Assembly: GCA_009760855.2 (NCBI GenBank) | Contig: WPIO01000173.1 | Location: forward strand, 283,501-347,500 | Origin: Cristatella mucedo | Lineage: Eukaryota; Bryozoa; Phylactolaemata; Cristatellidae | Reading direction: 5' to 3' | Length of the DNA stretch: 64,000 bases | Shown here: positions 1-64,000 of the stretch, piece after piece | Layout of the letters: every line of letters starts with the position of its first letter | How positions within the stretch are numbered: position 1 is the stretch's first letter | Program-made: the position numbers and the translations under genes | The notes under the pieces: generated by a model | Databases searched by the model: none | The model's input: only the letters and a program-made list of their open reading frames with translations | Told to the model about the DNA's origin: nothing

Positions 1-95
1 AAGTCACATTTGTCGTTCAAATGAAACTGACACTGCTGAGAAAACTAAATTGCTAAACTCTCTAGGAGGTATGCTAAAATTCAATTTGATTGTTA

Positions 96-440
96 CTGAC
101 TGTTGGCGACAGAAGCTTTAGTTCTGCTGGTCCTAGACTGTGGAGATCGCTTCCATAATTCTTATGCAATCACAACTGCTCTCCTACTGCCGACTGTGGC
201 TCATCTTTTTCAGCGGTCCTGAACTGCTACTTCTATGCTCCTCGCTACCTCAACTGCTCTCCTGACTCTGCTATCTGTCCCACATTCTCTATATTGCGTA
301 AGATGAAGTCTGTTGGCTACTGAATGCCTACCGGAAGCCGCTTAGGCTGTGAGTGAGCTATATAAAACTCTCCTGTGTAACACCCACACGGTCTGTATGA
401 CTTTGTGTAGTTACAGACGGAGATACATTACATTACATTA
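96..440 (+). mobile_element. LINE-B 3' end, truncated
   Basis: The segment begins at the sequence coding GDRSF-S-GPRLW, the usual C-terminal motif of CR1/L2-type ORF2. It runs through the family 3' region and ends at 440 in ACATT repeats. It matches the other LINE-B copies in the window (for example 28404-28634 and 42380-43172). Frame breaks show it is dead. Upstream (1-95) there is too little sequence to tell whether the copy extends further. Confidence 0.8.
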
Positions 441-963
441 TTTGCGGTTAAAGCAGATAGGCCCAAGCTGGTAAAGATACTGAGCACGCTACTTACACGA
501 ACCATACTCACTGCGGCAGTCGGTAATATTAAGTATAGCAGAGGGTAACCTACAAAATCCTCAGCATACGTGTAGCCAGAATATTTTTTTTTTATTCAAT
601 CATGTCCCATTGGCTTTGAAAGAAGTCTAACATAGTTTAGCTATGAGATTTTCTGATTTCAGTGGAAGTTCAATTCCATGATTTAGTTTCCACTGACCCC
701 AATATGCATACCACAACTTTGTTTAGTTCCGAATATGTGGCAGTACTGCGTAGCTGCAGTCTGTAACCGCACCAGACTGTCCAGTCATTTTGAAAACCAG
801 AATTGAACCTTACCTGACCTATTCTCGCAATGGCAGAGCAAAGGCAACTAGAGATGGTACTTTCTTTTATCGTTCTGATTATCCGTTTCATGATTGTTGC
901 CTGAGTTGCTGCTGATTTTGCTATTGTCCCTGATTTGCATCTAAACAGTTTTTTTGGGTTTAG

Positions 964-1118
964 CTAAACTGACGCCAGAATGCGACGGCAATCAGGATGT
1001 CACACATATTCAGCTGACTGGTTACGAGAGACGACTGCAATTACTGCAAGAGCTACAAAAGAAGCTGCGACATGAGGAAGGAAGGATTAATGTCGAGATT
1101 CAAAGTATTTACGATTAA
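964..1118 (+). CDS. Candidate terminal exon encoding a coiled-coil tail
   Basis: A T-rich tract ending in AG at 962-963 precedes an open frame that closes with TAA at 1116-1118. The frame gives about 51 residues ending YERRLQLLQELQKKLRHEEG plus a short tail. Leucines are spaced as in a coiled coil and charged residues are dense. The ERRLQ-LQEL-KKLR-EE pattern loosely recalls the coiled coil of p66/GATAD2 proteins, but this is weak and could be chance. No upstream exon was found. It lies on the same strand as the CARD exons further right; its stop codon argues against it being an internal exon of that gene. It could be the last exon of a separate gene or a fortuitous ORF. Confidence 0.35.
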
Positions 1119-1689
1119 ATCATTTTAGCTCACGTTTCAGATTTTGTTTCTAATTGCTCTTACTGGATGCAAACCTGGTGCTAGCTACAAGGTCCCTTCT
1201 TATGTTTCTTCTCGCTTAATCAGTTGAAAAATAGTTGCACTGTTTCCAGTTGAATCCAGCTAAGGGCGATGCTTTGAGAGGATTTATTTCATCATGTATT
1301 ACTAACTTCTATTTTTTGTATCTGTAATAGGCTTATTTAAGAATCCTCTATGACTCCCAACAGTCTTTTAGGTGAGTAGTAGAAGAGATACTACATGGCT
1401 AAACAGCATTTAGGATACTCGTTAGACTAATAATAAGATCAGAAGAATTCTCTCAAATAAATTTTTTTTGTTACAATTATTGTAATTTATTTAAAATATA
1501 AATCATTAAAATTATTAGTAAATCCCCATTCTGGTGTGGTACACTGGCTGCAAGAACATCAATGACGCAGGGTTTCCTTGTTTTGCTAAGGTGATTCGTC
1601 CTAGCCTTGGAAACATGAAGGTCAAGGGACATTACTTTTATGAACGTGGTGGTAAGCTTAAGCCCAGCTGGGTCTGCGATAAGCCTGAA
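1119..1689. other. Unassigned AT-rich gap
   Basis: No coding or repeat family was recognised. An AATAAA at about 1456 could serve as a polyadenylation signal for the candidate exon ending at 1118, but this is not demonstrated. Confidence 0.3.
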
Positions 1690-2848
1690 TTGAGATTAAA
1701 TTGAGATTCTTCTTAGAGTCCTTAGCATATAAATTACGTGTCGATTTTGATTATTGTCGATGCGATTTGCCTTAGCTTTGATCCCTCCCAGCCTTCTAGC
1801 ACCTCAAATTCTCTAAACTCACTTGCTGCATGCATTGATGACATCCGCACATGGATGGCAGCAAATTTTCTAAAACTGAACTATGACAAAACTAACTCAC
1901 TAGTTATGGGTAAACCCAGTGTGATTAACAATTTGGAAAGGCTGTCTCTCAAAATTAGCTCTGCCAGCTTATATCCTGTAGAATCAGCTCGAAATCTAGG
2001 TGTCATTTTCCAAAGCGACCGCTTGTTAGACGACCACATCAGCTCTACAGTCAAATATGCCTATTTTCAGCCTTATAACCTTGCTAAAATTCAGGCTTGT
2101 TTAGATCAGGATACCATGTCTAAGTTGGTACATGCATTTGTGACATCTCGTCACGACTTCTGACACTCACTGCTTACTGGCCTACCAGGATGTGCGATCA
2201 GGCGATTGCAGCTGGTGCAAAACTCTGCAGCTTGGCTTGTCTGTCGTGAGCATCGCAGTAGCCACATTACTCCTCTTCTCGCCGACCTGCACTGGCTACC
2301 AGTTAAGCAACGGATCGACTTCAAGGTTTCGTCGCTCACTTTTAGGTTCCTTCATTCTATGGCTCCAGCCTATCTCTCCGACATACTCCCCCATCAGGCC
2401 AAGCATCGTACCACCAGCTTTTCGGAATCCAACAGTCTAGAAATACCTCGTGAAAACCTTAAATCCTTTGGAGACCATGCATTTAGTTCGTATGCTTCCA
2501 AAGCCTGGAGCTCCCTCCGATCTGCGTCAGAACATCCCATGACCTGACCACATTTAAAAGGAACTTAAAAACACACCTATTTAGGACAGCCTTTAGTGGG
2601 TCCCTGTTTTCGTCCTTCACGTGCTTTTGCTTGCTGACACTGCATGCTGCCATTAACCACATTTGCATGCTGACCCTGTGCATGTCACCCCTAACCCTGT
2701 TATTCATTTTGATTGTTTTTCAAGCATGATTTTACTTACAATTCAATTGCATTTCCCTTTGCAGCAAATGTAAAGCGCCTAGAAAGAGATTAAGTTCTGT
2801 GAGGGCGCTTTATCAAGTACATTATTACTATTATTATTATTATTTTTT
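1690..2848 (+). mobile_element. LINE-A, 5'-truncated, RT C-terminal half to tail
   Basis: Homology to the RT begins around the degenerate YADD region. It continues through the C-terminal region (frame motifs [38 protein letters not shown]), the 3' UTR, the family hairpin and a tail of ATT repeats at about 2822-2846. The single ORF2 frame is broken near 2161 and again near 2540 by stops and frameshifts, so the copy is inactive. It matches the longer copy on the minus strand at 32053-33325. Confidence 0.9.
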
Positions 2849-2849
2849 G

Positions 2850-3589
2850 AAGCAGCCATATCAAAGCAAATAAGCTCTTTCTTAAGCAAACCCATTGCCT
2901 GTTTTTATCCGGTCCCCAATTGTATGTAATGCACTGAATAGTGCAAAGGTTGGTTCTAAAAAATCCAAGTAGATTAAAAAAGGTTCCATCGGCTTTCGGA
3001 AAGCTGATCGAAGCAAGTGATTATTGGGCTAAAACTTTACTACATTAGAGCTATCAAAATTCTTTATCACCCTGGAGTATTTATAGAAGTTTTAGGTTTG
3101 TTTGCTGCATACATCCTACAGCAGCATTCGGTAGCTCACTTTTGTGTTGTTACTGCCTCCCACCGTTTTTCTAGGTGCGGACAATGTACTGCATTCGGTG
3201 TGTAAATACAAAACAAGTTATTGGTTTTGTTAAGCCGTTGATGGCTAGCTGATTCAACTACTCAACCTATACTACTGGAAAATCAGTGCACATATATGCT
3301 ACTGATCTTTGTACCGTTATAACTTTAAAGCTTATGCAAGAGCAGTTGTTTTTCATGCTGATTGTATTCGTTGTGGTATTAGCTCACTTCCAAAACATCT
3401 TCTGAAAATCGACTGTTGACCGCTAGTGTGGTCCAATTTAAATTAGAAGTGGCAGTTCTGTCGTTCCAAATACAATGCTAGGCACTTAGTTATCATTGCT
3501 CAGTCTTTATAAGCATCTTAAATACAGCCGGTTAAATTTCTTCTCAGTAAATTCCGAGGCGTAGCATATCTGAGATTAGGCTATCCAGG
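2850..3589. other. Unassigned spacer between LINE-A and LINE-B
   Basis: No convincing coding or repeat signature was found. It may contain the eroded 5' part of the LINE-B copy whose endonuclease region follows. Confidence 0.25.
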
Positions 3590-6470
3590 AGAAGCTAGAT
3601 GTATGTCTACTAACCAAAACTTGGTCGACGCCCGGTCCGACTGCTGTACATCTGAAACCACCCCAATTGGGCTCTCATTCTTTCAATCCGTGCAATCTGA
3701 AAATACTGATGATAGGGTTTATTTTCATGCATGAATGTTTTGGCAATAAGACGTGCTTTGTTTTGCATTGGGAATGGTTCGGATCAGTTACAAACAGGTC
3801 CTCATTAGAGACATGCCTCCCACTGCTGTCCTATCCCGACCTCATATGGGCTGTCAGAACTTCTTTATAGATGAATTTCTGGATTTCCTTGATACAGTAT
3901 TTACCTGTGATAGGCCAACATTGATTACAGAAAAATTCACTATTCAAGCTGGCGACACTAGCAAAGGCTCCGCCCAGTCATATCTTGACTCTCCAAAAAA
4001 CTTTGGTTTAGTCCAATGCGTTTCTCATACCACTCACGTCGATCCGTATCTCGTTGTGGCTTAGGATTTATTCCTCACTGATCTTGTTTCATGACCACTT
4101 AACTCTCGGGTAATTTTTGGTCTCGTGTACTATATGTGATCCGTTGTGCACACGGCGTTAATTTGAGTTTGATGACAGTAGAATATAGTTATGACCAATA
4201 CAAATTTTGGAATCTGTAAGTGAGGCAGGTCTTTGTGGTCTGTGCCGAACTCAACGAAAGATTTGATGGCCTTGCAAACGAAGTGAACATAACAATTAGG
4301 AGTGCTCTTAGTGAGCTTGCTTCCGTTCATGCTGTTTTTATACAGATTCGAGGACATTCCTTTCAATTTAAAAAATAATGGAAAATATTCATCGTATTGT
4401 GCTTAGGCTTGAACGCCATCTTAAAAAAATTGGGTCTTATGAAGATCTAGTCAATGTCAAAGACTTTCTTTGAGTCTGCATCTGGGAGCTGAAGCTAACC
4501 AAGGCTTCCTTTTTTGCTTAAAAATTGAAGCCCTGGAGGTCAGATCCCAAACAGACTTATAAGACTGTAAATAAGGTGCTGAATTATTCTGATAGATCTA
4601 ATACCCCAAATAGTAACGGCAGGGCGAAAGGCTTCTAGCCTTCATTACTAAAGAGCATCACGGCCTCTAAAAAACTCCCTCTGACTGAAGCAATTGCTGA
4701 ATCACAACCTGTGAACTTCCTAAAATATTCGGCTAGGTTAGTATTTGCAATGTGGCTATCTAATTATGGTCGAGAAAAAATTAGTACATCTTCTGAGCAT
4801 CCTATACAATCATTGATATGGTCCTCAACGTCAGACCGACTTAGTTCAGCCATTCCTGAGGTTATATATGCTTGTCAGGCAAAAGCAGGTCGTACCGAAG
4901 AGCTTCAAATGGGCCATCGTCAGAAGCATATTTAAAAAGTCCAAGATTAAATAAGGAGGTGCTTGCATACTATCATCCAGTTTCATGTCTCCATCTTTTG
5001 TATAAATATACATGACAGAACTATCGCTGAGCGACTGATAGCACACATTGCATTGAATAAAGTATCAGAGAAATTTTGATCCATATTCCAGCGGCAGCAC
5101 TCCACTGAAACTGCTTTCCTCCGTTTAAGGAATAGCGTCGTATGAACCAACGATGATAGGAATGCCATAGCCCTTCAAGATCAATCAACTTCCTTCGACA
5201 AAATTGTTTGTGAGGTCCTACTTAAATGATTGACGGCAATAATCGCTCTGGCAGATAAGGCACTGCCGTGGCTTTACTCATACCTGTCAGATTGTGATCA
5301 ATCTCTGCCTCTAAGCTCATATCTTATTAGCAAGACTCAAGTCAATTGTAATTTGCCTCAAGGAATCGTCTTCGGTCAATCGCTGTTCTCAGTTTATAAT
5401 CAACCTTCGGGCAAGACATTTTGACCAATGGACTAAAATAATATGCTATGATGAAGATGCGAAGCTGTATTTTTCATTAAAACCTTGAGAATATGCTGCA
5501 GGGACTGATAAACTGAACACTTGCCTTGATGATACTTGCTCTTGGATTTCAGTAAGTTTCCCTGAACTAAACAATGATACAACTGAACGTCTGCTCCTCG
5601 GACACCCTTAGCTTGTGATTGAGCTAGAAGACTTCTCTTTGAATAGGCGATGCCGATGTGCGACCATCACCAACAATTAGGTATCGCCTTCGCTAGTTGC
5701 CCAAATTTATATACCTTTGTTCAGAAAAATGCTTCCAATGCTATCAATAATGTCCGTTTCCTATTTAAGATTAAGAATCGTCATCCGTGGCGTCCAGCGC
5801 AACATTTAAATACCTTCGTAGCTCTGTTGCAGCAAGATAATTGTAATTATTATTAGGCTGGTGTACCAAAAAGAACCACTAGGTCGCTGCAGCTGGCTGT
5901 GACTACGGCTGCAACACTAGTTTGCACTTCCCGGGTGTTCGACCGTGTGTCTTCTTTGCTAAACGAGCTAAGACGGCTGCCGGTTAATCAAGGTTACAGA
6001 GCCAAGTTCTTAAGCTGACCCAAAAGGCTCACCGTGGCTTTGCTCCGCCATACCTAGCTAAACTGCTGCACCATTTTCAGCCTCTTCGTGGCCTTAGATC
6101 CAGTGTTTACAAGAAATTAGCGGTTCCATCTTTCAACTTAAAAACCTTCGGCGACAGAAGCTTTTTGTCTGAAAGTCTTATATTTGGGAACTTACTTCTA
6201 CGATTCTTGAACAACGAAAACTACTCTCCTACTGCGGACTGTGGCGCATCTCTTCAAGCCGTCCGGAGCTGCTACTTTCACATTATTAACTATCTCACGT
6301 CTCTTCTTACTCTTTTATGCTTGCCACTTTGTATATTTCGTGGGGTGAAGTCCGTTGGCTACCGAATGAGTCCGGAAAATTGCTTTGCCTCGGTGTGGGC
6401 TATAAAAAATCTATTGCCTAAAACCTACGTAGTCTTTTTGGAGTTGGGAATGGAAAAAATAATAATAATA
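3590..6470 (+). mobile_element. LINE-B, near-complete but decayed (endonuclease + RT)
   Basis: This is the most complete LINE-B copy. An open segment at about 3790-4062 resembles the end of an APE-type endonuclease (LITEKFTIQAGD, then FGLVQCVSHTTHVDP). RT motifs follow in shifting frames: a remnant of the HSTETAFLRL region near 5100, a CNLPQGIVFGQSLFSVY block near 5350-5400 (the PQG-S motif), and the 3' ORF region near 6150. The 3' end lies near 6470 with an AATAAT-type run. Many stops and frameshifts make it a fossil. The EN-RT order is that of CR1/L2 elements, and divergence from other copies suggests it is older than the LINE-A copies. Confidence 0.75.
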
Positions 6471-6474
6471 ATAC

Positions 6475-6605
6475 AGTTCAGAGGCAGTAGAGCCTTACTA
6501 GCTGCGTCCACACTTGCAATTAAGGAACACCTGCTGCTAAATTTGAACCCAGCACCTTGGCCGTGAGGAGCACACACCTCACCTCCTGGGGTGTACCAGA
6601 AGGCT
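6475..6605 (-). mobile_element. tRNA-derived SINE, SINE-A-like
   Basis: On the minus strand a tRNA-like head has a GGTTCAAAT B-box-like sequence. A body follows with the same order of blocks as SINE-A copies (a cgcc/gcaagtg block, then a taaggctct block). It lies directly downstream of the LINE-B 3' end. It is diverged and truncated. Confidence 0.5.
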
Positions 6606-7307
6606 TTTTTAATAATGACCTCCTGCATTAGAGTAAGAAGCTGCAGGTGAGACTAAGTCGGCCAGTAAAACGTCCTGAATCGGTAGTGCAAACGCAGTAT
6701 CTAGGAGAGAAATGGGCAATGGCTATGAGGTCAATCTATTGTGTAAGTGCAGCCTTCATGACGTTCAGTCATAGGGTTGTCATCGTGCATGCCAAGCAAG
6801 GGTTCGAGCTCAACTGACTTTTCCTGCTACCGTAAATAGCTATCACTTTTACAAAAATTGCACTAGTCTAATAACGAGGCTGATTTAATTAATTTCTGAT
6901 TTAATCAACTACGGGCTTTCACAGTAGCAATTTGCTAGCCTGCAAGTGACAATCCAAACTTAAACATTTGCTAAACCTAAACTGCCTTAGATAGAGGCTT
7001 GGTTAGCCCAATCGTCACGTCTTAAGGAGCGAACTGAAAAATTGACTCCGGTGAGTATGACTCTCGAAATTCTCTACTATTCTGCTTGGAGATGTACTCG
7101 TTCCGGTGTGCTGAAATATCAACCGACCTTCCTGACAAGCAGCACATTTTGGGTTGGAAAGGACCACTACATGAAGTTGCAATTGTGACAGCCCTTCGCC
7201 AGTAATACGGTCCATACAGGCCACTCGTGCTTGGAGTACGAAAGGCTAAAATTTGCCATTTTTAATTATTTCTCGTTTACATCCAAACGTTTTGTCAATT
7301 TTTTTAG
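6606..7307. other. Unassigned DNA upstream of the CARD exon
   Basis: No recognisable domain was found. Short open stretches flanked by GT/AG-like dinucleotides (for example a CCG/GTGAGT at about 7049) occur, but no upstream exon of the CARD gene can be named with confidence. Confidence 0.25.
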
Positions 7308-7480
7308 AAATTCAATCTGTTTCGAGATCGACGCCAGCCGTCAGTAAAAATCTGCAGGATGCTATCCGAAGGTATCGCTCAGCTATAGTAGCAACACTAA
7401 CCAGTACGAAAGTGGCGGAAGCTGCATTGTATTTGCATAGAAAACTTACGCTAACTATCGAGGAGCTCGAAGAAATAGAG
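7308..7480 (+). CDS. CARD-domain gene, exon encoding the N-terminal half of the domain
   Basis: The exon is bounded by a strong polypyrimidine acceptor (T7 then AG at 7306-7307) and a GAG/GTAACC donor at 7480/7481. There is no in-frame ATG upstream, so it is an internal exon; it starts with two bases completing a codon and ends in phase 0. The 57 full codons include NLQDAIRRYRSAIVATL and LTLTIEELEEIE, which fit helices 1-3 of a caspase-recruitment domain, including the typical LT-EE-EEI turn. CARDs are death-fold modules for homotypic protein contacts in apoptosis and innate-immune signalling. The next exon (9758-9889) continues the domain in frame after an intron filled with LINE fragments. 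Partner domains (NACHT, caspase, helicase) were not found, so the protein class is unknown. Confidence 0.75.
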
Positions 7481-8044
7481 GTAACCGATTGAACAATTCT
7501 TTATACAATCCTCCCAAAATGTGAAGCTATATTGTAGGTCAAGCAGTGGGCTCAATGATGCCTTGCTATTTTCCTGGATATAACGCTGCCTACTTCAGCA
7601 GATTTGGCCTGCTGAGTGTCGTGTGCATGGATGTATACGCCTACCAGCTACTGCAGTTACTTCTGGCTGTGAAATTCAAGCAAAGCTATGATTAACCCTA
7701 TCATTAGCCTAAAGCATGAACCTTCTTATCTGCAATGCTATAAATCTTAAACATCAATAAAGTAGTTAAACTAAAGCATATACATGCCGAGTAGCTCATA
7801 CGCGATGATAAGTTACTAGCCCACCTTAGTTTAAATTGAGGTCCAATCGTCCTGTAAGTGATCCTAATGACTAGACTTTTTTGGCCGGAACGCTGCCACA
7901 ACTTTAACCGCAGCTTTCTAGTTTTATTCTTCTTGTTGCAACATTGTATTCTATCACGATATAGATTCAGATCTAATAAGTGACTTTGAATACAGTCGGC
8001 TTTTTGATTACCTTTTCATTTAGTCTGCCTTGAAAGGCCGTTTT

Positions 8045-8265
8045 CAATGTAACGTAATGTATCTCCTTCTGTATTTCCACAAAGCCTCAAAGACTTTTCG
8101 GGTGTTAGGCTGGAGAGTCTTATATAGCTCACTCATAGCCTAAGCGGCTTTCTTTACGCCAAAATTAGAGACATACTTCTTCTCACTCCGCAGAGAGAAA
8201 GTAAGAAGCATAGCTGCGTAATGAGAACCGTTGAGATAGTGAGTAAAACGAAAATACAGAAGCCA
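8045..8265 (-). mobile_element. LINE-B 3' fragment in the CARD-gene intron
   Basis: The minus strand matches the last about 220 bp of LINE-B, with a remnant of the terminal TAATGTA repeats at about 8051 and the conserved block around the TAACACCC hairpin. It is diverged and lies within the intron between the two CARD exons. Confidence 0.7.
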
Positions 8266-8599
8266 GAATGGTTGAATCAGATTTTCCTTAGCCAGCAGCA
8301 GGAGAGTAGTTGTCAGCACCTCCACAGCAAAAGCCGTTTCTGCACAGGCTCAGTTTTCTAACATGATTAGTAGAGCATGCATAGGGTCGCCATGCATGAT
8401 CATGTAAAGGACGAATCATAAGGACCGACTCAATGTAAAGATAAATGGTTGTGGCAAATAACATATAAATAATAAATAATAAATAAGTAAATATAAATGA
8501 TCGAGAAACTTTTAGTTTCATAATGTGGTCGATTCAGGTAATTTCGTGGTGCTAGTCGGATGTGAGTTTCAGCCTTTTGGATAAAAAACACGACCACCT

Positions 8600-9010
8600 A
8601 AGAGTTGAGACTCATACAAGGTACACGATAAGATTCAGGAAAGAAAGTGGTGCTAAACTTAGCTAGGTTCAGAAGTAGATTAGATAGGTAGGCTAGAACC
8701 AAAGAATGAAAAGTCCTAAAAGTGAGTGACACAACATTTGAAGTCGATGCGTTGCTTGACTGGGAGCCAGTGTAGGTCGGAGAGAATTGATGCGAGGTGA
8801 CCATTACAAAACTCGCGACAGGCAAGAATAGCTTCAGAGTTTAGCACAAGCTGTAGTCTCCTGGTTGCACAAGCAGATAGACCAGCAAGCAGCGAATTAC
8901 AAAAGTCAAGACGGGATGTCACAAAGTTAGATTTGGCATTCATGGCTAAGCAAGCTCGAACCATGGTGATGTTATATAGCTGAAAATAGCCATTTACTAA
9001 TTTCACCTAC
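8600..9010 (-). mobile_element. LINE-A internal fragment in the CARD-gene intron
   Basis: The minus-strand translation shows LINE-A RT C-terminal motifs ([27 protein letters not shown]). Neither the 3' UTR hairpin nor the ATT tail is present, so both ends have been lost. The reading frame is split. Confidence 0.75.
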
Positions 9011-9059
9011 AGATACGATAAAAGAGGGGAGTTACTTAACCAAGATCTGCTTTTTTGAT

Positions 9060-9310
9060 TAGCTATTAACGACCTGGAGCACTTTTGACTCGTCAACGGA
9101 TACCGATTTGAGGGCTTGTGCTGTCCTACAAAGCTATCTCTGGCTTAGCTCTTTCGTAACTTGCTGAACTGCTCTGCAAGTTTGAGTATCGTCGTGCCAT
9201 CAGGTTATCTCTGAAAAATACGTAAGCTGTTCCATTTCTTCCCTTCAAAACCGTTTGCAACTAGTTCAGGAGAGTTTAAAGAGATCAGAGACTTCACAAT
9301 TACTCTGATT
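9060..9310 (+). mobile_element. Possible LINE-B remnant
   Basis: Blocks resemble the LINE-B region before the GDRSF motif (compare 5990-6130), including a degenerate 'GYR...YKA..GLA' frame and an 'LAELL' equivalent. Divergence is high and the boundaries are approximate. Confidence 0.35.
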
Positions 9311-9365
9311 TGTAGGGTGTTTTTGCAAGTTAAGATATACAGTTATGAAGTTAATGAGATATACA

Positions 9366-9420
9366 AATAATAATAAGTTAATAATAAGTTAATAATAAGT
9401 TAATAATAATAATAATAAGA
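9366..9420 (+). repeat. TAA-rich microsatellite
   Basis: Imperfect repeats of AATAATAAGTT and TAA units form a short low-complexity tract within the CARD-gene intron. Confidence 0.8.
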
Positions 9421-9757
9421 TATACAGTTATGAAGATAATACAGTCATGAATTCCTGACAAGTACTGAGTTCATGAGTTCAAATTTAATTTGATGGAGCT
9501 TGAACGCAACTGCTAGTTCGATAAACGGCTGTTCTTAACATTTATGGAACAGTAACTGTTGCATAATAATTCTGTAAAACCTAGTTTTGTAATTCTTTTA
9601 CGTTGCCTCTATCTGAATATTTAACGATGCAATGTCTTATAGCAACTTGACATTACAACGTGTTCAGACAACTCTTGAATGTGTGCTAGTCAGAGAAATC
9701 TCCTGTCGACAATCTCTGGGTTAAGTTTTTCTTATCCTCAGCCTGTTTGTTTTGTAG

Positions 9758-9889
9758 AAAGAGCTCACACGTTCAAAACGAGTTAGTAAACTCTTGGAAT
9801 GCTTACGAACGAAGGGAGAAAAGGGAGCTGAGACATTTGTTGCAGCTCTTCGGTGCTGTGAAGAAGATGACCTTGCAGATGAGATTGAG
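9758..9889 (+). CDS. CARD-domain gene, exon encoding the C-terminal half of the domain
   Basis: The exon has a pyrimidine-rich acceptor ending TTTGTAG (AG at 9756-9757) and a strong donor GAG/GTGAGT at 9889/9890. It is exactly 44 codons, phase 0 on both sides, so it joins the 7308-7480 exon in frame. It reads KELTRSKRVSKLLECLRTKG and then FVAALRCCEEDDLADEIE. This matches helices 4-6 of CARDs: the S-R-V--LLE-L--KG segment, the F--AL segment and the terminal DLA--I. Together the two exons give about 100 residues, the expected CARD length plus a short leader. A CARD split across two exons by a phase-0 intron is typical of animal genes. The 2.3-kb intron contains LINE-A and LINE-B debris. No downstream exon was identified before 12 kb, so the rest of the protein is unknown. 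Confidence 0.8.
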
Positions 9890-10679
9890 GTGAGTGTGCT
9901 GAAGTAATGAGTTTTCATCTGTTTATGTCAAGTGATCCTTCGGCTATTGATCACTCGTGAGTCTCTAGTAAGCTAATCCAGGTAATTTTAGGGCTCGTGA
10001 TTTTTGATGTTTCTTAAACGGTTGAGCCTACCTAAGTCGCATGCGAGTTAGCTCTAATTATTATACGGCGATCGATTCCATCTGCAGCTCCAGTAAGTAA
10101 TAGTAGACTAGTCCGGCTGATTCAAGTGGGAATGATCCCAGATGAGCCCAGCTAACTTACTACTTGGTGTATCTGCAATTAATAAGCTCAGATGCTTGTT
10201 TAGTTAGCAAGCCCAGATGAAAGTCTATACCAGCACGACAAAACATTTTCCCAAGCGCTTAGTGGCAATAATTCAATTTTAAAGAGCAGCATAATAATCC
10301 ACTTGCTTAGCACCTTTAAATGACATTCTCCATTTTAAACTTTAAAACTCAAGATGAGAGGTTCGCTAAATTTGTGTTACTTGCAAGATCTCGATCAAAG
10401 ATTCAAAAGCATACCAGTAACGTCATTGTGCTAAAATAATCATGGTACTCCTAGCTATCGGTTAGGATGACCTCCTGCAAGTAAACTGTTCGGAATCACG
10501 GCCAGGTACACAGGCAAAGTGCATCGGAACCAAAAACAAGGATGTCGACTAGGGCGAAGAGATGCTTACCAGAATATATGGGATTTTGGTTGTAACTAAA
10601 ATGATGCCATGTCAGTGCAAGCACTGATCAAAGTTAGAAGCTAGCTCAATATTTTCGCTTTATACTAGCAGTAACCTCG
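9890..10679. other. Unassigned DNA downstream of the CARD exon
   Basis: It should be intron or flank of the CARD gene. No further exon with convincing splice sites and sequence was recognised. Confidence 0.3.
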
Positions 10680-11640
10680 ATTAGCAAAGATTTCAAATGA
10701 GTTCTGAAGGCGGAAGGAGTGTATAGATTCTACGGATCTGGGGGGCACCGTCGACGAGATAAGCAGTCGGATGCATAGGCTGGTGAAAGGCGATGAAATG
10801 AATTGTAGGCTGGATGCAGAATCTCGAACTGAATCCTATGCTTGATTATAAGCCACTAACGCTCAGACATAAGTATTTCTTAGCGAGAGTTTTTTGAGAA
10901 TCAGAGCTCCGGAATATGCCAAAGAATTTGCAGTTATAAACCGTCACTTATAAGTTCGGAAGTATTACCAGCCAGTCAATTATGCCGTAACAGCATGCAT
11001 AATAATTATTCTGGACACACACTGCTTGTGATAGTAGGTCACTGATAACTTTGAAATTTACTCTTTTTTCCAGAATTCTTTGACAGCCGTCGCAGACTTG
11101 AGCAAGATAATAGAAATACCTACAAGTGAGTGACAGAAACATTTGGTTAATATGCTGCTTAAACCAGAGCTATAAGGCTTGGGTAATTCGAGGCATTGTG
11201 TGTGCAGTTGCCAAGTTCGCTGCAGACAGGCCCAGCCTCTGAGTTGTGTACCATCTGTAAGTACCTATATCTAAAGAAAGAGGACCTGCCAGTCGCGACC
11301 CAGAAGCGAATTTAAAACAGCTTGTTGCAAATTTATGGAGCTCCTTGGCTGTTTGTCATTGTCCAAATATGGTATGAAGTTTTGGAATCGGTCATGGCTG
11401 GAGGTCGGGAGACATAATTAAGGAGCTCTTGCACTTTTCCATTTTTAAGTGATTTCAAAGAAGAGCATCCATTTCGTTGGAATGCTATGGAGTGTGCTGG
11501 TAAAATTTAATGGTTTGGTGAAACATATTAATTATATTTTCATAAAATTCTCAGAGAACTCCCTTTGATCCCAAGCAATGCACTCAGCAATATCCGTAAT
11601 ATGATTAAATAGTGCCTTTAGAGAACATCTGTCTTGGCAC
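10680..11640 (-). mobile_element. Ancient LINE-A-like fossil
   Basis: The minus strand aligns loosely with the LINE-A C-terminal region: the block equivalent to the [13 protein letters not shown] coding sequence, followed by the equivalents of 'chitpll-dlhwlpv' and 'lsltfrsl'. No long frame remains. It is much more diverged than the other LINE-A copies, so it is an old copy or a related subfamily. Confidence 0.5.
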
Positions 11641-11927
11641 TTGACAGGTACAGTAAAAGTAGTATTAGCAGGTTTCAATGTAATCAAGCATACTATAACT
11701 TAAGATAGCATACATAATATGCTGATTCAATCTTCATTTAGTCTGAGAAATTTTAAATTTTCCCAATATTTAACGTAAGCACTAACCACTGCAAGGGACA
11801 TTACATGGTCTTTTGTACAACTGATCTCTAGGGAATGATCAAATTTAGGAATTTTTATTGCATGAAAATTTATTTATGTACTATCGACATATACAGATAA
11901 AGCAATAAGTGATGAGATCTGATGGCA

Positions 11928-12090
11928 CACTAGGTAAGATGGCTGGTTTTCACGACCTTGGTTACGATGTCATGGATTCGAATCTTGCAGTGGACGAATC
12001 GTTATCGCCACTGCAAATGTGCTGATAGCCGTATAGGCTCTTCCAATGCTATGCAAAAGAGGCTGTTAAATCAGCTAGTATTTGGTCAGC
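11928..12090 (+). mobile_element. SINE-A copy
   Basis: A tRNA-like head has the B box GGATTCGAATC. It is followed by the family body (ATCGCCACTGCAA, GATAGCCGTATAGGCTCTT) and the 3' end GGCTGTTAAATCAGCTAGTAT. It is the same family as 24411-24592. No gene product is expected. Confidence 0.8.
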
Positions 12091-12664
12091 CGATCCAAAG
12101 CTGCATTTATGCAGCAGTAGATGTGCCCCGGCTGCTATATGCTATAATTTGGCAAAGAAGAAAGGACCTACCTCAAATTATTAATACTAACTGCTTTACT
12201 GCTGTCGGTTGAGTTTAATTCACTGAAAGCATTTAGATTCTTCCGACCTAATCCCAGAACTGGAAGTCACCTGACAAAAGGGTTTTTATAAGATGCAGGG
12301 ACGAGATCTGAGGTTTAACAACTATTTAACCAGCCTCGAAGGAAAGATTTTTATTCAGAGGGGAAGGATTGGCATACATTTTATTTCGGAATTTATAATT
12401 TTGAAATTTCGTGAGGTTTCTAATTTATCTACATATTACTGCCCTACAATAGCTTGTAATGTAATAAATGAAGAAATGAAGCCTTACTGGCTGCTATCGG
12501 AAAGTTATCAAGCAACGGGAAAAACAAATTATAGTACCGAACAATGCAACGGAGTTCAAGAATAAAGCGAAGTTGAATATTTGCATGTGCTAACATTTCA
12601 TTATTCTCGCTCAGTGACGAAAAACTTTGCAGATCAACAGTTTTTGCATCAATGTTCACGGAAG

Positions 12665-12765
12665 AGGCCGCGTGTTCAAATATTGCCGGGTGAATCTTTT
12701 CTTGCCTACTGAAAGCTGTGGTGATAGCTGCTAAGGCTCTTCGGCGGCTGTGGAACTGAGACGAT
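12665..12765 (+). mobile_element. SINE-A remnant
   Basis: A short block with a B-box-like GTGTTCAAAT is followed by the family sequence GTGATAGCTGCTAAGGCTCTTC. It is diverged and lacks both ends. Confidence 0.45.
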
Positions 12766-12804
12766 TGAAGTAGCCAGTAACATTAATAAACATGAGAGTG
12801 AAAA

Positions 12805-13745
12805 AGTTATATTATGAGGGTAGGAGGCTATCAATTCTTTCTCTAAAGCCTATCTCTAAGATCTGCTCCCCCACCGGGCCAAACATCGCACCACCCAATT
12901 TTCAGAATTCAACAGTTTACCAATACCTCATACAAACCTCAAATCCTTTGGAGGCCGTGCGTTTAGCTGGTAATGTAATGTAATGTAATGTATCGCCGTC
13001 AGTGACTCCACAAAGGCAAAAAGACCATGTGGGTGTTACGCAGGAGAGTTTTGTATAGCACACTCACAGCCTAAGCGGCTATCGGTACGCATTCGGTAGC
13101 CAACAGACTTCGTCTCACGCAACAAAGATAAAGTGGGAAGCATAGCAGAGTTAGGAGAGCAGTTGAGGTAGTGAGTAGCATAGAAGTAGCAGTTCAGGAC
13201 CGCTGAAAAAGATGCGCCATAGTCGGCAGTTGGAGAGTAGATGTCGTTGTGTAAGAATTGTGGAAGTGAGTTCCAAAGTCTAGGACTTGCAGAGCTAAAG
13301 CTTCTGTCGCCAACTGTCTTTAAGCAGAGGAATGGGACAGCTAATTTATTGTCCACACAGGACCAGAGGGCATGAACAGGCTGAAACTGATGCAGCAGTT
13401 CATGCTCACAAAGCCTGGAACGTCCTCCCGTCTTGCATCAGAACAATTACTGACTTGACCAAATTTAAAAATAATTTAAAAACATAATTATTTAGGAGAG
13501 CATTTAGTGGGTCCCTGTTGTTCGTTCTTCCTGTGCTCATGTGCGCTGACACTGTGCATGCTGCCACTAACCACATTCGCACGCTGACCCTGTGCATTTC
13601 ACCCCCACCATGTTATTCATGCTGTTTGTCAAGCACAATTTTAGTCACTATTCATTTGCGTTTCTCTTTGAAGCAAATGTAAAGCACCTAGAAAGAGATT
13701 GAGTTCCCTGAGCGCACTTAATCAAGTGCAATTGCCTAAGCGATG
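12805..13745 (+). mobile_element. LINE-A copy split by a LINE-B insertion
   Basis: The left part (12805-12970) codes the region around ISKICSPTGPNIAPP and SNPLEAVRLA, equivalent to the LINE-A segment before [10 protein letters not shown]. The right part (13399-13745) resumes at the KAWN-LP region and runs through the 3' UTR to the hairpin and the end of the family. Between them lies a minus-strand LINE-B 3' end. Removing it brings the LINE-A sequence back into register, so it is one older LINE-A copy. Confidence 0.75.
12971..13398 (-). mobile_element. LINE-B 3' portion inserted in LINE-A
   Basis: The minus strand begins (right side) in the region coding LAVPFLCLKTVGDRSFSSAS-RLWNSLP, continues 106 open codons, and ends at the left in TAATG/ACATT repeats at 12971-12992. 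The frame is unusually well kept for a LINE-B copy in this window. It is 5'-truncated and interrupts a plus-strand LINE-A, so LINE-B was still mobile after that LINE-A had landed. Confidence 0.8.
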
Positions 13746-13889
13746 AAACAAACGCCAGTGGGAAACTCCAGTGCAATAACGCTCATTGGTCAAGATCTTC
13801 AATTGATTGAGTTTCCTTTGGAAATATGTATACTCTCCCCCTAACCTACGTGATCGTAAGAAAAGTATAGCTTGTTTTTTCTATGAGGA

Positions 13890-14560
13890 TGTCGCTGAGT
13901 GATAGGTTTGCTTTAACCATCAGACCCTTCAGAACATTAACTTCTCTTCACTCTCTTATGGAATGTATCGTAGACATCCGCATATGGAAAGGCGGCTAAC
14001 TTTGTTAAATTAAAACGACCTTAAAAACAGCTTACTAGTTCGTTGTAAATTAAGTGTAAAAAATATCCCTCGATGTTCATTTTTCAGCATATCTCTCGTT
14101 TTACTGGCGTGAAAAACCATTATGTTTAAAAGTGGCATTTCACTGGGTGATCACCTATGCTTCAGAGTCAATCCTGCCTACTTTCAGCTACATGAAATAG
14201 CTAAAATAAAGGATTTCATAGTCACACATACTACATCAAATTTGTTGCAAGCATTCTTAATATACAGCCTTCAGTTTAGTTACTCATTGATTTTTACTAG
14301 CCTACCGGCTTCTCCAATCAAGCAATTACTGAAGGCACAAACCTCTGCAATTAGTCTCTTCTGCAGTGACAGTGGCAGTAGCCATTTCACACCATACTCA
14401 TTGACACGTGCTGATCAACAATCGACCAATGTAGCGATCTTAAGTTCAGATCAGTTACCTTCAGGTATTTTCATTATTTAGCCTATTATACCTACCAGAA
14501 CGCCTGTTCCACCATTCTAGGCAGATAACACTGTATTTTCGACTGATCGTCATACAAATC
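13890..14560 (+). mobile_element. Old LINE-A-like copy, heavily mutated
   Basis: A broken frame follows the LINE-A order: a remnant of the YADD-downstream segment near 13900-14040 (including CATCCGCATATGG, the DIRTW region), then ISLGDHLCFRVNPAYFQLHEIAKI, and then the equivalent of the [10 protein letters not shown] region near 14390. No hairpin or tail was recognised. It is probably an early copy. Confidence 0.55.
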
Positions 14561-15062
14561 TCAAATACGTCGGTAACTGAACCTCTAATATCTATCTTCC
14601 AAAAGTTTAGTAGCCATTTTGTACTACGGCTAAAACATCCCCTGACGTTATGACATGTTAGAGAGGCTAATAATGGAACTCGTTCTCGGTGTATGCATTC
14701 TCCTCGTGCTTTGTCTTCTGCTTTCTCGAGACCACAGTGTAAATGCTACCTCTACCCATATTATGCAAGTATATGATGTGCATTTTTCCAATAGTTCTTG
14801 GGTCGTTTCCTCAGAGTCTGAAGTCCTCTCTTATCTTAGATTTTCGCACTTTGCTTCATTTTTATTATGAGTGCAATAAATTGATCTTCCCTTATAATTA
14901 GTGATTGTAGCACTGATTTTAATTACTAAATTGGCACCTTCAGAAGTAAATTTTGTTCTCTGACTAACTCATTTTCTCTTGTGGCTCATGTGCATCAGTC
15001 AACTCAAACCAAGCGTCACACAGTCTTTGGTCCTTTCCTGGATCTTTTTACGCAAAGGGATA

Positions 15063-15266
15063 GTAATAATAAAAATGCACTGGTTAAGTGCCCTCAGAAC
15101 TCAATCTCTTTCTAGGCACTTTACATTTGCTGCAAAATAAAACGCAATTGAATGGAGAGTAATATAATGCTTGATAAACAACATGAATAACTTGGTTAGT
15201 GGGGACTTTCTCAGGGTGAGTATGCAAGTGTGGTTAGTGACAGCATGCACAGTATCAGTACGCATG
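15063..15266 (-). mobile_element. LINE-A 3' end fragment
   Basis: It reads from a short TAATAATAA tail through the hairpin into the 3' UTR. The hairpin arms are AAGTGCC and GGCACTT instead of the usual AAGCGCC and GGCGCTT, a paired change that keeps the stem. It faces the plus-strand LINE-A starting at 15317. Confidence 0.85.
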
Positions 15267-15316
15267 GATGACTGTCCCAATCTCACTGATCTATTGTCTG
15301 AGCAGCGACTATTTCT

Positions 15317-16337
15317 TGCTGCATGCATTGATGACATCCGCACATGGATGGCAGCAAATTTTCTAAAACTAAATGATTATAAAAATAACTTACTAGTTAT
15401 GGGCAAACCCAGTGTGATTCGGAGATTGGATAGGCTGACTTTCAAAATTGGCTCTGCCAGCATATATCCAGTTGAATCAGCTAGAAATCTAGGTGTCATA
15501 TTCCTAAGCGACCTCTCGTTAGACGGCCCCATCAGCTCCACAGTCAAATCTGCCTAAGTTCAGCTTCATAACATTGCTAAAATTAGGGCTTGTTTAGATA
15601 AGGATACCACGTCCAAGTTGGTCCATGCATCCCGTCTCGACTTGTGCAACTCACTGCTTACTGGCCTACCATCACGTGTGATCAGGCGATTGAAGCTGGT
15701 GCAAAACTCTGCAGCTAGGCTTGTCTGTCGTGAGCTTCGCAGTTGCCGCATTACTCCACTTCTAACCGACCTGCACTGGCTACCAGTGAGGCAACGGATT
15801 GACATCAAGGTTTTTTCGCTCACTTTTAGGTCCCTTCATTCTATGGCTCCAGCCTATCTGTCAGATATACTACCCCATTAGGCCAAGCATCGTACAACCC
15901 GTTTTTGGAATATAACAGTCTGGAAATACCTCGTACAAACCTTAAATCCTTTGGAGACCGTGCATTCAGCTCGTATGCTCCCAAAGCCTGGAACTCCCTC
16001 CCGACCTGCATCAGAACATCCTATGACCTGACCACATTGAAAAGAAACTTAAAAACACACCTATTTAGGACAGCATTTAGTGGGTCCCTGTGATTCGTCC
16101 TTGATGTGCTTATGCGTGCTGACACTGTTCATGCTGCCACTAACCACATTTGCATGCTGACCCTGTGGACGTCACCCCCAACCATATTAACAATTCTGTT
16201 TGTTTTTCAAACATGATTTTACTTACTATTCAATTGCATATCACTTTTCAGCAAATGTTAAGCGCTTAAAAAGAGATTAAGTTCTCTGAGGGTGCTTTAT
16301 CCAGTGCAATATTATTATTATTATTATTATTATTTCC
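15317..16337 (+). mobile_element. LINE-A copy, RT C-terminal half to tail
   Basis: It starts at [19 protein letters not shown] and continues through GKPSVI, ARNLGVIF, SLLTGLPS, DLHWLPVRQRIDIK and PAYLSDILPH to the 3' UTR, the hairpin (GCGCTT arm partly mutated) and an (ATT)n tail at 16306-16337. In-frame stops occur near 15555 and 15880. It is 5'-truncated and inactive. Confidence 0.9.
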
Positions 16338-16929
16338 GATTACAGCTCTTACTATTTTGCTCTTATTTTTGCCGTTTATGTAAAATTAACTTTGAGTCAA
16401 AGCCAGAGCTTTTTCTTTAATTGTAAACTAAAGTACTGGTTTTCTGACTCAATAAGATTTATAAGAATTTCAGGATTTGCTTATTGCTTTTGAAGGATTT
16501 TAATCTCCGAATGTGTAAGGCTTAGCTGAAAAGTTTCAATCTTTTTACTGAGAATATTGCCCACATTTTTCATCCATAAGGCCATGTACGAATTAAGCAA
16601 CTGTGCAAGTCGAGCATGCGGCCTTGTTTAAGAAGTTTTGAGGTTTCAGCATGCGATATGGTATATTATTAAGATCTAATAAAAATGGGGATCCCTTTCT
16701 GCATACCAAAAACAATGTATGCATTGAGCTTGCTAGACATTAAAATGCTGAGTAACACTCATATTGTCCTATTGGCTTTATAGTATCCCATTAAAGATAC
16801 GTACATTTATAGCCAAACCTTTCCCAACAAGACAAAAATTTTTGTCTGCGGTTTCCAAAATCAAAATATATTTTACGTTTTCAATTTCATGTTGATGAGT
16901 CCAGTATCTTCTCATTTATATAGATTATA
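16338..16929. other. Unassigned AT-rich spacer
   Basis: No gene or repeat family was recognised. Confidence 0.3.
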
Positions 16930-17625
16930 TTATGTAGAGTGAACTCTAGATGAAGCTGCTCAATTTCTCTAAAGCATTACCATTAACGAGCAGTGGGTAT
17001 TAAACCCTCAACGATCAAGCGTTCAGCTTGTTTGAACGGCACTTAAATGCCTGTCAATCAGATCTACTCACCCACCGGGATAAGCATCGTACAGCCTACC
17101 AATCAGATCTTCTCAGCCACCAGGATAAGAATCGTACAGCCTACCAATCAGATCTTCTCAGCCACCAGGATAAGCATCGTACAGCCTACCAATCAGATCT
17201 ACTCAGCCACCAGGATAAGGATCATACCACCTGCTTTCGTTTTACCGATACTTCATACAAATCTCAAATCCTATGAATTTCATGCCTTTAGTTTGTATGC
17301 TTCTCAAAGTCCGAAACTTACTTCCGACTTGCTTCATGAGATCTCCTGACTTTTCTATCTAACAAGAAACTAAAACGCACCTATTCATCACAGCATTTAG
17401 TGGTTTACTGTGATTCGTTCTCTGTGTGATTATGCCTGCTGACAGTATGCAGACTGCCACCAACCAGTGCAAGTACCTGTAGCCATGCTATGCTTGTTTT
17501 TCATTGAGCTTGCTACTTCTAACCACTCGATCATGATTCCTCTATAGGAAGTGTAAAGTGCCTAGATAGAGACTGAGTTTTGTGAGGGTGCTATGACAAA
17601 GGTATTCTACCATTATTATTGAGCC
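16930..17625 (+). mobile_element. LINE-A copy with an internal tandem expansion
   Basis: The right part (17230-17625) follows the LINE-A order: the KS-EFHAFSLYAS equivalent, a KLKRTYSSQHLV-type 3' ORF end, then the 3' UTR and the hairpin (AAGTGCC with GGGTGCT) at about 17550-17600, ending in a short ATTATTATT. The middle (17050-17229) is a four-fold 45-bp repeat of the peptide that is normally [17 protein letters not shown]. The left boundary is unclear. Confidence 0.75.
17050..17229 (+). repeat. Four tandem 45-bp units derived from LINE-A coding sequence
   Basis: Units start at 17050, 17095, 17140 and 17185 and are nearly identical (units 2 and 3 differ by one base). Each is 15 codons and keeps the native RT frame, repeating AYQSDLLSHQDKHRT. 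A single unit is homologous to the LINE-A motif AYLSDILPHQAKHRT. The expansion is thus a local duplication of one conserved peptide inside a dead element. Confidence 0.9.
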
Positions 17626-17629
17626 TTTG

Positions 17630-19602
17630 GATAGATATACAGACATCCCGAATTTACGTCACTTATTAGTAAATGTGTCTTAATAAAGAACCTAATATTT
17701 ACTACGTTAAAATATCTAATAAATATTTGTCTCACAATTTGCGAAGAAACTGTACGAAAATTAGATAACAGTGATAATTGGCTCGTAGATACTCCAAGAA
17801 CAAGCTAGCGTGCATCGGGATCGTGGCACTAAACGATAGTCAGTTCAGGCACAGATTGAAGCTAAATATCATGTGATATGTTAACTTCGTTGTTCCCTCT
17901 TAACACTTTAGTCAAAAACCTGGGAAATCCCGTAATCCTTTAAAGTTAAAGCCACAAATGGCTAGACATATAAAATGAAAAGATTTTTTTATTTTCCACT
18001 CAGCAATTCATTAAAAACAATCAATATATCCTGCTAAACTGTTCGTAGTTTTGTCCCATATACGTTGAATTTATAAATCGTATCTGGTCTTTTAAAGACA
18101 TCTTGTCAACGTTTATTTAATGTATATGGTGTAGACGTTCGTGCAAGTGGGCCATCAGCAGCCAATACAGTAACGATGGAACCACCCGGTTACGAAACTT
18201 TGAGATTGGTGACTGTGGCAGGCAATTGCCAATAATATATACTCATGCTTAACGAGTGAGCTCAATTGAACCAATTGTTGAGCTTTATTGGACTAGAAAC
18301 TGCCCTTTGCTTGCATAACCGCTAATGCATTCGCCAATCTTGTGGTATTGATATATAAAGTTAAAAAGCTGATAATGAAGCAATAGGATAGGTAATATCA
18401 AAGTCGCTATGCTACTTAATCTTAAATCTATTACAAATAGCTGCTGTATCTTAAGCAGCTCATATGATAATGAAAGATTGCTAATTTGGATGACTAGTCT
18501 CTGCTTGCCCCTTTAGATAGTTCATTTGCAATCGTATTCAATAGAAGTCGTGCTTGAATAATGTCTTCTACAAGGAAACCAGGGTCCTAGCAATGTTCCT
18601 TGCGGTATAATATCATATCAGTGACGAAGAGCACAAATAACGTGATATATTAGGACCAAATTAAAACCGCTGACCCGTAGATTGTCTGCAACAGTGTTGT
18701 AGGCGAGTTCAACAGCAGCTGTGGCTTACACACTCTGCCGATTGACCTAGAGCTGAAACCAGCTGTCATGTTAAGGACAAATCAGAGCACTCATCAGTTT
18801 CTTTGGTTATGGCTTTTGCTTTTACATGGCCTGGGAGTTCGATTACAGCTGAGGCGATTGTCGTGATGATTGGTCATTATCTTACTTGTTTTTTGTTACC
18901 TTTTTATATATTGTGTGGAGCAACCTGACATATAGTGATTGTTATCTGGTCTGATCAGTTTTTGTAATCAAGCCTTCAACTTCCTTCCATCTAACATGTC
19001 AAATTCGTTTTTCTATATGGTCATTATGTACGAAAAAAAACAAGTTTTTTGAGTCTTACAAAATTTAGATAAATGTCCTCGTTATTTTACCATGGGCTCA
19101 ATACAAAGGTGTCTCTAACTTATGTTGCTTTTCTAAGCATTTTTTTGCTCAGGTGATTCAGCTAGAGTCAGCAGCGAGAGGTCAAGAGCAGTCAATCTTT
19201 ACTCGAAGATGAAAGTCTTTTGACCGAATTAATTAGGCTCCTGCAGTTTGTGAAAACTCTGAAGCCGGACTTGTAATTCTAAGCTATACAATTGCCACGT
19301 CCTACTACTTCTCACCGACTTGCTCCTTTCCTAAAAATGCTGAAATTGACACTGTGGATTTGCCGTCATCCTCAGGTCTCCAAATTTTCCTGCTCTAGAG
19401 CGTCTCTCTGGGGTTCTCGCAATGCAGACTTACAACGATCCGCTCCTCTGACTTGAATTGTAAGACCTCGCCTAAAACTAACCTCATCTTTTTAGCATTG
19501 CCCTTTGTGTATAGTTTCGTAAAGTCTGAATTAACGTCACTCACCTCCTCACATTCGTGGAGAATCTAAAAGCTTTCCTCACCTTGTTGCAATTCATTGA
19601 GC
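17630..19602. other. Unassigned AT-rich region
   Basis: No domain-bearing frame or clear repeat family was recognised. A weak tRNA-like block with a GGGAGTTCGATTAC B-box-like sequence near 18828 may be an eroded SINE. Confidence 0.25.
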
Positions 19603-19770
19603 AGTCATGGCACACTGCATAAGGTGGTTGCTTTTGCGACCTCGGTATCGAGGTCGTGGGTTCGATTTCAAATGTGGGCTATCCTTTATCGCAACTGCAA
19701 GCGGTGGTGATAGCCGTAAAGGCGCTTCTGTTGCTAAACAAAACTGGCTATTTAATCAACTGGGATTTAC
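19603..19770 (+). mobile_element. SINE-A copy
   Basis: The head starts TCATGGCACACTGCATAAGG (A-box region) and has the B box GGGTTCGATTTC. The body carries ATCGCAACTGCAAGC and GATAGCCGTAAAGGCGCTTC, and the 3' end is a degenerate TATTTAATCAACT. ORFs crossing it are spurious. Confidence 0.8.
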
Positions 19771-21314
19771 TTTATTTAATTCCAGGGTATATGCAATGTT
19801 TCTTTTGCATGTTTCTTAATACTGGCACTGACCATGTTATCACTATCCATATAATGAGTACTCAAACACTGTATGTTACCAAACGATATTTAGTGATGCT
19901 GGGTCTAAATTATACGAAAAGTGACTAATTTGTGCTTGAGAAATGCATATTTATAATAATTATTAATATAGGCATTAGCAGACTTGTGCTAGCATTGGGA
20001 AATGGTTAAGGCGGGACACTATTATTTTTTGAATTATCCATAAAATGCACATCACTTAACCTTATACAATAAAATCCTCCAAAGAGCTTGAAAGTACCGA
20101 AAGGAAGATTTTTGCATCTTCTAATGCTACCAAGGAGACAAATTATACGTATGCAGTATTGGTATTGGTGGATAAAATGGAATTTGATAATTATTTATAA
20201 ATAGATATTGAAATTTGCCCCGATCATTTAACTCGGACCAGCAATAAGCTTTGGTGCAACTTATTGATGCCGTTTGATTTACCAGTACTTGAAATCTCTG
20301 CATAACTGTTTAAAAGTAGATGACCTGCTACAAAAACTTCAAGTACGTACAGATACACCACTTCTAGGGAAAAAAATTTCGTAGTCCCAATAATAGTTTA
20401 CAATATTTGCTTATGTTTATGACGAATGTTCTGTACCCAATATTCGCTACAATTTGCTTTTCTATCTTGAATTTGTAGATGAACGTGTGTGACTCCGGAA
20501 AAAGCTTGAAAACTAAATCAGGTAATTCCTGTTGTGGTGAAAGCATGCATTTGAAACTCTTACTGCTACATAAAGTTGGCGTTGCAATTCATAAGCCGCA
20601 CAAACTTTAAAGACTTAAAAAAAACTCAGTTAGAAGCGACTTTTAAGCTTTGGTATTACACGAAGAAAAGACTTTGTTACGCAAAGTTGCCAAAAAATTT
20701 TTAATGAGAATTTAATTGGTAGAGTTGTATTCAAATGTCTTGCACGAAACATTATTTTTAAAGTTTCTTCACTGAAATGGGGCACATTGATAACCCATGA
20801 TTATAACATGTGACAGCAGCTGACTGATTATTATATAAAGACCAAGGCTTAAATAGATTATTAGATTCCATACCAAATTTTTTATCGTGGTGAAAAAGCA
20901 TTTGAATCCTTGTAACTAGTGTGTAAAAAAGTTTCAAAATGCTTTAGTTTTTGCAGGAATGTTTCTTAGTTATATTTCGTAATTTTACTCACTGTGATGA
21001 ATGTCTGTACAATTTAAAAACTATGAAATGTCTTGCTATACTATCAAAGTATAACTTAATAACATTCTTAATAATTTCTTAATTCAAGGAAGATGGTTAC
21101 GAAAGAAAAAATCTGTCAGGCTGTATCCATCGAAAGGAAAACACTAATGACTATCTGATTTTAAGGTTTAAACGATTAGTACAAACCTTTTGTTTCACTG
21201 ACTTTAAATGGAACCTTAAACGGTGGAATGACTATATCGTCACGGATAATATTGCTATATATATACACGCACACAGATGTGCTCTCGCATCCATGCGGAC
21301 TCACATATACATAA
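19771..21314. other. Unassigned AT-rich region
   Basis: Nothing recognisable was seen; frames are short and of low complexity. Confidence 0.3.
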
Positions 21315-21496
<182 letters not shown>

Positions 21497-21704
21497 GAAA
21501 CAATATGTTTGAGAATGGATATCATATACTTCAACGTTGCCAAATAGGTTCATTTACGCTATTACTCACATCATATCAGAAAATCGCGATTATACATGTG
21601 AGAAGTGTCCTTAGGATCCACGAGAACTTATTCTCTCCACGAGCCTATTTAACTTCCTAGAGTACAGGCATTGAGTAGGAGTCAATTACCCTCATTTTCT
21701 ATTC

Positions 21705-22019
21705 TTAAGCCTTCATGACCACACCATGTGTGTCTCTGGGATAAAGTTCAGCAGGACCCTTGAGAGGTATCATGCACTGAATTATGGATAGGTAAGCGAA
21801 GCATAGTATTCGTACCAAAAGACCAGCACTCAGGCGTACAGGAAAATCCGAGGAAAACTTGTCGTTCTCCACAAAGAACTTATCGCACCAAATTGCTGAT
21901 GTTATTCTAGCCGCATCTGGGTCCATTGCTTCAGCTTGAGGAACTGTAGGACTGATGTAGAAGAGATTTTTATTAGCAATATACATTGCATGCTTGGATG
22001 CAAGATTCTTCAAATACAT
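21705..22019 (-). CDS. Hypothetical ORF or exon of unknown function
   Basis: A 104-codon frame starts MYLKNLASKHAMYIANK and includes MDPDAARITSAIWCDKFFVE and a hydrophobic LLVRILCFAYLSII segment. Its composition is more protein-like than neighbouring frames and it matches none of the mobile families here. No homologue, partner exon or promoter is recognised. It could be a chance ORF or an exon. Confidence 0.25.
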   Translation of the reverse strand: MYLKNLASKHAMYIANKNLFYISPTVPQAEAMDPDAARITSAIWCDKFFVENDKFSSDFPVRLSAGLLVRILCFAYLSIIQCMIPLKGPAELYPRDTHGVVMKA

Positions 22020-22029
22020 TTGATATTAA

Positions 22030-23394
22030 GCTAGCCTCAAGGCAATAGTATCTCCTTCAGAATTGCACTACTTAATAAAGTTCAATGCCACTTATATAAC
22101 GTCAAACTATCGACTCTTGGTACTGAGATCTTCCTACTTCAGCTAGACTATTGGTCGGCCTAATGCTATTGGACCGGTAATAATGTCATTATGCACATGT
22201 AATATTTACAAGTCACTGTATGATAGAAGATGACTTTGCAAGAGAATTGTAAAGCAGGTATGCAACTTAAACCCAACTGTGCACTTCTTAAAGCACGTTG
22301 CGAACAGTCTTTCAGTGATTGCATTTTTCCATAGTTTGTTTTCCATTGAGAAGGCGAGGGCATGAGTAGACAGATACTGGTACAACGGCTAAATGGTAAC
22401 TTTATGGTCCGACCTTTTGCAAGCATCAGTTGTCAAAATCGAGCTTCGTCTCTTTATCGTCCGATGTCGACGTTGCTAAAGCAGCCGCTTAATCTAATTA
22501 TGGCTTATCCTATTTAACTGTTTAAACTATCCCGACAGAACTGCATATGCCCTTTTATACAGTTGATGAATTGTTGTGTGGTAACCGATTCAAAACCAAA
22601 TTACTGCAGTCTGATTATGTAGAACCAAGGAAGTTAGGATTTTAGAAGGAAACCTTCGCAGAGATTGTCTAATCATAAACATTGATTGAGCGGTGTGACT
22701 CGCCTTAGAGGCTATTATAATATTCAATATTTTAAACTGTCAATACTTATTACCATACAAGTCAAGTCCAATCAACTAGCGAAGGTTGTTCGACAACGCC
22801 CCTAAATAAGGGGACACATAATTACCCTTAACCCTAAAATACATTAAGCTTGCGAATGAGTGAAAGTATCCATACCTTGGACTAAAATTGCTTGCAATTT
22901 GGCAAAGTCTAAACATAAACTTGCAACGAAAGAACAATTCTGAATCTCTACAGATGACTTGTCTACTGTGTGCCATGTTACTTTCACACGACATCAATGT
23001 TACATGATCGTAAAAGAGCAGTCAAACACGTGTCAGAGACTGTTTGTCCAGACCAACCGTAGTTTGATATCGATGAAATTTCTTTACAATAATTACCAGT
23101 TATTTCTTATATTTTCGCCAAGTTCTATAAAGAAATGTGTATGACATGGAATCTTCTGGCAGAATAGGGAGGAGGACAAATGCGATGAAGGTACCTTCAA
23201 CTGTCTGTGTAGAATAGATTTATAAAGCCCTCCATAAAGCCATAATACCATATTTCATATTATTTCCGAGTATAAGCAGAAGGTATAAGCTACTAGTAGA
23301 TAGCAAAAAAACTTTGAGGAGTATCTCATTTTCTAGAATTCCATTGACAGCGTCGGCTGGAAATTTGTAAGGCATGTTCAAAGGAGAGCTATTT
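22030..23394. other. Unassigned region
   Basis: No gene, SINE or LINE signature was recognised. Confidence 0.3.
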
Positions 23395-23432
23395 AGTACA
23401 TTACATTACATTACATTACATTACATTACATA
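23395..23432. repeat. (ACATT)n microsatellite
   Basis: Seven or so TACAT/ACATT units. The unit is the same as the LINE-B tail, but no LINE-B body is adjacent, so it may be an orphan tail or an independent repeat. Confidence 0.9.
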
Positions 23433-24264
23433 GTATATTAATGCATATATTCAGTACTAACTGTAGTCTACATCTATTTATAAACTAAGCATCTAACTAT
23501 TTCAAGGCCTCCGTTGGAAGGAACAACTATATATGTGGCCCTGCTTTTGCGACATCCTAACTCCCTAACTTCTACAACTCGCCCACCACTTTTAGGTCTA
23601 CGAGCCTAAGCAACACGAGGCTCATTTAAAGTTGGTGGGACACTCTAAAGCCAGGCTTGCAAGTCAAGGCATCACCACTACATGAGACCCATACTATCAC
23701 TGATCCGCTTTGGCTTACTGTCGAGTAGAGTCTTACCAATTTTCCCTCACGTGTACTAGCTCTCCGTCAAACAACGTAGCGAGTGGTTGCTTTTCTCAAG
23801 TTCGGGTAATTTCATTCTTTTTTACCTTGCCTTGAGGACTTCAAAATGCGACTTTGCATCCCATGACCTGCTCGTGCCAAGCCAATACTTTAGCTCTGCT
23901 GCCAAAACGCTCAAGGCCTTTTGATTGCGGAGGCCTGAAGGTCGTATGCTCGAGCGGCTTCGTAACTGACTTCACTATATTTCAGGTATTAGCATCAATA
24001 AAAAGCAGCCAAAACCTATCTTTTTGTCTCAGCATTTTCTAGATCTGTGTGAAACACTAATTAAGTCTGCCTATAACCAGTATCATGGCTGATTATGTAA
24101 GTACGATTTGACATGATTTCATTAAACAAACTCCAGCCTGCACTGAAAACATTTGTTTACGCGAGGGCGATCACCATTTCTTATTCAAACCATTAACAGG
24201 AGTTAGTTGTGATACCATACAGAGAATATTTGCTTAACTATGAAGCACAATTTAAGGTTGCCTT
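23433..24264. other. Unassigned region
   Basis: No supported gene. The segment near 23900-23960 has a weak tRNA-like look (GGTCGTATGCTCGAGC) but is not convincing as a SINE. Confidence 0.25.
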
Positions 24265-24360
24265 TCTTAAGACATTGCGGCAAATGTAAAGTGCCTAGAA
24301 AAAAATTGAGTTCTCCAAGCGTGCTTTATTAAGTGTATTACTAATAATATTATTATTATA
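24265..24360 (+). mobile_element. LINE-A 3' tip
   Basis: Only the hairpin region (AAAGTGCC ... GCGTGCTTTA) and an ATT-rich tail survive. It is immediately followed by a SINE-A copy. Confidence 0.8.
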
Positions 24361-24410
24361 AGATGAACTTTATAGAGGCAGGCTGGGAAGATTCAAAGGT
24401 GAATACTTGT

Positions 24411-24592
24411 GAGTCGTAGTGGCGCACTGGGTAAGGTGGCTGCTTTTCACGACCTCGGCCCCGATGTCGTGGGTTCGAATCCTGTGGTGGGCAATCCCTT
24501 ATCGCCACTGCAAGCGGCGGTGATAGCCGTATAGGCTCTTCTGTTGCTACACAATAAGGGGCTGTTAAATCAGCTAGTATTATTATTATTAC
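24411..24592 (+). mobile_element. SINE-A reference copy (tRNA-derived)
   Basis: This is the clearest copy of the family. The A box is TGGCGCACTGG (24420-24430) and the B box is a perfect GGTTCGAATCC (24472-24482), so it has an internal RNA polymerase III promoter. The tRNA-unrelated body reads CACTGCAAGCGGCGGTGATA and GCTCTTCTGTTGC. The 3' end GGGGCTGTTAAATCAGC is followed by an (ATT)n tail similar to the tail of LINE-A. The tRNA fold is not functional, so it is a SINE rather than a tRNA gene. Confidence 0.9.
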
Positions 24593-25996
24593 TAAAGAGG
24601 ATGCTGCTATAAAATGACCAAGCAAATAAATAATAACAGAGAAGATAGCAATACATTTATATATCGTTAGTAAACTGAAGTCAAATACTAAATGACATTT
24701 TGCGTATGTTTTTTGTCATATAATACTTTTAAAAAACGGTTCATGTGTCAGAAAGTTGACATCCACTTTAAACTTGTTGATATGCACGCGTTGGGCTTGT
24801 AAACAGGTTTTCATTTGCACTCTTGCTTTGTTATCATTAAACTGCCTTAAACCTAGTAATAATTCATTAAAAAACTAATTTAGATCAGTATTATATGTCG
24901 TTCGAGACCTTATGAACACTTTAGGAGTTTGGTTTTTTATTTCATTTGGATAATGGTAATTTTACTTTAATTTTATTAGAAGTAGCAGTATTTTTTCTAC
25001 TCAATTAGCTGCCTCATATATCATACGCGCTTCGATGACCCTAAGTTTAAAAGACTGAGTAGAAAATAGAATACTAATAAATATCAATCAACCTTTAATT
25101 TTTAGGCTTATTTATCTCTCCCAACCTTCGGTTTTGCCGATATTTGGGTAGTGGCTTTGGTATTGCAATTACTTAACGCATAGCTATTACAATATCAGCT
25201 CCGAGCTCTGAAATTCAATTCTGCTATTTATTTCACTAAATAAATAGTTTTTATTGGAATCTTAAGTATCGTGTTAAGTTTTACGCTTTCTTTTCGCGGT
25301 ATTTCATGTTTTCGCTTGCTTGTATAACAGCTAGAATAAGACTGTAAGCGTTATAGACCTTATTAGAATGCAATGTCTTATAAAAGCCTTGGAGAAATGC
25401 AGAGTTCATTTCACAGATTTATTCTTGGTCCTTAGCTATGAACCTGTAAGTCCCTATTTTGGCATAATTAGAATTCATGGGCATTTGTAAATCAAGGTAA
25501 CTTTGTTCTGTAATTAACAATTTCAGGTAATACGTAATGATCCTCGTCCTGTTAAGGAGGCGGATCCTTTCAAATCCTTTTAAAAGAGGCGGCAATAAAA
25601 AATGTGTACATCCTGAGATGATATGAATAACTTTCAGCATTACTATCGAATGTAACTGCCTAACTAAAAGCTAGCAACGGGAATTTTGTCGGTCTGTCAG
25701 TGAAAGGTGCAAGTGAGAAAGTTTTGCTAAAAGTATTAAAATGAAATAAGTGTGCATTACCGATTATTAAAACAATACGAATTGCGACGAATATATGAAT
25801 CAATAACAACTAATAATTTTATTATTACCCCAATTGAAAAAGTCTACCTATAGCATGGCTATAGGTGACATGAAAAGGGCCGGGATGAAAGTGCGATTAG
25901 TGGCAGATGCACAGGGTCAGCCTACATAAAGATGCAAAGGATAATGACAAGAACCCAGTAAATGCCATCATAAAATACGAACGTTTTTAATTGTTT
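24593..25996. other. Unassigned AT-rich region
   Basis: No recognisable coding or repeat content, except a weak LINE-A-like block near 25895-25995. Confidence 0.3.
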
Positions 25997-26331
25997 TTAA
26001 TAATCATAATACACTTGATTAAGTAATTGCCTTACATAATTCAAACGCTTCCCATGCACTTTACATTTTCGGCAAAGGGAACCGCGATTGAATGGTGAGT
26101 AAAATTATGCTCGATAAACAGCATGAATAACATGGTTAGGGGTAACATACATTGGGTCAGCATGCAAGTGAGGTTAGTGGCAGCATGCACAGTGTCAGCA
26201 CGCCTAAGCACATACACGGTGAATCATAAGGACCTACTAAATGCTGTCCTAAATAGGTGCGTTTCAATTTCTCTTTAAACGTGGTGATGTAGGGGGATGT
26301 TGCGAAGCAAGTCGGAAGTACGTTCAAGGCT

Positions 26332-27061
26332 ACGTTAGTTGGTCCATGCATTCGTGACATCTCGTCTCGACTTCTGCAACTCACTGCTTACTGGCCTACC
26401 AGCATGTGCGATCAGGCGATTGCAGCTGGTGCAAAACTCTGCAGCTAGGCTGGTCTCTCGTGAGCGTCGCAGTTGCCACATTGCTCCACTTCTCGCCGAC
26501 CTGCACTGGTTACCAGTCAAGCAACGGATTGACTTCAAGGTTTTGTCGCTCACTTTTAGGTCTCTTCATTCTATGGCTCCAGCCTATCTTTCAGAGATAC
26601 TACTCCATCAGGCAAAGCATCGTACCACTCGCTTTTCGGAATCCAACAGTCTAGAAATACCTCGTACAAACCTTAAATCCTTTGGAGACCGTGCATTTAG
26701 CTCGTATGCTCCCACAGCCTGGAACTCCCTCCCGACCTGCATCAGAACATCCCCTGACCTTACCACATTTAAAAGAAACTTAAAAACATACCTATTTAGG
26801 ACAGCATTTAGTGGGTCCTTGTGATTCGTCCTCGATGTGCTTATGCGTGCTGACACTGTTCATGCTGCCACTAACCACATTTGCATGCTGACCCAGTGCA
26901 CGTAACCCCTAACCATGTTATTCATTTTGTTTGTTTTTCAAGCATGATTTTACTTACTGTTCTATTGCGTATCACTTTGCAGCAAATGTAAAGCGCCTAG
27001 AAAGAGATTAAGTTCTCTGAGGGCGCTTTATCAAGTGCAATATTATTATTATTATTATTAT
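26332..27061 (+). mobile_element. LINE-A insertion inside a LINE-A
   Basis: A 5'-truncated plus-strand copy starts at the [20 protein letters not shown] region. It contains an intact frame of about 160 codons to the natural stop (…[13 protein letters not shown], stop at 26822-26824), then the 3' UTR, hairpin and an (ATT)n tail. It is one of the least mutated copies. It is flanked by the 6-bp direct repeat AAGGCT (26326-26331 and 27062-27067). Confidence 0.9.
26990..27029 (+). promoter_or_regulatory. LINE-A 3' UTR hairpin (probable RT recognition structure)
   Basis: Outer arms AAAGCGCC (26990-26997) and GGCGCTTT (27022-27029) pair perfectly. Inner arms AGAGA (27003-27007) and TCTCT (27014-27018) pair above them. 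The structure sits just before the ATT tail in every LINE-A copy that keeps its 3' end. In related LINEs such 3' stem-loops are recognised by the element's RT; that role is inferred here. Confidence 0.7.
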
Positions 27062-27959
27062 AAGGCTTTGGGATAATACGAACTAAATGCACAGTCTCCA
27101 AAGGGTTTGATGTTTGTCCGAGGTATTGGTAAACTGATGGATTCCGGAAAGCGGGTGGTACGATACTTGACCTGGTGGGGGGAGTAGATCTGAGAGATAG
27201 GCTGGAGCCAAATAATGAAGTGAAATGAAAGTGAGAGACAAAACCTTGAAGTCGATCCGTCGCTTGACAGTGAGCAAGTGAAAATCGGCGAGAAGTGATT
27301 TGATGCGGTAACTGAGTCGCTCACGAGAGACATGCCTTGCTGGCACCAGCTTTAAGTGCCTGATTGCAAATTTTGGTAGGCCAGCTAGTAGTGAGTTACA
27401 GAAGTCTAGGCGGTATGTCACAAATGCACGGCCAGCTTAGATGTGATATCCTTTGGTAAATAAGCTCCAATTTGGGCGATGCTATGTTGCTCAAAGTAGG
27501 CTCACTTGACTTTGGAGCGGATGTCGTAGTCTAACGAAAAGTCACATTGGAACATGACACCTAGATTTCGTGCAGATTCAACTGGAGATATGCCAGCAGA
27601 GCAGATTTTGAGAGTTAGCCTATCCAATTTCTGAATCACACTTGCTTTGCCAATAGCTATTAAGTTCATGATCATTTAATTTTGGAAAGTTTGCTATTAT
27701 GCATGTGCGAATGTTTTCAATGCATGCATAAAGAGAGTTGAGATAATTTGAGGTGCTCCAAGGCTTGGAGGGATCAAAGCTACGGTACAACTTAATGTCA
27801 TCCGCATGGAAGTGAAAACCTAGATTACGCTAGGCAATCTTATTGGCGAGAGAGAGAGAGAGAGAAAGAGAGAGAGTATAAGCCGTGAAAAAAACTAGAC
27901 CTAGCATGGAGCCCTGAGGTACCCCATATTTCAGAAGTACCTCGGATGTTTTTTGTCCA

Positions 27960-28115
27960 TTTGGTATACCTCGGATGTTCTTTGTCGTTTTGGTAAAGTT
28001 AGGCGAAGTCCTGACAAAAGTGGGGAGTGAATTCCAGGCTTTGGGAGAATACAAACTAAATGCACAGCCTTCGAAGGATTAACGGTTTGTACTAGGTATA
28101 TGGTGAACAGCTAAA
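27960..28115 (-). mobile_element. LINE-A internal fragment
   Basis: It matches the minus-strand LINE-A block coding the YSPKAWNSLPTFVRTSPN region. It follows about 60 bp after the split copy and may be a rearranged piece of it: a short CTCGGATGTT sequence is repeated at 27941 and 27970. Confidence 0.65.
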
Positions 28116-28403
28116 TTACCAAGAGCTGGTGCTACATTGTGCATGTAGCTGTTTATATTAACCTATAACTTGTTAAATTGTACAAAATATGCATCCTGAT
28201 TATTGTTGCCTATTAAAGAAAAAACCGCATTTTCGGTCAATTTTTGTACATGCGGACAAGAGCTGTTTACAATTCTTTTGTTAGTACCAAGTACGCCTTA
28301 ACTAAAAAATAAATTTAACGGATTTTTCCGGGAGATTAGTTAGTACCATTTTCAATTTTATAGATTATTACACAGTGTATTGTTTAGTATATATTGACAT
28401 ACT

Positions 28404-28634
28404 TTTCAGTGGTCCTGAGCTGCTACTTCCATGCTACTCACTACCTCGACAACTCTACTGACTCTGCTTTTCTTCCCACCTTCTCTTTCTTGCGTGAGAC
28501 GAAGTCTGTGGGCTATTCGACGCGTACCGAAAGCACCTTAGACTGTACTCTATACAAAACTCTCCTGCGTAACACCCACATAGTCTTTATTAATTTGGGG
28601 AGTAACAGACATAGATACATTACATTATATTAAT
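28404..28634 (+). mobile_element. LINE-B 3' end
   Basis: It begins in the SVVLSCYFHATHYL block and ends in TACATTACATTATATTA. It contains the 3' hairpin region (TAACACCCACA ... TGGGGAGTAA). Only the last about 230 bp of the element are present. Confidence 0.8.
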
Positions 28635-28639
28635 AATTT

Positions 28640-29444
28640 ATAAATAAATTTGGCATTTTTCCTTATTTAAGACCTTATAAGTAATTTTCAATTCTTCAAT
28701 CACTGAACTATTTACCTCTACCAAAATACCAAGAACAGATGTCTCTCATCAAAATATTGACTGCAAAAGAAATCCGAGTTACAATATTGTAAAATAAAAA
28801 AAATTTCAAGATGATTTAGGCCACTTCACCCACCATTAGTAAAAAGCGAATTACTTTCAGGAAACAATCGTAATATTTATCTGTGTATTTATTATTTTGA
28901 AAGTGATTCATCTGATTGATAAGCAAGCTTAAACGGCATCCATTTGCTGTTAGTGCATCACCATCATCGCTAGGTATCAGTGACGTGCCTTTCTTATATC
29001 AAGCTTCAAACGCTAAACTTGTTAGTATCTAGATAATAATCAACAAGATGCTCCTGTAGTGGCTTACTTAATAAATATCTGCCACAATTTTACATTCACT
29101 TGGACATCCAAGTTATTACACTGTGATAAGAAATGATGAAGAGAGAACCGCTTGGTAAAGCCATTGTGATTCAAATTGATGTTTTTTTCAGGAAAACGTG
29201 AGAGACGGTGACTGCCAACTTCAAAAGAATATTTCTGGGCTTGAACATCAAAGCGAAAACAATAAAATGATGCGGTAAATGAAATTCCATGAAAGCACTT
29301 CTTTTGAAAACATTGGTTGTACTTTTAATTACAATACGTCTCTGTGGATGAGTTAATTTGAATGCACGGAGAGTTCGAACGGCCGATTGCAAAAAAATAC
29401 CGTAATGCCTACATATTTGATTCATTTCTCTATTCAGCCGTAAC
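28640..29444. other. Unassigned region
   Basis: No gene or repeat family was recognised. Confidence 0.3.
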
Positions 29445-29612
29445 GGCTCACTTGCTAAGTCGGTTGCAATTCATGACCTCGACATCGAGGTCATGGGTTC
29501 GAATCCTGCTGTGGGCGATCCTGTATCGCCACCACCAGCAGCGGTGATAGCCGTAAAGGCTCTTCAGTCGCTATACAAAAAGAGGCTTTTAAATCAGCTG
29601 GTATTTTTTTAT
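29445..29612 (+). mobile_element. SINE-A copy
   Basis: The head ACGGCTCACTTGCTAAGTCG and a perfect B box GGTTCGAATCC precede the family body (ATCGCCACC, GTGATAGCCGTAAAGGCTCTTC) and the 3' end GGCTTTTAAATCAGCTGGTA. A T-rich tail follows. Confidence 0.85.
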
Positions 29613-29756
29613 TTTACAAATACCTATTATCTACAAGCATTCAAGCATGTATACATTAGCTCTTAATGACCCCGATGTAGTCTTTCGGTCTCACTTACAT
29701 GCATAAATCTTAAAACAAAAGTTAACACCAGTTTACCTTCAAATTCAATAATACTG

Positions 29757-29829
29757 CTTAATATATATATATATATATATAATATATTATTATAGTATAT
29801 TATATATTATATATATTCAATAATACTGC

Positions 29830-29874
<45 letters not shown>

Positions 29875-30062
29875 TTATATTTACATATATATATACATAT
29901 ACACGCATGCACATACATATATATATATATATATTACATGCTTATATATATGTATATACATATATATGCTTATACATATATGTGTGTGTGTGTTTGTATG
30001 TGTAGTTGGGTGTGTGCGTGTATGTGCAGATATGTGTGTGTGTGTGTGTGTGTGTGTGAGTG
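29757..30062. repeat. (TA)n and (TG)n microsatellite cluster
   Basis: Two TA blocks near 29760-29875, a direct repeat of TTCAATAATACTGC (about 29743 and 29816), and a (TG)n tract at about 30030-30058. The duplicated anchor suggests slippage or local duplication. Confidence 0.95.
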
Positions 30063-30317
30063 TGTATACTGCATATTGTGCCACTCCCTTTAGGCTTAAC
30101 TCTAGCAATCTCAATAGAAGCTAAAGAACCTAAGCCTTTTGCAAAAGACCTAGTTCCTTAAATTACAGAGGTTACTCATAGCATGATTCCGACTACCAAG
30201 TCAAGGAGCAGTTGAAATGAACACACTTGGGCTGGCATGCATGATAGTAATAGAAAGCCACTACAGCTATCCAAATTGATCACTGCACGAGGAAAGTATC
30301 TACGTACCTGAGATCCC

Positions 30318-30318
<1 letters not shown>

Positions 30319-30368
<50 letters not shown>

Positions 30369-30405
30369 TGTATATATATGTATATATATATATATATATA
30401 TTCAT
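30319..30405. repeat. (TA)n microsatellite
   Basis: About 85 bp of alternating TA with a few G/C interruptions. Confidence 0.95.
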
Positions 30406-30499
30406 GTATATCGGGAGCTTGTTGGTCTGTTACTTGATATTATAATTCCTATCATGTTATATTATGATATTATAATTGCCGCCATTATAAGATAAAAAC

Positions 30500-31020
30500 C
30501 GAGGAATAAGTTTCTGGGCTTGTCGCTCCTTGTAAGAACTTTAATTTGCATCCGTCGATCAACCGGCAGCTTTTCAATTTCTTCTAGCTAAGTACAAACT
30601 CGGTAAAAACCTCTTGGATTTGTTAACTAGCCTTGCGGCCGTATTCATCCTCAGCTGCAGTGACCAAATAGCTTTTTCCGGTAGCTTAGAAAAAACGAAA
30701 CTTGAGCCATCGTGGTTAAAAGTAGCTATCTTAGATGTGGATCGGAAGTTATAGCCAGCTTAGGAAGCTCTCATCGTAATGAAGCGTTCAAAGTTTAGGC
30801 AGTTATTAAAACCAGCACCTAAATTCCAAGCTAAGGAATTCGTCCAAGGCGCCTACGTTTCATGTTCACAGCACCAGCGAGGCATTAAGGCTATTGGTCT
30901 AGTTTGGGTGCAGATCTAAAAGACCTGCCTGTTTGCTAGATTTCAAAAACAACTCCGAGTGAATGCTTTTCAAGCTGAGTTACTAGACAAACTCTATGTT
31001 GCATAGGGCATACAATTGAA
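30500..31020 (-). mobile_element. Decayed LINE-B internal fragment
   Basis: The minus strand matches the LINE-B region seen at 40826-41100, including the counterparts of GCTCAACCGGC, TCAGCTGCAGTG and the following RT segment. No frame survives. Confidence 0.6.
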
Positions 31021-31647
31021 CAGGAACAGATACCGAGATTGAGCAATGATCTTAGACGATCAGTTGGCACAGTAGGTGCTCGGGCTAACAGAGGTGCAAC
31101 AAAAAATTATGTAAGATACCCCCACAGATAATAATAATAATAATAATAATTCACTTGATAAAGCACCCTCAGAGAACGTAATCTCTCTCTAGGCGCTTTA
31201 CATTTGCAGTAAAGTGAAATGCAATTGAATGGTAAGTAAAATCGTGCTTGAAAAACAAACGAACTGAGTAATACGGTAAGGGGTGACATGCACAGGGTCA
31301 GTATGCAAATGTGGTTAGTGGCAGCATGCTCAGTGTCAGAACGCATAAGCACATCAAGGACGAATCACAGGGACCCACTCAATGCTGTCCTAAATAGGTG
31401 TGTTTTTAGGTTCCTTTTAAATGTGGTCAGGTCAGGGGATGTTCTGACAAAGGTCGGGAGGGAGTTCCAGGCTGTGGGAGCATATAAACTAAATGCACGG
31501 TCTCCAAAGGATTTAAGGTTTGAAAGAGGTATTGGTTAACTGTTGGATTCCGAAAAGCGGGTGGTACGATGCTTGGCCTGATGGGGTAGTATATCTGAAA
31601 GATAGGCTGGAGCCATAGAATGAAGGGACCTAAAAGTGAGCGACAAA

Positions 31648-32046
31648 TAATAATAATAATAATAATATTGCACTTGATAAAGCGCCCTCAGAGAACTTAA
31701 TCTCTTTCTAGGCGCTTTACATTTGCTGCAAAGTGATACGCAATAGAATAGTAAGTAAAATCATGCTTGAAAAACAAACAAAATGAATAACATGGTTAGG
31801 GGTTACATGCACTGGGTCAGCATGCAAATGTGGTTAGTGGCAGCATGAACAGTGTCAGCACGCATAAGCACATCGAGGACGAATCACAAGGACCCACTAA
31901 ATGCTGTCCTAAATAGGTATGTTTTTAAGTTTCTTTTAAATGTGGTCAGGTCAGGGGATGTTCTGATGCAGGTCGGGAGGGAGTTCCAGGCTGTGGGAGC
32001 ATACGAGCTAAATGCACGGTCTCCAAAGGATTTAAGGTTTGTACGA
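31648..32046 (-). mobile_element. LINE-A insertion in a LINE-A, same orientation
   Basis: A 399-bp 5'-truncated copy with an (ATT)n tail, the hairpin, the 3' UTR and the last coding codons. It ends inside the [17 protein letters not shown] region. It is nearly identical to the end of the 26332-27061 copy. The 6-bp duplications GACAAA mark it as a clean target-primed insertion. ORFs running across its right edge are chimeric. Confidence 0.9.
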
Positions 32047-32345
32047 GACAAAACCTTGAAGTCAATCCGTTGCTTGACTGGTAGCCAGGTCGGTGAGAAG
32101 TGGAGTAATGTGGCAACTGCGACGCTCACGACAGACAAGCCTAGCTGCAGAGTTTTGCACCAGCTGCAATCGCCTGATCGCACATGCTGGTAGGCCAGTA
32201 AGCAGTGACTTGCAGAAGTCGAAACGAGATGTCACGAATGCATGGACCAACTTGGACGTGGTATCTTTATCTAAACAAGCCCAAATTTTAGCAATGTTAT
32301 GAAGCTGAAAATAGGCAGATTTGACTGTGGAGCTGTTATGGTCGT

Positions 32346-33320
32346 CTAACGAGAGGTCGCTTTGGAATATGACACCAGATTTCGAGCTGATTCCACCGTA
32401 GATATACTGGCAGAGCCAATTTTGAGAGTCAGCCTTTCCAATCTCTGGATCACACTGGGTTTGCCCATAACTAGTAAGTTAGTTTTATCATCGTTGGATT
32501 TTAGAAAATTTGCTGCCTTCCACGTGTGGATGTCATCAATGCATGCAGCTAGTGAGTTTAGAGAATTTGAGGTGCTCGAAGGCTGGGAGGGATCAAAGCA
32601 AAGGTATAACTGAGTGTCATCTGCATAGAAGTTAAAGCCTAGATTGTGCTTGGTAATCACATCAGCAAGAGGCAGAGTATAAACCGTGAACAGAACCGGA
32701 CCTAGCACTGAGCCCTGAGGTACTCCATATTTCAGAGGTACTTCAGATGATCTTTGTCCATTCACGTCAATACTCTGGAGTCTCCCACTGAGATAGGACC
32801 TGAACCACTGCAGAACAGTGCCAGTGATGCCCAGGCGAGATGAGAGACGCTCTAGAAGAACTTTGTAATCTATGGTTTCAAAAGCTGCCGAAATATCAAG
32901 CAAAACAAGCAGAGACACTCTACCCATGTCTGCATTCTTAAGTAGGTCGTTGTATACCCGAAGCAATGCTGACTCTGTGGAGTGGTTAGCTCTAAAGCCA
33001 GACTGGAACTTACTAGCAAGGTGTGAGGTTTCGATATACGAGTTCAGCTGGTCGGCTACGACCCGTTCGAGTATCTTTGATAGGAACGGTAGAAGGGAAA
33101 CTGGGCGGTAGTTGCTCAAGTTCTCTTGGTCAAGTGTAGCTTTCTTGAGAAGTGGCCTGACTACAGCTTTTTTGAAAGGTACTGGGACATGACCTGAGGC
33201 TAATGACATATTAATTATGTTAGTTATGCATGGCAGCAGTAGATTAATGCAACGTAGGAGCAGGACAGTAGGAATAGGGTCCACAGGACTTGTTGTCTTC
33301 TTTGATTGAGATATGAACAT
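32346..33320 (-). pseudogene. LINE-A ORF2 reverse transcriptase, partial
   Basis: 324 open codons encode an L2/CR1-type reverse transcriptase that copies element RNA at a nicked target. Motifs in order: SPVDPIPT (residues 11-18), NYRPVS (70-75), [14 protein letters not shown] (about 107-120), [12 protein letters not shown] (141-152), [10 protein letters not shown] (199-208) and the catalytic FYADD (231-235). The two YADD aspartates are present. After [13 protein letters not shown] the frame is lost to a single-base deletion near 32380, and the C-terminal part continues in another frame to about 32053. The N-terminal RT and the endonuclease are missing through 5' truncation. It is a retrotransposon pseudogene, not a host gene. 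Confidence 0.9.
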
Positions 33321-33329
33321 GAGTTGTGG

Positions 33330-34395
33330 GCGTGACGACTACAGCTGCATGATTTGCAGGCGACACAGCAGGTGACCATATATACTCATGCGTATTAATC
33401 GTCGCATAAGCCACCTTGGAGTGACGAAGAGAGAAGGGGAAAGAGAATAGCATCTGTATAGGTGGTGTCACAAGACCCAGCTGGCCATTGGCAAATACAT
33501 CGAGCTTAGTTAACCAATATGGCTGGACGGCCGTGCCTAATGAGCTGATTGCAGCATGCTGGTTGGTCCGGGGACTGTTGCGAGTCCGGCTGGTCAGAAT
33601 AACAGCCGGAAAGAGGTAAGTGGATAGCAACTGTGAAAGGCGTGGTCTTTTATGGAGACCCGATTGCACTTTATTCAAACGACGGGCAATGCAAAAAACG
33701 CACATCTTTAAAGCCAAGCGATTCGCGAACAGCCGCTGCAACCCTGCCGCCCACCTTTCAGTCAGCTCGGATAAAAATAATGAGAGGGTTGGTTGACGGT
33801 CTCAGATTGACGGACACTAAAGCAGGGTGTCATAATCGTCTCTCCCAGCATAAATAACGGTGAACATAGCAATAATAATAATACGTTTCTGATATCGCCC
33901 TCAGAGAACTTGTCATTTTACATATGAATGCATCTAGCTTCCCCTGGACGGCCTAAACGTGGATAAGTAGCCCTTCAACCGCAACTCAGCTTTTAGCAGC
34001 AGGCGACAAGCCAGAACTGCTTGATTGCATGGCTACACTGACCCGTAGAAGGCCGACCCGGATGTGCCGACCGACTAGCTTACAATGTGCTGAAATTTTA
34101 TTGGCCGGACTTAAAAGGCTGTCCACTAACTGGGTGACGTCGTCAAAGTAACTTTATTAATAGGCAACCGGCAGCCAGCCCTGCAGACGCTGCCACTACA
34201 CATTTATAATGAATCGTTATAGTAATAAGAATAATAATGATAATGCATTTGTATAGCATCCTCAGAAAACTCAATCGTAGGCGGTGCCAACGCATTAAGC
34301 ACATCAGCAAGTCACGTGCAGTTATATTACTGCCGACGGTTAGCCTTTCGCACCATGCTGATGGGCAGTGATTGAGCTACTACTATGGCAATTAT
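33330..34395. other. Mostly unassigned region with LINE-A crumbs
   Basis: 33868-33925 and 34226-34290 look like minus-strand LINE-A 3' tips (TAATAATAA followed by CGCCCTCAGAGAACT-like sequence). A 165-codon minus frame (33244-33741) overlaps the end of the LINE-A and has no recognised domain. An AGAG/GTAAGT at about 33616 could be a splice donor but lacks context. Confidence 0.3.
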
Positions 34396-34686
34396 GTAAT
34401 GTAATGTATCTCCGTCAGTAACTCCACAAAGTCATAAAGACCATGTGGGTGTTACGAAGGAGAGTTTTGTATAGCGCACTCACAGCCTAAGCGGCTTTCG
34501 GTACGCATTCGGTACCCAACAGACTTCGTCTCACGCAACAAAGAGAAAGTGGGAGGCATAGCAGAGTTAGGAGAGCAGTTGAGGTAGTGAGTAGCATAGA
34601 AGTAGCAGTTCAGGACCGCTGAAAAAGATGTGCCATAGTCGGCAGTTGCAGAGTAGATGTCGTTGCGTAAGAATAGTGGAAGCGAG
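34396..34686 (-). mobile_element. LINE-B 3' end
   Basis: It reads TAATGTAATGTA, then the hairpin region and the conserved 3' block up to AAGAATAGTGGAAGCG. It is close in sequence to the 12971-13398 copy. Confidence 0.85.
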
Positions 34687-34796
34687 ATTGCTAATCGACA
34701 CTTTAAATTTACAGGTCATGTTTTGGTAGACGAACGTTTGATAGAGCAAAAACAGGGCTCAGGGACGTACTTACAGATCAGCAGAACCAGCCCTGC

Positions 34797-35860
34797 TAAT
34801 AATAATACCTTTGATGTAGCACCCTTATAGAACTCAGTTTCTTTCTAGGCACTTTACATTCGCTGCAAAGACTGGTCGGTGGTAGATCGAATGGTTAGTG
34901 GTAGCATGCTCACTAAACAACAAGATCAAAATGGTTAGGGGTGACATGCATGAGACAGTATACCAGTGTTGTTAGAGGACTTAGTCTCTATTCAGGTGCT
35001 TCACATACGCCTCGGGACTCAAGCATACGACCTCAGGTAGACCTTGGCTTGGGCGAGTACCTTAACCGCTGGACTAAACCAGCTCGGCGATGCGTTTCAG
35101 TTTCTTTTTAAATTTTGACAAGTCAGGAGATGTGATGCAAGTCGGGAGTGAGTTCCTGGATTTGGGAGCATACGAACTAAAGGCACGGTATCCAACGGCT
35201 TTGAGGTTTGTACGAGTTATCGGTACGGAGATAGACTCGGAAAAGTGGGTGGTACATGCTTAGCCTCGTTGGTGGCCCGTAGACTAGCAAGCAGTGACTT
35301 ACAGAAGTCAAGACGGACTGTCACGAATACATGGACCAATTTACATGTGGTATCCCTATCTAAGCAAGCTCTTATTTTAGCAATGTTATGTAGCTGAAAG
35401 TAGGCAGGCTTAAAATTTGGAGCTGATGTAGTCTTTTAATTAAAGATCACTTTGGAACATGTCACCTAGATTTTGTGCACATTCAACTGGGGATATACTC
35501 GCAAAGCCAATTTTGAGCGAGTCTTTCTAATTTCTGAATCACACCTGGCTTCCCCATAACTCTTAAGTTCGTTTTATCATAATTCAACTTAAGACAGTTT
35601 GCAGCTATTAACATGTGGATGTCATCAATACATGCAGCAAGGAAGTTTAGAAAATTCGACGTGCTGAAGGGCAGGGAGGAATCAAGGCAAAATTAAAACA
35701 GAGCGGTATCCAAACAAAAGGGAAAGCCTAGATTGCGCTTGGCAATCACAACGGCAAGAGAGAGAGAGAGAGTATAAATCGTGAAAAGAACGGAAACAAG
35801 CACAGATCCCCGAGGTACCTCATATTTTAAAGATTCCTCAGACGATCTGTTGTTGTTTAT
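34797..35860 (-). mobile_element. LINE-A copy carrying a SINE-B insertion
   Basis: The 3' end at 34797 (AATAATAATA) leads through the hairpin (AAGTGCC with GGGTGCT). The sequence is broken by SINE-B at about 34968-35092 and resumes through the [36 protein letters not shown] and FLFGYRSVL regions to about 35860. A GA-repeat expansion sits before the YADD region at 35755-35772, as in the copy near 27850. No long frame survives. Confidence 0.8.
34968..35092 (-). mobile_element. SINE-B copy inserted in LINE-A
   Basis: The minus strand starts (right side) with CGCCGAGCTGGTTTAGTCC, a tRNA-like head, then a B-box region (ATGCTTGAGTCCC). It ends with a 3' tail homologous to the LINE-A hairpin region (TGTGAAGCACCTGAATAGAG). 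It is the same family as 53494-53645. Confidence 0.75.
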
Positions 35861-35879
35861 CGACCATCGGTGCATCACA

Positions 35880-37120
35880 CCTTATACTGAGCGGGTCTTG
35901 CTTTCAGCAGCATGTCCAAGGAGAGCTGTAGAAAAGTTACAGCGACGATAACAGAAGAATACATAAACGTATCAAAAATAATTAGGTTCAGGGTCCACAC
36001 AGCCCATGGAATTGATCGAGCCTGCTCCTGGTGGGTGGAGACATGTATTAAAATAAAGATTGTAACTATCTTTTATAATTTTACTACTTTAAAAGTGGTC
36101 ATCACCTTGAGGCATTCTGCTTCGACTTCGGTAACTATCTAATCTCAGGTTTATTGAGCGTTCGATTAAGTACAGTGAGTTAGTAATATCTTAAAATGAT
36201 GCTCTTAAAATGCACTTTTGTCATTAGACATGAGCATTCAAGCAGTATCATATTTGGCCAGAATTCTTAAATCACACAAGTAAGTGCTCTCGGCAGCCAA
36301 TTATTCAGACTGGTTGGTAATTTGTGCTTAAGGAAGCACCGATTGCAAACAACATTAGAACAGAACCGTAGGTTCTCTACGACCAGAGGGCATGGTAAGC
36401 ACAAGTGATGTGTAGGGATGCCCAATCTACCACACCGCAGCCTGCTGTAGCTAATGAAGCTTTTGGGCTTCCCTCGAACAGGCCAACTTCCACCTGTGGC
36501 TGAGTATTCAGCCAGCCTGTTCGGCTTACCACTGCTTACAATCAGCAGAGGACCAGTCCCGACGCACCCAGTACAATAGACACGGCATATATCAGGCCGG
36601 CCACCGTGCGACAGCGACACACGCTCTCCGGAGCTACTGCTTGGCTATGTTCGTCATTAAAGGCTGACTTCTTTAGAGTGTTTATTTCTAGAAGGTTCTG
36701 CACCCTAAGAACACGAAAAATGCGATCTGCAGCTGCTACGTAAGTGATGAAAAGTATTCCGCAAGTAGCAATTCAAAATGCTTTGAAGCTTTAGTCTTTA
36801 GGAGCGTTTGAGCTGAAAGTCTAAGCACCAAATAATTTTCATTTCAGTGCAAGGAAGGCTGTGACTCAAGTGGAAGCCAGGTAGTAGATAATGCAGCAGC
36901 ACGCTGGAGAAGCAGGCAGGCCAGATTGAATGACTGCTGCAAGTGACTGAAGCAGCCCGTAAGCCATAAAGAGGATATTGAATTCGACTCTTTGCACGAA
37001 AGGGAGCTAATGAGCATCAGACGTAAAAAGGTCACATGGCAGGTTGATGTGTTACTGAAGCTGTGTAGCATGTGACAGCTGTTGTTCCTTCTCGAACTCA
37101 GGAGTATGCGTCGGTTTGTT
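35880..37120. other. Mostly unassigned region with exon-like pieces
   Basis: A 117-codon minus frame at 36267-36620 is Cys/Arg/Pro-rich with no known domain. At 36847 a pyrimidine-rich AG precedes an open plus-strand stretch (CKEGCDSSGSQVVDNAAARW) and a later segment KEDIEFDSLHERELMSIRRK. These could be exons of an unknown gene, but nothing ties them together. Confidence 0.25.
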
Positions 37121-37121
37121 A

Positions 37122-37235
37122 TGATAATAATAATAAGAGTAATAATGCACTTGATAAAGCGGCCTCAGAGACCTCAATCTCTCTCTAGGCGCTTTACATG
37201 GGCTGCAAATAAAAACGCGATTGAATGGTTATTCT
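37122..37235 (-). mobile_element. LINE-A 3' tip
   Basis: An AATAATAATA tail, the hairpin (GCGGCCTCAGAGAC ... TCTCTAGGCGCTTTACAT) and about 40 bp of 3' UTR. Confidence 0.85.
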
Positions 37236-37329
37236 CGGCTTGCTACAGTTAGGCTGCTGAATATCACGACACCGCGCCTGTCCTATATTAGAAGCTCAAG
37301 CTGATGCCACTGACACAGCAGAAATGACG

Positions 37330-38054
37330 TCAATAGCTGCAGCAGGAGCAGGAGCTGAGACAGACGCTGAGCTGAGTAGAAGCAGCAGAGATGACGTAGC
37401 TGCAGAGGAGCAGCCAGAAATGCAGCAGCGACTCGTGCACAATTATTTGATGAGGTAACAACAGCAGCACCGTCAGCTGAATGTTGGCAGTGCGTCTCGC
37501 TGTAGCTCTGCCGCTCGACTGTCGTGTGGCCCCACTGGATGGCGATTCACGATCCACGACATATTCTTCTTTGCACTCGTACTGATTTAAGTCTGGAATG
37601 AATGATACAGCAGAAGCATCATCTCGAGCAAGGTCATCTTCGGCTTCAAGCTCTGTAACTGGATATTTCCCATAGTTCTTTGCAGGCTTCAACTCGAATG
37701 CTCTTCCGATATGTCGGCCTGTCATGCTATCTGCTAGTCTAAAGTCGGGCATTCTGAAGCTTCGTTCGCACACTTAACCACTCCCCTTACCGACATTGTT
37801 CCTAGTAAGGATTTTGAAACCGCTGAAGCAGGTAAAATAGCGGCCAACTTATTTGTGTTGGCCGTGGCCTGGTGAAAGAAGAGGGGGCTTGAAAATACAC
37901 GAGGATCCCCGAGGAAGCTTCCAGCGTCACTGTTAACACTGTCGATTGTTTCAAGAAGAAGAAGAAGAAGAAGACGAGCAAGGTTTTGAGCGTTCGTGAA
38001 CGTTTTTTCCAAAACAATCAATACTCTAACATTGTTTGCACGGGTAATGCACAT
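37330..38054 (-). CDS. Hypothetical coding region in two frames
   Basis: Two overlapping minus frames look like one gene with a shift near 37750. The upstream frame (37734-38054) holds an ETIDSVNSDAGSFLGDPRVF segment and ends NEASECPTLD. The downstream frame (37330-37773) carries MPDFRLADSMTGRHIGRAFE, an acidic ELEAEDDLARDD stretch, IPDLNQYECKEEYVVDRE, and a hydrophobic C-terminal part (LTVLLLLPHQ, LLHFWLLLCSYV) that could cross a membrane. The composition is more GC-rich and protein-like than the surroundings. A GAA run (37950-37976) encodes poly-Leu in one minus frame and is probably non-coding. No homologue is recognised. It could be a decayed host gene, a cargo of a mobile element, or chance. 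Confidence 0.35.
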
Positions 38055-38059
38055 TGGTG

Positions 38060-39435
38060 CATTCCATATACAGACTCGCCGGTTCCTGGTAGTTTCAGAT
38101 GACTATGGTGCTATAATCCTCAAGCACTCAAGAAACATAGACTTGGCTCACAATACCGCGACACGATAAAGTGCAAGGTCATCAGCTATTAATTGTATTC
38201 TCACTGGCGAATATGGTCTAGAGTATGTCTTTGCAGTTTCTGTTGCCCAATATGGCTAGATCTATGCGATCTAGTCGAGACATTTTGCATCAAAACTAGC
38301 GTTTAGTGCAATGTGCTACTCGTGGGGGAGCAACCGCTTACTTGCGTACAGATGTTTGCTCAATAGCATGCAGCAGACCTGTTAACCCGCCGTGTGATGT
38401 TGTTTTTGGCATCTGTAGCAACGCATTTTGAAATGCTCATCAATTTCTTTTTCATGAGCAGAAGGATGATTATTCTGTACAATCTCTTCATCTATTGATC
38501 TATTAGATTGTTTCCTGGCTCATCTCAGCTACGCAGTCTGCTAGACAGTGCTTACAATATTTAACGAACCCAATAACGATAATCAAAGTGGACCCAGCAT
38601 TCACTTGCGATCCCCTTGGCTCCCTAGCAACCTGCAACTCGGCTAGGTCAAACGAAAAGAAATCTTCATCAGGTTATTATGTCCTTCTTTAAGCACAGAC
38701 GCTCAGGCAACCATACTAAACACTAGTTGCTTGATACGCTATCAGTGAGACCTTGTATCTGTAGCTCAGCTCAGGCAGGCAAACTCTCTACTTTGCTTTA
38801 CGGCAGCTCATCGGATGTTCCTGGGTAATTGTGCTCTTTCAATAGGACGTTTTTCTGAATTGGCTCTCTAAGCCGCATCCTCTTCTATAAGGAATAGACG
38901 TGAACCGGCCGTGCTCTTCTTCAACTCAAGATTTTATACTATTAACAGACCGACATCAATATCATACTGTACAAACATAAGTCACCAGTCGTCGAACAAC
39001 GTCAGTGATGTTCAGAAATAAACTTTAAGCCTATCAATTTCCTGATCACTGAAACACTGTCTTAAGGGTAATCCAGAATTTAAAAATATTGGCAATAATT
39101 AATTTAGAAATAGTATTCACTATTTAACATTCAACACACGCTCTACAGAATAAAACTCAAATTGATTTTTATGAGATAAAATCATGGTAAAAGTATTCTA
39201 AGTTTAGATAATGAAATAAATCTTACGTGTCATTTTATATAAAGGTTAAGTAACTCAATATTAATTCAGGAAATATAAAATTATCTGCTCGTGAGTGATG
39301 AATCAGTAATTATTGTCGAACTGAGCATGGATCAGCATTTGAGCTCACACACAAAGATGCCACGGTTGGCCTCTGAGCAGTTGGCCTAATTCAACCCCTA
39401 GTTAGTAACAAACGTTGTAGAATCTCTACTGTATT
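38060..39435. other. Unassigned region
   Basis: No supported feature. 39060-39300 is especially AT-rich. Confidence 0.3.
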
Positions 39436-39660
39436 ATGGGATTACTTACTGATGATAGCATTGCAGCAGTACTAAACATAGATAAGAACAAATTTTGTAG
39501 ACGATTATTGCGGTACAAAAACTTGTATACCACTATGAGATATAAGTTCATGATGAAGGACAGTGCCATCGACCTGAGAGTGATCAGCCACATGCAGAAC
39601 GAACAGAGCAAGTCAACCAGTGAGGAAGATATTGCAGGTCTAGGTTACGATACTAGTTAA
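39436..39660 (+). CDS. Short ORF of unknown function next to LINE-A
   Basis: A 74-codon frame (MGLLTDDSIAAVLNIDKNKF, then a basic RYKNLYTTMRYKFMMKD part and KSTSEEDIAGLGYDTS) has a protein-like composition, but its last codons run into the LINE-A copy starting at about 39650. No family is recognised. It may be a chance frame or an exon truncated by the insertion. Confidence 0.2.
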   Translation: MGLLTDDSIAAVLNIDKNKFCRRLLRYKNLYTTMRYKFMMKDSAIDLRVISHMQNEQSKSTSEEDIAGLGYDTS

Positions 39661-40596
39661 GGGCAAACCCAGTGTGATTCAGAGATTGGGAAGGCTGTCT
39701 CTGTAAACTGGCTCTGCCAGCATATCTGCTGTCGAATCAGCTCGAAATCTAGGTGTCATATTCTAAAGCGACCTCTCGTTAGACGACCATAACAGCTCCA
39801 AAGTCAAATCTGCCTATTTTCAGCTTCATAACATTGCTAAAATTCGGGCTTGTTTAGATGAGGATACCACGTCTAATTTGGACCATGCATTCGTGACACT
39901 TCGTCTCGACTTCCGCAACTCACTGCTTACTGGCCTACCAGCATGTGCGATCAGGCGATTGCAGCTGGTGGAAAACTCTGCAGCTAGTCATGTCTGTCGT
40001 GAGCATCGCAGTTGCCACATTACTCCACTTCTCGCCGACCTGCACTGGCTACCAGTCAAGCAACGGATTGACTTCAAGGTTTTGTCGGTCACTTTTACGT
40101 CCATTCATTCAATGGCGCCAGCCTATCTCTCCGACATACTCTCCCATCAGGCCAAGCATCGTACCACCCGCTTTTCGGAATCCAACAGTCTAGAAATACC
40201 TCGTACAAACCTCAAATCTTTTGGAGACCGTGCATTTAGTTCGTATGCTCCCAAAGCCTGGAACTCCCTCCCGACCTGCGTCAGAACATCCCCTGACCTG
40301 ACCACATTTAAAAAGAACTTAAAAACGCATCTATTTAGGACAGCATTTAGTGGATCCCTGTGATTGGTCCTTAACGTGCTTATGCGTGCTGACACTGTGC
40401 ATGCTGCCACTAACCACATTTGCATGCTGACCCTGTGCGTGTCACCCCTAACCATGTTATTCATTTTGTTTCTTTTTCAAGCTGGATTTTACTTACCATT
40501 CAATTTCACTTCCCTTTGCAGCAAATTTAAAGCGCCTAGAAAGAGATTAAATTCTCTGAGGGCGCTTTATCAATTACATTATTATTATTTTTATTA
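39650..40596 (+). mobile_element. LINE-A copy, C-terminal ORF2 largely open
   Basis: It starts at the [10 protein letters not shown] region. From 39878 an intact frame of about 160 codons runs to the natural stop (…[14 protein letters not shown]), with [34 protein letters not shown] and [20 protein letters not shown]. The 3' UTR, hairpin and ATT-rich tail follow. The part upstream of 39878 is frameshifted. It is one of the younger-looking copies. Confidence 0.9.
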
Positions 40597-40624
40597 CGAT
40601 TTCTCACATGGAGCGGTTGAGCTA

Positions 40625-40752
40625 GGCTACGAAGGAGCTAAGCGGCTTAGGCTGTAAGTGTGCAATACAAAACTCTCCTGCGTAACACCCACATGGTCTT
40701 TATAACTTTGTGGAGTTACTAACGGAGATACATTACATTAATATTACATTAC
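40625..40752 (+). mobile_element. LINE-B 3' tip
   Basis: It reads AAGCGGCTTAGGCTGTAAGT, the hairpin (TAACACCCACA ... TGTGGAGTTA) and TACATTACATTAATATTACATTACATTA. It directly follows the LINE-A tail. Confidence 0.85.
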
Positions 40753-40756
40753 ATTA

Positions 40757-40823
40757 ATGATAATAATAATAATTCACTTGATAAAGCGCCGTCAGAGAAC
40801 TCAATGTCTCTCTAGGCGCTTGA
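40757..40823 (-). mobile_element. LINE-A 3' tip
   Basis: ATAATAATAATAATT, then CACTTGATAAAGCGCCGTCAG and CTCTCTAGGCGCTTG. It is only the hairpin and tail, wedged between two LINE-B pieces. Confidence 0.8.
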
Positions 40824-40825
40824 AC

Positions 40826-41565
40826 GTTACTAAGCCATGGCAGGCCTTGTGGGTCAGCTTGAGAACTTTGCTCTCTATCCATCGCTCAACCGGCTTTTAT
40901 CCTAGCTCTTTTAGCAAAGGAGACATGTGCTCAAACTCTAGAACTTTAAGACTAGCCTTACAGCAATATTCATGGTCAGCTGCAGTGGCCTAACAGCTTC
41001 CTTTGGTAGCCCAGCGAAAAGGGAATTACAATAATCAAGCCGAGACTGAACTTAGAAGCTAGTTAATTTTTTTTACAAGCAACTGTGGGAGACAGCTCCT
41101 GATCTTGGATAGGGATCGGACGTGATGTTTAGCTTTAGAAGCAGTCTTCTGAAAGAAGCTTTTCAAATGGAGGCAGCTGCCGAAAACGAGACCTACATTT
41201 CCAGCACTTGGTGATGGTTGCACAACAGCATCACTTATTAGAAGAGCAAAGCCTATTAATCCAGCCACACGCTTAAGGTGTCCTATGAGCAGCAGTTCGG
41301 TTTTATCATTGTTTAATTTCAGGAAGTTTTCCGTCACCTAGGATCAAATATCGGCAAGGCAAGAGTTCAGTTTCTCACTTGTGGCAGCAGATTTCAACGG
41401 TTTAAACGACAAATACAGCTGAGTATCGTCAGTTTAGTGGTGATATCTTATTCTATGGGCCTTAATCACTTTTCACAGAGGTTAAGTATAAATGAAGAAC
41501 AGCAAGGGACCGAGTACAGACCCTTGAGGGACTTCACAGGTCTCCGTTCTCGTGTTTGACCTCTC
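40826..41565 (-). mobile_element. LINE-B internal RT fragment
   Basis: The minus strand has an open stretch of 92 codons (41059-41337) with NFLKLNNDKTELLLIGHLKR, the LINE-B counterpart of the LINE-A segment after YADD, and SKAKHHVRSLSKIRSCLPQL. Upstream of it (to 41565) lie remnants of the PQG-S-LGP and YADD region; downstream (to 40826) comes the part before GDRSF. It is decayed. Confidence 0.75.
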
Positions 41566-42379
41566 TAACTAGAAAAACCGTAAATATCTTATCAGATCCT
41601 TTGGTCTTACTAAGTCTGATACTGAATTTCGGATATCTAGGCTCGATAACCGGAGACCTCCAGCGTGAAACTGTGTCAGCAATAAATCAGAGAAAGCGTC
41701 ACCAGCTTTTTCCACATTTTCTCGTCGTTAACATGGACGACACTTCGGAAAAACTGTGTTTAGCCTGTGCGAAGAGATAGCAATTCCCTATAACCCGAGA
41801 TAATCGCACCTATTCATAAAGAGTTTACCCTCAAGCTTGAAAGCCGTGCTTTTTCTCAGCGACAAAAAGTAGCTGTCTCCAACGATGGCTACGTCTGCAC
41901 ACCTCATAGTGTACTAAACCGATGTCAAAGTCGCTATGAGCCTTTCCTCATCGTTAGCTAAGCCTATATAGAATGTTGAATTCTCGAATCCGTATCGCCG
42001 TAAACCACCATTCGACTTAATAGTAGAACAGAACTGAGTTAAACCGAGAGTAGAACAAGCTGCACAGATATCAGCAGTTACTTTTAGTTAACAAACATTT
42101 CATTAGGCAAAGTTGGTTAATTCTCTGCACTTGCTGAACTAAACCGTTTGCTGAATTTGATACTCAGCACCTTCAACAGACCCCTGTTCTGAAGATGATT
42201 TGGGCACGTAATGGCCCTATAGGCTTCACATGTGACGATCAAATACAGAGGGGCAAATTTCCTTGCTGTTATGTCCTCGTAACCCTCAGCACTTCAAGCA
42301 GCTGCACAGTCCCTCCTATACATGCTGAAATATTAAACTACCAACTATAACCACACAGCCCGTAAATCCGGAAGCGACG

Positions 42380-43172
42380 CTACCGGCAATTTCGAAAGCC
42401 GAATGAAAAGTCTCTATAGCTGACAATAATCAGCAGTATTTGTCACTCAAACGGTCGAAATCTACTGAAGCAACTGAGCTACTGAATTCTTGCCTTGACG
42501 ACATTCGATCCCGAGTGTGAAAAACAATTTCTTGAAATTATATAACGGTAAGACCGAACTGCTGCTTATAGGACACCCTAAGCGTGTGGCTGTATTAGAA
42601 GGTTTGCTTGCTTCTTAGTTCTGTCTCTGCTTAATTTTCTTCCCTTAAAAAAAAAGCTAGGATTGATGGTGGTTGAGCAACGGATACAGAGCCAAGTACT
42701 TATGCTGACCCACAAGGCCCGCCACGGCTTGGCTCCTTCGTACCTAGCTGAACTGCTGCACCAGTTTCAGCCTGTTCGCGCCCTCAGGTACTGTTGGACA
42801 ATAAATGACCCGTTCCATTCCTCAGCTTAAAGGCCGTTGGCGACTGAAGCTTTCGCTCTGCAGGTCCAATACTTAGGAACTCGCTTCCACAATTCTTACG
42901 GGAAGACAACTACTCTGCTACTGCCCACTATGGCTCATACATCTCAGGGTCCTGAGCAGCTACTTCAATGATACTCACTACCTCAACTGCTCTCTTGACT
43001 CTGATAGGATTCCCACTTTGATTTGGTTTAATGAGACGAAGTCTGATGGCTACGGAATGCGTACCGAATGCCGTTTAGACTGTGCGGGCTATACAAAATT
43101 CTCCTGCGTAACACCCACATGGTATTTATGAATTCGTGGATTTACAGACGGAGATAAATTACATTATATTAA
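42380..43172 (+). mobile_element. LINE-B copy, decayed
   Basis: It includes the post-YADD region (SLKRSKSTEATELLNSCLDD), the KTELLLIGHPKR counterpart near 42560, the LAELLHQFQPVRAL counterpart near 42750, the GDRSF counterpart near 42840, and the 3' hairpin region. It ends TACATTATATTA at about 43170. All frames are broken. Confidence 0.75.
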
Positions 43173-43305
43173 ACAGCTGTTTCTGGACGAGCGACTTCAA
43201 GTTTACTCACTAAAAGCTTGTAGCAGTGGACGCAGCAAACCAAGACTCCTCGACTCATAAACCGTTTCTCAAGCAGAGCAAGTTTCGATCAGCTTCACGC
43301 TTTAT

Positions 43306-43480
43306 TTTCTGACCTGATCGTAAGTCACAGATAATTCGAGTTGCATAATTAGATATCATGCTGCTGCTAAGCCTTGGATAGTCGCAGCTATTTCTGACCT
43401 GATCGTAAGTCACAGATAATTCGAGTTGCATAATTAGATATCATGCTGCTGCTAAGCCTTGGATAGTCGCAGCTATTTCT
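43306..43480 (+). repeat. 85-bp perfect tandem duplication
   Basis: The block starting TTTCTGACCTGATCGTAAGT at 43306 is repeated from 43391 without visible change, and five further bases of a third unit follow. Perfect identity implies a recent duplication or an assembly artefact. Confidence 0.95.
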
Positions 43481-43792
43481 TTGAGCCTGTTCGACTTGCA
43501 GTCAGCAGCTTGGCTCAAACTTCGTCACCATTGGGAAGCCATTTCCTGCTTGTTGTAAGCCGGCTGCAGCCTCCTCTAGATCCGGAGGAGAGAAGAAGAT
43601 TTAGGAAGACTGGCTTCTTGCACTCCAGCCTTTTGCGATTGCGACTATCATGAAGCTGCCTTAAAAAACACATTCACATGCCGGCTCTCACCGAAGATTC
43701 TCATAGACAGTAGATATCGACGAGGGCGCTAGCCTTCTTATTGTGCTACGCTGGCAGCCAAGCAGTACCAGTCAAGAAGAAGCCTCGCAGCG

Positions 43793-43911
43793 ATGGCGGC
43801 AGCGACCAAGCGGCTGCGGCCGAGTGGCTGCGACCAGAGCGGCAGCAGCAGCCACAGCAATCAAGCAGTGGCTGTTGTGCAGCCAGAACAGCAGCTCAAG
43901 GCCGTGCACAG
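43793..43911 (+). CDS. Candidate first coding exon
   Basis: An ATG in a favourable context (GCAGCGATGG) opens a frame MAAATKRLRPSGCDQSGSSS followed by HSNQAVAVVQPEQQLKAVH. It ends at a consensus splice donor, ACAG/GTAAGT (43911/43912). The exon is GC-rich, unlike nearby DNA, and its low-complexity Ala/Ser/Gln composition is common at protein N-termini. The frame is open back to a stop at 43730-43732. No second exon can be assigned; open pieces at 44159-44426 are possible. Poly-GCA runs could also make an open frame by chance. Confidence 0.35.
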
Positions 43912-44677
43912 GTAAGTCAGAGCATCGGCCGCTGCCCATGTTGCTGCTATCGATAGCTTACTCGCAACTCACCTGCGAATAGGGCTAGCCCGAGCCGATT
44001 GGATAGGTTCTATAAGCCTAGCTACTTCAATGTGCAAACAAGCTTTCAGGCAATCGGTATTTGCCTTCACGAAAAGCTACCTATAAACAGCAGCAGCACC
44101 AGCCTTAGGCCGATGGAGTGATCGAAGCCCTCCGTCGACCGGGGCTCTGCAGAGGCTCGTGATTGTTAGCACTCCAGTCAATATGTGTTTGCACAGCCTG
44201 AGCAGCCTACTTGAGTGGAGAGCTAAGTATCCTGGGCAATTGCAGACTACTGCAACTACAGTTCCTGCTGGCTCGCCGAGCCTCCTTGCCAAATCGATCA
44301 CATCATGCCAGTGTAGTATACTGCGAGAAGTCAAGACCGGCAGGGAGTACTGGAATTCGCGTTGTGTTTGACGAACGAATAGCCATCGCCTCGTTGAAAG
44401 GCCTGATGGTAATTTCCGAGTTTTAGGGCAGATTAAACTTGGAAGGGGCTGCTTGGCTGGCTTGTCAGTGTGGCTGCCCTACAGCGATGGATGTCAGCGG
44501 CTGCCAATCAACTAGCCGAGTGCTTTAGAATGTGGATCTGTGCAAGAGCTCCCAGAAACGGAGGCCATCGTGACTGCACGTGACGTCCGTTCAGCTTGAT
44601 GTGAAGGCTACTTTAGGGTAACATACCTGCTCACAGCTCACAGTGCACATATATGCAAAAAAACATGCGTATCATTT
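43912..44677. other. GC-richer region with unassigned open frames
   Basis: Overlapping frames at 44159-44371 and 44211-44426 and a minus frame at 44077-44334 have no recognised domains. The region could contain further exons of the candidate gene at 43793. Confidence 0.25.
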
Positions 44678-44818
44678 TATAGCAGTGCCCCAAGAGAACC
44701 GAATCTCTATTCCGGCGCTTCGCCTTGGCCTTGGGGCTCGAGCCCCCACGTGACCTCAGCCAGACTTTAGTCGCGGTGAGTTCCCTTAACCGCTTGACCA
44801 AACCAGCTCAGCAAAATG
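44678..44818 (-). mobile_element. SINE-B copy
   Basis: The minus strand has the head GCTGAGCTGGTTTGGTCAAG, a B-box region GGGGGCTCGAGCCCC, and a 3' tail GCGCCGGAATAGAGATTCGG that matches the LINE-A hairpin region. Confidence 0.8.
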
Positions 44819-46221
44819 AATTAAACTTTAGTTTGGGTTCAAAACCGTGCTTCCGGAATCCAATGTTTGTCCGTTTGTAGATATGCAGTTACCTCTGCTT
44901 TGAGCAGATAGCTGTTATGTTTTGTCACTTATCTTTTAGAGACTAGGTTACTAGAAACTAGGCTTAATGTGTAGAGTTTAACTATTATAACCCTCAGTAT
45001 TCATCTATTGGCTAAACATCGATATTTTTAAAATAATATCAATGATAATTACGTCATTAGGTCAATGTAATAGTATTTACAACTAACTGAATCAGCATAC
45101 AAGGATTTAACATACTAATCCTTGCAGATGAATCAATAACCATGGTTAATGGTAAAAGCAGTATCACGCTTAGACTGGCACGTATGTAAAAGCAGACTGG
45201 AAGATACTTGGAGCTACCGATTAGTAAGACCTCTGGTTAATAACGTGCATTTAATCATGTACAGGTATGCTAAATTAATTTTCACGTGGACACATGGATA
45301 GTTGAGCAGAGTACGTGCAGTGTACGTGTTTACCGTAGTCTTAGACGGAGCATTTTAGTCATTTCAGATAGCAGCAGAGGCGCACCAGTTCTTGATTTCC
45401 TATGCATAGGAAACGATGTGTCCCGTCACCGTATGATTTCAATTTCATTTTAACTATCTAAAACTGCATGAAGAAAAACCCTTAAAGAAGGACCGTTGTA
45501 GGCAGTATGAAAAATACCGTAATCAACCAAGAAAACTTTCAAGTGAGGATGGCATACGTGCCTTTACAGAGGGAACACTCCCGTTTCCAGCAAACCAATA
45601 TTTATATTTGGTTACTTCTAAGTAATTATGTTTTACTTATATTATTTATTTTACATAATTTTCCTCCTTAGCGGTATCGCCTTCGGTTTCCCAGCCTCCC
45701 CGTACGTGGATATCGTGACTGACAGGCTTAACGACGTCTCTTCACTTGAGGACATTCTATAATAAAATAGAAGTCAAAATGCACTTTTCCCAGCAGCAAA
45801 TGCTCCACCATCATAATAAATTCTTTATGTGCTCGCGAGAAGAAATTGGGCTCGTTCATTCTGTTCCAAGTGACTTGTCCTCAGATGACAAAATCGCCTC
45901 GTCTTTCAATTCAATTCAATTTCAGTCTTTCAATCCTGCTAAATGAACAATGCCAGAATCAGGGCTTGCTTAGATAAGGCCATGATGCCAAACTTGATCA
46001 ATTTTTTTCTGACATAGTTTCAAGACTTTTGCTATTTTCCTTCAAGAGTCTCTTACACAAGATATCCTCAGCTCGTTCTTTCCATCCTCGGCTGAATGTC
46101 CTGCACAGATGTCCGGCTGACCGATCAGACAAATCCCTTTTTCGAATTAAATAGGGGTCATGATTTCTGATTATGGTCGTCTTTTTGGCCGTTCTTATCC
46201 CTTCAAGAAACATAGTTCAGG
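44819..46221. other. Mostly unassigned region
   Basis: Only a short LINE-A crumb is recognisable at about 45945-46010 (CAGGGCTTGCTTAGATAAGG, then AACTTGATC). ORFs at 45746-45946 and 45998-46213 have no recognised domains. Confidence 0.3.
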
Positions 46222-46350
46222 TGTATTGCATCCTAAGAGAATTTAAACTCTGTATTCAGGCGCTTCACATATGCAACGAGGCATGACCTCGGCTGGAACA
46301 CAATCGGGGCGAGCACCTTAACCACCACGACAAACCATCTCAGCCAGGAT
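46222..46350 (-). mobile_element. SINE-B copy
   Basis: The minus strand reads GGCTGAGATGGTTTGTCGTG, AAGGTGCTCGCCCCGATTG, then the LINE-A-like tail TGAAGCGCCTGAATACAGAG. The B box is damaged by a small deletion. Confidence 0.75.
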
Positions 46351-46404
46351 TACAGTGAGGTGATTATCATCGTCCTTAACTAGTGGCTAAATTAAATTAA
46401 ATCC

Positions 46405-46650
46405 TAGCTGATTGAACAACCTCTTTTGTATATGTAATGTATTTCCATCTGTAACTCCACAATGTCATAAAGACCATGTGGGTGTTACGCAGGAGAATTT
46501 GTATAGCCCACTCACAGCCTAAGCGGTTTTCGGTACGCATTCGGTAGCCAACAGACTTTGTGTCACGCAACAAAGAAAAACTGGGAAGCGTAGAAGAGTC
46601 GGGAGAGCAGTTGAGGTAGTGAGTAGCATAGAAGTAGCAGCTCAGGACAC
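46405..46650 (-). mobile_element. LINE-B 3' end, with a SINE-A remnant beside it
   Basis: 46432-46650 matches the LINE-B 3' region (hairpin and the VLSCYFYATHYLNCSPDS block). Immediately left, 46405-46431 matches the SINE-A 3' end on the minus strand (ACAAAAGAGGTTGTTCAATC). Confidence 0.75.
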
Positions 46651-46654
46651 CTCT

Positions 46655-47500
46655 TTCATATCGCCTGTTCATTACTGGCACTGCATTTCAATGATTCAGA
46701 TCCTATCTATATGGGGATTACAAAGCATTGATCTGAATGGACAAAGACCATCCAAGAACCTCTGAAATGTGGGGCACCTCAGGTCGGTGTGCAGACAATT
46801 GAACTTGTGACTAGTCGCCCTATGACAATTGGCCTGTACCAAACGGCCTATACGACAATTGATCTATATGACAGCTAATCATTGACAGTGGCCCTAGGAT
46901 TACAAATAGGCAATACAAATGAAAATGGTGCAGCTCTGTTTTATTTTATCAAATTAGGTTTTATATTTATTATGTGTTATTATAAGTAAATAGAATTGAC
47001 AGTTTGTGAAGGTAATAATTGTTGAAAATAAAGACATTTATAAATCATGGCTTCAGCGATTTCAGAGTACGGAATTTCCGAGAGTGGAAATACTGTAGCA
47101 AAGACAAGAAAAACAAGAGCAGAGACACCTTGCGGCTTGTGGCCGAGAAAGTTCGACGGGCTGTTGAAGGTTATGGTCGCACGGATATTCAAACTTTTCT
47201 CCGTGCCATTGCATATTTGTCGCATAGTTAGTAGAGAAGCTTCAATAAAATTAAGATCAATTTATCTAGAACGTAATGAACATTAGGTGATACTTTAAGG
47301 AGAAACAAACTGTCTTACTCTTAATCCTGTGCATAAATATAAGAAATTCAGACGATCATGAATGTATTCTTAATTGTTTGGATCAATTGTGTAAATTAAA
47401 ATTTGTGTATTATTCTTATAAATTGAAATATAGATCAATTGTCATATAGGCCAGTTAGTACAAGCCAGTTGTCGTAGGTCCAACAGTCGCACACCAGATA

Positions 47501-47537
<37 letters not shown>

Positions 47538-48390
47538 CGTATAGGCCGGTTGCAAAAGTCCATTTTTCGTAGGGTCAGTAGTCGTAGATTCAATAGTCGC
47601 ACAACCCTCAGGTCACTGTGCTTGGTCCGGTTCTTTTCAAGTTTTATAATCTTTCTCTGATTGATATGTAGACGATAATTAGGTGTATCTAGGATTTCTT
47701 CGATCCCTCCCAACCCTCAAGTACGTCGAAATGTCTCACTCCCTTGCTGCATGTATTGATGAAATCCACACATGGAAAACACATTTTTTTTAAATTGAAG
47801 GATGATAAAACAGACTGATTTGTTATTGGCAAACCAAGTGTGATTAAGAAAATGCAAAAGCCAGCGCTCAAAATTTACTCTGCCACTATATTCCGGTTGA
47901 GTTGGCACGAAATCTAGGTATCATGTTCCTAAGGGACCTCCGGTTAGACGACCACATCAGCTCCACAATCAAGTCTGGATACTTTCAGCCACGTAGCATT
48001 GCTCAAATTTGGGCTTGCTTAGTCAAGGATACCACATCCAAGTTGGTCCATGCATTTGTGACGTCCCCTCTCGACTTCTGTAAGTCACTGCTTACTGGTC
48101 TACCGACCTGTGCAATAACAAGCTTACAGGTTGTGCACAACTCAGCAGTTATTTGCCGGTCGCAAGCGTCGCAGTTGACACACCACACCACTTGTCGCCG
48201 ACCTCGACTGGCTACCAGTCAAGCAACGGATTGACTTCAAGGTTTTGTCGCTCACTTTTACGTCCCTGCATTCTATGGCTCCAGCCTATCTCTCAGATAT
48301 ACTACCCCGTCCGGCCAAGCATCGTACCACCTGCTTTTCGGAATCCAACAGTCTACAAATACCTCGTACAAACCTTAAATCCTTTGGCAA
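46655..48390 (+). mobile_element. LINE-A copy split by an 820-bp DNA element
   Basis: The left piece (46655-46785) codes the end of the RT fingers region, just before the PQGSVLGP motif. The right piece (47606-48390) continues exactly there and runs through LAACIDEIHTW, ARNLGIMFLRDLRLDDHIS, HAFVTSPLDFCKSLLTGLP and SDILPRPAKHRTTCFSESNS. It stops abruptly near 48390, where unrelated GC-rich sequence begins. The duplicated CCTCAGGTC marks the insertion point of the 46786-47605 element. Confidence 0.85.
46786..47605. mobile_element. Non-autonomous DNA transposon with 9-bp target duplication
   Basis: The ends are imperfect inverted repeats of about 75 bp: the left begins GGTGTGCAGACAATTGAA and the reverse complement of the right begins GGTTGTGCGACTATTGAA. 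Both reach a shared CGGCCTATACGACAAT. The arms are built from degenerate short units (GACAATTGGCC-like), and the right arm holds a second copy plus a (TA)n tract (47503-47533). The flanks carry the direct repeat CCTCAGGTC (46777-46785 and 47606-47614). A 9-bp duplication fits Mutator-like elements; no transposase is visible. Short frames near 47019-47286 are probably not genes. Confidence 0.8.
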
Positions 48391-49197
48391 GCTTTGGCTT
48401 GCAATCCTTTGCCCCGAGGGAGTGCAGCAAGACGGGCACCGAGCTGAGCAGCTGGAGACCAGCAAGGCAAAGCGATGGAGGTGACGATGCAGTCATTTCA
48501 GTGCAGTCGCTGGAGGACGGCCAAGCAGTTATAGGCTTGTGGCACTCACGGCTGGTAGTACTTCTCAGACAGAGCTATGTTGCTGCAGCTGATGAAACGG
48601 CCCCAATCCAGTGGCATGAGGAAAGACGTGTGGCTGTGCTGCAGTCACTTCCCAGAAAGCTGTATGTGCATGGCGACCGGCTTGCTGTGGCTGAGGGAAG
48701 TTTGACTGAGGATAGAACCTTGATGCCCGGCCCAGGGCTGCAGCACCTGCAGCTGAGCCCAGGGCTGCTGCTGTACAGCAGGATCTACGAGTATAACATC
48801 CGGAGTGTGTCTCTCACTGCTGCCACTGTGGTAACAACGAGCTGCAGCCGTGTGAAGCTAGAAGGTAGCCGCGAACTGTACGTCGTGGACAGCCACAGCT
48901 ACCGAGGTTAGCTGTGACGAGGAAGTATGGGGCATCTGGGCAGCAGGAGACATTCTGTATATGGCTATAGTAGGGCTCTGGAAAGACATCGGCTGCCATA
49001 GCGTGAGGGCTCTCAGTGCAAAGACTCGACAGTTGCTTCAGCAAGTCATCTCTTTCAGCAGTCAAGGACCACGGCTAACTGCATACCTGTCAGGGAGCAG
49101 AGGACAGAAGACCCTGATAGCTGTGCTGAGCAAAGTTGAGGAGATAAACTACTGGGGCAAGGTGACCGTGCACTCTGCGTTAGCAGGCTGCAACTGA
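48391..49197 (+). pseudogene. Coding-like sequence of unknown function, one frameshift
   Basis: Right after the broken LINE-A edge, a GC-rich frame runs to 48911 and then appears to continue in the next frame to a TGA at 49195-49197. It has VISVQSLEDGQAVIGLWHSR, RRVAVLQSLPRKLYVHGDRL, LLLYSRIYEYNIRSVSL, then SCDEEVWGIWAAGDILYMAI and KTRQLLQQVISFSSQGPRL. The amino-acid make-up (regular beta-type hydrophobic alternation, Trp, Leu-rich) and codon use (many CTG, CAG, AGC) look genuinely coding. The frames join near 48908 if one base is shifted. No domain is identified with certainty; a beta-propeller-like fold is only a guess. It is followed by a (GA)n tract. It may be a processed host gene, a cargo gene of a mobile element, or a broken exon. 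Confidence 0.45.
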
Positions 49198-49215
49198 GAG
49201 AGATAGCGAGAGAGC

Positions 49216-49232
49216 AAGTGAGAGAGAGAGAG

Positions 49233-49302
<70 letters not shown>

Positions 49303-49311
49303 CGACAGAGC

Positions 49312-49349
<38 letters not shown>

Positions 49350-49354
49350 GAGAG
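49216..49354. repeat. (GA)n microsatellite
   Basis: About 135 bp of nearly pure GA with a few C interruptions. The Arg/Glu frame across it is an artefact. Confidence 0.97.
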
Positions 49355-49359
49355 CAGCT

Positions 49360-49810
49360 TTTGGGGCAGCTTTTGGCTTCAGCTGCGGATCTTGGGAGAC
49401 AGCACTGCTGCTACCCGGCTTCTCTCGACTGTGTCAAGTGTTTATGTACTTGTACACTTACCTTGCAACAAGCGAATAGGTAATCCACGATTTCTCTAGT
49501 TGATTGACCTTCAGCCTTCTGTGAGCATGATTCACTGTAGTCAGTTGGAGCAGCTGTGGCAAGGAGAAGCAGCCAGTGTTTGATGAATTAAAGGTCCATC
49601 GATCGAGGTGCAGCTTTTCCGGGAGGAGTAATGGTAAACCAGGCCGGTTGAAGTCAACGCGGCCGGAACAAGGTCAAAGCTATAGAGGCAATGCCTACTC
49701 GGGCGGAACGAAGCTTAAGAGGGCCAGAGGAAGTTAAAGGCTGGGGTCTGGGCATCGTGCTCGTGCATCCTAGGCGACGCTTTTTTCAGGCCGACAAACC
49801 AGAAGCGGTT
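49360..49810. other. Unassigned GC-richer region
   Basis: Nothing recognised. Composition resembles the coding-like stretch to its left. Confidence 0.25.
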
Positions 49811-50028
49811 ATAATAATAATAATTAATTTGATAAAGCGAGCTCAGAGAACTCAATCTCTCTCTAGGCGCTTTACATTTGGTGCAAAGGAAAATGCAATT
49901 GAATGGTGAGTAATATCATGCTTGATAAACAAACAAAATGAATAAAATGGTTAGGGTGACATGCACAGGGTCAGCATGCAAATGTGGTTAGTGACAGCAT
50001 GCACAGTGTCAGCACGTATAAGCACTTT
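49811..50028 (-). mobile_element. LINE-A 3' end
   Basis: An ATAATAATAATTAA tail, the hairpin (GCGAGCTCAGAG ... TCTCTAGGCGCTTTACAT) and the 3' UTR up to the end of the ORF region. It abuts a plus-strand LINE-A. Confidence 0.85.
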
Positions 50029-51130
50029 CCACTTGCCGATATAATACCCGAGAAAAACCTAGACATTTATTTCTATGCAAGAAACTTTCACACGTTTTCT
50101 TTGATTGACTCATTCCTGCCCACAAGCTCCCACAATTCTTGAAAATCCCTTGCTGCTTGCATGTAAGACATCTTTACATTGACCGCTGCCAACTTTCTTG
50201 AATTGAATAATGAGAAAACCGTTTAAAAAGTTATGAGATCAAGAAGTGTAATTACAAAATTGGAAGACCGAACGCTTAAAAGGGCCCTACTAGCGTATCT
50301 TCGGTAAATCTTAACTCGTTCTCAGTGTCTAGTACAAAGGTGACATTTCATTAGACAACCACATCAGATCCACATTCCACCCTGCCTAGTTTCAGCGACA
50401 CAACATTTTTAAAAGTAGTGCTCGCTTAGACAAGTTTTCTTCATCAGAATTGGTCTGTATATGTTCGATTGATGTCTAAACTTCGGTAGCACACTGCTTG
50501 CTGGTCTGCCATTCTGTGCAATCAGGTGGCTACATTAGTGAAAATATCTGCAAATAGAGTTGTCTGCTGCGAATGTAGCAGTTGCCACATCACACCACTT
50601 TTTGCTCACCTGCACTGGCTACTAGTCAAGAAACGGATCAACTTCAAGCTTTTGCGGCTAACTTTTATGTCCCACCTTTCTTTGGCTCCAGCCTGCCTAT
50701 CGGATCAACTCTCACACCTGGCTAAACATCGTACCACCCGTTTTCGGAATCTATTCGTAAACCTACAGGTCGTTCGAACCTGAATTCATGTGGAGACCCC
50801 TGTTAAAGTTCGTAGGCAGCCCAAGCCGGAGACTCACTTGCAACTGGTGGCACGACATCCCCCCCCCCGATTTAACTACACTATGAAAGGAAGCTACGAC
50901 AAATGTATTTAACACAGCAAGTATTGGGTCCATGAGATTCATCCTTAACGTACTATGTGCGGAGGCTGAGCAGGCTATCACTAACCACATTTGCATGCTG
51001 ACCATATGCATGTCACCTCCGACAATGTTAGAGTTGTCCCCTTTTAGCATTTTATCATCAACTATTGGGTCAAGCCACCTGTGCAGGAAATGTTAATTAC
51101 CTAGAAATTGATCAGGTTTACCGAGGATAG
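50029..51130 (+). mobile_element. LINE-A copy, decayed
   Basis: It begins at the PLADIIPEKNLDIYFYARNF counterpart (the YADD region, catalytic aspartates lost). It continues through LTAANFLELNNEKTV, SNRVVCCECSSCHITPLF, HLHWLLVKKRINFK and APACLSDQLSHLAKHRTT to a 3' UTR and a degraded hairpin near 51095-51125. There are many frame breaks and no tail. Confidence 0.75.
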
Positions 51131-51780
51131 TTAGGTATTACGGCTCATCTTTCGTGAGTGTAATCTGATTCTTTGTCTGCACACACTCACTGGTACACAA
51201 ACGACGAAATGCAGACACCGAGGGGGGCTCTAACACTGGTTTAATTCGTCAACGCTCGTGGCGTTACACCTCAGAGCCGCTCTCCCTCCGTCCTGTTTTC
51301 CACTGTCGTTCGGTTCGCACAGCAAAGCCAGCCGATGACCAAAACGAACAGTTTAAATATACGTCGCACATAGATGAGGGACAGACGACTCCACTTGTCA
51401 GCTCGAGTCTCATCTCCTCGACTACGGCTGTGCTCTGGCTGACCCCGATTATTCATCCGAGGAGGACCACAGGTGTGCACCACAAACCTAATGGTGAATC
51501 CACCATCTGTTCACCTCTGTGTTACCAGCTTATGTCCAAGCCACATCACAGGCGGACCTTAGCTGTGTACCAGCCCCTCTCGGTGATGCTCCCAACAGCT
51601 GTTCACCAGCTGTTTAGCAGAGGAGCAGTACCGGCCTGCATATAACTCAACCACATCCACTACCTGCTCCTGTACAGGCTGTGACAAACCCTTGTAAAAA
51701 ACAAACTCATACCACCATAATCCCATATAACCCATTAAACGATAAAACCATAAACCCACAATAAACTATAAAACCACAGT
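51131..51780. other. Unassigned insert, possibly LTR-derived
   Basis: It sits between two LINE-A pieces and is not LINE-A itself. It is richer in GC and has a GGCGTTACA near 51262-51270 reminiscent of the end of the LTR at 53086, but no matching second end or target duplication was found. Short CCATAAACCC-type units occur near 51700-51775. Confidence 0.3.
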
Positions 51781-52121
51781 GAGCATCGATATTTGCAATC
51801 ACACCACTTTTCGCTGACCTGAGCAGGTTACCAGTCAAGCAAACTTCAAGATTCTGTCACTTACCTGGAGATTCCTTCATTTTCCGACTCCAGCCTACTT
51901 ACCTGAACTATCCCACCATCAGGCATTGAATCGTACCACTAACCACATTTGCATGCTGACCCTGTGCATTTCACCCCTAATAATGTTATTCATGTTGTTT
52001 ATCAAGCATGATATTACTCACTATTCATTTGCATTTCCCTTTGCAGCGAATGTAAAGCGCCTAAAAAGAGATTGAGTTCTCTGAGGGAGCTTTATCAAGT
52101 GCATTATTATTGTTACTATTA
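51781..52121 (+). mobile_element. LINE-A copy with an internal deletion
   Basis: The left part codes the SCHITPLL to PAYLPELSHHQALNRT region. It jumps at a CCAC microhomology (about 51936) directly into the 3' UTR (TAACCACATTTGCATGCTGA) and ends with the hairpin and ATT tail. About 200 bp of C-terminal ORF are missing relative to intact copies. Confidence 0.8.
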
Positions 52122-52139
52122 CAACATGCCTTTTATATA

Positions 52140-53362
52140 GCCATATCTCGCACGAACCTCAAAACCGTCGGAGACTGGGCCTTTAGTTCGTATGCTTCTG
52201 CAACGAAGCAGCTCTCAGGCTAGCCGCGATATTAGCCTTGCCTCAGGGGGGTCGACTAGGGCGCCTAGTACAGACCCAGCTCCTGACTCACCTAGCTCAG
52301 GTTAGAATGGAGCTTTATGCAGACGATGCGGTTAGGAGATGGAGCGACTAATGTGGTTGTCTTAGCGGATTCGACTTGGACAGCTAGTACAAGCCCGACT
52401 CCTGGTCTACCCGCTAAAGTTAGAATGAAGCCTGGTGCAGACGTTGCGGTCAGGATGTGCACCGACTAATATGCTGAAGTAGAAATAGCAGCGGCGCGCG
52501 AGGTCAGGAGTTGAAAGGAGACAGAATATAATGAGACGAGTGACAGAGCTTAGGAGACAGCTTGGGTAGTCGAGCAGAGACTACGCCCCGAGAGCTCAGG
52601 GCTGCAGCTTGGGAGTCGAGGCGAGACTACGCTTCGAGAGCACGAGAGACGAACCTACGGCGACGAACAGCTAAGTGTAACTTAGACTTCGCAGTTGTGT
52701 TCTGCCGGCTACTCAGTTAGCTGCTCGTATCTTGGGGTGCTGTAGCAACCCGCCTTCGCAATTGCTAGCGACGCGCGCATAGGTTAGTGTATTATACCCG
52801 GGCTTCGGGAGTTCGCGAAGTTAACTCCGTCGGTCCGGTACGCGCCGCGTAAACGCACAGGGTAGTTGGTTATACTCGGGCTTCGGGAGTTCGCACAGTT
52901 AACTCCGTCGGTCCGGTACGCGCCGCGTAAAGCGCTTGCGCCGGCGCGTAACCACTACTAACAGGCCCACAATAAACTGTTGCTTTCGGCACCCATTTGT
53001 GGCCGCCTGTGTTTTAACCGCACTGCAGCACTGCATCACACAGTCTACCGGTAGAGAACCGGGGGACGAACATCTACGCGGTTACACTTCTAAAGCCTGC
53101 AGCTCAATACCAACGCTCATCAAAAAGACCCTTACATGACGACACTTAAAAGGCAGTTTAAAATGCACGTTTTTATTATAGCATTTGGGGAGTTTGTGAT
53201 TCTCCCTTCGTGTGAATGTACCCGCTTATAGAATGACTGCTGCTTGGGCATGTTACCATCAAAAATGTGGTAATGCTTTATATACAGCATTTGTAAAGCG
53301 CCTAGAGAGTGATTCGATTTTCTTAGGGCGATCGAAATGTGCTATTATTATTATTATTATTG
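52140..53362 (+). mobile_element. LINE-A copy split by a solo LTR
   Basis: The left piece (52140-52198) codes ISRTNLKTVGDWAFSSYA and stops inside the SYAPKAWN region. The right piece (53087-53362) resumes there (SKACSSIPTLI) and continues to the hairpin and ATT tail at about 53343-53360. Removing 52199-53086 plus one CTTC copy restores LINE-A register. Confidence 0.85.
52199..53086 (+). mobile_element. Solo LTR (888 bp) in LINE-A
   Basis: It starts TGCAAC and ends GTTACA, an almost perfect short inverted terminus of LTR type (TG...CA). It is flanked by CTTC (52195-52198 and 53087-53090). An AATAAA lies at 52971-52976, suitable as a polyadenylation signal. It is GC- and CpG-rich with internal duplications (periods of about 119 bp near 52252 and 78 bp near 52792). 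No gag-pol sequence is present, so recombination between two LTRs probably removed the body. The superfamily (gypsy, BEL or other) cannot be told. Confidence 0.75.
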
Positions 53363-53493
53363 TCGATAGATCGATAAATAAATCTATTTGTAGATAAGGA
53401 GGCCTATCTTATTTAAAAATGGAGGAATTATTTAGTTTCTAAGTAGCCGACTAATTTATTCAAAACAAGCTAAGTTTTTTAGGGTGAAACAGA

Positions 53494-53645
53494 TATCAGC
53501 CGAGCTGGTTTGGTCTGGCGGTTATGGTGCTCGCCCCGACCAAGGTCTGACTGAGGTCGTGGGCTCGAGCGTCGAGGCATATGTGAAGCGCTTGAAAAGA
53601 GATTAATTTCTCTTGGGGTGCTATATCAATGAATTACATTATCAG
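53494..53645 (+). mobile_element. SINE-B reference copy with a LINE-A-like tail
   Basis: The tRNA-derived head reads CAGCCGAGCTGGTTTGGTC, with the B-box region GGTCGTGGGCTCGAGCG. The 3' part (GTGAAGCGCTTGAAAAGAGA, then TTAATTTCTCTTGGGGTGCT) is homologous to the LINE-A 3' hairpin. The tail is ATTACATTAT. Transcription would be by RNA polymerase III and mobilisation by LINE-A RT, both inferred. Confidence 0.85.
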
Positions 53646-54129
53646 CACCAGCTAATCCATCTAGATAATCACTGAAAGTCATTGCTTGCAATTATGATAT
53701 AATCTCTGGATAAGGCTTCGTAGAAAAGTCAGAAAGAGATAGGTATGCATTTGTGTTTTGAGATTCAGCATCGGCATTTGAGCTGTGTGAGCTCTCAGCC
53801 AAAGAGCCGTTGGTGAGTGTCATAACTGCTGATTCCATGTAACCATCCACTGCTGTCAAATAGACTTTTCTTCGTTACGGATACAGATAATATGGTAAGG
53901 TAGCACTCCTCGTCGCTCCCACGTTGCTGCTACTGCCAGCTAGTAGTGTAACAAAGATCAGGTTCTACCAGTATTCATCGTGCGTAGGCTAAGACTTGCT
54001 TCAATGTGAGGTTATGACTGGTGCGTTGGCTGCTTAGTTCAGATCTGACGAGGAACATGCCCACCACCATAGGAACAAGGACAAGCGTATATTTTTGGCT
54101 TATGGAATAAGATATTCGAATTGAGGCTC
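53646..54129. other. Unassigned region
   Basis: No recognised gene or repeat. Confidence 0.3.
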
Positions 54130-54248
54130 AATGACATTATAATTAATCAATTGCATTTCACTTTACAGCAAATATAAAGCGCCTAGAGAGAGATTAAGTT
54201 CTCTGAGGGCACTTTATCAAGTGAATAATTATTATTATTATTATTATT
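54130..54248 (+). mobile_element. LINE-A 3' tip
   Basis: The end of the 3' UTR (CAATTGCATTTCACTTTACAG), the hairpin (AAAGCGCC ... GGGCACTTTA) and an (ATT)n tail. It meets the tail of a minus-strand LINE-A, giving a tail-to-tail junction. Confidence 0.85.
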
Positions 54249-54826
54249 GAAGTTTATATATTTTTATTGTGCCATCAGAGAACTTAATCTCTTCCCACTT
54301 TACATATGTTTCAAAGGGAGCATGGTCGGATGGTCAGAGGTAGCAGTCTTAATGACCCTCTGAATAATATGTTTAAATGTGCCGTGCAGGGTAAGCACGC
54401 TTTAGTACACGAAAGAACAATCACAGAAACCGACTAAATGCTGTGATACATAAATAAATGTTGCTTCTTTTTTAGTGTCAAGTCAGGAGATGTCTTCAAG
54501 CTAGCCGGAAGTACTTTTCAGATTTTGGTGACATGCGAGCGAAGTGCATGGTGGTGGAGTGGATCTTGTTATGTAGGTTGGGGCCACAGAACAAAGGCAC
54601 CTAAAAGGAGTGACATAATCTTTAAATCGATGCATAGCCTGGCTCAAAGCCCATCCACGCCAGCTAAACGTAATTTGATGTGGCAACTGAAAGTTCAAGA
54701 CGGATGAGCCTAGATGCAGAGTTATGCAGCAGTGGCAACTGTACGACCGCACAAGCCGGATGACCAGCAAACAGTCAGCTAAAGAAGTCGAGACAAGATG
54801 CCACAAATGCATGAACTAATTTTGAT

Positions 54827-54828
<2 letters not shown>
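54249..54828 (-). mobile_element. LINE-A copy, decayed
   Basis: The minus strand runs from the 3' tail and hairpin through the 3' UTR, the SGDKSKSEKYF-type region, PTYITRSTPPP and the FVASCLDFFS-LFAGHPACAV region to 54828, where a microsatellite begins. No long frame. Confidence 0.75.
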
Positions 54829-54868
<40 letters not shown>

Positions 54869-54882
54869 CACACACACACACG

Positions 54883-54955
<73 letters not shown>
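54829..54955. repeat. (TA)n(CA)n(TA)n compound microsatellite
   Basis: A TA block, a CA block with two CG steps, then another TA block. The two TA flanks form a large cruciform-prone palindrome. Confidence 0.97.
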
Positions 54956-54959
<4 letters not shown>

Positions 54960-54967
54960 ACATCATT

Positions 54968-55015
54968 CATTTGTTTAGCACCCCAAGAGAACTTAATCTC
55001 TCTTCAGGCATTATC
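54968..55015 (-). mobile_element. SINE-B 3' tail fragment
   Basis: AGCACCCCAAGAGAACTTAA then TCTCTCTTCAGGC matches the SINE-B version of the hairpin (CCCCAAGAG rather than CCCTCAGAG). Confidence 0.6.
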
Positions 55016-56261
55016 AATGAGTGGTAATCTACGGCAACTGCATGCGTCTGCTATCCAAATCCGGTTCGAAATGGCTAGACATTATTTGCTCAAAATTTCA
55101 ATTATCAAACGACGTAATTTGAATTGCGTGTGCAGATACTGCCACAAAATTTTGTGCATTCCATCTTGGGACATGCATGGTCACCTAAGGCAATGGCTCG
55201 GCTTTTATTTCAATCAATTTTAATTTGATGGCGACGTGGCTGCTCCAAGTGCAATTGGTGAGGCGGATAAGTAGTGTCCTTTCATGTGCATCTACCTGTG
55301 CACATCCCTGAGGACTCATTCAAAATCCGTCGATGAAAATTTGTCGTGTCGCAAGATTCTCGTCAAGTTTTCCCGGCATTCATCATAAAATGCCGGAAAC
55401 CAGGTCGCAAACGGAGTGTGCGTGCCAAGAGGTCCAGTCACAACGGCAGAAATTTTAATAATCAAATAGAGCCTGGAAGAATACTTTCCAAGGCAAAGTA
55501 CACCGTTAAATAAATGTGATAGCCAGTATGTTCGTCCGGCTTTGATTAAAGTAAGCCGATGAAAATGTAATTGGATATATTAAAGTCGCTGCCTGTGCTA
55601 TTCGGCTGGCTTACATGAATCTAGCAAAAAAACGCCTCTGCGCATTATCCTTCCTCGTGCCAGGTTTTTGGTGGAACTGAAGGTCGAGCCAGGATTTTTG
55701 AAACAAACCTCGATGAATCCGGACTCACGCCATAAGCCGCCCGAAACCGGCCAAACTATGGGTGCCTAGGGCGTCGGATCATTAGACACTGCATTCGGGC
55801 AGTCGCAGCTGACTAAGCTCGATGTAATTAGGAAGTGCAAGGCAGCTCATCTGAGCCTGCCAGCGCTGGGTGACCTACATCCCGCTTGTGCTTCTGCCTG
55901 TACCTAGGCAGCCTATCCCGTCTCTCTCCTTTCCTTCCTTTCAACCCGAGCTCCGGAGCTGCATTCACCACTGCCAGGTGCATCAGTACGGGAAGCTTGC
56001 TCGCCATTATTGCCTACCTTCAGGACTGCCACGGAGGGGGGCCAGGTCTAATCGTTCGTCGTCTTTATTTCGTTTCAGCTTGGCTTACCGAGCCCTTAGA
56101 AGTGAATGGTTGAGGAGATATGTCGATTCCAGAGTGACTTGGAACTATTTTTTCCCAAATGCTAGTCGGATTGTGTGTGATTTTTGAAAGAAGCTCAAGA
56201 ACCCAGCAGCACTTCCTACTTTCAAACAAATCTAACGGCCCCGAAAGATCGAACATCTTCT
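55016..56261. other. Unassigned region
   Basis: Frames at 55870-56187 and 55886-56113 are open but have no recognised domains. No repeat family was identified. Confidence 0.3.
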
Positions 56262-56430
56262 CAAGGCTCCTCGGGGTAAGATGCGCTCACTCGGCGACCC
56301 AGGTCGTGGGTTTGATCGTGGCAGTACGCATTTTCCCATTGTCCTCATCGAGCTAAAAAGTTAGCCTCTAAGGCTGTTCATTATCTGCACGCCTTCTGAC
56401 TGAGGCTGTTTAATCCAAAAACCTTAGCAC
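56262..56430 (+). mobile_element. Diverged SINE-A copy
   Basis: A tRNA-like head (GATGCGCTCACTCGG), B-box-like GGGTTTGATCGT, an AAGGCTGTTC body remnant and the 3' end GAGGCTGTTTAATCC follow the SINE-A order. Confidence 0.55.
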
Positions 56431-56517
56431 TATGCTTTTACTCCTAGCATAGCCAATTGAGGCATTTAAGTACGTTGGCATAGTGACTATGTTGATGCAT
56501 AGTGACATAGTTAAAAA

Positions 56518-57012
56518 TAACAATAATAATAACAATACACTTGATAAAGCGCCCTCAGAGAACTCAATATCGTTGTAGGCGCGTTACATTTGCTGCAAAG
56601 GAAACACAATCGAATGGTGAGTGATATCGTACTTGATAAACCTCATTAATAACATGGTTAGAGGTTACATGTACAGGGTCAGCATGCAAGTGTGGTTAGT
56701 GGCAGCATTAACGGTATCAGCACGCGTAAGCACGTAAAGGATGAATCACAGGGACCCACTAAATGCTGTCATAAGTGGTGAGTGTCGTTTTCCACAGTGA
56801 CCTTACATTAGAAGACCACATTCGCTCCGCCGTCAAGTCCGCCTACTTTCAGCCACATAAAATAACTAAAATTTTGGGCTTGTTTAGCCAGGGATACCAC
56901 ATCTAAATTGGTCCATGCATTTGTGAAATCCCGTATTGACTTCTGTAACTCACTGCTTGCTTGTCTACTTGCCAGTATAACCAGGCACTTACAGTTGGTG
57001 CAAAATTTTGTA
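56518..57012. mobile_element. Two opposed LINE-A pieces (minus then plus)
   Basis: 56518-56776 is the minus-strand LINE-A 3' end (tail, hairpin, 3' UTR, last codons to the LFRTAFSG region). 56780-57012 is plus-strand LINE-A from the GVIFHSDLTLEDHIRS region to about the LQLVQNS region, without a 3' end. A piece lacking its own tail, inverted next to a 3' piece, is what twin priming of a single insertion produces. Confidence 0.7.
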
Positions 57013-57265
57013 TATGTTGTATAAAAAGCTGTACATGTTACCGTAAAAATTATGTGATACTTTTAGCGTTTAGTGTCTTTCTTTCCCTTACTTAGGCACT
57101 TAATTATATTGGGCATTTGAGATTGTAATTGGGCATTTTAGAGTATGATTGGGCATTTTAGAGTGTAAATGGCACTAGAGAGTTGTTGTTTCAAATCCAG
57201 GGCTCTATAAACCTGTTACAAACCGCATTATTTAGATCGCCAAGAACATAACTTTCTGTGGTTTT

Positions 57266-57465
57266 TATATCTAACGAATCCCGTCTGCAACTCCAGAAAG
57301 CTGCAAAGTCTATTTTGGTGTTATGCTGGAAAGTCTGTACAGCCCGCTTACAGCCTACACGGCTTTCAGTACGCATTTCGGTAGCCAACAGCATTCATCT
57401 CCCGTAACAAAGAGAAACTGAGGGAGCCTAGCTGAGTTAGGAAAGCAGTTGACGTAGTGAGTACG
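57266..57465 (-). mobile_element. LINE-B 3' fragment
   Basis: It matches the LINE-B 3' block (CTGCAACTCCAGAAAGC, TACAGCCCGCTTACAGCC, GTAGCCAACAGCATTCATCT). It is diverged and lacks the ACATT tail. Confidence 0.7.
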
Positions 57466-57479
57466 CTCTAACATTATTA

Positions 57480-58300
57480 TAAATATTTAAAAAAAAGAAT
57501 CCTACTTCTCTGAAATTCACTTATCGGGATAAAGTCTGAAACTGATTTGCCATGATATTCGAGCGACGACTGTACTTGAGCCTGCGGCTGAGTTCTGAGA
57601 TCGCAGCCGATCGCGTAACGTAACGTTTCCGAGCCAGCGATAGGCAACCCGAGCTTCCGCTGCTGTCAGCTCAAAGCGATCGGACCTCGCAACTGCAAGT
57701 CTACGTAGCTCCATGGGACACGTGCACGAGCTGAAGCAGGGTCCGCGTCATTGCAGGCGGTAGAGCTGGCAAAGCCTTCGCTCAGGCGCCGATCGGTCGC
57801 GGCTTGCCTACCCGACAGTTATAAATTTCGCGAATGCGGGTTCATAGAATAGCGGGCGGGCGAAGTCGAGATCGGAGAAATAAGTTGGGATATCAACCGT
57901 TACCACTTTTTTATTTTAGTCAGTAAGTCACAAAGTCGCTGGCGCCATAACATGAGCCGTGTGTGATAGATTTATATTTATGCAAAGAGCGAGCGGCAAT
58001 GGTTCACGTCAAAATGGGGGATAAATGGCTACTTTGCAAATGGAGCGCCATAATAAAAAATGAAATAAGAAATAAAGAATGATAAAGAAATAAAAAATTA
58101 TAATGCTGCAATTGGAAAACATTAACACGGGTTTGACCTTCGAAAGGCTTTTCACTTGCCGGTAGTGGCATTCCAGCCGCTCTTGCTCTGCACTACGCTG
58201 AAAGCGACAATTAGAGTGCATCCGGAGCACACCGGCTTCCAACACAAACCAACCTTCGCTGTCGGCGTAGCCCGCCTGGCACATTGGAAAGATTTCTGGC
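57480..58300. other. CpG-rich unassigned segment with a PBS-like motif
   Basis: 57540-57950 is rich in CG dinucleotides, unlike its surroundings. A TGGCGCCATAACATG at 57940 resembles a retroelement primer-binding site (TGG followed by tRNA-complementary sequence), and TTATAAATTT at 57821 could be a TATA element. No LTR pair or gag frame was found. A minus frame (57517-57714) has no recognised domain. Confidence 0.3.
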
Positions 58301-58369
58301 CAGTTTTTTTTTAAATCACTTCGAACTGACGGTAGACTTTAAATTTCGCAGCCAGGTGGATCCGTTGAT

Positions 58370-58720
58370 AATACATTTGCATTGTGACGGAAGAGAACTT
58401 CATCTCTCTTTTTAGGCACTTTGCATATGCTGTAAAGGAAGCACGATCAAATGGTTAGTGGTAAATAAAGGAAAAGGGGTTAGCTTATTCAGCAAACTCG
58501 ACTGTGTGGCTATCACCACCGCCCGCAGTTGGCAATATAGAATCGCATAGTGCAGAACTCAAAATCGCAACCTGGATTGTGAAGAGTGAGCACCTTATTT
58601 CTGGGCAAAGACCCACTCTCAACATGTAAATATGGTTAGTGGTAGCATTCACAGTGTCAGCATGCATTAGAAAGCAAAGGACAAATCATAGAGATCTGGA
58701 AAATGCTGCAAAAGATTGAG
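58370..58720 (-). mobile_element. LINE-A 3' region carrying a SINE-A
   Basis: The left part (58380-58477) is a decayed hairpin and 3' UTR. The right part (58610-58720) continues with the 3' UTR and the region upstream (CATGTAAATATGGTTAGTGG, CAGTGTCAGCATGCATTAG). A SINE-A copy lies between. Confidence 0.65.
58478..58605 (-). mobile_element. SINE-A copy inserted in LINE-A
   Basis: The minus strand shows AAGGTGCTCACTCTTCACAA, a weak B box (GGTTGCGATTTTG) and the body GGGCGGTGGTGATAGCCACA. The 3' end is degraded. Confidence 0.6.
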
Positions 58721-58769
58721 CGTGTTTTACTTCTTTTTAAATAGCGACGGTGGCATTCTGTACAAAGCC

Positions 58770-59163
58770 CTCTTTAGTGAAACTTTCACCCGAATGTCAA
58801 GGCTCTCCTTCCAGGCATTTTATTGGCAAGCAGCAGCTCAAGATGACTTGGCTCATTTGGAAATCTGGAGCTTGAAACTGCTCGACAATATGGGCTTAGG
58901 CTGAGAGCTAACATTTACAGGCTGACGACGACGACCGAGCCAGATATCTGAACTGACTGCTGGAAGGAAGCCACGTTCCCAGTACAACTGGACAAATAGG
59001 GAACTCTGAGCTTGCGGAAGGTGCATTCTCTCCAGCGAGACTGCTCGACGACTTAGACGCACGAGTAGCTGCTGCAGCAGAAGCTGCAGGAACACTTGAA
59101 GCTGCTACAGCTCAGGAACGGATACCGGCAACAGTCCGCTTGGCATTTCGACTTGTAAATGCT
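58770..59163 (+). pseudogene. Coding-like GC-rich stretch with frame breaks
   Basis: Several adjoining frames look coding: SRLSFQAFYWQAAAQDDLAH, GNLELETARQYGLRLRANIY, SQISELTAGRKPRSQYNW, then ELAEGAFSPARLLDDLDARV with an Ala-rich helix and VRLAFRLVNAVLRLLL before a TGA. They are interrupted by stops and shifts. No known domain is recognised. It may be a decayed gene of the same kind as 48391-49197, which is also followed by a GA/TC microsatellite. Confidence 0.3.
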
Positions 59164-59367
59164 GTGTTGAGACTGCTTCTCTGAAATCTTTTCTCGAAGC
59201 ATGTCTCTTGGAACTTTCTAACTTTCATGGTTCTGCAGCTGAATGCACATGAAATGCTGTGGCAAAGCAGGGCTGTCAGCCACCTGCAAGTTCTCAGTGA
59301 GCCCTGAGCTGTGAGTCTGCAGCGTCAAGCTTTCGTGAGATTACAGGCACTCCTCTCTGTCTGGCAG

Positions 59368-59409
<42 letters not shown>

Positions 59410-59423
59410 CTCTCTCTATCTCT
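59368..59423. repeat. (TC)n microsatellite
   Basis: About 55 bp of TC repeats with few interruptions. Confidence 0.95.
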
Positions 59424-60070
59424 CAAGAGCGTCATTCTATTAGCGTACTTGTATTGTGAGCAAACTATCCCCCACATCAATTGATTGCCTGCGACGCCTT
59501 CTACCCATTGCTAGATAGGTAGCCCGTAGCTTTTCATTTGCCAAGTCACCCCACACTAAATGGTTGCAGGACAATTCCCCCTGGATGACCCTAGGACCTT
59601 TTCCCCTGGACATTTCCCCCCTATGTTGATGAATGAACAACTAAGAATACAGATATATGTATATACATGATCAAATGAAGTTAACGTTCTATTAAAATAA
59701 AATCAACTGAGTATAATTAGAAGAATGAATGGATTGGAAGGATAGTTTCTAATGGAGCGAGCGGCAGCGGCGGTTGCAGCCGCTGCGGCGGCGGCGAGCT
59801 AAACAGTTCCGTCCCGTAGGAGTTCGGTCCCGCAGGACGCCGCCAGGCACTTGTTCATACCTGTCCAAGCGGGCGCGCGCTACGGCGTACCGAGCGTTTA
59901 TGCGAATGAGCGCTAAGCCCCAGAGGCCTACTGAGTATAACTTGAGCTCAAGAGATCTAGTTAAGCCCTAATACGCACTAATTAAAGCTCGGGATACGAG
60001 CAAGGGTGGATTTAGGCGGCGGGGCGCCGCTCTCCCTTAACCGAGAAAACTAAGCCGTAAATCCTGAACT

Positions 60071-60700
60071 TTAAACAGCAAACCCTACAATCCAAAACCC
60101 TTAACCCTAAACCGTAAAAACTATAAAGTCTAAACCCTAAACGCTAAACTTAAGAACCTAAAAACCTTAATCCTAAATTATAAATCCTACACACTGAACG
60201 ATAAACCATAAACCCTAAACAAACTAAACCCAAAGTTGAAATTGTTAACCCTAAAACCCTAAACGCTAAACTCTAAAGCCTAAAAATCCTAAACCCTAAA
60301 ACCCTATAATAATAATAACGATGCACTTGATAAAGCGCCCTCAGAGAACTCAATCTCTCTCTAGGCGCTTTAGATTTGCTGCAAAGGGAACTGCAATTGA
60401 ATGGTGAGTGATATCATGCTTCATAAACAAACAAAATGAATAACATGGTTAGGGGTGACATGCACAGGGTCAGCATGAAATGTAGTTAGTGGCAGCATGC
60501 ACAGTGTCAGCACGCATAAGCACATCAAGGACGAATCGCAGGGACCCGCTAAATGCTGTCCTAAATAGGTGTGTTTTTAAGTTCTTTTTAAATTTGGTCA
60601 GGTCAGGGGATGTTCTGACGCAGGTCGGCAGAGAGTTCCAGGCTTTAAACCCTAAACCCTAAACACCAAACCCTAAAACCTTAACCCTGAACCATGTAAC
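60071..60700 (+). repeat. Degenerate CCCTAAA (telomere-like) repeats split by LINE-A
   Basis: From about 60071 to 60306 and again from 60645 to about 60700 the sequence is made of imperfect AACCCTAAA units (7-8 bp; ACCCTAAA, CCTAAAC, ACGCTAAA variants). The unit equals the TTTAGGG telomere heptamer in reverse. The array is internal and mutated, so it is not a working telomere. Confidence 0.8.
60306..60644 (-). mobile_element. LINE-A 3' end inserted in telomere-like repeats
   Basis: An ATAATAATAA tail, the intact hairpin, the 3' UTR and the last codons up to the [10 protein letters not shown] region. CCCTAAA-type sequence resumes at once on the other side. It is 5'-truncated and fairly well preserved. 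Confidence 0.9.
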
Positions 60701-60999
60701 AGGGGGAGGGGGAAATTTCCTACCCTAGAGAGAATGTTCGGGGGGGGGGAAAGCCCGGGGCGGGGCGGGGAATGTCGGGGGGGAAGGTCCAGGAGGGAAA
60801 TGTCCGTACCACACAATAGATGCAGACGCGACCTTGCATCGTTGCCTTGGTGGCTCATTGCAACGCTTCGTAACTTGTGTGGTCTTGCAGTTTCGCTGAC
60901 GGTGACAATTCGTTCTTCAGGGCCTACCTAAAGATTAGGGAAATATTGACAAGAGCGAGCTTGCCTATGGCCACTGCCGAACGGCACCGACCTTGTGGC

Positions 61000-61097
61000 A
61001 TTTCCTCGAGTACCCAGCCTTTATGCAGCAGCTGGTGCCTCGACCCCCAGGATCCACAGCCGGGTACACTGACCACTCTGCCATCGCGACAGCTCTA
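61000..61097 (-). mobile_element. tRNA-derived SINE, third family (SINE-C)
   Basis: On the minus strand the sequence starts GCTGTCGCGATGGCAGAGTG, like the 5' end of tRNA-Ser/Leu with an A box TGGCAGAGTGG. A B-box-like GGGGGTCGAGGC follows. The region between does not fold as a functional tRNA, so it is a SINE or a tRNA pseudogene. Confidence 0.5.
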
Positions 61098-61104
61098 GCC
61101 TGTA

Positions 61105-61250
61105 CATGGTTGTGTGCGCGTGTTGTGTGCGTGCGTGTTGTGTGTGTGTGTGTGAGCGTATGAGCGCATGTGCATGTGTGTGTGTATGTGTGAGCCTGTG
61201 CGAGCCTGTGCGTGTGTGAGAGCCTATGTGTGAGCCTGTGTGTGTTTTTA
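61105..61250. repeat. TG-rich low-complexity tract
   Basis: Irregular TGTGTGCG and TGTGAGCCTG units. Confidence 0.9.
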
Positions 61251-61259
61251 CAATCGTTT

Positions 61260-61769
61260 TTTATAAATGAGCTGAGGGGGCATGGAGCACATGAACAAGC
61301 CGCTTTGACGAAGGACCAACTCTTCGCTTCCAAAAGAAAATTCGTAGAAGCATGGCAGTGCTCGGCAAGTCGGCGACGCCCACGAGTACACAGCTTAGCA
61401 CAGAAGCAAGTATTGGCAGCAACCTAAAGTCAGCAGAGATTAAAGCACCGATTGGGGCTCCAGTCTACATTCACGTTTCTCTGGGCGGCCTTCGTTGCCA
61501 ATGTTCGGCAGCACTCGAGAAAATTCAGATTTCCTGACAGGCCGTCAGCCTGGCATAGGTAGCTGCTTGCTGGGATGTGCTGCTCTGACTCAAATCTTCT
61601 TCGTGCACAATATCAGCCAACTATCCAGTTCGAGTGAATTGAAGCCAAAAAGCTCATTGGTGGATCAGAGCAATCACTAGACCATGTTAAAAAGTTAGTT
61701 AAGAAAAGTTGGCATATAGTTATGTTCAGTCCTTGCAGGTAGCTCATGCAGTCATCGACAAAGCCTAGT
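61260..61769. other. Unassigned region with short open frames
   Basis: Overlapping frames (for example ALTKDQLFASKRKFVEAWQC at about 61290-61350 and SIGSNLKSAEIKAPIGAPVY) look somewhat coding but have no recognised family and are broken. Confidence 0.25.
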
Positions 61770-62475
61770 CTCCTTGTTAAGCAGACTCTCTCCTAGTCTC
61801 CAAGCAGGCTCTCTCCTAGCCTCCAAGCAGGCTCAATCCTCATCAAGCTGGCTCTATCCTAGTCTCCAAGCAGGCTCTATCCTAGTCAAGCCGGTGCCGT
61901 CCTAGTCTCCAAGCAGGCGCTATCCGAATAATAATAATAATAATTATGCACTTGATAAAGCGCCCTCGGAGAACTTAATCTCTTTCTAGGCGCTTTACAT
62001 TTGCTGCAAAAAGAAATGCAATTAGATGGTAAGTAAAACCATGTTCGATAAACAAACAAAATGAATAGTATGGTTAGGGGTGACATGCATAGGGTCAGCA
62101 TGCAAATGTGGTTAGTGGCAGCATGCACAGTGTCAGCACGCATAAGCACATCAAGGACGAATCGCAGGGACCCACTAAATGCTGTTCTAAATTGGTGTGT
62201 TTCTAAGTTCCCTTTAAATGTGGTCAGGTCAGGGGATGTTCTGACGCAGGTCGGGAGAGAGTTCCAGGCTTTGGGAGCATGCGAACTAAATGCACGGTCT
62301 CCAAAGGCTTTAAGGTTTTTACGAGGTATTTGTAGACTGTTTGATTCCGAAATGCAGGTACGATGCTTGGCCTGTTGGGGTAGTATATCTGAGAGATAGG
62401 CTGGAGATCCTAGTCTCCAAGCAGGCTTAATCGTAGTCAAGACGGCTCTATCCTAGTCAAGCAGGCTCTATCCAC
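61770..62475 (+). repeat. Tandem repeat of CTATCCTAGTCTCCAAGCAGG units, split by LINE-A
   Basis: About nine irregular units of roughly 17-25 bp (CTCTATCCTAGTC, TCCAAGCAGG variants) occupy 61770-61925 and 62407-62475. The gap is filled by a LINE-A copy. Confidence 0.85.
61926..62406 (-). mobile_element. LINE-A 3' part inserted in a tandem repeat
   Basis: An AATAATAATAATAATAATT tail, the intact hairpin, the 3' UTR and an open frame for the last about 80 codons ([34 protein letters not shown]). ATCC is repeated at both junctions (61922-61925 and 62407-62410), and the tandem unit continues across the site. It is well preserved. Confidence 0.9.
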
Positions 62476-62867
62476 TATTTAAATGTTCCACTGCCACCAC
62501 CTGCAATGTGACCACTGGAGAGCTAGTGTGATGAACAGTTTAAAGTGACTAATCGAGGTAAACGCAAGAAGCCATACACGTTTCCCATCTCTAGGATGTC
62601 CAAATCCAAAGTGAAATTAGATTATAGAGCTATGGAAACGATCTAAAGTTAATAGTTTCCATTGCATTGAAAACTGTAAATTTCGTGACTGATTATCGGA
62701 GTAGCTCGGAACCGTAAACTCTTCAACTGAAGAACCATTTTCAGAGACGTGCACGACCAGACTAGCAAATGATGAGGATGTCTGCCAGAAGGCGGCAAGC
62801 AGCAAGATCTTTAAGTAGTAACAACGATATTCTGGTTGTAATTTTGAGTATCGTACCCTAACCATTT

Positions 62868-63080
62868 AACAGCGCTTCCTTTGCAGCGAATTTCAAAGGC
62901 CTAGCAAGATATCTCGTTCTGATAACACCCTATGTAAAACCTATCTTAATATTAATTGGAGTTGTAGTAATATTAGATGTCGTGAGCTAGCTTAATGGCT
63001 TTTAGAAATAATAATTACGGAGATAATAAAGCGCCCTCAGACAACTCGATCTCTCTTTTGGTGCTTTACATTTGCTTTTG
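62868..63080. mobile_element. Two LINE-A 3' tips
   Basis: 62868-62935 is a plus-strand remnant (GCGAATTTCAAAGGCCTAGC). 63008-63080 is a minus-strand tip (AATAATAATTACGG, then AAAGCGCCCTCAGACAACTC). Confidence 0.6.
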
Positions 63081-63336
63081 AGCTGAGACCTGCAGCCCTG
63101 TGAGCCCTTAAGTTCTGTTAAAACTCTGATCCAATCCTATGGGAACGAATCGTGAAGCGATCAGAGACTCTCACGAAAGGTCTGTGTTAGCGTCAAGGCT
63201 AAGCACTGCAGCTGCACGATTTGATTGGCGATAAGCCCTACAGAGACTACGGTTCGCAAAACTATGTTTCATGGTAAGATATCAGTTTCCAGATCGGTTC
63301 ATATTCGTGGAAGAGTGCTGAGTACAGTTTTCCTCA
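63081..63336. other. Unassigned spacer
   Basis: No recognised feature. Confidence 0.3.
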
Positions 63337-63900
63337 CAATGTAATCTAATGTATCTCCATCTGCAACTCCACAAAGTCATAAAGACCACATGGATGTTAC
63401 GCAGGAGAGTTTTGTATAGCACACTCACAGCCTAAACGGCTTTCGGTACGTATTTGGTTGCCAACAGACTTCGTCTCATGCAACAAAGAGAAAGTGGGAA
63501 GCATAGCAGAGTCAGGAGAGCAGTTGAGGTGTTAAGTAGCATAGAAGTAGCAGCTCAGGACCGCTGAAAAAGATGTGCCATAGTCGGCAGTAGGAGAGTA
63601 GTTGTCGTTGCATAAGAATTGTGGAAGCGTGCTGACACTGTTCATGCTGCCACTAACCACATTTGCATGCTGACCCAGTACATGTAACCCCTAACCATGT
63701 TATTCATTTTGTTTTTTTTTCAAGCATGATTTTACTTACTATTCTATTGCGTATCACTTTGCAGCAAATGTAAAGCGCCTAGAAAGAGATTAAGTTCTCT
63801 GGGGGCGCTTTATCAAGTGCAATATTATTATTATTATTATTAAGCGAGTTCCACAGCCTAGGATCTGCAGAGCTAAAGCCGCCCTTGCTTAAATTGCCGT
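63337..63900 (-). mobile_element. LINE-B copy split by a LINE-A
   Basis: The 3' end at the left (TGTAATCTAATGTATCTCC, hairpin region) runs to 63629. After the LINE-A insert it resumes at 63842 with the sequence coding the FSSADPRLWNSL counterpart and continues to about 63900. It matches the 12971-13398 copy. Confidence 0.85.
63630..63841 (+). mobile_element. LINE-A 3' end inserted in LINE-B
   Basis: A short 5'-truncated copy: 3' UTR from TGCTGACACTGTTCATGCTG, hairpin, (ATT)n tail. AAGCG is repeated at both edges (63625-63629 and 63842-63846). It is almost identical to the 26332-27061 copy, so both probably come from the same recent source. Confidence 0.9.
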
Positions 63901-64000
63901 AGTAAAGCCTTGGCACCCACTTAGTCGCAGCCGTCGCTGAAAGATTGCCTCTTTGTGTTTTGCATGGATGGCCAGCCTCCTAAACTTACTGCACATTTCC

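Follow-up and report, generated by a model that had tools for sequence, protein, structure and literature searches.

CARDs are commonly regarded as conserved signalling plugs. Described genes that carry them include the CARD caspases and NLRs, known across animals (PMC11508797, in the part available to us), and the RIG-I-like receptors of lophotrochozoans, which have N-terminal CARDs, have expanded in tandem and show positive selection, tested on the RNA-recognition domain according to section 2.6 (PMC8998645, likewise in the part available). Among the open-licence papers listed, judged by title and the start of the abstract, and in the same parts of these two articles, we found no description of a CARD family comparable to the one reported here. 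In the window, i.e., the whole 64,000-nucleotide stretch of a Cristatella mucedo contig (labelled C81) that was analysed, two exons encode the CARD of a gene that belongs to a family spread by segmental and tandem duplication, and this duplicated family is very probably under diversifying selection. Duplication and selection were both missed by the original prediction of a CARD gene at this locus, because the rest of the genome is needed to see them.

The first exon, exon a (7308–7480, plus strand, 173 nt), comes after a pyrimidine tract and AG (...TTTTTTTAG up to 7307) and borders on the donor GTAACC from 7481; its phase is 1 at the start and 0 at the end, and it is also found in the paralogs. 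Exon b (9758–9889, plus strand, 132 nt) lies between the acceptor TTTTGTAG and the donor GTGAGT and is in phase 0 at both ends. Read from 7308, exon a runs into stops; its first two bases close a codon split by the phase 1 intron, so that the open frame starts at 7310. With this frame, the junction of the two exons is stop-free and in phase 0, as had been proposed together with the positions and splice sites of both exons, and the joined product (7310–7480 plus 9758–9889) comprises 101 residues, with the CARD interrupted after residue 57 by an intron in phase 0.

The joined protein bears out the expectation of a full CARD over the two exons: it matches Pfam CARD (PF00619) with E = 1.6e-11 (44.5 bits, curated cut-off 23.9), residues 17–101 covering profile positions 2–83 of 85, and CARD_2 with E = 2.9e-7 (30.8 bits, cut-off 28.2). 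Taken singly, exon b matches Pfam CARD at 3.1e-5 and exon a has no match. A search of solved structures with the single sequence gave weak matches throughout, the best being a designed protein (0.011), BCL10 (0.041) and RAIDD (0.065). With a profile of six family members, RAIDD was found at 2e-5, with BCL10, RIPK2 and CED-3 chains also ranking high, and chains of RAIDD, BCL10, RIPK2, CED-3 and NLRC4 filled ten of the top 12 places among 46 sequences, with designed proteins in the other two. When the locus was scanned, without any protein model, for open frames and splice sites that are kept among paralogs, exon a came out at the top in the 5′ part and exon b at the top in the 3′ part; the scan also returned 11074–11125, discussed below, and weaker candidates such as 6600–6646. 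The window exons thus almost certainly encode a real CARD.

The intron between them (7481–9757) had been read as colonised by two LINEs. It carries two multi-copy insertions, at 8046–8314 and 8632–8926. The second is probably LINE-derived, since part of it resembles window positions 32126–32299, which adjoin a reverse transcriptase frame; the first is seen as a multi-copy stretch only. The adjoining frame (32349–33338, minus strand, 330 aa, RVT_1 at E = 9e-29) is the longest among the listed open frames of at least 100 aa in the window. Two overlapping open frames of 275 and 111 aa at 48084–49197 (plus strand) are without a Pfam match, and the longer one starts, by eye, within LINE-like sequence. 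At 60080–60306 and 60646–60693, in the interior of the contig, there are degenerate AAACCCT-like tandem repeats, which we take to resemble telomere-type units. A search of the window against Rfam and a BLAST search of the LINE against plasmids gave no match.

A search of the host assembly (572 Mb in 688 contigs) with the joined CARD returned at least 37 matches at E ≤ 10. The majority correspond to one exon or the other with a break near residue 57; exceptions are a CARD-caspase frame on C111 and a match on C660. The first CARD exon has at least 22 matches on 15 contigs, part of them weak. This tally combines 20 matches from the joined-CARD query with C180:102420 and C194:109180 from a second query, and it omits C111 and C660. 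With the joined query, six of the 20 had E > 1 (two on C49, and C26:920550, C148, C357 and C150), and C26:367197 and C313 scored between 0.01 and 0.1. The second query recovered the C49 match at 944 kb, C148 and C357 at 1e-5 or better and the C49 match at 18.7 kb at 0.015; C26:920550 and C150 were included on a weak match plus common splice phases. Eighteen of the 22 matches were inspected by reading, i.e., all except C313, C357, C180:102420 and C194, and the pairs C26/C313 and C148/C357 may be alleles or assembly duplicates. The host mitochondrial COX1 has 11 in-frame TGA codons and gives a normal protein under the invertebrate mitochondrial code.

A second copy on the same contig, C81b (214475–216926), lies 76 kb upstream of the window copy, and C131 carries a tandem array of three copies spaced 10.7–10.9 kb apart. 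The window block 6474–12811 (plus strand) aligns to the C81b, C131 and C218 loci through the introns, at about 79–90% identity in the main pieces, and these shared blocks are broken by insertions at differing places in differing copies. Beyond exon a, the diverged C180 and C148 copies have little in common with the pieces of the window, C131 and C218 that they were compared with, indicating that the frame and phases of this exon outlasted the flanking introns. What was predicted as a host gene does carry a genuine CARD, yet it does not stand alone: it is one copy of a duplicated family.

Comparison of the copies revealed an excess of amino acid changes in the CARD. Pairwise counts gave dN > dS in 38 of 43 exon-wise comparisons (12/15 for exon a and 26/28 for exon b), a set of pairs that includes the damaged copies C678 and C26. 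The two-exon codon tests used the window copy, C81b, C218, C80 and the C131 copy at 40 kb, to which C206 was added in the six-copy and lineage tests, all six being free of visible damage in the CARD exons; C655 and the diverged copies did not enter them, and the near-identical C131 copies and C313 were dropped from all codon tests. The five-copy test yielded a dN/dS of 2.42 (p = 2e-5), and the six-copy model over 101 codons a dN/dS of 2.65 (2dlnL 23.9, p = 1e-6 against 1). Each exon also exceeded 1 when analysed alone (exon a, 1.80, p = 0.01, six copies; exon b, 2.84, p = 3e-4, eight copies), in tests that retained the damaged C678 for exon a and C26 for exon b. Comparing M1a with M2a on the six copies (2dlnL 54.5) assigned 52% of sites to a class at 5.7. 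Twenty-five sites had a posterior above 0.95, and 18 of them fall in positions 32–67, an interval picked after the sites were known, so that any p-value for their clustering is to be discounted. We take these positions to be CARD helices 2 to 4, which bear the CARD–CARD contacts. In statistical terms, the six copies show the CARD to be under strong diversifying selection, both in the family and in the window lineage.

The latter point bears on a different reading of the locus, in which the window copy would be a dead or dying piece of a gene, 6.3 kb long, with its first exon and 3′ part cut off by repeats and its frames intact because it is young. Homology to the paralogs indeed stops at repeats on both sides: a multi-copy repeat (5966–6040 and 6061–6440) followed by an (AAT)n tail spans 5966–6473 (plus strand), the tail stopping where paralog homology starts at 6474, and further multi-copy repeats (12834–12972 and 12975–13733) lie directly beyond the 3′ limit at 12811. 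Start exons were not found, and several relatives are damaged. Exon a of C678 is hit at both of its splice sites and has lost the donor, exon a of C26 has a stop and a frameshift, the C131 relative at 197 kb has a stop in exon b and the C49 relative at 944 kb is without the usual donor; to judge from this damage, birth and death of CARD copies are probably ongoing. In the window copy, however, both exons are open with intact splice sites, and its lineage alone has a dN/dS of 4.31 (p = 0.003 against 1), where a long-dead copy would be expected at 1. This result rejects long neutral decay, although the loss may be recent. Only the window lineage and that of C206 (6.19, p = 0.025), two of six, are above 1 at p < 0.05; C131 (3.00, p = 0.079), C81b (1.89), C80 (1.50) and C218 (1.23) are indistinguishable from 1, and giving any one of the six lineages a separate ratio brought no significant gain in fit (2dlnL at most 2.53). 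We consider a dead or dying fragment a serious contender, albeit the less probable reading.

The limits of the encoded protein were sought by comparing paralogs. In the 1.8–1.9 kb upstream of three of them, a search for a conserved ATG and donor revealed no start codon and no upstream coding exon, and a comparison of C180 and C148 over 3.5 kb of upstream sequence showed no further shared exon; what these two have in common with C81b there is exon a and repeats. Within 204 kb around the window (C81:183501–387500), the window copy has no counterpart of the 5′ segment (C81:211773–212721) or the 3′ segment (C81:219990–221795) of C81b. A GC-rich stretch is kept downstream of two CARD paralogs (C81:220563–221795 and C131:34763–33441); it looks coding by eye on the opposite strand and may be a neighbour gene within the same duplication, and it too lacks a counterpart for the window copy in C81:183501–387500.

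On the 3′ side, an unspliced exon b would end after an 18-nt tail (9890–9907, plus strand) that reads VSELK-stop in the family and VSVLK-stop in the window, with the stop at the same place in 10/10 aligned copies. The first 15 nt after exon b have one change in eight copies, compared to 0.95 minor letters per site further downstream, where two of 209 windows are equally conserved. Alternatively, exon b may be spliced to a candidate exon c (11074–11125, plus strand, 52 nt, phase 0 in and phase 1 out, NSLTAVADLSKIIEIPT), whose acceptor and donor are kept in the window, C81b and two C131 copies; C81b has a stop codon in it, and the C218 sequence compared ends before it. C126 and C660, two relatives of weak similarity, have a CARD exon that reads straight on to a stop codon. 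Together with the conserved stop of the tail, this somewhat favours a small protein with the CARD at or near its C-terminus, reached via VSELK-stop or via the short exon c.

Partner domains had been expected for this CARD. We scanned the three plus-strand frames, read through stops, of window positions 6001–35402 and 1–5950 and of the 4 kb to the left of the window, as well as nine selected window ORFs, against Pfam; above the cut-off, the scanned frames contained only reverse transcriptase matches, and the expected partners were not among them. The three coding-strand frames of two paralogous regions, C131:33001–51000 and C81:203501–223500, gave retroelement domains above the cut-off plus one DUF7041 (C81 near 204.1–204.4 kb), which precedes the CARD of C81b by ∼10 kb and lies near a reverse transcriptase match, in the same frame. 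The region C81:203501–213500 upstream of C81b contains a retroelement (reverse transcriptase, RNase H, integrase zinc-binding and the DUF7041 match). BIR, helicase and NACHT had no match in the scans of window positions 1–5950 and 6001–35402 and of the 4 kb to the left. In single-frame scans even the exon b CARD stayed below its own cut-off, and several of the other matches below cut-off lie in simple repeats.

Genome-wide searches led us to reject three identities for the window gene. An NLR is disfavoured by the lack of NACHT at E ≤ 0.001 among 28 candidates, which were scored exon by exon, so that absence from the genome is not proven. A RIG-I-like receptor does not fit a genome whose single RIG-I_C-RD (PF11648) match is on C77, and the local scans gave no helicase match. 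A CARD-caspase is contradicted by the distribution of Peptidase C14, whose 30 matches genome-wide all lie outside C81 and the other contigs of the family; CARD and caspase occur together in single long open frames on C518 and C111. Two further CARD matches in long single open frames were seen on C44 and C376; one of these frames has 640 aa, including a long run of glutamines, and the other 1050 aa.

The CARD could still belong to a large protein, a receptor or enzyme of the NLR, RLR, caspase or IAP type, with its other exons further off. It is entered after a phase 1 intron, so that coding sequence must precede it, and the donor of exon b is strong. Against such a large protein stand the NACHT, RIG-I_C-RD and caspase results, and the coding-strand scans, in which no host partner domain appeared and the DUF7041 near C81b is the sole unassigned match over cut-off. 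We therefore regard a large CARD protein as improbable.

In our view, alignment errors, gene conversion or slow introns are very unlikely to have produced the selection signal. The exons are short, the copies few and the codon likelihood code home-made and validated on introns only, and dS ranges widely between pairs (0.02–0.35). Insertions, moreover, inflate some flank distances, those 5′ of exon a in C81b and 3′ of it in C131, which makes these distances unfit as a measure of neutral divergence. However, the exon alignments are almost gap-free, the result is unchanged between the intron tree and the exon tree, and dS and intron divergence are of the same order. Three intron control frames from the same copies gave ratios near 1 under the same code (1.15, 0.87 and 1.23, none significant), and tree length is 2.79 per codon for the CARD compared to 1.47–1.53 per triplet for these controls. 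Raw letter counts show a modest excess in the exons, with 0.73 minor letters per site in exon a versus 0.42 upstream (four copies) and 1.09 in exon b versus 0.95 in the 3′ intron (eight copies). That the copies are transposable-element cargo rather than an ordinary duplicated gene family is scarcely credible: many contigs carry copies and retroelement pieces lie near those examined, but the shared blocks contain introns and have insertions at different places in different copies, and the C131 copies stand in regularly spaced tandem.

For the duplicated and selected family, we propose a small protein that would bind other CARDs and serve as an adaptor, a competitor or a decoy, candidate partners being, e.g., the CARD-caspases of the same genome. 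As the fast sites lie mostly in what we read as helices 2 to 4, where CARDs meet, selection probably acts on whom the CARD binds. The driver would be either escape from pathogen proteins directed at CARDs or a need to insulate the duplicates from each other, and the substitution pattern hints at an arms race or a rapid rewiring of immune or cell-death signalling. An immune or cell-death function through CARD–CARD binding is, on present evidence, an even call, and so is the account as a whole, i.e., a selected, duplicated CARD family whose small, CARD-ended protein acts by such binding. Rather doubtful is a hypervariable repertoire of about 20 small-CARD copies in a genome without detected NACHT, in which selection would continually alter the binding faces of decoys, of direct binders of pathogen proteins or of mutually insulated signalling pairs. 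A family whose CARD is itself pushed to evolve beyond the neutral rate would allow a direct test, by pairwise binding of the copies, of whether pathogen interference or the insulation of duplicates drives death-fold specificity.

Compared to the CARD domain family (PF00619), the window gene has a full-length match, and each of the six proteins joined from the paralogs hits both CARD and CARD_2 at E ≤ 0.01; in contrast to that family, the domain is here split in phase 0 after residue 57, with the donor lost in C678 and in C49 at 944 kb, and has a dN/dS above 1 across its length. With the CARD-caspases C518 and C111 it shares the CARD, and they are possible predicted binding partners, whereas they are single open frames with a caspase and the family contigs have no caspase match. 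Like the lophotrochozoan RIG-I-like receptors, as far as the available part of PMC8998645 describes them, these are invertebrate CARD genes in tandem duplication with evidence of positive selection; unlike them, the window CARD has no helicase or RIG-I C-terminal domain nearby. As with CARD-only proteins such as ICEBERG and the ranavirus CARD (PMC4457926, PMC3775265, in the parts available), the search for a partner domain of the window CARD gave none in the stretches covered here. In contrast to these two, the CARD described here, known from its CARD exons only, belongs to a duplicated family with a dN/dS above 1, and like them its product would be a possible competitor for CARD–CARD contacts.
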